Assembly: GCA_946616835.1 (NCBI GenBank)
Contig: CAMOJK010000009.1
Span: 1 to 45,710, forward strand
DNA length: 45,710 bases
Source of the DNA: an uncultured Lachnospiraceae bacterium
GTDB taxonomy: Bacteria; Bacillota; Clostridia; Lachnospirales; Lachnospiraceae
Direction of reading: 5' to 3'
Positions 1-45,710 of the stretch are shown here, piece by piece. The notes beneath the pieces are model-generated. The model ran no database searches and was not told the origin of the DNA. It worked only from the letters and a program-made list of their open reading frames with translations. The first letter of the stretch is position 1. The number at the start of each line of letters is the position of its first letter. The translations under genes and the position numbers were made by a program.

Positions 1-1
1 G

Positions 2-721
2 CGTCTGTGCGAGATGGTTATCCAGACTTTTGATGCAAAGGTTAAGCAGGGCAGAACGGAAGAGCTGCCGAAGCTCTTCACCCATTATGACAGTGAAGGG
101 GGATTAGCTGCGAAGAAATCCACAGTATCAGCTGATGGTGAAAATGTAATAGCAGGTGCTTCTTCACAGTGCAGTGAGCTCCCTCATACCGAGTTTGTAG
201 CGGTAAGGTTTGGAAACGTGCTCGGCAGCAACGGTAGCGTGGTTCCCTTGTTTAAGGAACAGATAGCCCAGGGGGGACCTGTTACAGTGACTCACCCTGA
301 TATCATCAGGTATTTCATGACCATACCGGAAGCTGTCAGCCTTGTGATGCAGGCCGGAACATATGCAAAAGGCGGCGAGATATTTGTCCTGGATATGGGA
401 AGCCCTGTAAAGATAGATACCCTTGCAAGAAACCTTATAAGGCTTTCAGGTCTTAAGCCGGATGAGGACATACAGATAGTTTATACAGGTCTGCGCCCCG
501 GTGAGAAGATGTATGAGGAAAAGCTCATGGCGGAGGAAGGTATGCAGACCACGCCCAACCACCTGATCCATATAGGCAAGCCGCTGGAATTTGATAACGA
601 TCTCTTCATCAGACAGCTGAGAGACTTAATGGATGCGGCATACAATGATGACGATCACATAAAGGAAAAAGTGGCAGCCATTGTGGGGACATACCATCCC
701 GAAGGGGATGTGCAGGGGTAG
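2..721 (+). CDS. NDP-sugar epimerase/dehydratase, CapD/FlaA1-like, C-terminal part (5' end outside window)
   Basis: The frame is open from base 2, so the true start lies upstream. The visible 239 residues are the C-terminal part of a polysaccharide-biosynthesis epimerase/4,6-dehydratase of the extended SDR family. The diagnostic stretch VRFGNVLGSNGSV is followed by TVTHPDIIRYFMTIPEA and GLRPGEKMYEEKL, which are hallmarks of CapD/FlaA1/WbpM-type enzymes that act on UDP-GlcNAc-like sugars. A poorly conserved insert of about 50 residues precedes VRFGNV; I recall comparable inserts in Lachnospiraceae homologues, so I do not treat it as damage. The Rossmann part and catalytic residues are not visible, so the exact reaction (epimerase or dehydratase) cannot be decided. 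It probably ends a surface-glycan operon lying to the left. Confidence 0.9.
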   Translation, partial: RLCEMVIQTFDAKVKQGRTEELPKLFTHYDSEGGLAAKKSTVSADGENVIAGASSQCSELPHTEFVAVRFGNVLGSNGSVVPLFKEQIAQGGPVTVTHPDIIRYFMTIPEAVSLVMQAGTYAKGGEIFVLDMGSPVKIDTLARNLIRLSGLKPDEDIQIVYTGLRPGEKMYEEKLMAEEGMQTTPNHLIHIGKPLEFDNDLFIRQLRDLMDAAYNDDDHIKEKVAAIVGTYHPEGDVQG

Positions 722-843
722 TGGTCCATTTGACAGGTGGTACTTGTATGTCCCCTGTGTTCGTGTTAATATTTCTCTATAAGCAGTATTTCTTATTATT
801 AAAAATCATTAGAGCGTTTGCTCAATCTAAAATTTCTGAAATT

Positions 844-875
844 CCTGCTTATGAATCCAAGAAGAAATAAGCAGG
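844..875. repeat. Perfect 9-bp inverted repeat
   Basis: CCTGCTTAT at 844-852 is exactly complementary to ATAAGCAGG at 867-875, with a 14-nt spacer. There is no T-run, so it is not an obvious terminator. It lies about 60 nt upstream of the next gene and could be an operator or part of its leader RNA. Confidence 0.4.
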
Positions 876-898
876 AGACGGTATAGAATTTGGTTATC

Positions 899-938
899 TT
901 TTTCTCCTGCAATGCAAAGAATGCAGAAAGGAGAAAAA
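899..938 (+). promoter_or_regulatory. Hairpin that buries the Shine-Dalgarno of the next gene
   Basis: TTTTTCTCCT (899-908) pairs with AGGAGAAAAA (929-938) over 10 bp. The second arm contains the ribosome binding site and the first base of the ATG at 938. Inside the loop, TGCA/TGCA around AAGAA can add 4 bp. This geometry is that of a translational off-switch, such as a thermometer or a ligand- or protein-opened hairpin. Function is inferred from base pairing alone. Confidence 0.45.
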
Positions 939-1861
939 TGGGAAATGAAGTAGAAAATGCCGGTACCATTAAATGGCATCCCGGATTTTATGGTGGAATG
1001 AAACTGGAAATGAAGAGTAACGAAGGGTGTTTTTCATACGAAGTGGAACGTGTCTTATCTGACGAGCCTGTCCGTATGGATATGCTTATCATTAAGAAAA
1101 ATGAGAATGTGGAGATTGATAATCCCATTGCGAAGTTTTTCAGGCGTCACAATGTAGTGGAGTATAAGAGCCCTAATGATGCACTTACGATTGATGATCT
1201 GTATAAGACTATTGGATATGCATGTTTGTATAAGGGGTACGGTAAGACAGTAAACGAAATTCCGGCGCAAGAGTTAACTATATCAATATTTAGGCATACA
1301 TATCCTAGGAGGCTTTTCAGTGAATTAAAGAAACAGAGTGTAGAAGTGGTCTGCAAGTATCCGGGTATTTATTATGTAAAAGTGATGTACAGTATTCCGG
1401 TTCGGATAGTGGTAATAAAGGAACTTGATCCACTTGAACATTCTTCATTAAAAATACTTACAAGGGATGCAGACGAAAATGAGATAAGGGAATTCATAAG
1501 AAGATATGCGTATGCAGAAAGCCCGGAGGACAGAAATAATGTTGATGCGGTACTGCAGGTCAGTGTATCGGCTAACAAGGGTACTTATAGCAGGATTGCG
1601 GAGGAGGATAATAATATGTGTGAAGCTCTGAGGGAATTATTTAAGGATGAAATAGACGGGCTTGTGGCAGATGGGGAGGCACGTGGAGAGGCGCGTGGAT
1701 TAGCAATAGGAGAAGCTCGTGGTGTGGTATTGGGAGAGGCACGTGGAGAAGCCCGTGCTTTAGATGCTGCGGTAGGACGTCTGGCGGATTACTATATGTC
1801 AAAGGATTCGGATCTTTCCAAAGAAGAGGCAGTAAGGATGGCATCCGCAATTCTGCGATGA
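938..1861 (+). CDS. Rpn-like PD-(D/E)XK family protein with EARG repeat tail
   Basis: The start is ATG 938, preceded by AGAAAGGAG. A TTG at 890 in the same frame has no ribosome site. The 307-residue protein carries MDMLIIKK about 45 residues in, then NVVEYKSPNDALTIDDLYK. The D...EYK arrangement is the nuclease-fold signature of Rpn/'transposase-like' and DUF4351-type proteins, which are common in Lachnospiraceae. The C-terminal third contains a run of GEARG/GEARA units at about residues 246-273, likely a flexible or helical linker, then a helical end. Family members are described as recombination-promoting nucleases or as degraded transposase-like ORFs; a DNA-nuclease role is inferred. It stands alone, with a terminator directly downstream. 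GEARG repeats are DNA-level repeats too, so their number may vary between strains. Confidence 0.7.
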   Translation: MGNEVENAGTIKWHPGFYGGMKLEMKSNEGCFSYEVERVLSDEPVRMDMLIIKKNENVEIDNPIAKFFRRHNVVEYKSPNDALTIDDLYKTIGYACLYKGYGKTVNEIPAQELTISIFRHTYPRRLFSELKKQSVEVVCKYPGIYYVKVMYSIPVRIVVIKELDPLEHSSLKILTRDADENEIREFIRRYAYAESPEDRNNVDAVLQVSVSANKGTYSRIAEEDNNMCEALRELFKDEIDGLVADGEARGEARGLAIGEARGVVLGEARGEARALDAAVGRLADYYMSKDSDLSKEEAVRMASAILR

Positions 1862-1908
1862 TTTTTTATATGTGTAGACAGAACTGAAATAAAAAAATTT
1901 TATTTTTT

Positions 1909-1939
1909 GAGAGTGACAATTACTGTCACTCTCTTTTTT
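1909..1939 (+). terminator. Rho-independent terminator
   Basis: GAGAGTGACA (1909-1918) and TGTCACTCTC (1924-1933) form a perfect 10-bp stem with a 5-nt loop, followed by six T. It ends the Rpn-like gene. Confidence 0.9.
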
Positions 1940-2007
1940 GTATACTCGGATTACAACAAAGTACAGTGGCAGTGATACAGTAGAAATAAAAAACAGGAGG
2001 AAACAAA

Positions 2008-2630
2008 ATGGGTACAGAAACTAAGAGAATGGGAATAAAGTCCCCCAAGGAACTTATGGAGAAAGATGCAGTTTAGGTGCTGGTTTGGCAAAGGATGCTG
2101 AAAAGGCAGTCCAGAAGATGAGTGATGATGAAACAGTTTCCTTTTCGGGAAAACGCAGTATTTACGACATCCTTGAGGATGAGATAGCATCATCAGATAT
2201 TTCAGACAGTGAAAAGGTAAAGAAACTTTCTCAGCTTTTAAGGCTTAGAAACCGGAGTGTGAACATACTTGTAACCGGTGCAACCGGTGTGGGGAAGAGT
2301 TCAACCATTAATGCTCTTTTCAACATGGAGCTTGCCAAGGTAGGTGTGGGTGTAGATCCTGAGACATCGGTGATTGAGTGTTATGAACTTGAAAAATTGA
2401 CCATATGGGATACGCCCGGTGTAGGTGATAACGTAAAGACCGATAAGGCAATTATGCGTGCTATTGTAGAAAAGCTAAACGAAACTGATGACAACAGTAT
2501 CATTGATGGCATGGAGTCCGGCGCAGATCTGGGGCAGGATCTGTTGGGTATACCCGGAATGATCGCAGGTGTCATAGCCGGCGATACAATCGGAGTAGTT
2601 CGCGGTGTGTTTGGGCCACTCCGTGGGTAA
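2008..2630 (+). pseudogene. Broken dynamin/YfjP-type GTPase
   Basis: A strong AGGAGG site leads to ATG 2008, which opens MGTETKRMGIKSPKELMEK and then hits a stop at about codon 22. The homologous frame resumes two bases over (GAGLAKDAEKAV...), so one small indel near 2060-2070 separates the start from the body. The body has a G1 P-loop GATGVGKSSTINALF, a short G2 region and G3 WDTPGVGDN. It then passes directly from KLNETDD to a Gly-rich hydrophobic tail (LLGIPGMIAGVIAGDTIGVV). The G4 NKxD motif and the following region expected in 50S ribosome-binding-type GTPases are absent, which points to an internal deletion. Two independent lesions make this a decaying gene. An alternative start at 2085 could still give a 181-residue P-loop fragment. 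Confidence 0.75.
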
Positions 2631-2706
2631 AATCCGTGATTTTTTGTGTAAATAACAGTTGTTCTATGCTATACTCAAGGCAAATACGAAAGCGATGATA
2701 TGATCT

Positions 2707-2832
2707 GTGGATAATGAAGAAAATATGCTTTCTGATCTTGAGACTACGAATCGGGATCATAAAGTGGAGATAACCGGTATTGCAATATCCAAGGTGCCTT
2801 ACGTTAAGTACCGGGAAATACCTGAGGATTAA
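2707..2832 (+). CDS. Short ORF of unknown origin (possible fragment)
   Basis: A GTG at 2707 (or ATG at 2725) opens a 41-codon frame ending at 2832. It encodes a polar N-terminus and then ITGIAISKVPYVKYREIPED. It has no recognisable domain and no convincing ribosome site. It lies in the debris zone between the broken GTPase and the integrase remnant, and may be the C-terminal end of a lost gene rather than a real small protein. Confidence 0.2.
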   Translation: MDNEENMLSDLETTNRDHKVEITGIAISKVPYVKYREIPED

Positions 2833-2886
2833 TACGAAACTCTTCAATCGCTGACAAAAATTCCTCGAATAATCCATTAAGCTTGT

Positions 2887-3021
2887 TCATATTATCTTTT
2901 TAAGTTCCATAGTGGGATGAACATATTTGTTCATGGTAATGGTCACGCTGGCATGTCCGAGGATCTCCGACAGAGTTTTAATATCGAAACCAAGCTCTAC
3001 GCAACGAGTCGCAAAGGTGTG
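2887..3021 (-). pseudogene. Tyrosine recombinase (phage-type integrase) C-terminal remnant
   Basis: Read on the minus strand, 3021 to 2887 encodes HTFATRCVELGFDIKTLSE, then ILGHASVTITMNKYVHPTM, and stops. This is the box II end of a phage-type integrase: the H of HxxR (HTFATR), the H of LGHASV and the catalytic Tyr context NKYVHP. Everything N-terminal (catalytic Arg, Lys, SAM-like and arm-binding domains) is missing. The residue before HTF is Leu instead of the usual Arg, so the break is just there. It shows that an integrative element once lay here; adjacent broken genes fit imprecise loss of that element. Confidence 0.85.
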
Positions 3022-3135
3022 GAGCCTCCAACGGCGGAGCAGATAGAGCTGGCGGAGAGGATACTTATTAAAGCGGAGGAATAGAGATATACCTATGGAA
3101 CAGGGGTATCACAATGAACATTTAAGGGAACAGGT

Positions 3136-3146
3136 AAAAAAAAAAA
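3136..3146 (+). repeat. Homopolymer tract of 11 A at the 5' end of a gene
   Basis: An ATG at 3095 opens MEQGYHNEHLREQVKKK across this tract and then stops at 3152. With 12 A in the DNA or transcript, the same frame would enter the membrane-protein frame (…KNTLMLKFF). Such tracts are prone to polymerase slippage, so this may be a phase-variable or slippage-expressed start, or a simple frameshift. Confidence 0.5.
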
Positions 3147-3153
3147 TACGCTG

Positions 3154-4101
3154 ATGCTGAAGTTCTTTATTGTTATGGTTCTTGGCTCGGCAGTGCTGAT
3201 CTTTTTAAGTTTCTTTAATACTTACAGGGAAATGAACAGTTATCCTGTAATAGATTTTGATTCTGTTGAAGAATATGCAGATACAACATGTAAGGTGGAG
3301 ATCACAGGGACTCCGGTAAAATTTCAGGACGGCTACTATATGGCAGCAGCAGGCGATAACGCCATCGCAATGAAGCATGTGGACAAAGTTGCCGCTGAAG
3401 CAGGGAAGACGGGGTATGCTACCGTCATTGGAACGCTCCGCAGTTTCAGAGAAGCGGACCGGCAGATCGAGGAGAGCGCAGAGCAGTATCTGGCAGATCA
3501 TGGATATTATGATCCGGAAAAGAGGGATAGGGTGGCGCATTTTTATTTTTATTGCTCTGACGCGGATTTTATCAGTATTCTGATAGATAACCATCCCCTG
3601 GGACTGGTATTTGGCATAACTATACTGATATTTACAGGGATATGGATGCATTTTTTAAGGACACTGAATGTGATAAAGCATATAAGACCGGCTTGCGGAA
3701 GCGTAAGATACACGCGTAAGGAAATCGATGAACAGGCGGATAGCCCCGGAGCGGTCTGGATCAGAGGATATGATATATACATAACGCCCAAAATACTTAT
3801 CGGTACAAATATGGGTATGACAGCTGTGGAGTATAAAGATATAAAGCAGATATATTTTCAGGAAAAGTGGCATACAGAAGCTGTTCCCGGATCAAAAAGA
3901 ACAAGTCCGATAACCGGAAGAGAATATAGAAGATACCGCAATGTTTTCAGTGAGCGTCTGATCGTTGTGACTCAGAATAACAGACGGCTGGTAATGTGCG
4001 ACAGCGATGGCGGTGATCTTGCCACTCTTAAAGAGCATATCAATGAAAAATGCGGTCCCGATATCTGGGGACATGACAGGAAATCTCTTATGAGATGGTA
4101 A
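3154..4101 (+). CDS. Two-segment membrane protein of unknown function
   Basis: The 315-residue product has a hydrophobic helix at about residues 3-20, an extracytoplasmic region of about 125 residues, a second helix at about 146-167 (LGLVFGITILIFTGIWM), and a cytoplasmic C-terminal half of about 145 residues rich in charged and aromatic residues. I do not recognise a family; the architecture resembles membrane-anchored PH-like or DUF proteins of Firmicutes. ATG 3154 lacks a ribosome site. The natural start may be ATG 3095, which is out of frame by one base because of the A11 tract (3136-3146). A strong hairpin terminator begins on its stop codon, so it is transcribed alone. Function unknown. 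Confidence 0.6.
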   Translation: MLKFFIVMVLGSAVLIFLSFFNTYREMNSYPVIDFDSVEEYADTTCKVEITGTPVKFQDGYYMAAAGDNAIAMKHVDKVAAEAGKTGYATVIGTLRSFREADRQIEESAEQYLADHGYYDPEKRDRVAHFYFYCSDADFISILIDNHPLGLVFGITILIFTGIWMHFLRTLNVIKHIRPACGSVRYTRKEIDEQADSPGAVWIRGYDIYITPKILIGTNMGMTAVEYKDIKQIYFQEKWHTEAVPGSKRTSPITGREYRRYRNVFSERLIVVTQNNRRLVMCDSDGGDLATLKEHINEKCGPDIWGHDRKSLMRW

Positions 4102-4134
4102 GCGGCAGCCTTGAAGAGAGCTGCCGCTTTTGTT
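4100..4134 (+). terminator. Rho-independent terminator
   Basis: AAGCGGCAGC (4100-4109) pairs perfectly with GCTGCCGCTT (4120-4129), then TTGTT. The stem starts within the stop codon of the membrane-protein gene. Confidence 0.85.
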
Positions 4135-4184
4135 ATCATTGGAACGAAAGAAGATTTTCCGTCGCTCAACGGAGGAGAGGGAGC

Positions 4185-5762
4185 ATGGATATTTCAAAAA
4201 GAAAACTTCCGATAGGGATACAGACATTTGAAAAGATAAGGGAAGAGGGATACATATATGTCGATAAGACAGAATATGTACACCGCCTTGTGCAGAGCGG
4301 CACACAGTATTTCTTAAGCCGCCCCAGACGCTTCGGCAAGAGCTTATTCCTGTCCACCCTGCGAGCATACTTTGAGGGGAAGCGGGAACTCTTTGAGGGA
4401 CTTGAGATAGCGGAGCTTGAAAAGGATGATCCTGATGCATGGCAGGAATATCCGGTTTTTTATATAGACTTTAACAAGAAGAATTTCAAAGCTGACGGTG
4501 CGATAGAGGAAGTGCTGGAGGAGCATCTTAAGGGATGGGAATCGATTTACGGAACCGAATACTCCTCGGAACCGCAGGATGCGAGATTCAGATACCTTTT
4601 GGAGAAAGCAAATAAGATCACCGGCAAAGAGGCTGTCATACTTGTGGATGAATACGATAAGTCTTTGCTGGAGGCCGGTGACAGTGAAAGGATCGAACAT
4701 AATAAAGCTGTATTCAAGGGCTTTTTCAGTACACTGAAAAGCTATGACAGGTATATCAAATTTGTATTTATCACGGGAGTGACCAAGTTCAGCAAGGTGA
4801 GCATATTCAGCGACTTAAACCAGCTGAAAGATATATCTCTTGTCCGGGATTATTCGGGGATATGCGGCATCACCGAAGATGAAATGAAAGATACGTTTAT
4901 GCCGGAAATAGATGCGCTGGCGAGGGAAGACGGAATAAATGCAGATGAATGCATCGGAAAGCTTAGAAAAATGTATGACGGTTATCGCTTCAGCTATAAC
5001 GCTGAGGGAGTATATAATCCGTTCAGCCTGCTGAATGCACTTCAGGACAAAAATTATGGCATGTACTGGTTTTCCACCGGAACGCCCACATTCCTGATAG
5101 AAAAGCTGAAAGAATCATCCTTTGATCCGAAGTGTATTACGGAAGGAGAACTGTATGCTAACGAAAATGTGCTTACGGATTACAGGTATGACAATACCGA
5201 TCCTGTGCCCCTTTTCTATCAGACAGGCTACCTTACGATAAAGGATTATGATAAGAAATACCGCAGCTATCAGTTGGATTATCCTAATGATGAAGTAAGG
5301 TATGGTTTTCTGGAAAGTCTGGCACCGATGTTCCTGCATAATGAAAAAACAGGGAATCCGCTTGATATACGGGCTTTTGGGATAGATATCGAAAAAGGCG
5401 ATACCGACAGCCTGCGCGACCGTTTCACGGCACTTTTTTCAAGACTGCCATACCCTGCCGATGAGAGGATAGTCGAGCAGAATTTCCAGAACGTGATATA
5501 TATTGTATTTATGCTGCTGGGGCAGTTTACCATGACTGAGATACATTCAGCCAAGGGCAGGGCGGATGTCACAGTAGAGACAGATGATTATGTATATATA
5601 TTCGAGTTCAAGAGGGATGGGAGCGCGGATGAAGCCCTTAAGCAGATAGAGGATATGGGCTATGCAAAGCCCTATGCGGCGGATAAACGCACACTCATCA
5701 AAGTAGGGGTAAATTTTGACTCTAAGGAACGGACTATCGACGGATGGGAAGCAGTGATGTGA
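4185..5762 (+). CDS. AAA-ATPase-like / PD-(D/E)XK nuclease protein (DUF1703 type)
   Basis: The start is ATG 4185, which has GGAGGAGAGGGAG directly upstream; the longer frame from 4095 has no ribosome site. The 525-residue protein opens with LPIGIQTFEKIREEGYIYVDKT, typical of the AAA-ATPase-like family. It has a Walker A variant SRPRRFGKSLF near residue 51, Walker B VILVDEYDKS near 152, and a C-terminal nuclease-like domain with VYIFEFKRDGSADEAL near 470 (ExK core of PDDEXK_9). Such genes are abundant, mobile and multi-copy in Lachnospiraceae and Bacteroidetes, with no settled role; defence or mobile-element functions are often suggested. The gene is intact, monocistronic and followed by its own terminator. 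Confidence 0.85.
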   Translation: MDISKRKLPIGIQTFEKIREEGYIYVDKTEYVHRLVQSGTQYFLSRPRRFGKSLFLSTLRAYFEGKRELFEGLEIAELEKDDPDAWQEYPVFYIDFNKKNFKADGAIEEVLEEHLKGWESIYGTEYSSEPQDARFRYLLEKANKITGKEAVILVDEYDKSLLEAGDSERIEHNKAVFKGFFSTLKSYDRYIKFVFITGVTKFSKVSIFSDLNQLKDISLVRDYSGICGITEDEMKDTFMPEIDALAREDGINADECIGKLRKMYDGYRFSYNAEGVYNPFSLLNALQDKNYGMYWFSTGTPTFLIEKLKESSFDPKCITEGELYANENVLTDYRYDNTDPVPLFYQTGYLTIKDYDKKYRSYQLDYPNDEVRYGFLESLAPMFLHNEKTGNPLDIRAFGIDIEKGDTDSLRDRFTALFSRLPYPADERIVEQNFQNVIYIVFMLLGQFTMTEIHSAKGRADVTVETDDYVYIFEFKRDGSADEALKQIEDMGYAKPYAADKRTLIKVGVNFDSKERTIDGWEAVM

Positions 5763-5787
5763 TATCTTTTTTACATAGGAAAATAAG

Positions 5788-5818
5788 CAGGATCGGAAAT
5801 TCTCCGGTCCTGTTTTTT
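5788..5818 (+). terminator. Rho-independent terminator
   Basis: CAGGATCGG (5788-5796) pairs with CCGGTCCTG (5804-5812) with one G-U pair, then six T. It ends the AAA-ATPase-like gene. Confidence 0.9.
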
Positions 5819-5868
5819 GCGTATGCACTTTTTCACGATTATATTAAATTTTAGGAGGAAGAGGGAAA

Positions 5869-6012
5869 ATGTTTTGCGGAAAATGCGGGAACCAGATGAA
5901 AGAAGGGGATCAGTTCTGCGGAAAGCTTGTCTATGTCATTTTTACAATCGTTGACAATAGCCAGGAAAGATCGGATAATCCTCTAATTGATGAAAAGTTT
6001 GTCTATCTTTGA
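5869..6012 (+). pseudogene. Truncated zinc-ribbon protein
   Basis: AGGAGGAAGAGGG precedes ATG 5869. The product starts MFCGKCGNQMKEGDQFCGK, the first three cysteines of the common two-CxxC zinc ribbon. The expected last CG is replaced by LVYVIFT and an unrelated tail to a stop at 6012 (47 residues). A deletion has joined the ribbon to foreign sequence, so metal binding is probably lost. The promoter of the next operon lies inside the unrelated tail, so the junction may have arrived with that operon. Confidence 0.7.
5951..5979 (+). promoter_or_regulatory. Sigma-A promoter of the polysaccharide operon
   Basis: TTGACA (5951-5956), a 17-nt spacer and GATAAT (5974-5979). It lies about 80 nt upstream of the aminotransferase start and is close to consensus. 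Confidence 0.7.
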
Positions 6013-6056
6013 TACAATACTGTATGGTGTAATCATATTTCAAATATAAAGGAATA

Positions 6057-7298
6057 ATGATCATGGAAGAACGAAAGATAATATTCAGTCCTCCGGATAT
6101 TACGGAGGAAGAGATAGAGGCCGTCGGTGATGCATTGAGATCCGGCTGGATAACCACAGGTCCCAGGACTAAGGAGCTGGAAAAGCAGTTTGCGGAGTAT
6201 GTGGGGGTATCAAAGTGCGTGTGCCTTAATTCCGCTACGGCAGCAGAGGAGCTGAATTTCCGCATCGCCGGCATCGGCGAAGGGGATGAGGTAATTGTGC
6301 CTGCATATACATATACAGCTTCAGCTTCGGCAGCACTTCATGCAGGTGCCACAATAAGATTCGTGGATTCACAGCCTGATTCCCCGGAGCTTGACTATGA
6401 TGCCCTGGAAAGCATGATAAATGAAAAGACAAAGGCCATAGTTCCCGTAGATCTGGGTGGAATCCCTTGTGACTATGACCGGATAATGGATATAGTGGAG
6501 CGGAAGAAATCCTGTTTTAAGCCGGCCGGGAATACCGATCTGGGACGAAGGATACAGGAGGCAATAGGCCGGGTGCTTGTCATTGAGGATGGAGCACATG
6601 CTGTAGGCTCTGTATATAAAGGCAGAAAGATAGGAAGCATTGCGGACTTTACATCTTTTTCTTTCCATGCGGTTAAGAATCTTACTACCGCAGAGGGCGG
6701 TGCAGCATCGTGGCGGAATATACCCGGTATAGATAATGAAGAAATATATCATCAGTATCAGCTCTACAGTCTGCATGGCCAGTCCAAGGATGCCCTGGCA
6801 AAGACCAAAGTCGGAGCCTGGGAGTATGATATAGAGGGCGCCTGGTATAAGTGCAATATGACGGATGTCTGCGCTGCCATAGGTTTGGTGCAGCTTAAAA
6901 GATATCCGGGGATGCTGGCCAGAAGGAAAGAAATCATACAAAGATATGATGCGGCCTGTGACAGTATGGATATAACACACCGCTGCCATTATTCTGATTC
7001 ATATACTTCGAGCGGCCACCTTTATCTTTCAAGGATGAATGGTGCGGATGATGTAATGAGGCGCAGGGTTATAGAGGAGATGGCAGTAAGAGGCGTGCCC
7101 TGTAATGTTCATTACAAGCCTCTTCCCATGATGACTGCGTATAAGGCTCTGGGGTTTGATATAAAGGGTTTTCCCAACGCTTACCGTGCATATGAGAATG
7201 AAATCACACTGCCGCTTCATACGAAGCTTAGTGATGATGATGTGGATTATGTGATAAGGACTTATAAAAAGGCCCTGACGGCCGTAAGGGAAAGCTGA
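6057..7298 (+). CDS. PLP-dependent sugar aminotransferase (DegT/DnrJ/EryC1 family)
   Basis: The 413-residue enzyme matches the family length. It is expected to transfer an amino group from glutamate to a 4- or 3-keto NDP-sugar, making an amino sugar for a surface polysaccharide or glycan. Visible landmarks are SGWITTGP near residue 28, the PLP-phosphate region LNSATAAEEL, the cofactor Asp in VIEDGAHAVGS (about 178) and the Schiff-base Lys in FHAVKNLTTAEGG (about 207). A C-terminal NVHYKPLPMM motif is also typical. ATG 6057 and ATG 6063 are both possible; AAAGGA sits 5 nt before the first. It heads an operon with the sugar transferase and glycosyltransferase downstream, suggesting that its product is the sugar loaded first on the lipid carrier. 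Confidence 0.9.
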   Translation: MIMEERKIIFSPPDITEEEIEAVGDALRSGWITTGPRTKELEKQFAEYVGVSKCVCLNSATAAEELNFRIAGIGEGDEVIVPAYTYTASASAALHAGATIRFVDSQPDSPELDYDALESMINEKTKAIVPVDLGGIPCDYDRIMDIVERKKSCFKPAGNTDLGRRIQEAIGRVLVIEDGAHAVGSVYKGRKIGSIADFTSFSFHAVKNLTTAEGGAASWRNIPGIDNEEIYHQYQLYSLHGQSKDALAKTKVGAWEYDIEGAWYKCNMTDVCAAIGLVQLKRYPGMLARRKEIIQRYDAACDSMDITHRCHYSDSYTSSGHLYLSRMNGADDVMRRRVIEEMAVRGVPCNVHYKPLPMMTAYKALGFDIKGFPNAYRAYENEITLPLHTKLSDDDVDYVIRTYKKALTAVRES

Positions 7299-7399
7299 AG
7301 GCAGATGTTGTAACCGGAAGAACAGCAGGCTCTGAATAGTTACGGATACTATTATAATATTTGAAAGTTGTGGACGCTAAATCGGAAGGAAGGGGAAGT

Positions 7400-8086
7400 A
7401 TGCCGATTAGAAGCTGGTCCGATATGCCAAAGGGCATGAGGAATGATGAAGTACTGTATTACTACAGGAAGCTTCTCAGAAAAAAAGGTGAATTAAAGAT
7501 CAAATTTGCGGCTGATAAGATACTTGCGGCCGTTCTTTTGCTGGTTTTTGCAATACCTATGTGCATTGTGGCTGTAATGATAAAGCTGGATTCTCCGGGC
7601 CCTGTTTTTTTCAGGCAGAAGCGCATCACAGCTTATGGCAGGATATTCAGGATACACAAGTTCCGCACAATGGTATCTGATGCGGATAAAAAAGGCAGCA
7701 GCGTAACCGTAAAAGGCGATAGCCGCATCACGAAGGTTGGCCGGTTTATCAGAAAGTACAGGATAGATGAGCTGCCTCAGCTTATTGATGTGCTTGAGGG
7801 CAATATGAGTTTTGTGGGCACGAGACCCGAAATTCCCGAATATGTCAGAAAATACTCAAAGCCCATGCGTGCCACTCTCCTGCTTCCGGCAGGCATAACC
7901 AGCAGGGCCAGCATAGAATATAAGGATGAAGCAGATATATTGGACGGTGTTGATGATCCGGATAAGGTATACATTGAAAAGATACTTCCCGAAAAGATGA
8001 AGTACAATCTGGAATCGATAGAAAGGTTCAGCCTTATAGGGGATATGAAGGTAATGCTGGACACAGTTGCGGCGGTTCTGCATTAA
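7400..8086 (+). CDS. Initiating sugar transferase (undecaprenyl-phosphate phosphosugar transferase)
   Basis: The start is ATG 7400 after GGAAGGAAGGGG; a TTG at 7361 in frame lacks a site. The 228-residue protein is the monotopic bacterial sugar transferase type (WcaJ/PglC C-terminal domain). It has a membrane helix at about residues 37-60, then SPGPVFFRQKR, FRIHKFRTM, the acidic pair of the active site in KYRIDELPQL, and MSFVGTRPEIPEYV. It transfers a phosphosugar from an NDP-sugar to undecaprenyl phosphate at the inner face of the membrane. The short C-terminal extension is slightly longer than in PglC. The place after an aminotransferase suggests an amino-sugar phosphate substrate. Confidence 0.92.
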   Translation: MPIRSWSDMPKGMRNDEVLYYYRKLLRKKGELKIKFAADKILAAVLLLVFAIPMCIVAVMIKLDSPGPVFFRQKRITAYGRIFRIHKFRTMVSDADKKGSSVTVKGDSRITKVGRFIRKYRIDELPQLIDVLEGNMSFVGTRPEIPEYVRKYSKPMRATLLLPAGITSRASIEYKDEADILDGVDDPDKVYIEKILPEKMKYNLESIERFSLIGDMKVMLDTVAAVLH

Positions 8087-8148
8087 TTTAGAAAATTCGC
8101 CCGGATTAAGTCTGTGGAAAGCTTAAAATCAGATGATTACGAGGAAAT

Positions 8149-9345
8149 ATGAAAAAACTAATAGCTCTTCTTACAAACAATGATGATGATATCTACTGCT
8201 TCCGTAAGGAACTGATAGAGGCGCTTATCGCTGAGGACTATGAGGTGCTTATATCCTGCCCTTATGGCGAAAAATTCGAGCTGATGAAAGATGTGGATTA
8301 TATCTATGATGATCCGGCTATAGACCGTCGCGGAACTGATGTGATCGCAGATAGCAAGCTGCTTCTTCATTATATATCACTTTTTTCAAAGTACCGTCCC
8401 TTTGCGGTCCTTGCATACACGGCTAAGCCTAATGTATACGGAAGCATGGCGGCGCACCTCCTGGGGATTCCTGTCATAAACAATGTGACAGGCTTCGGCT
8501 CTGTATTGAATGAATCCGGTCTTAAGGTAAAACTTATAATGGGACTTTTTAAATTTTCATACAGGCAGTCCGAATGCATGATGTTCCAGAATTCAACCAA
8601 TATGCGTCTGGCGGTTACTTCAGGTATGGTGACGGGCAAAAAAAAGAAGGCCGGTAATGTGCTTATGTCCTTAAAGTACGGGATCTTTGGCGGATGTAAG
8701 GCTATGCGGAACCGTGATTTCATACTGATTCCCGGGTCGGGAGTGAATACGGAAAGGTTTTCATACATGCCTTATCCGGAAGGCGGCAATGGCATTAACG
8801 GCGAGAAGATCGTATTTAATTATATCGGGCGTATCCTTCATGACAAGGGCGTGGATGATTATATCGAAGCTGCAAAGCGTATACATGCCAAATATCCGAA
8901 CACGGAATTCAATATGCTGGGCTTCATAGAGCCTACGGAAATGCATTATGAGAAAGAACTGGCTGAGCTCGAGAAAGCGGGGATAGTTTACTACAGAGGA
9001 TCCCAGAAAGATGTAAGACCGTACATTGAGCGTGCACATGCACTTATCCATCCCTCTACCTATGGCGAGGGCATGAGCAATGTCCTTCTTGAAAATGCAT
9101 CATCCGGAAGGCCTCTTATCACCACGGATAATCCCGGCTGTAAGGAAACCGTTCTGGACGGCGTTACGGGATACATATACCGTGGTGGAAGCGTGGAAGA
9201 GCTGGTTGGGAAGATCGAAAGATTTCTTAATATGTCCCAGGAAAAAAGAGTGCTTATGGGGAAGCGCGGGCGTCAGCGCATGATCCGGAATTTCTCTAGG
9301 AAGAAAGTGATAACTGCATATCTGAGCAAGCTGGAAGAATTGTAA
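8149..9345 (+). CDS. Glycosyltransferase family 4
   Basis: This 398-residue GT-B enzyme has an N-terminal acceptor domain that begins MKKLIALLTNNDDD and contains VTGFGSVL, resembling PglA/WbjE-type transferases. Its donor-binding C-terminal domain carries FNYIGRILHDKGVDDYIEAA, LIHPSTYGEGMSNVLLE and ASSGRPLI, i.e. the EX7E motif. It probably adds the second sugar to the lipid-linked residue made by the preceding sugar transferase, on the cytoplasmic face. A GAGGAA site precedes ATG 8149. Only 4 nt separate its stop from the flavin reductase ATG, so the two are probably co-translated. The donor sugar cannot be told. Confidence 0.9.
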   Translation: MKKLIALLTNNDDDIYCFRKELIEALIAEDYEVLISCPYGEKFELMKDVDYIYDDPAIDRRGTDVIADSKLLLHYISLFSKYRPFAVLAYTAKPNVYGSMAAHLLGIPVINNVTGFGSVLNESGLKVKLIMGLFKFSYRQSECMMFQNSTNMRLAVTSGMVTGKKKKAGNVLMSLKYGIFGGCKAMRNRDFILIPGSGVNTERFSYMPYPEGGNGINGEKIVFNYIGRILHDKGVDDYIEAAKRIHAKYPNTEFNMLGFIEPTEMHYEKELAELEKAGIVYYRGSQKDVRPYIERAHALIHPSTYGEGMSNVLLENASSGRPLITTDNPGCKETVLDGVTGYIYRGGSVEELVGKIERFLNMSQEKRVLMGKRGRQRMIRNFSRKKVITAYLSKLEEL

Positions 9346-9349
9346 TATC

Positions 9350-9937
9350 ATGTCTAAAACCGAATTTGCAAAACCTGGAAATTTCATATACCCGGTACCG
9401 GCAGTGATGGTAAGCTGCGGCACAATGGAGGGTGAAAAGAACATTATAACCGTTGCCTGGACAGGGACGGTATGTTCTGACCCGCCCATGGCCTATATTT
9501 CCGTACGGCCTGAAAGGTATTCCTATGACATAATAAAAAAATCCGGTGAATTTGTGATCAATCTGCCGGATAAAGCGCTGACAAGAGCATTGGATTTCTG
9601 CGGCTGTACCACCGGAGAGAAAATTGACAAATTCAGGGAGTGCCATCTGACACCGGAGAAAAGCAGCATAGTTTCTGCGCCTTCCATACTTGAAGCCCCT
9701 GTATCCATTGAGTGTAAAGTGACACAGGTACTTGAGCTGGGGACACATGATATGTTTTTGGCCGAAGTGGTTGCGGTAAGAGTTGACGACCTCTATATGG
9801 ATGAAAAAAACTGTTTCCATATGGAAAAGGTAGGGCTCGTAGCCTATGAACACGGTAACTACCGTGAACTGGGTGGCAGCCTGGGCTCATTCGGGTACTC
9901 TGTGCGGAAGAAGAGTAAAAATAGGAAGAGAAAGTAA
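9350..9937 (+). CDS. Flavin reductase family protein (FMN-binding split barrel)
   Basis: The 195-residue product has PVPAVMVSCG, NIITVAWTGTVCSDPPM and FVINLP, the signature of FMN-binding split-barrel proteins of the flavin-reductase/flavoredoxin type. These proteins bind FMN and use NAD(P)H or act as small flavoproteins in anaerobes. ATG 9350 comes 4 nt after the glycosyltransferase stop, so expression is coupled. The role next to glycan genes is unclear; such genes are often independent housekeeping passengers. The C-terminus is a basic tail (KKSKNRKRK). Confidence 0.88.
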   Translation: MSKTEFAKPGNFIYPVPAVMVSCGTMEGEKNIITVAWTGTVCSDPPMAYISVRPERYSYDIIKKSGEFVINLPDKALTRALDFCGCTTGEKIDKFRECHLTPEKSSIVSAPSILEAPVSIECKVTQVLELGTHDMFLAEVVAVRVDDLYMDEKNCFHMEKVGLVAYEHGNYRELGGSLGSFGYSVRKKSKNRKRK

Positions 9938-9992
9938 CTAACAAAAACTATCCACACCGCATAGCCTTAGCGAACATAATAAAGGAAAGTTA

Positions 9993-10643
9993 ATGGCAAG
10001 ATACTATATAGCTGACCTTCATTTTTTCCATGATGCCCTGAATACCCGAATGGATAAGCGGGGATTTTCGTCAGGGGAAGAAATGAATGAATATATGATA
10101 GAAAAGTGGAATGACCGTGTCCGTAAGAAGGACGAGGTGGTGATCCTGGGGGATTTTTCCCTGGGGAAAGCTGACGAGACTATGGAAATACTAAAGCGGC
10201 TTTCCGGAAAAAAGATGCTCGTAGAAGGAAATCATGAAAAATACCTTAAGGATAAGTCTTTCGACAAGTCCCTTTTTGAGTGGGTAAAAAGCTATGCCGA
10301 GCTTCATGATAATAATCGAAAGATAATCTTAAGCCATTATCCGGTATTCTGCTACAACGGCCAGTACCGCAAGTCAGCATCAGGCAATCCACGGACATAT
10401 ATGCTTTACGGGCATGTACATGATACCATGGATGAGAGACTGGTTATGCGCTTTCAGAAGGAGACCAGGGAGACAGTCCGTGAAGTCTTCGGAGCGGAAG
10501 AAAAGCAGGCTATTCCCTGCAACATGATAAACTGCTTCTGCATGTATTCGGACTATACGCCACTGACGCTTGATGAGTGGATTTCGGTGCAGCGTAAGAG
10601 AGAAGAGGTGGAAAAATATACACCAAAATCCCCGATCATTTAG
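9993..10643 (+). CDS. Calcineurin-like metallophosphoesterase
   Basis: All five metal-site blocks are visible in the 216-residue protein: ADLHFFHD near the N-terminus, ILGDFSLG, EGNHEKY, LSHYPVF and YGHVHDT. This is the dinuclear metallophosphoesterase fold, close to small phage and bacterial phosphoesterases of the YfcE/phosphohydrolase type. The substrate is unknown. AAAGGA precedes ATG 9993. Spacing of 55 nt from the flavin reductase gene is compatible with the same transcript. A cytoplasmic location is expected, because there is no signal peptide. Confidence 0.88.
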   Translation: MARYYIADLHFFHDALNTRMDKRGFSSGEEMNEYMIEKWNDRVRKKDEVVILGDFSLGKADETMEILKRLSGKKMLVEGNHEKYLKDKSFDKSLFEWVKSYAELHDNNRKIILSHYPVFCYNGQYRKSASGNPRTYMLYGHVHDTMDERLVMRFQKETRETVREVFGAEEKQAIPCNMINCFCMYSDYTPLTLDEWISVQRKREEVEKYTPKSPII

Positions 10644-10681
10644 CGATGAGTTTTATGAGGTAAGCTTAAATTTATGTGAAC

Positions 10682-10711
10682 TTGTAACAGTCGTAGGATA
10701 TTTATTATAAT
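10682..10711 (+). promoter_or_regulatory. Promoter of purC
   Basis: TTGTAA (10682-10687), an 18-nt spacer and TATAAT (10706-10711). It gives a leader of about 145 nt before purC. Confidence 0.6.
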
Positions 10712-10717
10712 ATGTTT

Positions 10718-10863
10718 TAAGCGTCTCAAAGGGAATGGCTCAGCGCAGGCTTGCATATAGTGAGGCCACCCGCCCGGGGATGCAGCGCAGCACGAACAGG
10801 CTGTGGGGCAATGTCCATACTAATTGTACATACAAAATAAAAACCATAACCGGAGGAAGAAAA
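10718..10863 (+). promoter_or_regulatory. GC-rich 5' leader of purC, possible structured RNA
   Basis: The stretch after the purC promoter is far richer in G and C than its surroundings and can pair with itself. GCGC plus TGCAT around 10745-10759 match ATGCA plus GCGC near 10780-10789, and CAGC/GCTG flank ACGAACAG. It is open in the purC frame for 43 codons, but the ribosome site GGAGG directly before ATG 10864 makes translation from there more likely. I could not match it to the ZTP, PRPP or purine riboswitch consensus. Confidence 0.35.
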
Positions 10864-11745
10864 ATGGAAACTATGAAACCTGTTAAAGAAGGAAAAGTAA
10901 GGGAAATCTATGATAACGGTGACAGCCTTATCATGGTAGCAACTGACAGGATCAGCTGCTTTGACGTGATACTTTCCAACAAGATCAGCAAAAAGGGAAC
11001 TGTCCTTACCCAGATGTCTAAATTCTGGTTTGATATGACAAAGGATATCGTGCCAAACCATATGATCAGTGCTGATGTAAAGGATATGCCTGAGTTTTTC
11101 AGACAGCCCCAGTTTGACGGAAATTCCATGATGTGCAGAAAGCTTAATATGCTTCCCGTAGAGTGTATCGTAAGGGGCTATATCACAGGCTCAGGCTGGG
11201 CAAGCTATCAGAAGACCGGAACTGTATGCGGTATAAAGCTTCCGGAGGGACTTAAGGAGTCCGATAAGCTCCCTGAACCCATCTATACACCTTCGACAAA
11301 AGCAGAGATAGGTGACCATGACGAGAATATTTCCTTCGAGCAGAGCATAGAGCATCTTGAGAAGCAGTTCCCTGGCAAGGGACAGGAGTATGCTGAAAAG
11401 CTTCGCGATCTCACCATTGCTCTTTACAAGAAGTGCGCAGACTATGCCCTTACAAAAGGCATTATTATAGCTGATACCAAGTTTGAGTTCGGTCTCAATG
11501 AAGACGGCGAGATTGTGCTGGGTGACGAGATGCTTACACCTGATTCTTCCAGGTTCTGGCCTGCTGACGGATATGAGGCAGGACATTCACAGCCTTCATT
11601 CGATAAGCAGTTTGCAAGGGACTGGCTGAAATCTGATGAGAATAAGAACGAGCCTGAGAACTGGTCGCTTCCTCAGGAGATAGTGGACAAGACTATCGAA
11701 AAGTACCTGCAGGCTTACAAGATGCTCACCGGTGAGGATCTGTAA
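10864..11745 (+). CDS. purC: Phosphoribosylaminoimidazole-succinocarboxamide synthase
   Basis: This enzyme makes SAICAR from CAIR, aspartate and ATP in purine synthesis. The 293-residue sequence has EGKVREIYD, ATDRISCFDVIL, the signature VECIVRGYITGSGW, DTKFEFG and DEMLTPDSSRFW, which together identify SAICAR synthetase of the longer Firmicutes/yeast-like type. The start ATG 10864 follows CCGGAGGAAG. The gene has its own promoter and a strong terminator and no other pur gene beside it. Expression may be controlled through the unusual GC-rich leader. Confidence 0.97.
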   Translation: METMKPVKEGKVREIYDNGDSLIMVATDRISCFDVILSNKISKKGTVLTQMSKFWFDMTKDIVPNHMISADVKDMPEFFRQPQFDGNSMMCRKLNMLPVECIVRGYITGSGWASYQKTGTVCGIKLPEGLKESDKLPEPIYTPSTKAEIGDHDENISFEQSIEHLEKQFPGKGQEYAEKLRDLTIALYKKCADYALTKGIIIADTKFEFGLNEDGEIVLGDEMLTPDSSRFWPADGYEAGHSQPSFDKQFARDWLKSDENKNEPENWSLPQEIVDKTIEKYLQAYKMLTGEDL

Positions 11746-11778
11746 TACAGTATTTTGAATTAAGATTTATGTAGTTTT

Positions 11779-11834
11779 TCGGGTGGTTATGTGAAATTTT
11801 GATATACAGCATATAGCCACCCGAATTGTTTTAT
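11779..11834 (+). terminator. Terminator of purC
   Basis: A 15-bp stem (11779-11793 with 11810-11824, two G-U pairs) built on TCGGGTGG and CCACCCGA, with a 16-nt loop and a T-rich tail. Confidence 0.85.
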
Positions 11835-11972
11835 AAAATTTTTTAATTTTTTCCCATAAAAAAGAATCCTATATCCGTACCTATATCAGAAGGATGAAAA
11901 AGACAGCTATCAAAACAAGAGGGGAAAGGATAGCAACCAAAACAACAGTTCTTCAAAAAGGGAGGAAACATT

Positions 11973-13142
11973 ATGAAAAAGAATATCATTAAGAAAATCT
12001 TATTTACCGCACTGCTTGCAACAACGCTCTGCGCAACAGCCTGTGGCAACAGTTCGCCGACTGCTGACAGGGCAACAAAGGGAGCAAACTATGAAGCAGC
12101 CGCAATGGCAGCCGGAGATAGTTATTATGCTGATTACTCGAATGACGCTTCAATGGGAATGTATGAAGCAGAAGCATGTGACTACGAGGAAAGCTATGAT
12201 TCATATGTGGAAGACACTGCGACCGGAACCACTACAGGTGATGTAGATGTTCAGGAATCGGCACAGAGCACCAACAGGAAGCTTATCCGTACAGTTTCCC
12301 TCAATGTCGAGACACAGGAATTCGAGGCGCTCCGCAACGATATCGAAAGCAGGATAAATGCTCTGGGCGGCTATGTAGAGGACGGATATGTATATAACGG
12401 AAACATCTACAGCGAGGGCAGTCTCAGGGAAGCTACCATGACCGTAAGGATCCCTTCAGACAAGCTGGACGAATTCCTGAATATGGTCGCTGAGAATTCA
12501 AATGTGGTAACACAGAATGAAAGCGTACGCGACGTAACTCTTGACTACGTAGATATGGACAGCCGCAAGAGCGCGCTGAAGGCTGAGGAGAAGAGACTCC
12601 TTGAGATGCTTGAGTCAGCAGATACAGTAGAAGACATGATCTACATTGAGGACAGGCTTGCAAATATCCGTTACGAGACGGAGAGCATAGAGTCACAGCT
12701 CAGGACTTATGATAATCTTGTTGATTACAGTACCGTAAACCTTACTATCAAGGAAGTTGTCAAGCTCACAGAGGTTGTTGAAGAGCCTACAGTAGAGCCT
12801 ACAGTCGCTGAGCGTATATCAAAGGGATTCTCAGAAAGCCTTGAGGATGTAGAGGAAGAGCTGACAGACTTTGTCGTAGACTTCATAGTATCCCTGCCTT
12901 ACCTTGCAGTGATCTTCCTGCCTATCATCGTAGTTCTGGTAGTGATAGCAGTTGTTGTCATCATTGTTGTAAAGATCATCCATAAGTCTTCAAAGAAGAA
13001 GGCACAGAAGAATCTTTCAGAGACAAAGGCTGATTCAAAGTCTGAAGAAGCAGCAAAGAAGCCTGAAGAGGAAAAGAAATCAGAGGATAAGAAAGACACA
13101 GCAAAGTCAGACGACAAGACAGAGAAAGACAAGAAGAAATGA
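11973..13142 (+). CDS. DUF4349 lipoprotein with membrane segment and charged tail
   Basis: The 389-residue protein starts with a signal peptide and a lipobox-like LCATAC; Cys24 would be lipidated. An acidic, Tyr-rich low-complexity stretch follows. The DUF4349 domain runs from about residue 95 to 265: RKLIRTVSLNVETQEF, then ATMTVRIPSDKLDEFL, LDYVDMDSRKSALKAEEKRL, and a coiled coil ending in VNLTIKE. A strong transmembrane helix (about 305-335) and a Lys/Glu/Ser tail complete it. The family is envelope-associated and of unknown function. GGGAGGAAAC precedes the ATG. It is monocistronic with a terminator. Confidence 0.9.
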   Translation: MKKNIIKKILFTALLATTLCATACGNSSPTADRATKGANYEAAAMAAGDSYYADYSNDASMGMYEAEACDYEESYDSYVEDTATGTTTGDVDVQESAQSTNRKLIRTVSLNVETQEFEALRNDIESRINALGGYVEDGYVYNGNIYSEGSLREATMTVRIPSDKLDEFLNMVAENSNVVTQNESVRDVTLDYVDMDSRKSALKAEEKRLLEMLESADTVEDMIYIEDRLANIRYETESIESQLRTYDNLVDYSTVNLTIKEVVKLTEVVEEPTVEPTVAERISKGFSESLEDVEEELTDFVVDFIVSLPYLAVIFLPIIVVLVVIAVVVIIVVKIIHKSSKKKAQKNLSETKADSKSEEAAKKPEEEKKSEDKKDTAKSDDKTEKDKKK

Positions 13143-13196
13143 AATAATGTTCTGACAGGTAAAACCGAATAAAGAACAGTTATTATTAAGATCAGG

Positions 13197-13236
13197 GAGA
13201 TTCTATCGGAGGCATCCGGTGGAATCTCTCTTTTTT
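13197..13236 (+). terminator. Rho-independent terminator
   Basis: GAGATTCTATCGG (13197-13209) pairs with CCGGTGGAATCTC (13216-13228) with two wobble pairs or mismatch-tolerant steps, then six T. Confidence 0.9.
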
Positions 13237-13320
13237 ACAAAAAGTTTCCATTTCTTAAAGATTTTTTAAGAATTGATCTGCTAATATGTGGCCATAAGCT
13301 GATACAGGGAGGGAAAACAC

Positions 13321-15183
13321 ATGTTTTTCAGGATGCTGAAAAAGGACATAACGGAGAAGAAAGGGTTAAACATCATTCTTCTGATATTCATGTGCCTTGC
13401 ATCAACGCTCACGGTCTGCAGCGCCATTGTCCTTTATGCAAACGGTATCGGATATAACAGGACGCTGAAGCGTCTGAATGCCGCAGAGGTTACTGTACTG
13501 GCCGTAAGGGACCTGGATGATGAGCAGGGCAGGCAGGATGCGGTCAGAAAATGGCTTGACAGCTGTGAGAGTGTGAATGATGTCGAGCTAAGCGAATGCA
13601 TAGTTTTCTACTCCAATGCCGTTGATTATGAAAGCGTTGATGAGGAGATGAGCTCCACACTGATACACAGAAATTATTATGCGTTTGCTCCGGATGCCGG
13701 GCACAATAAGGCAACGGATATGGACGGTAATCTGCTGGATATACCATACGGCAGTGTGGCTGTTTCCCAGTATATACATAACATAGGAGGGGCTGAAATA
13801 GGGGATAAGGTTCGTATTGTAACCCAAATGGGTAATATATATGAATTTAAGATATGTGCGTTCACAAAGGATCCTTCCATGAACGGATGGTACAGGCTGT
13901 TTTTTAACCCGGAGGACTATGATGTGCTTAGGGTTGAAAGTCCCGTCATAGCAGATGCATATATGATAGATATGTGTGAAGGTGCTGAAGGTGTTGAGGA
14001 ACTGGGCGTGATCAATTATTTTTCGGAGATGGAGGATGCATTCGGAGAAATCGTGGCTTCATACACTTCACATGGCTACAATCCGGATCATGAGAGCTCG
14101 GTATTACTGAATGTGATCATGATGATCTGTTCTGTGTTCCTGATAATCATGGTTTTCATGACGGTAAGCTTTACCATCAAGACAGCTATCAAAAGCGAAG
14201 AAAAAGAATTGGGAATGCTTAAGGCTCTCGGTGTGGAATCGGTATCCTTCAACTGGCTTTTTGCGGCAAAGTATCTGGCGATATCCCTGGTGGGTATGGT
14301 AGTGGGATTTTTTGCCGGCATACATCTGGCGGGACTCGATCTTAAGTATCTTTGCTATGATGAACTTAAGCCTTCTTTCATTGAGATAATCCCTATTGCC
14401 CTGGCAGCTTCGCTTATGATATTCGTCCTGATCCTTATCTTTGTTGCCTTTGCCTTAAGGCGTATGAAAAAGATAAGCATAATGGATGTCATTGCCGGTG
14501 AGAACAGGGGCGAAAGGTTTAAAAAACTTCCGGGGATCTTCCTGCATAAGATCGGCAGGATCAACATACCCTTCTATCTTGCGCTTACGGACCTTACCAA
14601 CATGATAAAGAGATATTCCTTTTTGATAATTGCTTACACTATGGCGCTCACGCTTCTGTTAGCATTCATAGAGGTCCGCGCTACGGCAAATAGCAAATAC
14701 TGGATCACGAAATACTGGGGGTATCCTGATTTTGATTTCGCCATGGATCTTCCGGATCAGGTCGAGGAAAAATATATTGAAAGAGGCGGAAATATAAAAG
14801 GAGCGTATGACATTGTGAATAAGGAACTGCAGGAAGCGGATATTCCTGCAAAGCTGGACTACTTTCTCTGGTGTGACGTAACTACGGAATTTAATGGAAA
14901 TTCGCATGCATCTTTTCTTCAGTATCACATTCCCGGTGGCATGTATACAGATGTTTATGAAGGCGTAAGGCCGAAGCTAAGGAATGAGGTCATGCTTGAT
15001 GCCTATCATGCGGAAATATACGGGATAAATATAGGGGATACTATAAGTGTTGAATACTTCAGGTTTAATGATGACGGACTTACCAGTGCCCTGGTATCGG
15101 AGGATTTTTTAGTTACCGGAACCACAGACAAGCCTATGGCGGATCTGACCGTTTTTATGAGTGATGAATTTAAGGATGCCTGA
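13321..15183 (+). CDS. FtsX-type ABC transporter permease, C-terminally truncated
   Basis: The 620-residue protein has the first part of the two-domain (MacB/BceB-like large) permease plan: TM1 at about 16-38, an extracytoplasmic domain of about 220 residues, TM2-4 between about 260 and 385 with the FtsX core (MLKALGVESVSFNWLF), TM5 at about 430-450, and a second extracytoplasmic domain. The final three membrane helices normally needed to complete the second FtsX domain are absent. The frame stops at DEFKDA, exactly where the next gene begins. No ATP-binding subunit is present on either side. It is therefore probably a broken transporter, although it is expressed from its own GGGAGGG site. 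A two-component system downstream may once have controlled it. Confidence 0.8.
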   Translation: MFFRMLKKDITEKKGLNIILLIFMCLASTLTVCSAIVLYANGIGYNRTLKRLNAAEVTVLAVRDLDDEQGRQDAVRKWLDSCESVNDVELSECIVFYSNAVDYESVDEEMSSTLIHRNYYAFAPDAGHNKATDMDGNLLDIPYGSVAVSQYIHNIGGAEIGDKVRIVTQMGNIYEFKICAFTKDPSMNGWYRLFFNPEDYDVLRVESPVIADAYMIDMCEGAEGVEELGVINYFSEMEDAFGEIVASYTSHGYNPDHESSVLLNVIMMICSVFLIIMVFMTVSFTIKTAIKSEEKELGMLKALGVESVSFNWLFAAKYLAISLVGMVVGFFAGIHLAGLDLKYLCYDELKPSFIEIIPIALAASLMIFVLILIFVAFALRRMKKISIMDVIAGENRGERFKKLPGIFLHKIGRINIPFYLALTDLTNMIKRYSFLIIAYTMALTLLLAFIEVRATANSKYWITKYWGYPDFDFAMDLPDQVEEKYIERGGNIKGAYDIVNKELQEADIPAKLDYFLWCDVTTEFNGNSHASFLQYHIPGGMYTDVYEGVRPKLRNEVMLDAYHAEIYGINIGDTISVEYFRFNDDGLTSALVSEDFLVTGTTDKPMADLTVFMSDEFKDA

Positions 15184-16405
15184 CGGACTTTGCACAATAA
15201 AAGTAACAGAGGCATACTTTGATGTGACACTGGATGAAGAAAAGGGAACGCCCTATGAAGCGGGTCTTGCATACGGAACTGCTATCAGGGAAATATATCC
15301 GGATTTCGGTTCGGGACTGGAACCCTACCTTTATGAAAATATCAGGGAGGCTTTTCCTGATATTGAGGAAGATTTTTCTCCTGTTGAAGTCCGTATGCAG
15401 GCTCTGTTTGATTCCATAGATCCTCATTATCAGGAGGAAGTACGGGGGGTGTCTGACGGACTGGGCATTACGGAGCATGGGATAGTTCCTGATGGTGAGC
15501 TCAGCTATGAAGAGTTTATGCTTTCCCAGATCATTCCTGATTGCCTGAGGCCTACTGCTTGCTCGGGATTGGCACTATGGGGAGAAAAAACGGTTACCGG
15601 AGATATGATGGGCGTGAGATGTCTGGAGTGGGATCTTGGAAGCGACAGGAGTATGTGCAGGATACATACGGTACTTCGTATCCGTAATCACGATAAGAGC
15701 ATTACCTGCATCGGCTTTCTTGGAATTCTTGATGTTATTTCCGGAGTGAACGATGACGGAATATTTATTTCAATGTATGATTCGGGATCTGACCAGGAAT
15801 TTACTTATGAGGGAAAGACCTGTTACAGTTTTGCAACTAGACACTGTCTTGAAGAATATTCGACAGCAAGGGAATGCGGAGAGTATATGGTTGAAAACAG
15901 TAAGTATTTTACCTGGAGCCATAATATCATGATCTATGACGGCAGGGAGGTGTACTGTGCGGAAGACGCGGCGGGAGCACTTCAGGATAGCGGTGAAGGT
16001 TTTTCAGCTCTCCGGGATAATACAACGCCTATTATGAAAGGACTTAGCTGGGATAGTCCTGACAGTCTGTGTGTCATCAATTCATTTTTGACTGAAGGCA
16101 ACTATGACAATATTTCCGGCAGCAGGGTTAATGTAGTTCGCTTCAGTAAATACAACGAATTTGTGAAAGCAAAGGACAAATTCAGTACTGCGGATTTAAA
16201 AGATGCGATGACGCAGGAAATAGTGGAGACGGACCTTTACGGCATGGCAGCAGTTCAGAATGTACACCGTGATAATTTGACACAGATGATAATTATAGAT
16301 TATCATCAAGGCAGCGTTCAGGTGGCGTTTACAGGGATGGAGGGTGTTGTCGATAAGCCTGTGTTTTATCAGGTGGAAAGCATTCCGCAGATATCTTGTA
16401 AATGA
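15176..16405 (+). CDS. C45-family Ntn hydrolase (AAT-like), N-terminus missing
   Basis: The frame overlaps the permease stop as ATGCCTGA and has no spaced ribosome site; upstream starts at 15161 and 15164 are no better. The core is that of the C45 autoproteolytic acyltransferase/amidohydrolase family (penicillin acyltransferase-like). TACSGLALWGEKTVTGD carries the likely nucleophile Cys (about residue 129). It is followed by VRCLEWDLGS, FLGILDVISGVNDDG, and a C-terminal YGMAAVQNVHRDNLTQMII. The usual signal peptide is missing, so the protein would stay in the cytoplasm. I infer a deletion joined this gene to the permease. Substrate would be an amide or peptide-like compound, undetermined. Confidence 0.75.
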   Translation: MPDGLCTIKVTEAYFDVTLDEEKGTPYEAGLAYGTAIREIYPDFGSGLEPYLYENIREAFPDIEEDFSPVEVRMQALFDSIDPHYQEEVRGVSDGLGITEHGIVPDGELSYEEFMLSQIIPDCLRPTACSGLALWGEKTVTGDMMGVRCLEWDLGSDRSMCRIHTVLRIRNHDKSITCIGFLGILDVISGVNDDGIFISMYDSGSDQEFTYEGKTCYSFATRHCLEEYSTARECGEYMVENSKYFTWSHNIMIYDGREVYCAEDAAGALQDSGEGFSALRDNTTPIMKGLSWDSPDSLCVINSFLTEGNYDNISGSRVNVVRFSKYNEFVKAKDKFSTADLKDAMTQEIVETDLYGMAAVQNVHRDNLTQMIIIDYHQGSVQVAFTGMEGVVDKPVFYQVESIPQISCK

Positions 16406-16446
16406 CAGAAAACAGCAGGAAGGGCCGATAGTTTATTATCTGAATT

Positions 16447-17118
16447 ATGGATATTCTTATTATCGAGGACAATGAAGAATTAGGAAAGCTTATATTTGAT
16501 TTTATAACGGCCTCCGGATACACGGCATATCTTGCCGGATCTGCAGAGGAAGCACTGTCAAAGCTCGACGGAGAAAGTTACAGGCTTCTGCTTCTTGATG
16601 TGATGCTTCCCGGGCAGGATGGCTTCAGTGCCCTTACCAGGATAAGAAAAAAATATAACATGCCCGTTCTTATGATGAGCGCAAGAACGGATGATGACAG
16701 TAAAATACTCGGAATGGAAACCGGCGCAGATGATTACATCGAGAAGCCCTTTTCCGTTCCTGTTCTTTTGTCAAAGATAAAGGCGCTTATGCGCAGAGCT
16801 TATGGCGAAAATAAGAACGATACGCTGACATATAAGAACCTGAAAGTGGATGTAGCGTCAAGATGTGTAACAAAGGATGGAAAGCCTCTTGAAATAAACG
16901 GAAAGGAATTTGACATCCTTGTGATGTTTATGCGGAATCCGGGCAGAGTGCTGGATAAGAATGCAATTTTTGATGAAATATGGGGATACTACAGTGAGAC
17001 TGAAATGAGTTCGCTGAATGTTTATATCAGGTGGCTTCGGGAAAAGATTGAAGATGATCCCAAGGAGCCTGAGTTTATCAAAACAGTGTGGCGTGTGGGA
17101 TATAAATTTGGGGATTGA
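16447..17118 (+). CDS. OmpR-family response regulator
   Basis: Residues 1-115 form a receiver domain: IIEDNEE acid pair, phospho-acceptor Asp51 in LLLLDVMLPG, SARTDD and EKPFS Lys. Residues 125-223 form a winged-helix DNA-binding domain (GKEFDILVMFMRNPGRVLDK, YIRWLREKIE, IKTVWRVGYKFGD). It is the usual 223-residue size. It is coupled to the histidine kinase gene, which starts 1 nt after its stop. Regulators of this kind beside FtsX permeases usually control the transporter; here the transporter is damaged. Confidence 0.95.
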   Translation: MDILIIEDNEELGKLIFDFITASGYTAYLAGSAEEALSKLDGESYRLLLLDVMLPGQDGFSALTRIRKKYNMPVLMMSARTDDDSKILGMETGADDYIEKPFSVPVLLSKIKALMRRAYGENKNDTLTYKNLKVDVASRCVTKDGKPLEINGKEFDILVMFMRNPGRVLDKNAIFDEIWGYYSETEMSSLNVYIRWLREKIEDDPKEPEFIKTVWRVGYKFGD

Positions 17119-17119
17119 T

Positions 17120-18397
17120 GTGAAGCAGTATACTAAATCAGTGTTGTTCATAGCGGCATATTTTATTATCTGGTCCGTTATCATTTATGCAGCAGGCAGG
17201 GGCATAATAATGGAGAATGATAATACCAGAGCGGTATTCATGAACCGGATGACTGCACAGATTGAAGGATCCGGCAGTAAGGAGGTCACTCCTTTTCTTG
17301 ATGATTTTAAAGATAAGGACATAGCTTCTGAGATAAATGTTTATTATGTTGAAGATGGAAATGTACCTGTAAGGCTTGGCGGACATGATAATACATATGT
17401 ATACACTCTAACGGATGATACGGGTGCGGTGACCGGATTCGTGGAGTATGTTTATGAGTCATCATCCTATATGAAAATGATCCTGCTGGCAGAATTATCT
17501 TCTGTGGTTTTTCTTATTCCTCTTATTTTCACTTTGATATATTTGGAAAAAAAAATACTTAAGCCCTTCAGGGAGTTTTCCGAATATCCGGAGAAGCTGT
17601 CCAGGGGGCTGGTTACGGAAAGCCTGCCTGAAAGCAGGGACAGGTTTTTTGGCAGATATGTCTGGGGGATGAATATGCTTGGGAACAAGCTGGATTCAGA
17701 CCGGAAGGAAATAGACAGGCTTTTATATGACAGAAAAAAATTCATATCCACTCTGGCTCATGGCATTAAGACTCCTGTGGCCAATATCAAGCTCTATTCC
17801 GAGGCAATTCAGTCGGGACTGTACAGGGGAGGGGAGCCGGATACCAGAGATAGCGAGATCGCAGGAAAGATAAGTAAAAATGCTGATGAAATTGCGGAAC
17901 TGGTAAGGGGGATACTGGAAGATCCCGGTGCTGTCAGGGAAAGCTTCGTTCCGAAGATATCTGATTTTTACCTTGATGATGTAAAAAAAAGGATAAAGGA
18001 AGCTTTTGACAACAGACTCAGGCTGAGTGATATACCGTATAAGATTGAGTCAGCCGGAAATCCCATGGTACAGAGCGATATTGAGGCCATAGTCAGATGC
18101 GTGACACAACTTATGGAAAATGCCATAAAATACGGTGACGGTACCGGAATAAGGGTGAATCTGTACAGACAGGACGATATAACATATTTCAGCGTTATCA
18201 ATAACGGTGTAACTCTGGGGGAAGATGAGATTCCTTTCGTTTTTAACTGTTATTACAGGGGCACAAATTCTTCCGGCAAAGAGGGTAGCGGTATCGGCTT
18301 GTATGAAGCCAGATCTGTAGCCAGAGGGCTTGGCGGTGATATAATGATGAAAGTTGAAAACAATATGACGGAAGTAATAATGTACGTTCCGGATTAG
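17120..18397 (+). CDS. Sensor histidine kinase
   Basis: GTG 17120, immediately after the regulator stop and preceded by TTGGGGA, is the likely start (425 residues). TM1 is at about residues 8-26, a small extracytoplasmic sensor at 30-113, TM2 at 118-140, and a linker. The DHp helix has His214 in TLAHGIKTPVANIK (H-box). The catalytic domain has an N-box LMENAIKYGDG and a G2 box EGSGIGLYEA. It probably phosphorylates the preceding OmpR-type regulator. The extracytoplasmic domain is too small and unfamiliar to name a ligand. Confidence 0.93.
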   Translation: MKQYTKSVLFIAAYFIIWSVIIYAAGRGIIMENDNTRAVFMNRMTAQIEGSGSKEVTPFLDDFKDKDIASEINVYYVEDGNVPVRLGGHDNTYVYTLTDDTGAVTGFVEYVYESSSYMKMILLAELSSVVFLIPLIFTLIYLEKKILKPFREFSEYPEKLSRGLVTESLPESRDRFFGRYVWGMNMLGNKLDSDRKEIDRLLYDRKKFISTLAHGIKTPVANIKLYSEAIQSGLYRGGEPDTRDSEIAGKISKNADEIAELVRGILEDPGAVRESFVPKISDFYLDDVKKRIKEAFDNRLRLSDIPYKIESAGNPMVQSDIEAIVRCVTQLMENAIKYGDGTGIRVNLYRQDDITYFSVINNGVTLGEDEIPFVFNCYYRGTNSSGKEGSGIGLYEARSVARGLGGDIMMKVENNMTEVIMYVPD

Positions 18398-18421
18398 CAG
18401 AGAGTTTTGGAAAAGAAGGTT

Positions 18422-18452
18422 CGGACTTCCATTACAGGAGGTCCGTTTTTTT
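18422..18452 (+). terminator. Rho-independent terminator
   Basis: CGGACTTCC (18422-18430) pairs with GGAGGTCCG (18437-18445), loop ATTACA, then seven T. It ends the two-component operon. Confidence 0.92.
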
Positions 18453-18491
18453 ATTGAAATCATGAAGATGGTTTTCGCTCTTCAAACTAAT

Positions 18492-18501
18492 AAAAGGGAT
18501 A
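18492..18501 (+). promoter_or_regulatory. AAAAGGGATA element, copy A
   Basis: This exact 10-mer also occurs at 18889-18898 and 27598-27607, each time 80-130 nt upstream of a gene start. It is a candidate regulator or promoter element shared by the accessory genes. Confidence 0.4.
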
Positions 18502-18598
18502 AATATATACCTTTTAACATTGGGGGGCTTTGGTAGAATTCAGTCACAGAGTGAGCAAGCCGCATCAGAAAGAATGGATTGTCGAAAGGAGATGTGTA

Positions 18599-18805
18599 AT
18601 GCTTATTGAGGATTGGTACGAACTGCCGGAAAAAGAAAAATGTTTTGTTGTTGCGTCAATGGTCACTGTGTCGGCTGTTTTAGATCTTGTGCTGGCAGTA
18701 AAACTAATAAAAGTGATGCAGGCCGCCGGTATCCTGGATTATGTTCTGGTGACAGCAAATGAGGCAGTTATGCAGTTTGGCCAATATGTCTGTCAGCTCT
18801 TGTAA
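18599..18805 (+). CDS. Small single-helix membrane protein
   Basis: ATG 18599 has AAAGGAG 8 nt upstream; the longer frame from TTG 18530 does not. The 68-residue product has a soluble acidic N-terminus (EDWYELPEKEK), one hydrophobic helix at about residues 17-39, and a helical C-terminus. No family was recognised. It is followed by a hairpin of the same type as those behind the DUF4116 and HTH genes, which ties it to those cassettes. Confidence 0.55.
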   Translation: MLIEDWYELPEKEKCFVVASMVTVSAVLDLVLAVKLIKVMQAAGILDYVLVTANEAVMQFGQYVCQLL

Positions 18806-18807
18806 AG

Positions 18808-18837
18808 TTTCCATTATGGAAATTTAGAACTCTTTTT
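18808..18837 (+). terminator. Recurring TTTCC-loop-GGAAA hairpin, copy 1
   Basis: TTTCC ATTAT GGAAA (18808-18822), followed after a short AT spacer by CTCTTTTT. The same module follows the membrane-protein, DUF4116 and HTH genes downstream. Confidence 0.6.
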
Positions 18838-18888
18838 GAGGTTCATAATTATTAAAAATAACTGTTGTTTGGTATTATAGCGTATCAC

Positions 18889-18898
18889 AAAAGGGATA
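18889..18898 (+). promoter_or_regulatory. AAAAGGGATA element, copy B
   Basis: Exact second copy of the 10-mer, 81 nt before the 444-residue protein. It overlaps a possible -10 box (TATACT, 18897-18902). Confidence 0.4.
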
Positions 18899-18913
18899 TA
18901 CTAAAATATTGAT

Positions 18914-18949
18914 ATGGACCAGAGGAATGCTGTGTTAAAGCATTGTTGA
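18914..18949 (+). promoter_or_regulatory. Conserved leader with hairpin and 11-codon mini-ORF, copy 1
   Basis: The segment can encode MDQRNAVLKHC and then stop. AATGCT (18926-18931) pairs with AGCATT (18939-18944). A homologous leader at 27666-27701 keeps the same mini-ORF length, the same stop position and the hairpin with a compensatory base-pair change. No ribosome site precedes the mini-ORF, so the RNA fold may matter more than the peptide. Confidence 0.5.
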
Positions 18950-18978
18950 AAACTGAAGGAAACAGGGAGGAAATTGTT

Positions 18979-20313
18979 ATGGCTAATTCTAAAATTGAAG
19001 AGCTTGGAAAGGTTCTGAACAGTATACTAGTTGGGGACATCTGTAAAGGCCAGCCGTTTGATGAGTCAGCAGCGAAGATTTATCTTGACGGTGCGGTAAA
19101 AGAGATGCCAGAGGTTTTTTCTGACAGGGATTTAATGGTTCGCCTTATCCGGGATATCGCTCTTTCAGAAGATATTATAATCGATATATCATACTGTCTG
19201 GCACATGATATTCCTGCTTCCGGTGATGTACATGAAGTCGTAAACATGGCTTATTACCAATATTGCCACTTTATTGACAGGATTGTTTTGGAATATGGGG
19301 ACAAGCGTGTAAAAAGTGACAAGGATGTCCTCAGGGAAGTATTGGGACTTTACCGTGATAAGTCGTATGGGCTGCCGGAATTATGCTATGATGTGCCACA
19401 TGAGGTACTTATGGATGACGATATATTCAATATGGTTCTGTATATTGGAGAGCCTGCAGAAATATACAACCGGCTGCTTTCTGATGAAGAAAAAAAAGAC
19501 AAAGCTATTGTTTGCCGTCTGCTGGATGAATTAAAGAATCCTGCTATAGTCAGCTATGAAGAGAGTTTCGGAGAGCTGTGCACTAGTGTGCCCGGGGATA
19601 TCCTTATGGATGAGGCGGTGCGGAGTCGGCTTTTTGCAGTGGGTATTCCGTCCGTAATCTACGAGGAAATCCTTACAGATGAGGAACGGCTGAATGACGG
19701 CATTATTTATGAGCTGTTAAAGATATATAAAAACCCTTGCTTTTCGAACTGGAAAAATGATTTCAAGAAGCTTAAGGAACTCTGGGCAGAGGCTATATTA
19801 TCTGATTTCAGGAATAATGAATATGCCGGGAAAATTCTTGAACTGAACGAACCGGAGGTGGCTGAAGAGTTCTTTGGAATAGTGGACGAGTTTCTGTACA
19901 ACATCAAAGAATTTCCGAATATTGATCAGGAGATGCAGGAATTTCTGCGTAAGATGGCGCAATACGACTATGGAGAGCACAGAGAGGAATGGGAACGGCA
20001 CATAAAAATAAGAAAACATGAATCGTACATAAGGGGGGATTTAAAGAAAGAGTGGGACGGCAATGAATCAAGTGAGATCCCGGAGATGCAATATATTATG
20101 ACATGTCGGCCATATTATGATTCTTTTAATGGAGTGTTGAAGCCGTATATGTATCAGTTTATGCTTTTTGACGATGTCGAAGACGGGAATTTCTCGCATT
20201 TTGACGAGGATGACAATGATGATAATGCATCCAAAACGGTCGGTCAGGAAAATGATGAACAGTTAATGAATCTTAATTTGCCGGACGGCTCCTGTGATGA
20301 TATACCGTTTTGA
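18979..20313 (+). CDS. Unknown acidic helical protein with internal duplication
   Basis: ATG 18979 follows GGGAGGAAATTGTT. The 444-residue protein has no recognised domain. Two stretches are related: VPHEVLMDDDIFNMVLYIG...IYNRLLSDEEKKDKAIVCRLLDELKNP and VPGDILMDEAVRSRLFAVG...IYEEILTDEERLNDGIIYELLKIYKNP, about 75 residues apart, indicating a tandem helical repeat in the middle. The C-terminal end is a very acidic tail (HFDEDDNDDN). No signal peptide or membrane segment is visible, so it is probably cytoplasmic. It shares its leader with the DUF4116 gene but not that gene's repeat sequence. Function unknown; a repeat-scaffold role is only a guess. Confidence 0.65.
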   Translation: MANSKIEELGKVLNSILVGDICKGQPFDESAAKIYLDGAVKEMPEVFSDRDLMVRLIRDIALSEDIIIDISYCLAHDIPASGDVHEVVNMAYYQYCHFIDRIVLEYGDKRVKSDKDVLREVLGLYRDKSYGLPELCYDVPHEVLMDDDIFNMVLYIGEPAEIYNRLLSDEEKKDKAIVCRLLDELKNPAIVSYEESFGELCTSVPGDILMDEAVRSRLFAVGIPSVIYEEILTDEERLNDGIIYELLKIYKNPCFSNWKNDFKKLKELWAEAILSDFRNNEYAGKILELNEPEVAEEFFGIVDEFLYNIKEFPNIDQEMQEFLRKMAQYDYGEHREEWERHIKIRKHESYIRGDLKKEWDGNESSEIPEMQYIMTCRPYYDSFNGVLKPYMYQFMLFDDVEDGNFSHFDEDDNDDNASKTVGQENDEQLMNLNLPDGSCDDIPF

Positions 20314-20484
20314 CATGCTTTCCGCACCGAAAAATCCGTTGCACCGGCTTTATATGTTATCACGGATATGAGTTTTGCCCTTAGGAAAGCATACTGTTAT
20401 GAATAAGCTTCAGAGAAAGCTAAATGCATTGAGGTTTGTGGTGTGATCAAATCAAACATATAAAGATTATAAGGAGGAATAAAT

Positions 20485-21054
20485 ATGGTAATCAATCCTA
20501 TAGTAACTGATGAAAGAGGCCGGAGTAACGACATCTTTTCCAAGAACCTGGAGAACCGTGTGATACACCTGGTGGGAGAGGTGACAGACGAGATGTCTGC
20601 ATCGATAACAGCGCAGCTCCTTCACCTTGCTGCCGTTTCGGATGAGGATATCCAACTCTATATCAATTCCCCGGGAGGATCCGTGTCGGCAGGTCTTGCA
20701 ATTTACGATACCATGCAGTATATCAAGCCTGATGTAGCTACAGTGTGTCTGGGAAGGGCTGCAAGCATGGGGGCAGTCATCCTATCCGGAGGAGCTAAGG
20801 GCAAGCGTGCAATACTGCCCCATGGCGAAGTGATGATACACCAGCCATCCGGCGGCATGGAAGGACAGGCGACTGAGCTTGTCATTGCTGCTGAACATAT
20901 CAAGGACACAAAGCAGATACTTAATGAGATACTTGCAAAGAACTGCGGCAAGGAACTTAAAAAGATTGCCAAAGACACTGACAGAGACCACTGGATGCGT
21001 GCTGATGAGGCGGTGGCCTATGGTGTAGTGGATATGGTGCTTAGCAATAGCTGA
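20485..21054 (+). CDS. clpP: ATP-dependent Clp protease proteolytic subunit (ClpP)
   Basis: The 189-residue protein has the full catalytic triad. Ser94 lies in GRAASMGAVIL, His119 in VMIHQPSGG, and Asp in DTDRDHWM at about residue 168. INSPGGSVSAGLAIYDTM is the substrate-channel strand. It would form a tetradecameric protease chamber with a Clp ATPase. Here it stands alone, with neither clpX nor tig beside it, so it is probably a second ClpP. The N-terminus is a little divergent (MVINPIVTDERGRSND). AGGAGGAATAAAT precedes the ATG. Confidence 0.95.
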   Translation: MVINPIVTDERGRSNDIFSKNLENRVIHLVGEVTDEMSASITAQLLHLAAVSDEDIQLYINSPGGSVSAGLAIYDTMQYIKPDVATVCLGRAASMGAVILSGGAKGKRAILPHGEVMIHQPSGGMEGQATELVIAAEHIKDTKQILNEILAKNCGKELKKIAKDTDRDHWMRADEAVAYGVVDMVLSNS

Positions 21055-21128
21055 TGGACTGATGTCTTGTGAAAACTATGCCGATGCAGCTTGTATATGT
21101 GTCATAAGGATACGTAAAAGTGAAGAGG

Positions 21129-21174
21129 GTGCTCAGGCATTTGTCATGTATATCTGAGCACTGTGTGGTATAAT
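21129..21174 (+). promoter_or_regulatory. Promoter with overlapping 8-bp inverted repeat
   Basis: GTGCTCAG (21129-21136) is mirrored by CTGAGCAC (21154-21161). An extended -10 box TGGTATAAT (21166-21174) follows directly, about 95 nt before the glycosyltransferase. The inverted repeat covers the expected -35 region, as an operator would; it could also terminate clpP transcription weakly. Confidence 0.5.
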
Positions 21175-21268
21175 CTAACAGTTAGGACAGGTGTACAGTA
21201 CGAAGTATTTGATTATGAATGCGTACAGAACAGAACCGGTAACGGCATAGGATCACAGAGGGCATGAT

Positions 21269-22381
21269 ATGAAAAAGGCAATAATACATCTTAACTGTCT
21301 CGGCAGGGGCGGTGCTGAAAAAGTAGGCGTTACGCTTGCTGCCGAGATGGTAAAAAAGGGCATCGGTGTCATTATTGCCACCGAGTGGACCGACAAAGTG
21401 GAATATCCTCTTCCCGAGGGCGTGATAAGAGAAAATGTAGGCTTAAGCGATGCTGAGGAGAAGTTATCCAGATTAAAAAAGATCAATCTCCGTAAGGCCA
21501 GGCTTAAGGCACTCATTGAACGTACTTCACCGGATGTGGTATTTGCCCTTGGTGGAAATCTTAATTACAGAGCAGTATCGGCTACCAGGGGGACGGGGGT
21601 GCCTGCTGTAGTATCGGTAAGGAGTGATCCAAATGTCTACTATGCATCACTTTCGCAGAAAATATTAAGCCACAGGTATTATAAGGCTGCCGAGGGAATA
21701 GTGTTTCAGACAGAAGGTGCCAGGGATTTCTTCGGACCTGATATAGCCCGGAAATCAGCCATAATTGTCAATCCTATCGACAAAAAATATATCGGAATGG
21801 CGCCTCCTGCAAAGCGCAGAAAGGTTATTGTCAGCGCATCAAGATTCGTCTATGTGAAAGACCACATGACTATGGTTAAAGCCTTTGAGAAGGCTTTGGA
21901 AAAACATCCGGATGCCATAATGGAACTCTACGGCGGCAAGGGTGCCGATAATGAGATTTTTCAGGTGAAGGAATGGGTGCGCTCACATGGATTGACCGAA
22001 AAAATCTTATTTATGGGCAGCAGTATAGAGTTGGAAAAAAAGCTTCATGATGCGTCAGCCTTTGTGCTTTCCTCGGTATATGAAGGGATGCCGAATGCCC
22101 TGATGGAAGCTATGGCCATGGGACTGCCTTGTATATCTTCCGACTGCCCGCCGGGGGGACCCAGAGCGCTTATAGAGGAGGGCAAAAACGGTCTTCTCTT
22201 TCCTGTGGGGGATGTAGATGCCCTGTCCAAAGCGATGATAAGAATCTTAGACGATCCGGAAGCTTCAAAGGAGATGGGAAAAAGAGCCGCAGAGAAAATG
22301 TCTGCTTACACCGCTGAGAATATAACAGATACATGGCTTGAATATGCCGAGAGTATTATGCGTAAGAACTCAGAATGTTAA
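21269..22381 (+). CDS. Glycosyltransferase family 4
   Basis: This 370-residue GT-B enzyme begins with an acceptor domain carrying LNCLGRGGAEKV, the glycine-rich loop near the N-terminus of GT4 enzymes. It has SASRFVYVKDHMTMVKAF as the linker strand and LSSVYEGMPNALMEAMAMGLP as the EX7E donor site, then SSDCPPGGPRALIEEGKNGLLFPVGD. The PPGGPRALI segment is typical of N-acetylgalactosamine-type (PglJ/H-like) GT4 enzymes, so an amino-sugar donor is possible. It opens the second glycan cluster and probably shares transcription with the following gene across the structured element at 22399-22567. Confidence 0.9.
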   Translation: MKKAIIHLNCLGRGGAEKVGVTLAAEMVKKGIGVIIATEWTDKVEYPLPEGVIRENVGLSDAEEKLSRLKKINLRKARLKALIERTSPDVVFALGGNLNYRAVSATRGTGVPAVVSVRSDPNVYYASLSQKILSHRYYKAAEGIVFQTEGARDFFGPDIARKSAIIVNPIDKKYIGMAPPAKRRKVIVSASRFVYVKDHMTMVKAFEKALEKHPDAIMELYGGKGADNEIFQVKEWVRSHGLTEKILFMGSSIELEKKLHDASAFVLSSVYEGMPNALMEAMAMGLPCISSDCPPGGPRALIEEGKNGLLFPVGDVDALSKAMIRILDDPEASKEMGKRAAEKMSAYTAENITDTWLEYAESIMRKNSEC

Positions 22382-22398
22382 CTTTATCATAGTGCAAG

Positions 22399-22567
22399 TT
22401 CTCCGGCAGGCTTTATGCCTACAGATCGATAGCAAGCGACTGAAGTTTTGCAAGCTCGTCGGCGGTGCGACGCGACCCGGTTTATTAGGAGCCAAAGCAC
22501 CGTCCTAATAGAGCGCAGCAAAACGAAGGTAGCGTAGCGTGATCTGTGGCAAAAGACTGTCGGAGAA
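22399..22567 (+). ncRNA. Multibranched inverted-repeat element or structured RNA
   Basis: The outer arms (22399-22427 with 22541-22567) form about 26 bp, starting TTCTCCG/CGGAGAA and ending ACAGATC/GATCTGT, with one mismatch, one G-U pair and two bulges. Inside, GTTTTGC (22445-22451) pairs with GCAAAAC (22518-22524), GCTC (22454-22457) with GAGC (22511-22514), GTCG/CGAC form a small hairpin (22458-22471), and TATTAGGA/TCCTAATA form a perfect 8-bp hairpin (22483-22490 with 22503-22510). There is no ORF and no T-run after it. It may be a regulatory RNA, an RNA processing site within the operon, or a mobile miniature element with terminal inverted repeats. Confidence 0.65.
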
Positions 22568-22602
22568 TGTAACCAATACAGAATGGGCAACTAACAACTA
22601 AA

Positions 22603-23778
22603 ATGAAAAAAATTCTCATCATTTCAGAAACTGTCCTGTTCCCTATGGACAGGGGAAACAGAAAACGTGTAAAAAATCTGATAGATCTGCTGCGGAGCGA
22701 AGGCTGTACAGTAGACTATCTTTTTATGAATACATATCCTGAGGATGATCCGGAGAAAACCCGTGAATGGATCGGAGAGGAACACTTTTTTACTGTTATG
22801 AACAGAAAGCGTTCTTTTTCCGTATGGTGTAAGCGTAAAGTCCGCAAGGTACTTGAGATACTGCATATACCCTTTGCCTTCAGGTATTTTAGTCTTGACG
22901 AGAGCACAAGCCCTGAACTTGGCAGTGAGCTTGGGAAATTTTTCGAAAGCCACAGTTATGACCAGGCCTGGGTGGTATGCACATACAATACCAGAGCGTT
23001 TCTGTCTGTTCCTAAGGGGACTCTTAAAGTACTGGAGACACAGAATGTCTCTTCCGTAAAAAGACAGGAATATGATGCGGTTAATTATAAGAATTATATA
23101 TTCGCCATGACCGAAGCAACTGAGAAGGCTGCCCTTGAGCGTTCTGATGTGGTGATCGCCATACAGAATGAAGAAGAGGAATTCTTCAGGAATATGCTGG
23201 GCTCAGGCAGTGTGACCAAAGCTGTCACCATAGGCGAGAATATGGAGATAAAGGAACCGCATGTGGCAGATACAAAGAAGGTAGTATTCCTGGGCAGTAC
23301 CTATGTCATCAACAGGGAAGGGGTAATGCACTTTATAGAAGAGATCCTGCCTGAGCTTGAAAAAATCTGCCCTGAGGCAGAGGTGATCTTTGCAGGATCC
23401 ATATGCAAGAGTCTGCCTGACAGTGATGCTTATACAAAGCTTGGCTGGGTGGAGGACCTGGAGGAACTTTACAGGGATGCCAGAGTGATCATAAATCCTG
23501 TAAGACATGGTGCGGGCCTCAACATAAAAATGGTGGAAGCACTGTCTCAGGCAAAGCCTGTAGTTACGCATGTAAAAGGTATGCGCGGACTTTCTTATAA
23601 AAAGCCGGTTGCCGTTATTACTGACGATAATAAGGAATTTGCAGAAGCCATAGCCGAAATCCTGAGGGATGATGCAAAGGCTCTTGAGATGTCACAGACG
23701 GCTGTGGAATTCATGAAGGACTATGAGAATAAGAATCTGCAGGCTGTTAAGGACCTGTTAGCTATCTCCGGCGTATAA
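22603..23778 (+). CDS. Glycosyltransferase family 4
   Basis: This is a 391-residue GT-B enzyme. The N-terminal half begins MKKILIISETVLFPMDRGNR, as in GT4 enzymes that work on surface glycans. ETQNVSSVKRQEYD lies about residue 145. The donor half has KKVVFLGSTYVINREGVMHFIEEILP, LGWVEDLEELYRDARVIINP and RHGAGLNIKMVEALSQAKPVV, giving the GxGxxxK...E pattern of this subgroup. Its last bases overlap the end of the convergent deacetylase-like gene by 17 nt. It is probably co-transcribed with the preceding glycosyltransferase. Donor and acceptor unknown. Confidence 0.88.
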   Translation: MKKILIISETVLFPMDRGNRKRVKNLIDLLRSEGCTVDYLFMNTYPEDDPEKTREWIGEEHFFTVMNRKRSFSVWCKRKVRKVLEILHIPFAFRYFSLDESTSPELGSELGKFFESHSYDQAWVVCTYNTRAFLSVPKGTLKVLETQNVSSVKRQEYDAVNYKNYIFAMTEATEKAALERSDVVIAIQNEEEEFFRNMLGSGSVTKAVTIGENMEIKEPHVADTKKVVFLGSTYVINREGVMHFIEEILPELEKICPEAEVIFAGSICKSLPDSDAYTKLGWVEDLEELYRDARVIINPVRHGAGLNIKMVEALSQAKPVVTHVKGMRGLSYKKPVAVITDDNKEFAEAIAEILRDDAKALEMSQTAVEFMKDYENKNLQAVKDLLAISGV

Positions 23779-24469
23779 AATATAAAAAGCTTAGCATTTT
23801 ATCCCAAAGGCTGTATTTTCTTTGAACCTGATCAGTAGGAAATGAATTAAACGAATCTTTATGCTCAGATAGAAATTTTTCCAGCGTTTCGAAATCTACA
23901 TCATTCATTTCGTTGGGGTGGTAACAGAATGTTACGGTATGGAAAGGCAGTTTGCGGACCTGTCCTGACTGCTGGGGGATAAATGTAAATCCCCATTTGC
24001 TATAGGGCTTGTCAGCTACCGTGTCTGAGATGATTCTTATGCTACTTTCGGAACGAAGGGCTTCCAGAGTATTCATGTCAAAGGTGTGCGCAGGTGAAAA
24101 GAATACCTGAGGCTCTATGCCGTGCATCCGGAATATCTCAATGCCATTTTTTATTTTCTCCTTTTGCTCATCAAGCGAAACACCGGCAAATTCAGAAAGT
24201 CTGTTTACCGGATTTAATCCCCCCTCAGTTGTGGTGTACTTGTGGGAGTAGCCGTGAAGGGCCATGATCCACCCTTTTTGAGTCCATGTATGTACCCTGT
24301 TCCAGAAATTATCATCCGTTTCATACTCATCCATCATCGTATCCTCGCAATGGGGGATCACGCCGATCAGGGGCTTTATACCGTATTTATCAAACAGGGC
24401 CTCTATACGGTCCCATTTTTCAATATTTCTTTTTTCGCAGGCGTCATCCAGACGGATATAGTATGTCAT
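23762..24469 (-). CDS. DUF2334 polysaccharide deacetylase-like protein
   Basis: The minus-strand 235-residue protein starts MTYYIRLDDACEKRN, with the metal-binding DD of the NodB/DUF2334 fold. It continues PLIGVIPHCED, MALHGYSHKY (HGxxH metal site) and VFFSPAHTFD. This set identifies a DUF2334-type polysaccharide deacetylase homologue, which probably removes acetyl groups from a carbohydrate. No signal peptide is seen, so the cytoplasm is the likely site. It is divergent from the next glycosyltransferase and convergent with the previous one (3' overlap). Its promoter is at 24565-24593. Confidence 0.88.
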   Translation of the reverse strand: MTYYIRLDDACEKRNIEKWDRIEALFDKYGIKPLIGVIPHCEDTMMDEYETDDNFWNRVHTWTQKGWIMALHGYSHKYTTTEGGLNPVNRLSEFAGVSLDEQKEKIKNGIEIFRMHGIEPQVFFSPAHTFDMNTLEALRSESSIRIISDTVADKPYSKWGFTFIPQQSGQVRKLPFHTVTFCYHPNEMNDVDFETLEKFLSEHKDSFNSFPTDQVQRKYSLWDKMLSFLYFIRRR

Positions 24470-24564
24470 GAAATATTTACCATGTCTTTCCGGTTATTAT
24501 CTTATAGAAAACCAGCATAGCTGCTTCCGTTGCAGAAATGCTATGATGGAATAATATGAGACAA

Positions 24565-24593
24565 TATATACCTAATCATATTTGGTTTGTCAA
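24565..24593 (-). promoter_or_regulatory. Promoter of the DUF2334 gene
   Basis: On the minus strand, TTGACA (24593-24588), 17 nt and TATATA (24570-24565). The leader of about 90 nt can form a GCATAG/CTATGC hairpin near 24510-24546. Confidence 0.7.
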
Positions 24594-24624
24594 GTCAGCC
24601 GGTATAACAAAAAAATGTGATGTC

Positions 24625-24633
24625 TGTTATAAT
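24625..24633 (+). promoter_or_regulatory. Extended -10 promoter of the glycosyltransferase
   Basis: TGTTATAAT (24625-24633) is an extended -10 box. No clear -35 box is seen. Transcription would begin about 25 nt before ATG 24666. Confidence 0.5.
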
Positions 24634-24665
24634 AAAAAAAACACTTAAAAAATGGCATATTGATT

Positions 24666-25940
24666 ATGAAAAATGTGATAAATGAGAAAAGAAAAAAGAA
24701 TATAGCGGTTCTGGTCCAGCAGGGTGTGGGAGGCGGTGCACAGCGGATGGCGGCCAATCAGACTCTGGTATTTGACAAGGACTATAATGTCTATTTTGTA
24801 CTCTTTGAAAAAAATAATGATATATATGAGCACGGCGGCAACCTTGTAGATATGAATATGCCGCCATTAAAGACCGCAACGATATTCAGGCGTGTCATGA
24901 ATACCGTAAACCGTACGGTTTATCTGGCAAAGTTCAAGAAAGAAAAAAAGCTTGATGCAGTTATCAGCCATCTGGATGGTGCCAATCTTGTAAATGTGCT
25001 TTCAGGGAGATGCGGGAAAAAGTGCAGGGTAATATGCGTCTACCATTCCATGCCTTCCGCAAATGAAAATCCGACTTTTGTTCATCGGCTTTTCCACCAG
25101 TTTATAGGCAGATTCAGCAACAGATATGTGATGGTATCGAAGCTGGCAGCTTTGGACATGATGAAAAATTTTGGAGTAAAGAGAAAAGACTTATCGGTCA
25201 TTCATAATTTCTCTGATAATCAAAAGATAGCCGGGTTAAAGGATCAGGCACTGCCGGCTGCGGCACAGGATTTTGTAAAGGCACATTCAAAAATAATAAT
25301 TACCGTTGGACGTCTGACTCTTGTTAAACGTCAGGAAAGACTTATAAAGCTTTTGAAGAAGCTTAGAAACGAAGAGGGGCTTGAAGATACCGGTCTGATG
25401 ATCCTGGGGGATGGACCGCAAAAGGAATTTCTCCGGGAAGTAACGGCTGATAATGAGCTGGATTCTCATGTTTATATGCCGGGAAATGTAGACAATCCTT
25501 TTATGTATATTGCTAGATCAGATGTTTTCGTGCTTTGCTCTGATTATGAGGGACTTCCCATGGCACTTACCGAGGCTGTGGCCTGCGGATGTCCGGTGGT
25601 AAGCTGCGATATGAAGTCCGGGGCCAGAGAGATACTCGCACCGGATACGGATGTGATGAAAGTGGCTGACAGGATAGAGTATGCAAAGTACGGCATTCTT
25701 ACCAGGCCATTTGAGAATAAAGCCAATGCTGACGAGACCTTCGGTGAAGCCAAAGAGGCGGATAAGGAAGAAATCCTTAAGGAAGATGAGGCTGCATCCT
25801 CAGCCTTATATGAAGGTGTTCTGCAGATGCTTACTGATGAAAGGCTGGCATCTGCATATAAAAAGAGCTGCCCGGAATGTGCGGGATTGTTTGGCGTGGA
25901 TAATATAGTAAGGCGATGGAAGATGCTGATACAACAGTGA
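24666..25940 (+). CDS. Glycosyltransferase family 4 with internal acidic insert
   Basis: ATG 24666 is chosen over TTG 24660; neither has a good ribosome site. The 424-residue protein has the N-terminal glycine loop QQGVGGGAQRMAAN, VCVYHSMPS, ITVGRLTLVKRQERLIKLL, MPGNVDNPFMYIARSDVFVLCSDYEGLPMALTEAVACGCPVV (EX7E) and DMKSGAREIL. The PFENKANADETFGEAKEADKEEI segment near residue 360 is an acidic insert longer than usual. It is probably a cytoplasmic glycan-assembly enzyme that works with the membrane protein downstream. Confidence 0.88.
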   Translation: MKNVINEKRKKNIAVLVQQGVGGGAQRMAANQTLVFDKDYNVYFVLFEKNNDIYEHGGNLVDMNMPPLKTATIFRRVMNTVNRTVYLAKFKKEKKLDAVISHLDGANLVNVLSGRCGKKCRVICVYHSMPSANENPTFVHRLFHQFIGRFSNRYVMVSKLAALDMMKNFGVKRKDLSVIHNFSDNQKIAGLKDQALPAAAQDFVKAHSKIIITVGRLTLVKRQERLIKLLKKLRNEEGLEDTGLMILGDGPQKEFLREVTADNELDSHVYMPGNVDNPFMYIARSDVFVLCSDYEGLPMALTEAVACGCPVVSCDMKSGAREILAPDTDVMKVADRIEYAKYGILTRPFENKANADETFGEAKEADKEEILKEDEAASSALYEGVLQMLTDERLASAYKKSCPECAGLFGVDNIVRRWKMLIQQ

Positions 25941-25967
25941 ATGAGCAAAAATTTTACGGAGTGCAGT

Positions 25968-25990
25968 CTGTTATATACTGTGTATAACAG
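25968..25990. repeat. Perfect 8-bp inverted repeat
   Basis: CTGTTATA (25968-25975) and TATAACAG (25983-25990), 7-nt spacer, in the gap between the glycosyltransferase and the membrane protein. No T-run follows, so an operator or RNA processing hairpin is more likely than a terminator. Confidence 0.35.
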
Positions 25991-26068
25991 AAGAATGAGC
26001 CTTCAGAAGTAGTTTTTGCCATAAATAGAATAGCAGCACAGAAGAGTGAGTTTACTGTATGTTAGAAT

Positions 26069-27454
26069 ATGACAGATAAGATTAAATCATATTTAAAGGA
26101 AAATAGAATAATGCTGATCCGCTGCATAGTCTGCATTGCATTCTATGCGTCTTTTTGTTTTATATTCGGCCCGACTCTGGGGGCTGATTCCAAGGGGTAT
26201 ATAAATATGATAGCTGCAAGGGAGCCTGTATATCCTCTGATACTGGCTTTTTTCCGGCTGATATTCCCTGAGGGTATTTATCTTAATGTGGTGGTACTGT
26301 TTCAGAATATGCTGCAGGCCTTTGCCGTGTGTTTTTGCGTGGAATTTTTTAGGAAGCGGTTCAATCTGAATGAGTGGTTGGCAGTGTTAATGTATCTCAT
26401 CCATTACGGAGTGGCAGTTATGTGCCAGTTTATCTCAGAGCGCGAAGCTGTTTATTCAAACATGATAATGACCGAGGGAATCACCATGTCCCTCTGGATA
26501 ATCTTCATCACCCTGTTAGTAAAAGCTGTCCTGGATGATTCAAAAAAAGCTTATATTTTAGTGATGATAGTGCTTACCGTTATGATGGCTGCGAGGAAGC
26601 AGATGGCAGTAGGTTACATAGTGACGATGGCAGCAGTTATCCTCTGCCGTATCGGAAGGGATAATTTAAAAAGATATTTTATCAGGGCATTTCTGGTGGC
26701 GGCAGGCTTAGGGGTAAGCGTTATGCTTGTATTCGGCATAATGGGGATATACAACTTCGCACTCAGAGGGAAGTTTGCCAAGAACACAAGGGACATGAAT
26801 CTGGTCCTTACCACTACGCTTTATGTTGCTGATAAAGAGGATTCGGCTCTTATTGATGATGTGGTGGCGAAGGAACTTTTTTCGGAGACCATGTCGATAC
26901 TGGATAAAAACGGCAGCAATATAAAATACGCAGGCAATGGCTGGGAATCTCTTGCAGAGCATTATGAGTATCATTACGACCTGATAACCATTGACACCAC
27001 AAAGGAGCTTTTCGAGGAATACGCAAGGAACGAGGGCTATAGTGATGAAATGGAGATACAGGCGGAAGCAGACAGACTCAGCGGGGTGATAGTGAAAAGT
27101 CTGATCACGGATAATCTGAGTAAGTATATAAGGATTTATTTTTCATCTGTGCTGACGGGACTGGTTAATACCGTTGCACACAAGAGCACTTTGCTGAACA
27201 TATATGCATTCATAGTATATGTGATCGCGATAGTTCTGATCATACTCTGCTATTTTATTAAAAGCCTGCGAGATACGGCCGATGCAGCGTTAGTCGTTAC
27301 CGGTGCGGTATTTGTAAATGTCGGTGTTACAGCTGCTCTGATCTTTTGCCAGAGCAGATATATGATATACAATATGGCACTCTTCTATATGGTTTTACTC
27401 TTAATGTGCGTAAAGCTGATATTAAGAAAAAAGAATGTATATGATAAAAGATAG
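26069..27454 (+). CDS. Polytopic membrane protein, GT-C-like glycosyltransferase candidate
   Basis: The 461-residue protein has about 11 hydrophobic segments, with a large loop at about residues 245-345. An acidic motif, GPTLGADSKGYINMIA, comes right after TM1, as in GT-C enzymes and lipid-linked sugar transferases, where the first loop carries the catalytic Asp/Glu. PVYPLIL follows. No named family was certain. The position at the end of the second glycan cluster suggests a role in polymer transfer or decoration. No good ribosome site precedes ATG 26069, but the frame is otherwise clean. A strong terminator follows. Confidence 0.7.
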   Translation: MTDKIKSYLKENRIMLIRCIVCIAFYASFCFIFGPTLGADSKGYINMIAAREPVYPLILAFFRLIFPEGIYLNVVVLFQNMLQAFAVCFCVEFFRKRFNLNEWLAVLMYLIHYGVAVMCQFISEREAVYSNMIMTEGITMSLWIIFITLLVKAVLDDSKKAYILVMIVLTVMMAARKQMAVGYIVTMAAVILCRIGRDNLKRYFIRAFLVAAGLGVSVMLVFGIMGIYNFALRGKFAKNTRDMNLVLTTTLYVADKEDSALIDDVVAKELFSETMSILDKNGSNIKYAGNGWESLAEHYEYHYDLITIDTTKELFEEYARNEGYSDEMEIQAEADRLSGVIVKSLITDNLSKYIRIYFSSVLTGLVNTVAHKSTLLNIYAFIVYVIAIVLIILCYFIKSLRDTADAALVVTGAVFVNVGVTAALIFCQSRYMIYNMALFYMVLLLMCVKLILRKKNVYDKR

Positions 27455-27496
27455 CTGATTTTTAATAACAGTACAGCAGATTTATAAAATTATATT

Positions 27497-27543
27497 AAAG
27501 AGACCGAACTCTTTCTATTATGGAAATGACGGTCTCTTTTTTT
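27497..27543 (+). terminator. Terminator with TTTC-loop-GGAAA core, copy 2
   Basis: AAAGAGACCG (27497-27506) pairs perfectly with CGGTCTCTTT (27530-27539), then more T. The loop holds CTTTCTATTATGGAAA, the recurring inner hairpin. Confidence 0.9.
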
Positions 27544-27597
27544 GCTTTATTATTATTTTAGAGGCAATGGGGATCGTTTTAGGACATAAAAGGGATA

Positions 27598-27607
27598 TGC
27601 TGTGTGA
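27598..27607 (+). promoter_or_regulatory. AAAAGGGATA element, copy C
   Basis: Third exact copy of the 10-mer, 127 nt before the DUF4116 gene. A GGCATAAATTTAG motif follows at 27627-27639 and is repeated before the HTH gene at 29897-29909. Confidence 0.4.
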
Positions 27608-27626
27608 TACTTAATCGGCATAAATT

Positions 27627-27639
27627 TAGCCCTATACAT
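27627..27639 (+). promoter_or_regulatory. GGCATAAATTTAG element, copy 1
   Basis: This 13-mer recurs exactly at 29897-29909. Here GG and GC are 10 nt apart, as in a sigma-54 -24/-12 box; the second copy has GA at that place, so sigma-54 use is doubtful. Confidence 0.35.
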
Positions 27640-27665
27640 TATGGAGGCACTGATACAATGTTGTT

Positions 27666-27701
27666 ATGGACCGGAGGAACGATGCATTAAAGCGTTACTG
27701 A
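27666..27701 (+). promoter_or_regulatory. Conserved leader with hairpin and 11-codon mini-ORF, copy 2
   Basis: Encodes MDRRNDALKRY and then stops, the same length as the leader at 18914. AACG (27678-27681) pairs with CGTT (27693-27696); the T-A pair of copy 1 is C-G here, a compensatory change that supports an RNA hairpin. Confidence 0.5.
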
Positions 27702-27733
27702 AAATGAGTGAACACTAAAAGGAGGATGTGTTT

Positions 27734-29683
27734 ATGTGTGATGAAAAGTCAAGAGTTATGGAGCTTGTTAAGAAGAACGGACGAGCGTTGCGCTGTGCGG
27801 CCGAGGCGGTGCGTGGAGATAAGGAAGTGGTACTTGCTGCAGTCAGGCAGAATGGCAGGGCTCTTCAGTACGCATCAGAGGAGCTTAAGGCCGACCGGGA
27901 GGTGGTACTGGAGGCGGTAAAGCAGAACTGGATCGCGTTGGGGTATGCGGCAAAAGAAATGCGTAATGATGATGAAATAATGTTTGCTGCGGTAAAGCAG
28001 GACGGAACAGCTGTACAGTACTATAAAAGAAATCCAAAAACAGATTGGTTTTCACAGAATTTTCCAGATAAAATATTGGAAGAAGTGAATTCGCAGGACT
28101 GTTTTAATGCATTATCTGCGGCTAAGCCTTACAGGTATTCTACTAATAATGATTATGGAAATTACCTTTCCTTCAGAAATAAATTTAAGCCAAAGGAAAT
28201 GCCGGACAGATCCCTGGAAAGTATGAAGTCATGGGATAGGGAAAAAACGCTTGAAGCTGTAAAAGTATACGGTCCTGCATTAGGCTGGGCAAATGAAACA
28301 TTCAGATCCGACCGGGAAATGGTTTTGGCTGCAGTAAAGCGGGACGGTATGGCTTTAAAACATGCAGATGAAGCTCTCCGGGCAGATAAGGAGGTAGTGC
28401 TTGCGGCGGTAAAGAGCAGCGGATATGCCATAGGTTACGCAGATGAGAGACTGCGGGCAGACAGAGAAGTAGTGCTGGCTGCAATGAAACAGGCTGCGGA
28501 TGCTTTTGCATCTGCAGGCGAAGAACTTCGGTCAGACAGGGAAACAGTACTTGCAGCAGTAAAACGCAGAGGGTCATTATTAAGGCTTGCAAGTGAGGAA
28601 CTGCGGGCTGATAAAGAGATAGTGCTTGTGGCGGTAAAGCAGGAAGGTATGGCTCTACAATACGCATGCAAGGATCTGCTTGCAGACAGGGAGATAGTAC
28701 TCACAGCGATAGCGTCAGACTGCAATTCATGGAAGCTTTTGACAGATGAATTGGCTACGGACAGGGAAGTGCTTATGGAACTTGCAAAGAAATCATATAT
28801 ATATACCAGAGGTCTTTACAATCCGTTTAATCCTGTGTTTCTATGTCCTGAAACGGATAATGCAAGGAAAGCAGGCTACAGCGACAAGGATATTGTGATA
28901 GAGCTGGCAAAGAACGGTGCCTGTGCATGGGGGGATGTATGTGAAGAGCTGCGTAAAAACAAGGAATTTATACTATCACTGCTTAGTGAAGTAGAAGCGG
29001 TTGTTCAGAATTCGGATGAAGAGGTCCTTATTGATGCAATTAATTTTATGAGTGAGCAGATGCTGGAAATCATAGGCGAGTCTATTGCTGAAGACAAGGA
29101 AATAAAGCTTGCTGAAGATAACCTGAAAAATGCTATAAAGATGAAGGAACTATCATCTGATGATGTAGCTGAAACACCGGAAGTTCCTGCTGAAGACAGT
29201 GAGAAATGGAAGGACCGGGATTTTGTACTGGATGCGGTAAAGCGGGACGGAAATCTGTTAGAATACGCAGAGGATTTTCAGGATGATGATGAAATTGCGC
29301 TTGCGGCGGTAAGACAGAATGGTATGGCATTACGGTTTGCAAATACCGAACTGAGTGATGGATTTTTGGACAAGGAATTAGTCCTTGAGGCGGTGAAGCA
29401 GAATGGTATGGCACTGCAGTATGCAGATGAGCGGTTAAGGGCCGATAAACAGGTTGTGCTTGCCGCAGTAAAGCAGAATCCTGATGCAGTAGATTTAGTG
29501 CATCATTGTCTGAAAAATGACAAGGAAGTCTGGCTGACAGCAGTATCAAATGGTAAGCCGGTGGGTGTATTGTTGAACATTAACAGGCGGGTTGCTCTTG
29601 TACAGGATATTGATTTATTAGGGGCTGAAGTAGATTATCATAAAAGGTATAATGAAAGTGTTGAACTCTTGAGTGATAAGTAA
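27734..29683 (+). CDS. DUF4116 tandem-repeat protein
   Basis: ATG 27734 is 8 nt after AGGAGGA; GTG 27728 is too close. The 649-residue protein is made of about 15-18 units of 23-25 residues of the form DREVVLAAVKQNGxALxYAxEELRA, the half-unit of DUF4116 (PF13475). A degenerate centre (about 110-170 and 360-500) splits the array. No signal peptide or membrane segment is present. DUF4116 proteins occur in giant viruses, protists and some bacteria, with proposed roles as helical scaffolds or protein-protein interaction domains. The repeats are near-identical at DNA level in places (GAAGTAGTGCTTGCGGC-like), so copy number may vary by recombination. It shares leader and terminator modules with other cassettes here. 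The molecular role is unknown. Confidence 0.88.
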   Translation: MCDEKSRVMELVKKNGRALRCAAEAVRGDKEVVLAAVRQNGRALQYASEELKADREVVLEAVKQNWIALGYAAKEMRNDDEIMFAAVKQDGTAVQYYKRNPKTDWFSQNFPDKILEEVNSQDCFNALSAAKPYRYSTNNDYGNYLSFRNKFKPKEMPDRSLESMKSWDREKTLEAVKVYGPALGWANETFRSDREMVLAAVKRDGMALKHADEALRADKEVVLAAVKSSGYAIGYADERLRADREVVLAAMKQAADAFASAGEELRSDRETVLAAVKRRGSLLRLASEELRADKEIVLVAVKQEGMALQYACKDLLADREIVLTAIASDCNSWKLLTDELATDREVLMELAKKSYIYTRGLYNPFNPVFLCPETDNARKAGYSDKDIVIELAKNGACAWGDVCEELRKNKEFILSLLSEVEAVVQNSDEEVLIDAINFMSEQMLEIIGESIAEDKEIKLAEDNLKNAIKMKELSSDDVAETPEVPAEDSEKWKDRDFVLDAVKRDGNLLEYAEDFQDDDEIALAAVRQNGMALRFANTELSDGFLDKELVLEAVKQNGMALQYADERLRADKQVVLAAVKQNPDAVDLVHHCLKNDKEVWLTAVSNGKPVGVLLNINRRVALVQDIDLLGAEVDYHKRYNESVELLSDK

Positions 29684-29776
29684 ATTAAGAATTGGCTTAA
29701 AAATAAACTGGTGAAACTGATTGCCGTAGCAGGGCACGTCGGGCTCAAGTACTTTGGGAAAAGGCTAATTCTGTTT

Positions 29777-29827
29777 GAGATCGGATGAAATCTTTCCTTT
29801 ATGGAAATTCCGGTCTCTTTTTTTGTT
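29777..29827 (+). terminator. Terminator with TTTCC-loop-GGAAA core, copy 3
   Basis: GAGATCGG (29777-29784) pairs with CCGGTCTC (29810-29817), and the loop holds TTTCC TTTAT GGAAA. A run of seven or more T follows. Confidence 0.88.
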
Positions 29828-29896
29828 TATTATTAATTAAGAATTAGCAAAGGTACTTTTTTATGCAAAAGATATAATCCGATCACAATCTCAATT

Positions 29897-29909
29897 GGCA
29901 TAAATTTAG
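29897..29909 (+). promoter_or_regulatory. GGCATAAATTTAG element, copy 2
   Basis: Exact second copy of the 13-mer seen upstream of the DUF4116 gene (17 of 19 positions agree when flanks are included), 67 nt before the HTH gene. A CAAAAGATATAATCC variant of the AAAAGGGATA element lies just upstream. Confidence 0.35.
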
Positions 29910-29975
29910 ACTTATTATGCCCGGCGGCTATATGGTATCCTAGGATCATACCACAGGAAAAAAGGAGGAAAAGTT

Positions 29976-30425
29976 ATGAATACATGTGCTTGTATGATGT
30001 TCTTGACAGTGGATCAGAAGAAAAACATCAACCGCTATCGCTTTGATCCAATGAATGGGATCGGTCTGAGCTTTAGGGACGAGCTGTATGCCGCAATGAA
30101 AAGGCACAGAATCGCTTCCATGGCACAGCTGAGTGTAAAAACCGGGCCAAGAGTATCGGAAAGCTTTCTAAGCAAAATAGTAAATAAGAATAGAACAAGC
30201 AACCGTGATGCATTGTGGGCAATAGCAATGGCCATGCATATGGATATGTCAGAGACTAAAAGGCTTTTTAAATCAGCGAATCAGAGCTTTGAAGTCAGGA
30301 TAACCCCAAAGATGTTCGAGAGGGAAAAGCTTATAAAGGCTTTCATTTGCAATGGTATCTGGGATATTGAGGATCTGGATGAACAGCTGGCGGCTAATGG
30401 TATGAATAAGCTCTGTCAGGATTAA
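29976..30425 (+). CDS. Helix-turn-helix protein (XRE-like), unknown role
   Basis: AAAAGGAGGAAAAG precedes ATG 29976. In the 149-residue protein, residues 31-95 resemble an XRE-like HTH: FRDELYAAMKRHRI, MAQLSVKTGPRVSESFLSKIVNKNR, and ALWAIAMAMHMDMSETKRLF. The helix-turn-helix after VSESFLSKIV and the following helices are plausible but I recognise no specific family. The C-terminal 40 residues (FICNGIWDIEDLDEQL) may form a dimerisation or partner region. It lies 131 nt upstream of a HEPN-like gene and separated from it by a perfect palindrome, an arrangement seen in antitoxin-toxin pairs. Autoregulation by this protein is inferred. Confidence 0.6.
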   Translation: MNTCACMMFLTVDQKKNINRYRFDPMNGIGLSFRDELYAAMKRHRIASMAQLSVKTGPRVSESFLSKIVNKNRTSNRDALWAIAMAMHMDMSETKRLFKSANQSFEVRITPKMFEREKLIKAFICNGIWDIEDLDEQLAANGMNKLCQD

Positions 30426-30426
30426 G

Positions 30427-30455
30427 GAATTTCCATTATGGAAAATTCGGCCTCT
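30427..30455 (+). terminator. Recurring TTTCC-loop-GGAAA hairpin, copy 4
   Basis: GAATTTCC ATTAT GGAAAATTC gives a hairpin, then CGGCCTCT as in the other copies, but the T-run is replaced by GAAAAAT. It is probably a decayed terminator, so read-through into the next gene is likely. Confidence 0.5.
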
Positions 30456-30460
30456 GAAAA

Positions 30461-30487
30461 ATGCTGTATATTTTAAATATACAGCAT
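30461..30487. promoter_or_regulatory. Perfect 11-bp palindrome between HTH and HEPN-like genes
   Basis: ATGCTGTATAT (30461-30471), loop TTTAA, ATATACAGCAT (30477-30487). It is an inverted repeat without a T-run, 70 nt before ATG 30557. It may be the operator of the HTH protein or an mRNA hairpin between the two genes. Confidence 0.6.
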
Positions 30488-30556
30488 CAACGGTATGAAA
30501 GTATGGTTAATGAGGAGAAATGTAAGCCCCTCTGGGATGGGACGGAAAGGATCTAT

Positions 30557-30928
30557 ATGATTACAAAAACAGAGTATGTCTGGTATCAGGTACATGATAT
30601 CAGGACAAAGCTTATGCAGGAAAAAGAATCTTCAGCGAGAAAGGCGCTGAGCGTAATACAGCTATGGGAAGTTATATCTGTTGATGGCTCAGTGCAGCGT
30701 GATCTGAAAAATTTGGGAATAGACTGTTCTCGTTTAAGGGAGTTTCGTAACTGGCTGGCTCATTGCAACACTTTTAACTATGAGGAGCTGGATGATATTT
30801 TAGATGTCCTGAAAAGCGAAAGGCTGGGGGCTTTTATTCTAGAAAGACTGCAAGATGGAATCCATGAGTATTACAAGGATAGCGTAATGCTTGGTGCTTA
30901 CAATTCAAGGATCCGTGAGCAGATATGA
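30557..30928 (+). CDS. HEPN-like small protein
   Basis: ATG 30557 is preceded by GGAAAGGA; ATG 30503 is also in frame but has no site. The 123-residue all-helical protein contains LREFRNWLAHCNTFNYEEL: RNWLAH fits the Rx4-6H motif of HEPN domains (DUF86/MNT-linked toxin family), where a polar residue follows the Arg. HEPN proteins are usually RNA-cleaving or adenylyl-regulated toxins in toxin-antitoxin, abortive-infection or CRISPR-associated systems. No MNT nucleotidyltransferase is next to it; the HTH protein upstream could be its partner. Toxicity is inferred only from the motif. Confidence 0.5.
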   Translation: MITKTEYVWYQVHDIRTKLMQEKESSARKALSVIQLWEVISVDGSVQRDLKNLGIDCSRLREFRNWLAHCNTFNYEELDDILDVLKSERLGAFILERLQDGIHEYYKDSVMLGAYNSRIREQI

Positions 30929-31249
30929 GCTAGGCGGTATAAATTATGGTTGTGGTGTCTTTGCCTGGAAAACAGAAGTAGTAGCCTGCATTGTTCCGTG
31001 AATACTTCAGTGATACGGCTGCCCCTGCGGATTGGAATTATCCTGCAATTGAAAAGGAAATTTGGGGATAAATCCGGGTGTAAGGGGAAAGGAGGTTCAT
31101 ACTACTGAAAGCGTTGGAGACACATACCTGGGAGTGATATAATGGCAATTGAAAAATAGGCATGAAAATGTCAGGAGAAAGCTGTACTGGAGTAAAAGGA
31201 ACATTGATGCCTGCCACTAATGTGGCAAGATTATGGGGGTAAAGGACAT
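30929..31249 (+). other. Gap between HEPN-like gene and AddB, with a coding fragment
   Basis: No complete gene is seen. A start-less frame at 30985-31071, following two stops, encodes 28 residues including LFREYFSDTAAPADW and ends EKEIWG; it looks like the C-terminus of a lost gene. The addB promoter (31114-31143) lies to its right. The sequence GCAATTGAAAA occurs twice (near 31044 and 31145), perhaps the trace of a small duplication or insertion. Confidence 0.4.
31114..31143 (+). promoter_or_regulatory. Promoter of the addB-like operon
   Basis: TTGGAG (31114-31119), 18-nt spacer and TATAAT (31138-31143). The leader would be about 100 nt. Confidence 0.55.
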
Positions 31250-34200
31250 ATGAGGCTGAAGGAGTTTGTTGAAACGAACAAAAGAAACACAAAGATACTT
31301 CTAACGAACAAGGTTTCCGTAGGGAATGCGGTAATTCGTCAGTGTAATCTTCGCGAGGGTGTGGCGAGTTTTAATATCATTGCTAAAACTCCTTTTGATC
31401 TCGCAAAGGAGATTCTGGATGGAACTGCCGGGGATACGATTCATTATGTTTCACCGGAGAGTTCTGTATATCTGATGCTGAATGTACTACAGAAACAGAA
31501 AAGCAAAATGTTTCCGGAGAGTACTCTTACAATAGGTACGGCAGGGGAATTGCTGCTACGTATCAACGAATTGCGCGAAAATGGCGTAACAAGTGCATAT
31601 AAGGAAGAAATTTCCAAAGAAGGCAAGATCTGTGAGCTGGATCAGATTCTAAAAGCATATGAACAGACACTTGCTAATGAAAAACTATATGACAGATGTC
31701 GGGTGTTACAGGAAGGAACGGCATTTTGCAAAGAAAATCCGGAGAAAGTCATATGGAGAATTCCATACCTGAAGGGTGCTGTTTTTGGAAGCCTGTCCAC
31801 GAACCGTTGGACCACAGTTGAAAAGCAGTTCATAGAGACGATTTCCCATGCAGCAGGGGGGCAAAAGCATCCGGTGGAAACCATCGATTTTCTGTGTGCA
31901 GAAAATCGAAAAAACTGGTCATTCTATATGGCCAGAGGAATGGAAAATGAGATCCGTTATGCTGCGGAAAAAATCAAAACCATCGCAGAAAAAGAAAACT
32001 ACGGAACCGTATCGGTATATTATTCTTCGCCGGAATATAGCAATTTTCTGAAGGCAGTATTCGATGCGGAAAAGATCCCTTATAGCTTATCGTCAGGAAG
32101 ATCGGCAAAAGAACTTCATTTGACCCAATTCTTTATTTCTCTTCTGGAATCTGCAGAAAAAGATTTTTCATATGAGCTGCTGGAAAAGGTCGTGCGAAAC
32201 CGGGTGATTACTTTTGATAATGTGTTAAAAGAAAAAAGTGACCCGGAGAAATATGTATCTGAACCTGAATCTGAAGAAGGTCGTACCATTGCTACAGATA
32301 TTCCTGCAGAAGCAGAAATTGCAAAGGAGATTGCAGAACTGTCTGAAGAAGAGGAAGATGAAAATTCTAAAACCATGCAGGATACGGTAAAAGTAAATCC
32401 GATCCGTGGATATCGTCGCGCCTTGTCGGCAGGAATCGGCTGGGGAAAAGAGCGCTATTTCCAGTATTACAGAAACCGGATGCAAGATCCGAAGGCCGAG
32501 GAAAATGAAAAAATCTTTGCTGCCTTTTTGCGTGATTATGCAGAGGTGTTTGATGACAATCTGTCCATTGGGGAGATGTATCGAAAACTGTGGGAATTTG
32601 TAACCCGCTATACCTATGCCAGAAATCCGGAAAAGACTGTACTGAATCAGGCACTTAGTGAGAAGTGGAATGAGCTGATGCTGATCGACAGCAGCCGGTA
32701 TTCTTTACAGGAAAAGATCGCTTTTCTTCGGGATATGATGGAAAATATGAAGGTAGCAGATCAGACAGCTGTGGCAGAGGCGGTGAATATCCAGCCGATG
32801 AAAGATCTGTTCGTGATGGAGAGAAAACATAATTTTATGATGGGGTTGTCTGCCACTGCTTTTTCTGCAGACGATAAACAGTCTCCGATTCTTCTGGATG
32901 AGGAAAAGAAAAAATATGTGATCGGCGCAGATGATAAAGAAAGTGCTGTAGAAATCGCATCCCGTAATTATGAATATATGGAAGAGGATGTAATGAACAG
33001 TTTGCGTACTGCGGCAGGAGATGCAGAGGTGTACTTCTCATATTCTTATTATGATTCCATCAACCTTCGTGACGGAAGTCCTTCTGTTTTGTTTATTAAG
33101 CTTTCGGATGGAAATGAGAAAGTGAAAGCACCGGGATATAATGAGGCATCGTATATCGTGACTGAAGACATTGTTTTGTCGGTCGGAACGCTGGCTGAAT
33201 CCATAAAGAACCGGGCAGAGGAAATTGAGCGCAAGCGTGAAGAAAAAAACAAAAAAAGAAAAGCAAGTGTTAAAACGGCAGATATTGTAAGAAAAACGGA
33301 AAAAGAAAAATTCAGTCTGAGTGCTTCAGGAATACAGACGCTTCTGGGATGTCCGCTTATGTATTATTATCAGTATACAAAAGGATTGCGGATCGATGAT
33401 CATATGAAGCCGGAGGGGCATGTATGGATGGATGTCAGAAATAAGGGAAACATCTGCCATTATACCATGGAACGGTATATGAAAAAGGTTACAGATCCGG
33501 CATCAGGTCTGGATGAGAAGATATTTAATGATGTATATGAGGAATCTCTGAAGCTTATTGAACGGCAACAGCCGGCATTTTCTGCGGAGATCAAGGAAAG
33601 AGAAAAAAATGATTACAGGAATAAAATCCGGAGATATATAGAATTTGAGAGTGATCTGTGGAAGAAGGATCTGGAGAATGGGAAAATCTGGAAAGTTATT
33701 GGTTGTGAGCTTCCATTTGGAAAAATGGATGAGACGGGAGAATTACAGCCTCTTTATCGTGGAAGGACCATTGGAGCGGAAGGCGAGCAGGAAGAAAGAG
33801 AATACGAGATTTTCCTGAATGGTTCCGTTGATCGTGTGGATGGTTATATGGACGAGGATGGAATACTGCAGATCCGTATCATAGATTATAAAACCGGGAA
33901 GAAAGAGAATAAGAAAAAAGAGATTGAACATCGTGTGCAGATCCAGCACTATGTGTATGCAATCGCAGTTTCGGAATACCTGAAGAGCAATCCGGGGAAG
34001 AAAAAGTGCAGGGAACTGTTTGGCAGAGATTATAAGGATTTCAATTTTGCATGGGTAGGGTACACTTTCCCGTATGCTGAGAAGGAGGAAGAGTTCCTTC
34101 TGAATGTACTGGAAAAGGAAGAAGAGACAATGGACTCCGAGCCGGAGGAAGAAATCATCATTACAGAATTGCCTGCACAAATTACAGAACAGATCGATGG

Positions 34201-34414
34201 GGTGATCGGAAATTTACAGACGAGTCGTGAGGATCTGATTGCAAATGTGATGGAAAATTTGATCCAGGAAAAGCGTAAAGACAGAAATGAAGATAAGAAT
34301 AAAGTTCTGATGCCTTTGAAAAATTACTGTGATGAGAATTATTGTAAATACAAAGAAATCTGTCGCAAATGGGTAGATTATACGGAACCGGATGATGAGG
34401 GGGATGAAGAATGA
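31250..34414 (+). CDS. addB: AddB-like helicase-fold/nuclease subunit
   Basis: AAAGGACAT precedes ATG 31250. The 1054-residue protein has an AddB layout: inactive helicase-like N-terminal part, a central region, and a C-terminal PD-(D/E)XK nuclease. The nuclease part begins LSASGIQTLLGCPLMYYYQYT (about residue 690) and has IIDYKTGKKENKKK (about 878). The Cys of GCPL plus three C-terminal Cys in CDENYCKYKEIC (about 1027) fit the AddB iron-sulphur cluster. Unlike B. subtilis AddB, the N-terminus has no GxSGSGKT loop; the same position reads LLTNKVSVGNAVIRQ. It forms an operon with the AddA-like gene (ATGA overlap). Together they would process double-strand breaks or foreign DNA ends. Confidence 0.82.
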   Translation: MRLKEFVETNKRNTKILLTNKVSVGNAVIRQCNLREGVASFNIIAKTPFDLAKEILDGTAGDTIHYVSPESSVYLMLNVLQKQKSKMFPESTLTIGTAGELLLRINELRENGVTSAYKEEISKEGKICELDQILKAYEQTLANEKLYDRCRVLQEGTAFCKENPEKVIWRIPYLKGAVFGSLSTNRWTTVEKQFIETISHAAGGQKHPVETIDFLCAENRKNWSFYMARGMENEIRYAAEKIKTIAEKENYGTVSVYYSSPEYSNFLKAVFDAEKIPYSLSSGRSAKELHLTQFFISLLESAEKDFSYELLEKVVRNRVITFDNVLKEKSDPEKYVSEPESEEGRTIATDIPAEAEIAKEIAELSEEEEDENSKTMQDTVKVNPIRGYRRALSAGIGWGKERYFQYYRNRMQDPKAEENEKIFAAFLRDYAEVFDDNLSIGEMYRKLWEFVTRYTYARNPEKTVLNQALSEKWNELMLIDSSRYSLQEKIAFLRDMMENMKVADQTAVAEAVNIQPMKDLFVMERKHNFMMGLSATAFSADDKQSPILLDEEKKKYVIGADDKESAVEIASRNYEYMEEDVMNSLRTAAGDAEVYFSYSYYDSINLRDGSPSVLFIKLSDGNEKVKAPGYNEASYIVTEDIVLSVGTLAESIKNRAEEIERKREEKNKKRKASVKTADIVRKTEKEKFSLSASGIQTLLGCPLMYYYQYTKGLRIDDHMKPEGHVWMDVRNKGNICHYTMERYMKKVTDPASGLDEKIFNDVYEESLKLIERQQPAFSAEIKEREKNDYRNKIRRYIEFESDLWKKDLENGKIWKVIGCELPFGKMDETGELQPLYRGRTIGAEGEQEEREYEIFLNGSVDRVDGYMDEDGILQIRIIDYKTGKKENKKKEIEHRVQIQHYVYAIAVSEYLKSNPGKKKCRELFGRDYKDFNFAWVGYTFPYAEKEEEFLLNVLEKEEETMDSEPEEEIIITELPAQITEQIDGVIGNLQTSREDLIANVMENLIQEKRKDRNEDKNKVLMPLKNYCDENYCKYKEICRKWVDYTEPDDEGDEE

Positions 34415-37400
34415 GAGCAAATGCTGCTATGAAAGAAGAAGATAAGAGAAAAGAGATTGAAGAAAAGCTGGATTTGAATATGTTTGTGGAAGCGGGGGCC
34501 GGTGCGGGAAAGACGACTTTGATCGTCAGCCGTATCGTTAATATGCTTGCGGCCGGAGTGGAACCCGGAGAGATCGTGGTAATTACTTTTACCAATGCGG
34601 CGGCTGAAGAATTGCGAAGCCGGATCATTGCCAGACTGGGAGAAAAATCCAAAACAGATCAGAAACTGGAAGAAAAGTTACATCATTTAAATGATATGAA
34701 TATTTCCACGATTCACAGCTTTTGTAATGTGCTTCTTCATGAGCAGGGGCTGGTAACAAAACTTCCTGTTGATATCGAGATGTTGCAGGGCGAGGATGAA
34801 TTAAGGGAAAAGAGAGCCTGTTTTGATGCCTGGATGAAGACTTTAACAAAGGAAGACTGGAACAAACTGGAAGAAGGGATGGATAAAAAGGAGAACCGCT
34901 TTACACTGCGTCGTAATATGGAAGCATTGTTTAAGCAGATAGCAGATCTCCCGGAAGATACGGAGATTATGGTTCCGGAGCCGACAGATGAAAAAGACTG
35001 GAAGACTGCTCTGGAAAAACTGCAAAATGTAGTTGATGGAAATCTGGAAAAAAAAATTCCGTCAATGGAAAAAAGGCTGATTGACGTTTTAAATGCTAAC
35101 TGTATCAATTCGAATAGCAAAGATGCAAAGAAAGACGGGTTTAAAAAAGCAGCATCTTATGATGAAGTGTTGGAGAAGTACTGTGCAAGTAAGAAAAAAC
35201 CGTTTAAGCAGGAGTATCATGATGTGTTGAATACAGATTCGGTAGAAATAAGGAACAGAATATACCTGGATCTTTTAAAAACAAAAAAGTACAGTTTTTT
35301 TTCAAAAAGTAATTTTAAAACGATCATAGATCAGAGCAAATTTGCCGATGCGCACAAGGAGATCAGTGAAGGAATCAACCAGGTACTCACAGATGATATT
35401 CGGAGTTGTTTTCCGCAGAATCTGTCCTGCAAAGATGAAAATGGGGAGGTCATTCCTTTTGAAGAAGCCCTGGCGAAAGAATATCAGAAGAATAATCACG
35501 GCATAACAGTGGCAGACTATGCAAAGCAGGCACGAAAGTATTATCGGGAACATGCTAAAATCAATCAGATCACAAATGACCGTTTACTGGAACTTGCCAG
35601 AGACCTGATCCTGAATGAGAATAAAAGCGCACTGGAGTATTTTTCAAAAAAATACACCAGATATTTTGTGGATGAATTTCAGGATACAGACAGAATTCAG
35701 GAATCCTTTATTTACCGTCTGGCATCGGACCCGAAGGATGCTTCCAGACTGCGGGACGGTGCACTGTTTGTCGTGGGGGATCCGAAGCAGTCCATCTATC
35801 GTTTCCGGGGCGCTCAGCCTGGGGTATATTTTGCTACACGGAAAAAGATGGAAGAACTGAATAATGCACAGGTATATGAGCTTCAGTATAATTACCGGTC
35901 AAATGCGGAGATCATAGAATGGGTGAATCGGAAATTTTCGGAAGCAGACAGTATCACTCCGATCGTTGATCAGGGGGATATGCCTGATGCGGATATCTCA
36001 AATTCAGATGAAGTAATTTCCGATGCGGAATTGAGTAGCTCATACAAGTATGAAAAAATGCTCCATCAAAAAATTGCTGTGCAGAACGACAATGTGATCC
36101 GGGGGATCTATCATACGGGCAGCCCCGATGCGGAGAAGGAAGTTACTTACGAAGAAAAAGGAGACGAAGAGAAAAAGCCCGGATATCAATATAGTGAGGG
36201 CGACCAAGAAGCGGATATTCTGCAGGTGGTAAATCTGATCCTGAATCTGACGAAAAAGAATGATAAAGGAGAAGGATATTTCAAGATTACGGATTATGAT
36301 TACGATGAAAATCATCAACAACAGCCTTTTGCGCGTGATATTAAACTGTCCGATTTTCTTTTGATCAGTGCGGAAAAGAAAAGGATGGCTGATTATGTGG
36401 CGGCGATGCAGAACTATGGAATCCCGGTGGTACTGGATGGAAAAGAGGATCCGAAGACGGATAAAGGGCTGATCGTTTTTGTGCGATTGTATCAGTATCT
36501 GGTCAATCCGAGAGATTCCTTTTACAGAATGGGCGCCGAAGAGGCTCTGCGGGAAACGCTGCATATGGAAAACGAGGAAGAACTGCATCGGTTGTCGCAG
36601 AGAATTCTGGATTGTCTGTATGAAGATGCCAGATCTATGACCGCATATGGTATGGCGGAATATCTGGAACGGCAGTTATCTGTGCTCTTTGATAAGGGGA
36701 AAGAGACCAGTCATGTAAATGTACAGAGATCGCAGGTGCATATACGCCAGATGATAGAGTCTCTTTGCATGAATGTGGAAGGCACCGGTATAGAAATGGC
36801 TGGCGCGATGCAGAAGTATCTTGCAACAAATCTGGAACATGAACTGTCACTGGAAGAAAAACCGGATGCGGTACATTTTATGAATCTGCACAAGACCAAA
36901 GGTTTACAGGGGAATATTGTGATTCTTTTGGACAGGAATGGAAAGAAAGATCATAAGCCGGTGTATTGTTCGGACGGAGAGAAATATTATCCGGGAGTCG
37001 ATAAATTCTGGTCTTCGCTGAGTTCTTACAATGATATTCGTAATAAAGCAGATCTTGCGGACAAGGCAGAATTTCATCGCCTGGAATATGTAGCAGTGAC
37101 AAGGGCAGCGCAGGCTGTGATCTTTATGGATGTATTGCAGCGTAACGGACTGTTTGCAAAGAAAAAACTGAGTTATCCTTTGAAAAAGGAAGATCTGAAA
37201 GAGGAATATCAATCAGGCCCTACGATCTTCAAAAACAAGGACGATAAAACCTATTCATATGAGATAATAAAGGAAAAGAATATCCTGGAGGAAATAAAAA
37301 AAATACTTCCGCCGGATCAGCAGACGAATCAGCCCTATGAGGTGAAGATTGCCCGGAATTATGATGTGGCAAAGGATGATTATGCCGGTCGAAAGGAAGA

Positions 37401-38205
37401 AAAGCATACAACAGCGGGCATGGTAGTTAAGGAGTCACCCAGCATGCTGGAGAAGGGAACTTCCTCGAAAAAGAATGCTGCGATTGTAAAAGCAAAGAGT
37501 GAAGGAAAAAAGAAATCCGACGAATTCAACTGGAATCTGCTTCGACCTGTCGGAAATGTAGCAGGTGATATCCTGCATCGAAGTATGGAACTGCTGGTGG
37601 GAAGAAGATCTACAAATGCCGGAATTGCTTTGGAAACTTCCGTCCGTCAGGCAGTTGCGGAGAATGAAGAGCGGCTGCATCTGATCCAGCAAAAATGGAA
37701 AGAAGATCTGCTGAGCGAGGGATATCATAAAAAGGCGGAAGAAATCACGGAGGAAGACACAAAAAGGATGGTAACGGAGTTCGTTACAGCGTGTGCAGAA
37801 GCCTATAATTCCTGGCTGGATGCTATCTGGCAGGATGTAGTGAATGTATGGCCGGAGGTGCATTTCTCTTATCAGAAGCAAACAGAAAGCAATCCGGATA
37901 TCACAGTATGGATGAACGGTACGGCAGATCTGATTTTGGAGATGAAGGATGGCAGCTTCCAACTGATCGATTACAAATCGGACAATGACTATTTGTTATC
38001 TGAGGATGAGATGAATGCCGCGCTTGCTGAAAAATACACGCCGCAGCTAGATGTTTACCGCAGCGTGATACAGACAATGCTGGGTGTGGATAAAAATAAG
38101 ATTAAAACTGGTATAGTATCATTCTCACAAAAGGATGAAAACGGAAATCTTCTTCCTGACAAAAATATACGCGTGAGGTATGTGGAGCTTGACGAATCAT
38201 ACTGA
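34411..38205 (+). CDS. addA: AddA-like UvrD-family helicase-nuclease
   Basis: ATG 34411 overlaps the addB stop by ATGA. The 1264-residue protein has all SF1A motifs: Walker A VEAGAGAGKTTLIV (Lys near 34), ITFTNAAAEELRSRI, STIHSFC, Walker B VDEFQDTD (about 421), VVGDPKQSIYRFRGA, LQYNYRSN, MNLHKTKGLQGNIV and VAVTRA. The C-terminal nuclease has GDILHRSME and FQLIDYKSDND (about 1187), the PD-(D/E)XK core. Together with AddB it would unwind and resect DNA ends and load recombinase, as in RecBCD. The region between about 200 and 400 is longer and more divergent than I expect. In the first 60 codons no Ile is ATA, unlike the neighbouring genes. Confidence 0.88.
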   Translation: MRANAAMKEEDKRKEIEEKLDLNMFVEAGAGAGKTTLIVSRIVNMLAAGVEPGEIVVITFTNAAAEELRSRIIARLGEKSKTDQKLEEKLHHLNDMNISTIHSFCNVLLHEQGLVTKLPVDIEMLQGEDELREKRACFDAWMKTLTKEDWNKLEEGMDKKENRFTLRRNMEALFKQIADLPEDTEIMVPEPTDEKDWKTALEKLQNVVDGNLEKKIPSMEKRLIDVLNANCINSNSKDAKKDGFKKAASYDEVLEKYCASKKKPFKQEYHDVLNTDSVEIRNRIYLDLLKTKKYSFFSKSNFKTIIDQSKFADAHKEISEGINQVLTDDIRSCFPQNLSCKDENGEVIPFEEALAKEYQKNNHGITVADYAKQARKYYREHAKINQITNDRLLELARDLILNENKSALEYFSKKYTRYFVDEFQDTDRIQESFIYRLASDPKDASRLRDGALFVVGDPKQSIYRFRGAQPGVYFATRKKMEELNNAQVYELQYNYRSNAEIIEWVNRKFSEADSITPIVDQGDMPDADISNSDEVISDAELSSSYKYEKMLHQKIAVQNDNVIRGIYHTGSPDAEKEVTYEEKGDEEKKPGYQYSEGDQEADILQVVNLILNLTKKNDKGEGYFKITDYDYDENHQQQPFARDIKLSDFLLISAEKKRMADYVAAMQNYGIPVVLDGKEDPKTDKGLIVFVRLYQYLVNPRDSFYRMGAEEALRETLHMENEEELHRLSQRILDCLYEDARSMTAYGMAEYLERQLSVLFDKGKETSHVNVQRSQVHIRQMIESLCMNVEGTGIEMAGAMQKYLATNLEHELSLEEKPDAVHFMNLHKTKGLQGNIVILLDRNGKKDHKPVYCSDGEKYYPGVDKFWSSLSSYNDIRNKADLADKAEFHRLEYVAVTRAAQAVIFMDVLQRNGLFAKKKLSYPLKKEDLKEEYQSGPTIFKNKDDKTYSYEIIKEKNILEEIKKILPPDQQTNQPYEVKIARNYDVAKDDYAGRKEEKHTTAGMVVKESPSMLEKGTSSKKNAAIVKAKSEGKKKSDEFNWNLLRPVGNVAGDILHRSMELLVGRRSTNAGIALETSVRQAVAENEERLHLIQQKWKEDLLSEGYHKKAEEITEEDTKRMVTEFVTACAEAYNSWLDAIWQDVVNVWPEVHFSYQKQTESNPDITVWMNGTADLILEMKDGSFQLIDYKSDNDYLLSEDEMNAALAEKYTPQLDVYRSVIQTMLGVDKNKIKTGIVSFSQKDENGNLLPDKNIRVRYVELDESY

Positions 38206-38226
38206 AACTTTTGAGCTTCCTTAAAA

Positions 38227-38253
38227 CACCTGAAATATGTAATCATATAGGTG
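38227..38253. promoter_or_regulatory. Two-part inverted repeat before the WYL gene
   Basis: CACCT (38227-38231) and ATATG (38235-38239) are mirrored by CATAT (38244-38248) and AGGTG (38249-38253) around TAAT. It lies 40 nt before the WYL start and could be the regulator's own operator. Confidence 0.45.
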
Positions 38254-38292
38254 ACTGAATTGTTTTCAATAATCAATGGGAGGGTATCGCGT

Positions 38293-39663
38293 ATGGGAAA
38301 AAAATCGGAGGGAGAAAAAGAAAGAGTAAAAAAACAGAAGTGGGAAAAATTCATAGATCAGAATATAGACATTTTGATCGTAAGTGTGTTGAAGACCTGC
38401 TCTGATAAGAATCACCCGAAGACGATAAATTTTATCAGGGAAGAACTCGGACGTCGTTTTTTTGTAAATGATGAAAATAACAGTTTTGGTTGTAATGCTG
38501 ATAACGAGTATCTGAATAAGAGACTTAGGGGAAAACTCACGGAGCTCTGTGATCTGGGTAAGGTTTATGTCGGTAAGACGAGCGGATTGTCTGTAACATT
38601 TACAGAGGGTGTGCCAGAAGGACTCCCATTGGATATTTATCGTATTCTTGGGGGACGAGTCGTACTTGTGGAAGACGCTGACATGAAAGGAAAGAAAGAA
38701 AGGAAAGAGTCGCACTCGAATTATTACTATTTTGAACCTATTCTTTCTGAAAGTGATGTTCACTATATAAATTCTGCGGTGGAAAGCAACCATTATCTGT
38801 CAAAAGAGGAGAAGGATTATCTGATAGCCAGAACTGCTGTAGCCGGAGGATACTGGGGAAGAAAAGGAGATAAGAACGACCGTGATTTTGGTGATATATG
38901 GAACAAAAAACTGACCGAGCTTCCACAGCTTTCGAATCTGATAACATCGGATAATACCGGTGTTCCAGAATTAACGCTTGAGGATATAAAAGGAAGGCTG
39001 CCGTCTGAGGGTTCTGCCATGCTGAAGAAGATAATGATCCTCAGATATGCGCTAACGAACTGTAAACAGATTGAGGTGGTACAGGGAAACTATGCCCCCG
39101 GAGACAGGGGAAAACTTAGTTTTATAGAAAGGAATAGTGGCGAAAAGCTTTGTCTGAATCCGTATGCTATGGTATCACAGAAGGGGCAGCTGTATCTGAT
39201 AGCGACGCACATGGGGGAATCAAAGGTCAAGCATTACAGAGTGGACCGTATCATGGCACTGAAGGTTCTTGAGGATAAAAAAAGAGAAGTTATTCCGGAC
39301 GGACTTAAAGAAAATTATATTGACAGAAAGAATAAGTTTTTACCCGAAAAGTACATATCCGTTAATCCGCTTATGAGGTATGACGATAATGACAAGCGCG
39401 TTGATTGCACATTCCGGTGTAGGGCTGATGTTGTTTCGGTAGCGGTAGATAATTTCGGGACGAAGATTATAATTGAGGAGGATGAATACAAGGGCAAGGA
39501 TACAAAGGAATATGTGAAAATAACAATCGGACAAAAAAGCTATGTAAATGTAAAACAGTTCCTTCTACAAAATTGTGACCTGGTGACTCCTTTGGATCCG
39601 CCTGAAATGGTAGATGATGTGAGAGATACTTTAAAGGAGGCAATTAAAAGGATTCCGAAATAG
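38293..39663 (+). CDS. WYL-domain regulator-like protein
   Basis: ATG 38293 has GGGAGG 9 nt upstream; GTG 38251 lies within the inverted repeat. The 456-residue protein has a Lys-rich N-terminus with a helical, possibly winged-HTH part (IDILIVSVLKTCSDKNHPKTIN, KLTELCDLGKVYV), and a WYL-like core near residue 286: LCLNPYAMVSQKGQLYLIATH...KHYRVDRIMALKVL. WYL proteins bind ligands or nucleic acids and often control defence systems or DNA repair. It follows addA by 87 nt on the same strand. Its codon use includes ATA Ile, like the resident genes, so it may have a different origin from addAB. Its target is likely to be this locus; inferred. Confidence 0.8.
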   Translation: MGKKSEGEKERVKKQKWEKFIDQNIDILIVSVLKTCSDKNHPKTINFIREELGRRFFVNDENNSFGCNADNEYLNKRLRGKLTELCDLGKVYVGKTSGLSVTFTEGVPEGLPLDIYRILGGRVVLVEDADMKGKKERKESHSNYYYFEPILSESDVHYINSAVESNHYLSKEEKDYLIARTAVAGGYWGRKGDKNDRDFGDIWNKKLTELPQLSNLITSDNTGVPELTLEDIKGRLPSEGSAMLKKIMILRYALTNCKQIEVVQGNYAPGDRGKLSFIERNSGEKLCLNPYAMVSQKGQLYLIATHMGESKVKHYRVDRIMALKVLEDKKREVIPDGLKENYIDRKNKFLPEKYISVNPLMRYDDNDKRVDCTFRCRADVVSVAVDNFGTKIIIEEDEYKGKDTKEYVKITIGQKSYVNVKQFLLQNCDLVTPLDPPEMVDDVRDTLKEAIKRIPK

Positions 39664-39694
39664 AACAATAGAATTTGACTGATACTTTATAAAA

Positions 39695-39723
39695 TTGCAT
39701 TTATGTCCGATATATGATATACA
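39695..39723 (+). promoter_or_regulatory. Promoter of the Ca-binding protein gene
   Basis: TTGCAT (39695-39700), 17-nt spacer and TATACA (39718-39723). The leader of about 160 nt carries a long hairpin. Confidence 0.55.
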
Positions 39724-39759
39724 TGGAGTTCATTTACAGGCCAATAGGTGAGCTCCGTG
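39722..39759 (+). promoter_or_regulatory. 11-bp hairpin in the leader
   Basis: CATGGAGTTCA (39722-39732) pairs with TGAGCTCCGTG (39749-39759) with two G-U pairs. It begins at the promoter's -10 region, so it may be the operator or an mRNA leader structure. Confidence 0.45.
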
Positions 39760-39890
39760 AATAAAACAGCGGACACATGGATGTGGATGAAACAGGAAAA
39801 CGGATATTCTTGTTTTGTCTGCATCTTCTTATTTTACGGGGAAGGAACCTTTTAAGGTGAGAGGTGGATGCTTCATAAGGAGGTCATTAT

Positions 39891-41069
39891 ATGATCATTA
39901 GTTCCGGTACCGTAAATATGGGATCGGCGCGGAGCTTTTCCAAGGCCTCAAGCCGGGGGCGGAGCATGACCATTACCGGTACTTCCGGTTCTGCTTCTAT
40001 GTGGAATTTTTCCGGAAGGCTCATGTCCGGCAGAAGTGTCAATGGAGTCAGCGGCCAAGCTGCGTCCGATCCGTATGTGCTTGCAAGCGTAACGGATCAG
40101 AAAGGTAAGGAGAGTTTTAAAAACAGTTTAAAGTCATTCGCGGATGGAACTGTAACCGGAATGGATGAAATGTCTGCCGGTGATATGCTCTACAGCAATC
40201 TCAAGACATCGGTATCAAACAGGTACCGTGCGGAGGATGAGGAGAGATCATTGGAGCAGATAAGGCATGAGAGCCTGTTGTATCTTCTGCAGAGACTGCG
40301 TCAGATCCTTTTCGGCAAGGGATACGAGGCAAAATCAGGCATGGAGGGACAACAGTCATATTCTTCAAATTACGGAAGTGATGGGAGAGTGCCTATAGCT
40401 TCATACAGCGAGTATGCTTCCTATGAGGAGACTGAAAGGACGGACTTTTCGACTGTCGGTAAGGTCATTACGGCTGATGGCAGGGAGATTGATTTTAACT
40501 TGAGCCTCACCATGAGCAGGAGTTTCAGGGAAGAATACATGAAGCAGACGGACATCTATGCGGACAACGCCCTTAATGTAATGGATCCCTTAGTTATTAA
40601 TCTGCGGGGGAATATTGCAAATGTATCCGATGAAAAGGTATTCTTCGACCTGGATTCCGACGGGGAGCTCGACAGTATATCCAGACTTAACTCAGACAGC
40701 GGATATCTGGCACTGGACTTAAACGGTGATGGCATCATCAATGACGGAAGCGAGCTTTTCGGAACATCCTCAGGTGACGGATTCGCGGACCTTGCTAAAT
40801 ATGATGAGGACGGCAACGGCTGGATAGATGAGGCGGACAGCATATACAGCAGACTCCGTATCTGGGTGACGGAGGATGATGGTTCACAGTCCCTGTATAC
40901 TCTTAAGTCTGCGGATATAGGTGCGATATGTCTGCAGAAACAGTCAACGGACTTTTCGCTTAAGTCGCTGTATGACAACCGAACCAACGGGCTTATCCGG
41001 GAGACCGGTGTATTCCTGCATGAAGACGGAAGCGTGGGAACCGTTCAGCACCTGGATCTGGTGAGGTAG
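39891..41069 (+). CDS. EF-hand/dockerin-like calcium-binding protein, no signal peptide
   Basis: AAGGAGGTCATTAT precedes ATG 39891. The 392-residue protein has a Ser/Gly-rich, basic N-terminus (FSKASSRGRSMTITG), a helical centre, and a Ca-binding section at about residues 255-330. The pattern is FFDLDSDGELDSIS, LALDLNGDGIINDGSELFG and KYDEDGNGWIDEADSIYSRLRIW. This ALDLNGDG-INDGSELFG pair is common in RTX/hemolysin-type and exported Ca-binding proteins. No signal peptide or lipobox is seen, so secretion would need another route (type I or flagellar-like). Function unknown; surface or cell-to-cell contact is possible. Confidence 0.8.
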   Translation: MIISSGTVNMGSARSFSKASSRGRSMTITGTSGSASMWNFSGRLMSGRSVNGVSGQAASDPYVLASVTDQKGKESFKNSLKSFADGTVTGMDEMSAGDMLYSNLKTSVSNRYRAEDEERSLEQIRHESLLYLLQRLRQILFGKGYEAKSGMEGQQSYSSNYGSDGRVPIASYSEYASYEETERTDFSTVGKVITADGREIDFNLSLTMSRSFREEYMKQTDIYADNALNVMDPLVINLRGNIANVSDEKVFFDLDSDGELDSISRLNSDSGYLALDLNGDGIINDGSELFGTSSGDGFADLAKYDEDGNGWIDEADSIYSRLRIWVTEDDGSQSLYTLKSADIGAICLQKQSTDFSLKSLYDNRTNGLIRETGVFLHEDGSVGTVQHLDLVR

Positions 41070-41073
41070 AGGA

Positions 41074-41088
41074 AGGCAGCCTCGCTGC
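41074..41088 (+). repeat. GGCAGC/GCTGCC hairpin
   Basis: Six-bp perfect stem just after the Ca-binding protein stop, with a 3-nt loop and no T-run. It may protect the mRNA 3' end. Confidence 0.4.
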
Positions 41089-41164
41089 CGCTTGATAGAA
41101 TACATATGGAACGGGTCTGTTTGTCGGATATAGACTGATTATGCAGATACGAAAAGCACAATTG

Positions 41165-41203
41165 AAAAAGCAGGATAGGGTGAAAAACTATCCTGCTTTT
41201 TAT
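41165..41203. terminator. Bidirectional terminator
   Basis: AAAAAGCAGGATAG (41165-41178) and CTATCCTGCTTTTT (41188-41201) form a perfect 14-bp stem between the Ca-binding protein gene and the convergent transporter gene. A and T runs on both sides allow termination in both directions. Confidence 0.93.
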
Positions 41204-41259
41204 ATCTTTTGTTCTATATCATATAGTCGCTTTTACAGCATGTGCCAAATAAGTGTTTT

Positions 41260-42477
41260 TTATGCTTCTGTGGTTTTCTTTTTATTAACCAGTACCGCAC
41301 AGATAATCAGCGCAACGGCATACAGAACACCTGCTACGACAATGACCACATTGTAATCCTTATTGCTATGGTTGAGTATGATCTCCGACAGGTTGTTGCC
41401 TGTGATTCCGGCTACAGCCCAGGCGGAAAGCGCGAGACCGTGGATCTTTGAGATATTCTTCATTCCGAATCTTGAATCAAGGAGTGCGGGCAGAGTTGAG
41501 AAACCGCCGCCGTAGCCTAAGTTTATGACCATGAGCATCACGATCACCAGCATGCCGAAAGGGAGGAATCTTGTAAGCAGCGTCACCAGGATGCAGGAGA
41601 TGAAGATTATGTTATATACCAAAGCTCTGTCTTTCATTTTGTCGGAAATGGTAGAGTATCCTATTCTTCCAAGCGCGTTGCAAAGAGCTGTTACAGAAGG
41701 TACGATACTTACTATAAGCGGCAGTATTGCAAGCGCTGCAAACCTGTCATTTAAGAGCTGTTTCTCATAAGGGATGAGCATAAGACCACAGTGTATATTT
41801 ATATAGAAAATAAGCCATATGCCGACGAAAGTCTTATTACTGAACATTGACATTACATTGAAGCCATCGTCAGCAGTCTTGTTTTCCACCCAGCCTTCGG
41901 GCTTCTTTAAAAGCATATGACCTGCATACATCATCACGAAATATGCACCGCCAAGTATCAGGAACATAGGTGCAATACCGAATTTATTCTGAAGGAATTC
42001 CATAATGGGAGTGGCGATGGCTTTTGCCAGTCCAAAGCCCATGATGGAGATTCCGGTAGCCAGTCCCTTATTGTCCTTGAACCAGAGCATAAGTGTCTTT
42101 ACAGGAGTAAGGTAGCCGATGCCTAAGCCTATGCCCATGATGCATCCGTAGAAGAAGTACAGAAGGATCAGGGCCGGTATGCCCTTGAAGAACATTATCG
42201 TAAGACCTGTGCCTATCATGCCGGTGGTAAAGAAAATTGCGGACATAAGTGAGGATCTGTGGATATTCAGCTCGACCAATCTGCCGGCAAATGCGGCGGA
42301 CATTCCCAGGAAGAATATTGCCAGACTGAAAGCCCAGCCGACGGAGAAACCATCCATCCCTATGGTCTGTGCGATTGCCTCCTTAAATGTAGAAAAGCAA
42401 TACACTGTTCCTATGGAGCAGTGTATCAGCAGTGCCGGTACGGCAGCCCTCATCCACTTGTTGTTCATGATGATCAC
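41260..42477 (-). CDS. OFA-type major facilitator transporter
   Basis: The minus-strand protein of 405 residues starts at GTG 42477 with AAAGGA 7 nt upstream (ATG 42468 is an alternative). Twelve membrane segments are visible. The start MNNKWMRAAVPALLIHCSIGTVYCFSTF, then GWAFSLAIFFLGMSAAFAG and GIGLGIGYLTPVKTLMLWF, fit the oxalate/formate antiporter-like MFS family. These carriers move carboxylates; oxalate:formate exchange is only one possibility. It is convergent with the Ca-binding protein gene and divergent from the flavoprotein. Confidence 0.9.
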   Translation of the reverse strand: MIIMNNKWMRAAVPALLIHCSIGTVYCFSTFKEAIAQTIGMDGFSVGWAFSLAIFFLGMSAAFAGRLVELNIHRSSLMSAIFFTTGMIGTGLTIMFFKGIPALILLYFFYGCIMGIGLGIGYLTPVKTLMLWFKDNKGLATGISIMGFGLAKAIATPIMEFLQNKFGIAPMFLILGGAYFVMMYAGHMLLKKPEGWVENKTADDGFNVMSMFSNKTFVGIWLIFYINIHCGLMLIPYEKQLLNDRFAALAILPLIVSIVPSVTALCNALGRIGYSTISDKMKDRALVYNIIFISCILVTLLTRFLPFGMLVIVMLMVINLGYGGGFSTLPALLDSRFGMKNISKIHGLALSAWAVAGITGNNLSEIILNHSNKDYNVVIVVAGVLYAVALIICAVLVNKKKTTEA

Positions 42478-42547
42478 CCTGTGTTCCTTTCATCAAAATA
42501 CTCTGAATCCCTAAGGATAGTTACGGTTGCCCCCCTGCGACAGTATG

Positions 42548-42575
42548 ATTATATAGTGTATGGATAAAAATACAA
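42548..42575 (-). promoter_or_regulatory. Promoter of the OFA transporter
   Basis: Minus strand TTGTAT (42575-42570), 16 nt and TATAAT (42553-42548), about 70 nt upstream of the start. A TTGACA also lies just upstream. Confidence 0.6.
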
Positions 42576-42620
42576 TGTCAAAGGGAAATAAAAAAAGGGG
42601 GAAAGGTGAGGGTTTTTTGT

Positions 42621-42661
42621 TGATTATTGTCAATAATGGAAATTATAATTAGCAATAATCA
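42621..42661. promoter_or_regulatory. Nested ATTATTG/CAATAAT inverted repeats
   Basis: TGATTATTG (42621-42629) is mirrored by CAATAAT at 42631-42637 (a 15-nt palindrome) and again by CAATAATCA at 42653-42661. The array sits in the 313-nt divergent gap between transporter and flavoprotein and looks like an operator for both. Confidence 0.5.
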
Positions 42662-42729
42662 TGAAAGCATATGTGTGAACCAAAAAACTGCATAAGACAG
42701 TACATGCAAAAAGTGGTAAAATAAAGTGG

Positions 42730-42751
42730 ATATTGTCTTTCGGGACAATAT
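42730..42751 (+). promoter_or_regulatory. 8-bp hairpin in the flavoprotein leader
   Basis: ATATTGTC (42730-42737) pairs with GACAATAT (42744-42751), loop TTTCGG. An extended -10-like TGGTAAAAT lies just upstream at about 42712-42720. Confidence 0.45.
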
Positions 42752-42790
42752 TGCATAATGATATGCAGCAGTGTGCAATCGGAGGTTTTT

Positions 42791-44173
42791 ATGGCTGAAA
42801 GAGCAGATGTGTTGATAATAGGCGCGGGCCCCGGGGGAATATTCAGTGCGTATGAGTTGGTGAAGCTTAATCCAAAGCTTAAGATATCGGTTTTTGAATC
42901 GGGGAACCCACTTGAGAAAAGGAAATGTCCCATAGATGGCGTGAAGGTAAAAAGCTGCGTAGGCTGCAAGCCCTGTTCCATAATGAACGGTTTCGGCGGA
43001 GCCGGTGCGTTTTCCGATGGTAAATACAATATAACGAACCAGTTTGGCGGAACTCTCTTCGAATATATCGGAAAGAAAAAAGCCATAGAGCTGATGGAAT
43101 ATGTTGACGATATCAATATGAGCCACGGCGGTGAAGGCACGAAGCTTTATTCTACAGCAAATACTGAGATAAAGAAGCTCTGCCTTCAAAATGACCTGCA
43201 TCTTCTGGATGCATCTGTAAGGCATCTGGGCACGGATATAAATTATGTAGTGCTTGAAAATATTTTCAATGAGCTTAAGGATAAGGTGGATTTTCATTTC
43301 CTTTCCCCGGTTGAAAAAGTCGAAAAGACAGAGGGCGGATATAAGATAAAGGTAGGTGACGATTATTATGAGGGAACCTGCTGCATAATCTCTGCCGGGC
43401 GGAGCGGAAGCAAGTGGATGGAGACCGTCTGCCGTGACATGGATATACCCACTAAGTCCAACCGTGTGGATATCGGTGTCAGGGTAGAGCTTCCTTTTGA
43501 AGTTTTTTCACATCTGACAGACGAGCTGTATGAGAGCAAGATAGTATACCGTACTGCAAAGTACGGTGATCTGGTGCGTACATTCTGTATGAATCCCAAG
43601 GGCGCCGTGGTAAATGAAAACACTAACGGCATAGTGACCGTTAACGGTCACAGCTACGAGGATCCGGAGAAGCAGACTGAGAATACTAATTTTGCGCTGC
43701 TGGTGGCCAAGCATTTCTCAGAACCCTTTAAGGACAGCAACGGATACGGTGAGAGTATCGCAAAGCTTTCCAACATGCTGGGGGGCGGCGTAATAGTGCA
43801 GCGGTTTGGAGATCTCATCACCGGACACAGGAGCACCCAGTCAAGGATAGATGAAGCTTTCATTACCCCTACACTTGCGGCTACTCCGGGTGACTTAAGT
43901 CTTGTGATGCCCAAGCGTATACTGGATGGTATCATAGAGATGATCTACAAGCTGGACAAGATCGCACCGGGTACAGCCAATGATGATACCCTGCTTTACG
44001 GTGTGGAGGTCAAGTTCTACAATATGGAGGTTACTATTGATGAGAATCTTGAGACACCTTATAAGAATCTCTTTATAATAGGTGACTGCAGCGGTATCAC
44101 CCATTCTCTTTCCCATGCATCTGCCAGCGGCGTGCATGTGGCAAGGTATATAGCAGGTAACTATTCAAAATAG
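42791..44173 (+). CDS. NAD(P)/FAD-dependent oxidoreductase (COG2509 type)
   Basis: GGAGGTTTTT precedes ATG 42791. The 460-residue protein has an N-terminal FAD fingerprint VLIIGAGPGGIFSAYEL, a Cys-rich CPIDGVKVKSCVGCKPCS segment, GFGGAGAFSDGKYN, and a C-terminal LFIIGDCSGITHSLSHASASGVHVARYI that closes the FAD site. This is the COG2509 uncharacterised FAD-dependent dehydrogenase family, common in Clostridia. The four closely spaced Cys could bind a metal or disulphide. The substrate is unknown. Opposite-strand neighbour is a carboxylate-type carrier; a functional link is possible but not shown. Confidence 0.88.
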   Translation: MAERADVLIIGAGPGGIFSAYELVKLNPKLKISVFESGNPLEKRKCPIDGVKVKSCVGCKPCSIMNGFGGAGAFSDGKYNITNQFGGTLFEYIGKKKAIELMEYVDDINMSHGGEGTKLYSTANTEIKKLCLQNDLHLLDASVRHLGTDINYVVLENIFNELKDKVDFHFLSPVEKVEKTEGGYKIKVGDDYYEGTCCIISAGRSGSKWMETVCRDMDIPTKSNRVDIGVRVELPFEVFSHLTDELYESKIVYRTAKYGDLVRTFCMNPKGAVVNENTNGIVTVNGHSYEDPEKQTENTNFALLVAKHFSEPFKDSNGYGESIAKLSNMLGGGVIVQRFGDLITGHRSTQSRIDEAFITPTLAATPGDLSLVMPKRILDGIIEMIYKLDKIAPGTANDDTLLYGVEVKFYNMEVTIDENLETPYKNLFIIGDCSGITHSLSHASASGVHVARYIAGNYSK

Positions 44174-44228
44174 CCGAAGCACTTGATGCCGTAACCGTGA
44201 GAACCCAAGAGGCTCTGAACCGTTACTA

Positions 44229-44257
44229 TTGCGGAAAAGTGTGAGAATAAATAAAAT
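44229..44257 (+). promoter_or_regulatory. Promoter of ddl
   Basis: TTGCGG (44229-44234), 17-nt spacer and TAAAAT (44252-44257), about 50 nt before ddl. Confidence 0.6.
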
Positions 44258-44307
44258 GTCAGCGGTGTACCGTTGATAAAAAAATTTGCAGAGGAGTTTT
44301 TACTAAA

Positions 44308-45363
44308 ATGAAGGTTGTGGTTTTAGCCGGAGGGACAAGCACTGAGCGCGAGGTTTCACTTATCTCCGGAGCAGGGATATACAGGGCACTTAAGGAAAAA
44401 GGACATAAGGCAGTTTTACTTGATGTATATCTGGGAGCAGATATTTCCCGCGATGAGATAGGAAATGTCTTTGATATGGACAGGGACTGGGCTGAGGGCA
44501 TTGAGGATATAAATGAAGAAAGCCCTGATCCGGAGGCCGTGAAAAAGATGCGTACTGACAGCCTCAAGACTTTCTTCGGCCCGAATGTTATTGAGATATG
44601 CTACATGGCGGATGTGGTATTTATGGCGCTTCACGGTGCAAACGGTGAGGATGGCAAGATACAGGCAGCTTTTGAACTGCTTGGAATTCCCTACACAGGA
44701 ACAGATTATTTAAGCAGCGGTATCTGCATGAACAAGATAGTCGCAAAAGATATAATGCGTGTAAACGGTCTGCCCACCCCGGAGGGATATGGACTGTTCA
44801 TCGGGGATGAAGTGCGTGAAATAGGGTATCCTGCCGTGGTGAAGGCAAATAATGGAGGCTCTTCTGTGGGTACATATATTGTAAATAACAGAGAAGAGCT
44901 GGACAAAGCTATAAATGCAGCGTCTATGTATGATGATTATGTAGTGATCGAGAAATTTGTAAAGGGCAGGGAATTTACCTGCGGTCTGATAGACGGAAAG
45001 GCACTTCCAATAGTGGAGATAATGCCGGTGGAAGGCGGATATGATTATAAGAATAAGTACCAGAAGGGTATGACCAATGAGGTATGCCCTGCTGAGCTTT
45101 CTGCAGAAAAGACAGAGGAGATACAGCGAACTGCCGAGAAGATATACAAGGCCTTAAGACTTCATGCCTATGCAAGGCTGGACTTTATGATGGACGAGGA
45201 TGAGAATATATACTGTCTGGAAGCTAATACACTTCCCGGCATGACCCCCATGTCACTCCTTCCCCAGGAGGCTGCCTGCGTGGGAATGGATTATGCGGCA
45301 TTATGTGAGAAACTGATGGAGATAGCACTGAGGGACTTCAAATTAAGACCGGGCCTTAAATAA
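44308..45363 (+). CDS. ddl: D-alanine-D-alanine ligase
   Basis: GAGGAG lies 11 nt before ATG 44308. The 351-residue ATP-grasp enzyme joins two D-alanines for peptidoglycan. Landmarks are LAGGTSTEREVSLISG, FMALHGANGEDG, YTGTDYLSSGICMNK, VVKANNGGSSVGTY, EFTCGL, LDFMMDEDENIYCLEANTLPGMTPMSLLP. It is followed by murF, which uses its product, with only 66 nt between them, so co-expression is likely. Confidence 0.96.
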   Translation: MKVVVLAGGTSTEREVSLISGAGIYRALKEKGHKAVLLDVYLGADISRDEIGNVFDMDRDWAEGIEDINEESPDPEAVKKMRTDSLKTFFGPNVIEICYMADVVFMALHGANGEDGKIQAAFELLGIPYTGTDYLSSGICMNKIVAKDIMRVNGLPTPEGYGLFIGDEVREIGYPAVVKANNGGSSVGTYIVNNREELDKAINAASMYDDYVVIEKFVKGREFTCGLIDGKALPIVEIMPVEGGYDYKNKYQKGMTNEVCPAELSAEKTEEIQRTAEKIYKALRLHAYARLDFMMDEDENIYCLEANTLPGMTPMSLLPQEAACVGMDYAALCEKLMEIALRDFKLRPGLK

Positions 45364-45429
45364 AAGCAAAGCTGAGTCTGTTTCATATTAGGACAGATAT
45401 AGCGGAAAGCAGTGAGGTGACAGAGCATT

Positions 45430-45710
45430 ATGAAAAACATGACAATCAAAAATATCGCAGAAGCATGCAGCGGAGAGATACACGGTGAGTATAACGAAGC
45501 AGCTGAGGCTTCCTGCGTAGTCATTGATTCCAGGCTTGTAGAGGAAGGCGGTGTCTTCATAGCCACGAAAGGTGAGCGTGTGGACGGCCACAGCTTTATC
45601 AGTCAGGTTTTTGAAAAGGGCGCCCTTGCTGTAGTCTGCGAGGAGCTTCCGGATAATCCTGCAGGTCCCTGCATCCTGGTGGATAACAGCCTCTTGGCAC
45701 TTAAATACAT
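45430..45710 (+). CDS. murF: UDP-MurNAc-tripeptide-D-Ala-D-Ala ligase, 5' part (cut by window end)
   Basis: AGTGAGGTGACAGAG precedes ATG 45430 (ATG 45439 is an alternative). The visible 93 residues, starting MKNMTIKNIAEACSG and including VIDSRLVEEGGVFIATKGERVDGHSFI, are the N-terminal uridine-binding domain of Mur ligases, MurF type. The ATP-binding and C-terminal domains are outside the window. The order ddl-murF is a common peptidoglycan pair: the ligase adds the D-Ala-D-Ala made by Ddl to the UDP-linked precursor. Confidence 0.9.
   Translation, partial: MKNMTIKNIAEACSGEIHGEYNEAAEASCVVIDSRLVEEGGVFIATKGERVDGHSFISQVFEKGALAVVCEELPDNPAGPCILVDNSLLALKY

Follow-up and report, generated by a model that had tools for sequence, protein, structure and literature searches.

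The element and its predicted fold

In silico analysis of the window (the whole 45,710-nt stretch of DNA studied here, from an uncultured Lachnospiraceae bacterium whose assembly is a draft of 178 contigs) placed the element in a 221-nt gap between two co-directional glycosyltransferase genes (21269-22381 and 22603-23778). A Clp protease family gene lies upstream of this pair (20485-21054). The outer parts of the element are as follows.

22392..22573, + strand: element with family end motifs, GTGCAAG on the left (22392-22398) and AATGTAAC on the right (22566-22573), the exact end being putative
22399..22427, + strand: left arm of the outer stem in the minimum-energy fold; the arms differ between copies yet are complementary
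22541..22567, + strand: right arm of the outer stem in the minimum-energy fold

Ends of the type GTGYAAGTTCT...AGAACGTAAC were found by inspection to be common to several copies in the genus. RNA folding of 22399-22567 gave -76.9 kcal/mol (z -6.81), with none of 200 shuffled sequences as good, and folding of a wider segment (22380-22590) gave a z of -5.85. The original prediction, made from the letters alone, had described a multibranched structure with a long outer stem enclosing several pairings. The outer stem (22399-22427 with 22541-22567), GTTTTGC/GCAAAAC (22445-22451/22518-22524) and GCTC/GAGC (22454-22457/22511-22514) were all present in the minimum-energy fold, but the window copy folds as a single unbranched rod with internal loops. 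The strings of the two further hairpins proposed, GTCG/CGAC (22458-22461/22468-22471) and TATTAGGA/TCCTAATA (22483-22490/22503-22510), do exist, but their pairing found no support from covariation, as detailed below. The element had also been taken to be non-coding and not a terminator, and both statements held: none of the six ORFs of at least 25 aa overlapping the gap is convincing (the longest, on the minus strand, has 67 aa and a TTG start), and no terminator-like site was detected in 22300-22700. One promoter-like site was reported in the same interval, outside the element and at chance level.

Nor had the element been recognised as a known riboswitch, SRP, RNase P or group II intron, and a search of the window against Rfam gave nothing that reached gathering score. 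When 22300-22700 was searched at E values up to 10, two weak matches far below gathering were returned, DdR16 (E 3.8), which touches the right end on the minus strand, and SpR10 (E 3.2), which falls outside the element. A scan of the window together with 76 loci holding other copies gave gathering-score matches only beside elements and none on an element; below gathering, MIR9471 overlaps the L084 copy (29.5 bits against a threshold of 150, E 0.017) and STnc40 touches the end of L039 (30.5 against a threshold of 45, E 0.21). Among the neighbouring matches were Clostridiales-1 (L032 1146-1312, minus strand, and L088 24-194, plus strand) and TwoAYGGAY (L097 1278-1433, minus strand), separated from the copies by about 70 bases to 1.3 kb and found at 3 of the 76 scanned loci; both fetched copies of genome G234 are among these three loci.

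A dispersed family of copies in Lachnospiraceae

A blastn search for dispersed copies had been proposed, and such copies were found in the window's own genome and in genomes of its genus and family. BLAST with the element gave six matching places in the window's own genome (G000) and, over 35 genomes of the genus, 14 matches in four of them (G000 6, G008 2, G026 3 and G034 3). A covariance model built from nine copies (R1) returned 10 matches over the 35 genus genomes, all in these four, and reached three additional genera in a draw of 397 genomes of the family. A second model (R2) was built from 42 matches, 41 of them distinct (alignment A4), and detected the core in 12 of the 397 family genomes, belonging to 11 of 334 genera, with at least two copies in each; these copy counts are lower bounds, at most nine candidates having been scored per genome under strict filters. 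In genome G430, BLAST located 21 places spanning at least 187 of about 223 positions. A class draw of 391 genomes from 223 genera searched with R2 yielded no genome besides G000, and no element was found in plasmid and phage collections searched by BLAST or in viral contigs searched with exact patterns.

Copies measure about 170-260 bp, four appeared truncated by inspection (L006 and L012-L014), and several sit at the contig ends of draft genomes. They occur in both orientations relative to neighbouring ORFs. The 133 proteins flanking copies matched 175 Pfam families, of which the commonest, ABC_tran, was found in five. Neither a transposase nor an integrase or Y1 partner was present among the 25 commonest Pfam families of the neighbours, and no transposase was among the PHROGs listed for them. 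Orthologous loci are retained in two cases, L002/L008 in G000/G034 and L004/L009 in G000/G026.

Several local arrangements of copies were seen. In L105 (4782-5543, G350:C31), four tandem copies share one orientation at a spacing of 212-222 bases; their contig is short and matches rRNA at either end. Five loci of G199 (L038, L035, L127, L092 and L033) hold divergent inverted pairs of two core subtypes, with a gap between the matched cores of 67 bases in four of the five and of 25 in L033. In L106 (3931-4605, G226:C61), two inverted copies flank a tRNA gene (4279-4351).

The folded core is conserved and covaries

The features of the conserved core in the window copy are as follows.

22423..22533, + strand: conserved core, 135.2 bits with model R1 and 114.2 bits with model R2, the window copy (L001) being among the sequences used to build both models
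22438..22443, + strand: internal-loop strand GACTGA, from alignment rows, facing GAAGG
22525..22529, + strand: internal-loop partner strand GAAGG, from alignment rows
22445..22451, + strand: helix P2, 5' strand GTTTTGC; pairing holds in 95.5% of cells across 88 distinct cores, both-sided changes at 7/7 pairs
22518..22524, + strand: helix P2, 3' strand GCAAAAC; same covariation test
22454..22457, + strand: helix P3, 5' strand GCTC; 97.4% paired, both-sided changes at 4/4 pairs
22511..22514, + strand: helix P3, 3' strand GAGC; same covariation test
22461..22468, + strand: helix P4, 5' strand GGCGGTGC; 89.2% paired, both-sided changes at 10/10 pairs, longer in relatives
22497..22504, + strand: helix P4, 3' strand GCACCGTC; same covariation test
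22472..22493, + strand: apical loop containing GCGACC ... AGGAGCC, which hardly varies within the genus

The apical GCGACC/AGGAGCC motif is present in several other genera but not in all, being absent, for example, from part of G199. By inspection, GACTGA facing GAAGG could possibly form tandem G.A pairs.

Two alignments were used for covariation. Alignment A3 holds nine of the ten intact genus copies (L005 was excluded for an insertion) and was made with MAFFT without reference to structure. On A3 the two inner hairpins originally proposed scored 0.067 against 0.060 for shuffled alignments, with 234 of 500 shuffles as high; one pair of GTCG/CGAC was broken in 3/9 copies and one pair of TATTAGGA/TCCTAATA in 8/9. 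The competing fold (P2, P3 as GCTC/GAGC and P4 as GGCGGTGC/GCACCGTC) had 98.9% of cells paired and both-sided changes at 7 of 30 pairs, and was equalled by none of 500 shuffles on either of these two measures and by 5 of 500 on pair types. Within the genus, P3 also occurs as GTCC/GGAC, GAAC/GTTC, GACC/GGTC and AATC/GATT. Alignment A5 comprises 88 distinct but related cores and is biased towards the model to which it was fitted; here both-sided changes occurred at all 30 pairs, 91.1% of cells were paired against at most 47.6% when slid, and the covariation score was 0.684 against 0.182 for shuffles. The structure-free A3 agrees in direction with the model-fitted A5. The covariation in relatives on which the original prediction was to stand is thus present, for the P2-P4 fold.

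Six genus copies (L002, L004, L005, L007, L008 and L009) carry an additional hairpin between the core and the right arm, which gives a three-way junction there. The orthologues L002 and L008 have cores that are 97% identical, but both arms of this optional hairpin have changed between them (TTCAAACCGC..GCGGTTTGAA against TTCTAACCGAC..GTCGGTTAGAA).

Ends, target-site duplications and insertion sites in relatives

The copies of G430 end in the inverted sequences GTTACAGTTC...GAACTGTAAC. Target-site duplications were sought at 22 G430 loci (L046-L067); one of them lies at a contig end and was passed over, four lacked recognisable ends, and 17 remained. The results showed that the 8 bases outside both ends of these 17 copies agreed at 63% against 24% for mispaired flanks, a value reached in none of 10,000 shuffles; two loci, L054 and L060, were entered with a misplaced right end, which lowers this score. 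In a scan of offsets, the three top scores were 5-base windows inside or adjoining the 8-base stretch. The duplications that the original prediction had asked for are accordingly seen, at about 8 bp, in G430, but not in the window copy, nor was there an excess over mispaired flanks in 58 copies outside G430, those of the window's genus included, whose ends are fuzzy. Two G430 copies, L063 and L067, carry a further short palindrome (around CGTCCAGTGGACGTTCG) as an insertion.

For four G430 sites, the joined flanks were compared with relatives in its genus, and one site proved cleanly uninterrupted: at L048, G840 continues without an insert, in one alignment of 74% identity. In G839 a different hairpin of ~94 bases occupies this exact spot, and G833 has ~195 extra bases there or close by; these other inserts at or near the insertion site are loci L216 and L217, respectively. 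The element is missing at L051 in both G833 and G839, yet roughly 83-94 bases of other additional sequence lie close by, which keeps these sites from being clean. The neighbourhoods of L050 and L062 differ in the relatives of G430, G839 and G833 being longer than G430 by about 1.4-1.5 kb at L062. This extra sequence was considered as a transposon and rejected, for an ORF of 390 aa in it looks like a malic enzyme. A search of G430 for an autonomous partner through solo ends found no good second end nearby, and no inverted pair of transposon size emerged when the matches to an end pattern were inspected by eye.

The window copy in close relatives

One further feature of the window is defined by comparison with the orthologous site of G026.

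22399..22565, + strand: stretch of 167 nt absent from the orthologous G026 site, with AG at both joints

By BLAST, the left flank in G026 is 98% identical to the window and the right flank 96%, and the G026 junction reads GTGCAAG|AATGTAAC where the window has 167 additional bases. Because GTGYAAG and GTAAC are family ends, the G026 site appears to result from a deletion and not to be a virgin site. At the same place, G034 has by inspection arm remnants (AAGTTCT ... GGTCTGCGGTAAAAGCTTATTGGAGAG) and the core is gone. Judging from these sequences, the insertion probably took place before the three lineages separated and was later lost or gutted in both relatives, which implies that the window copy is not indispensable. 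The copy appears to be old and bears no sign of activity.

Cores outlast arms, and arms drift yet keep pairing

Copies were compared pairwise in five groups (45, 36, 28, 28 and 10 pairs), the group of the window's genus spanning four genomes. Mean identity was 0.83-0.93 for cores and 0.65-0.81 for 36-base arm stretches, shuffled sequences giving 0.54 with a 95th percentile of 0.64. In the pairs L003/L009 and L123/L124, the cores were 0.93-0.94 identical, the right arms 0.58 (within chance) and the left arms 0.67-0.69 (just above chance). Segmental duplicates and orthologues among the pairs had arms as similar as their cores. The gap between core and arms was smallest in G199 (0.83 against 0.75-0.76). 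Cores thus outlast arms, and the arms drift yet keep pairing.

In the outer stem of the 17 G430 copies, both-sided changes comprised 29 Watson-Crick changes, one G-U and 11 mismatches, and one-sided changes comprised 41 mismatches and 21 G-U. The arms of 78 copies had 73 G-U against 74 A-C mismatches, and so overall there is no sign of selection on the RNA of one strand. Of the ten groups counted, the window's genus leaned most strongly to G-U (14 against 1 A-C), followed by G105/G418 and G234 (6 against 2 in each); the remaining groups were without such a lean. In the core, the best-paired P2-P4 columns gave 28 G-U against 12 A-C, and these together with the three remaining columns gave 62 against 13, both on the model alignment, which favours G-U; a strand-blind core alignment including loop columns gave 21 G-U against 64 A-C.

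Interpretation

Together, these data make it probable, in our view, that the element belongs to a MITE-like, non-autonomous family of insertion elements of Lachnospiraceae that is moved in trans and has a conserved folded core, the window holding one old copy. By MITE-like we mean its size, inverted ends, duplications and dispersal and the lack of a convincing ORF in the window copy. The copies are short and, judging from the window copy, without coding capacity; they have terminal inverted repeats, a duplication of fixed length (8 bp, in G430) and a dispersed distribution with an insert-free relative (L048 in G840). The original prediction had left standing a novel ncRNA, a processing site and a non-autonomous mobile element bounded by terminal inverted repeats. 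Of these three options the last is the best supported, on account of the dispersal, the inverted ends and duplications of G430, the empty G840 site and the loss of the window copy in relatives. Several results count against this reading: the searches of G430 gave no autonomous partner, duplications were seen in that genome only, just one of its four tested sites is clean in a relative, the G026 joint may stem from a deletion, and in G199 the core-arm gap is small and copies form inverted pairs. The family looks to be uncatalogued and its carriers to be gut and rumen bacteria; in open-licence PMC text, we recognised no paper describing it.

Each copy consists of short ends that vary from genus to genus, a pair of long complementary arms and a core of ~110 bp comprising P2-P4, the internal loops and the apical motif. 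The 8-bp duplications of G430 suggest that, most likely, a DDE-type transposase belonging to another element cuts and joins the ends in trans. Template switching, which is described in PMC8794818 as able to create, restore and keep matched the arms of hairpins, may partly account for the matched arms during replication. Since it can do so, covariation alone is no proof of RNA function. Template switching would also be expected to remove unpaired core residues, and their conservation suggests that something recognises the folded core. The core may be read in folded form by the transposase or a host protein, or it may be functional as RNA.

An unlikely alternative is that the family is a DNA transposon with a conserved functional RNA cargo (a ribozyme or a protein-binding rod), spread through Lachnospiraceae by transposition, in which the arms are free to vary if paired. 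Less likely again would be a multicopy family of genes for a trans-acting structured RNA, with the core as a protein-binding or catalytic RNA transcribed at many sites and dispersal secondary. The covariation speaks for an RNA, as do the conservation of the core fold and many unpaired residues over 11 genera, the retention of internal loops that correction of a palindrome would be expected to erase, and the 14 G-U against 1 A-C in the arms of the window's genus. Against such genes, the window copy has gone or lost its core in two relatives, copies occur in mixed orientation, the arms overall have even G-U and A-C counts, and 22300-22700 gave no terminator and only the chance-level promoter-like site outside the element. 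For the ncRNA option of the original prediction, the covariation asked for is present but does not by itself prove an RNA function.

We rate lower still the possibility that the element is a single-strand DNA hairpin, processed in folded form like attC sites or IS200/IS605, in which structure rather than arm sequence matters. Arms that vary but remain complementary with no overall G-U bias, and conserved unpaired bases within a rod-like hairpin, are what it would predict. IS200/IS605 elements insert without target duplication, and integron or Y1 insertion is not expected to leave the 8-bp target duplications seen in G430, which are the mark of a DDE enzyme. It is very improbable that the element is a local processing or attenuation site acting in cis on the glycosyltransferase pair: its position between the two genes would suit this role, but other copies flank varied genes in either orientation, with the commonest flanking Pfam family in only 5 of 133 proteins, and the two closest relatives, which have the same gene pair, lack the element or lost its core, leaving the processing-site option unsupported. 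A chance hairpin or an assembly artefact can practically be dismissed, draft assembly notwithstanding, given the fold (z -6.8), the presence of homologous cores in 12 of the 397 family genomes and covariation far above shuffles and slides.

If the MITE-like reading is right, the element is unusual in that its middle is deeply conserved and its arms are replaceable, the reverse of the usual recognition of bacterial MITEs by conserved ends around a dispensable middle. This makes it testable whether hairpin shape can serve to recognise a mobile element. It also calls for caution, as strong covariation in palindromic elements need not imply RNA function and such copies could be mistaken for riboswitch or sRNA candidates.

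Comparison with known systems

The attC sites of integrons and the palindromes of IS200/IS605 act in the form of folded hairpins, where pairing and unpaired bases outweigh the sequence of the arms. The HEARO or IscB omega RNA, whose family is in Rfam, is likewise structured and has been multiplied to many copies by a mobile element. HEARO was not reported by Rfam searches of the window copy and other loci, and the present element differs from it in having no ORF attached in the window copy and target-site duplications in G430.

Clostridiales-1 RNA (RF01699), a structured element of Clostridia according to PMC2864571, was considered as a relative and rejected: it was not reported on any element, and its matches were undetected by R2 (at most 4.3 bits inside the L032 match and 6.9 just outside it, and 5.2 at L088). 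The order of its internal loops is similar by eye (UGAG-stem-AAG ... CGNN-stem-CGAA), but its helix layout differs from that of the element.

Prokaryotic MITEs such as Correia, ERIC, RUP and QMITE2 are described in PMC10969869 as short, multi-copy and often intergenic, with inverted ends, direct repeats that fade with age and transcripts that form stable hairpins; QMITE2 has repeats of 7-9 bp, inverted repeats of 23-29 bp and a core of 113-145 bp. The element resembles them in being short and multi-copy with inverted ends. Unlike them, it conserves its core fold and many unpaired residues across 11 genera, whereas its ends differ between genera and its arms drift between copies.
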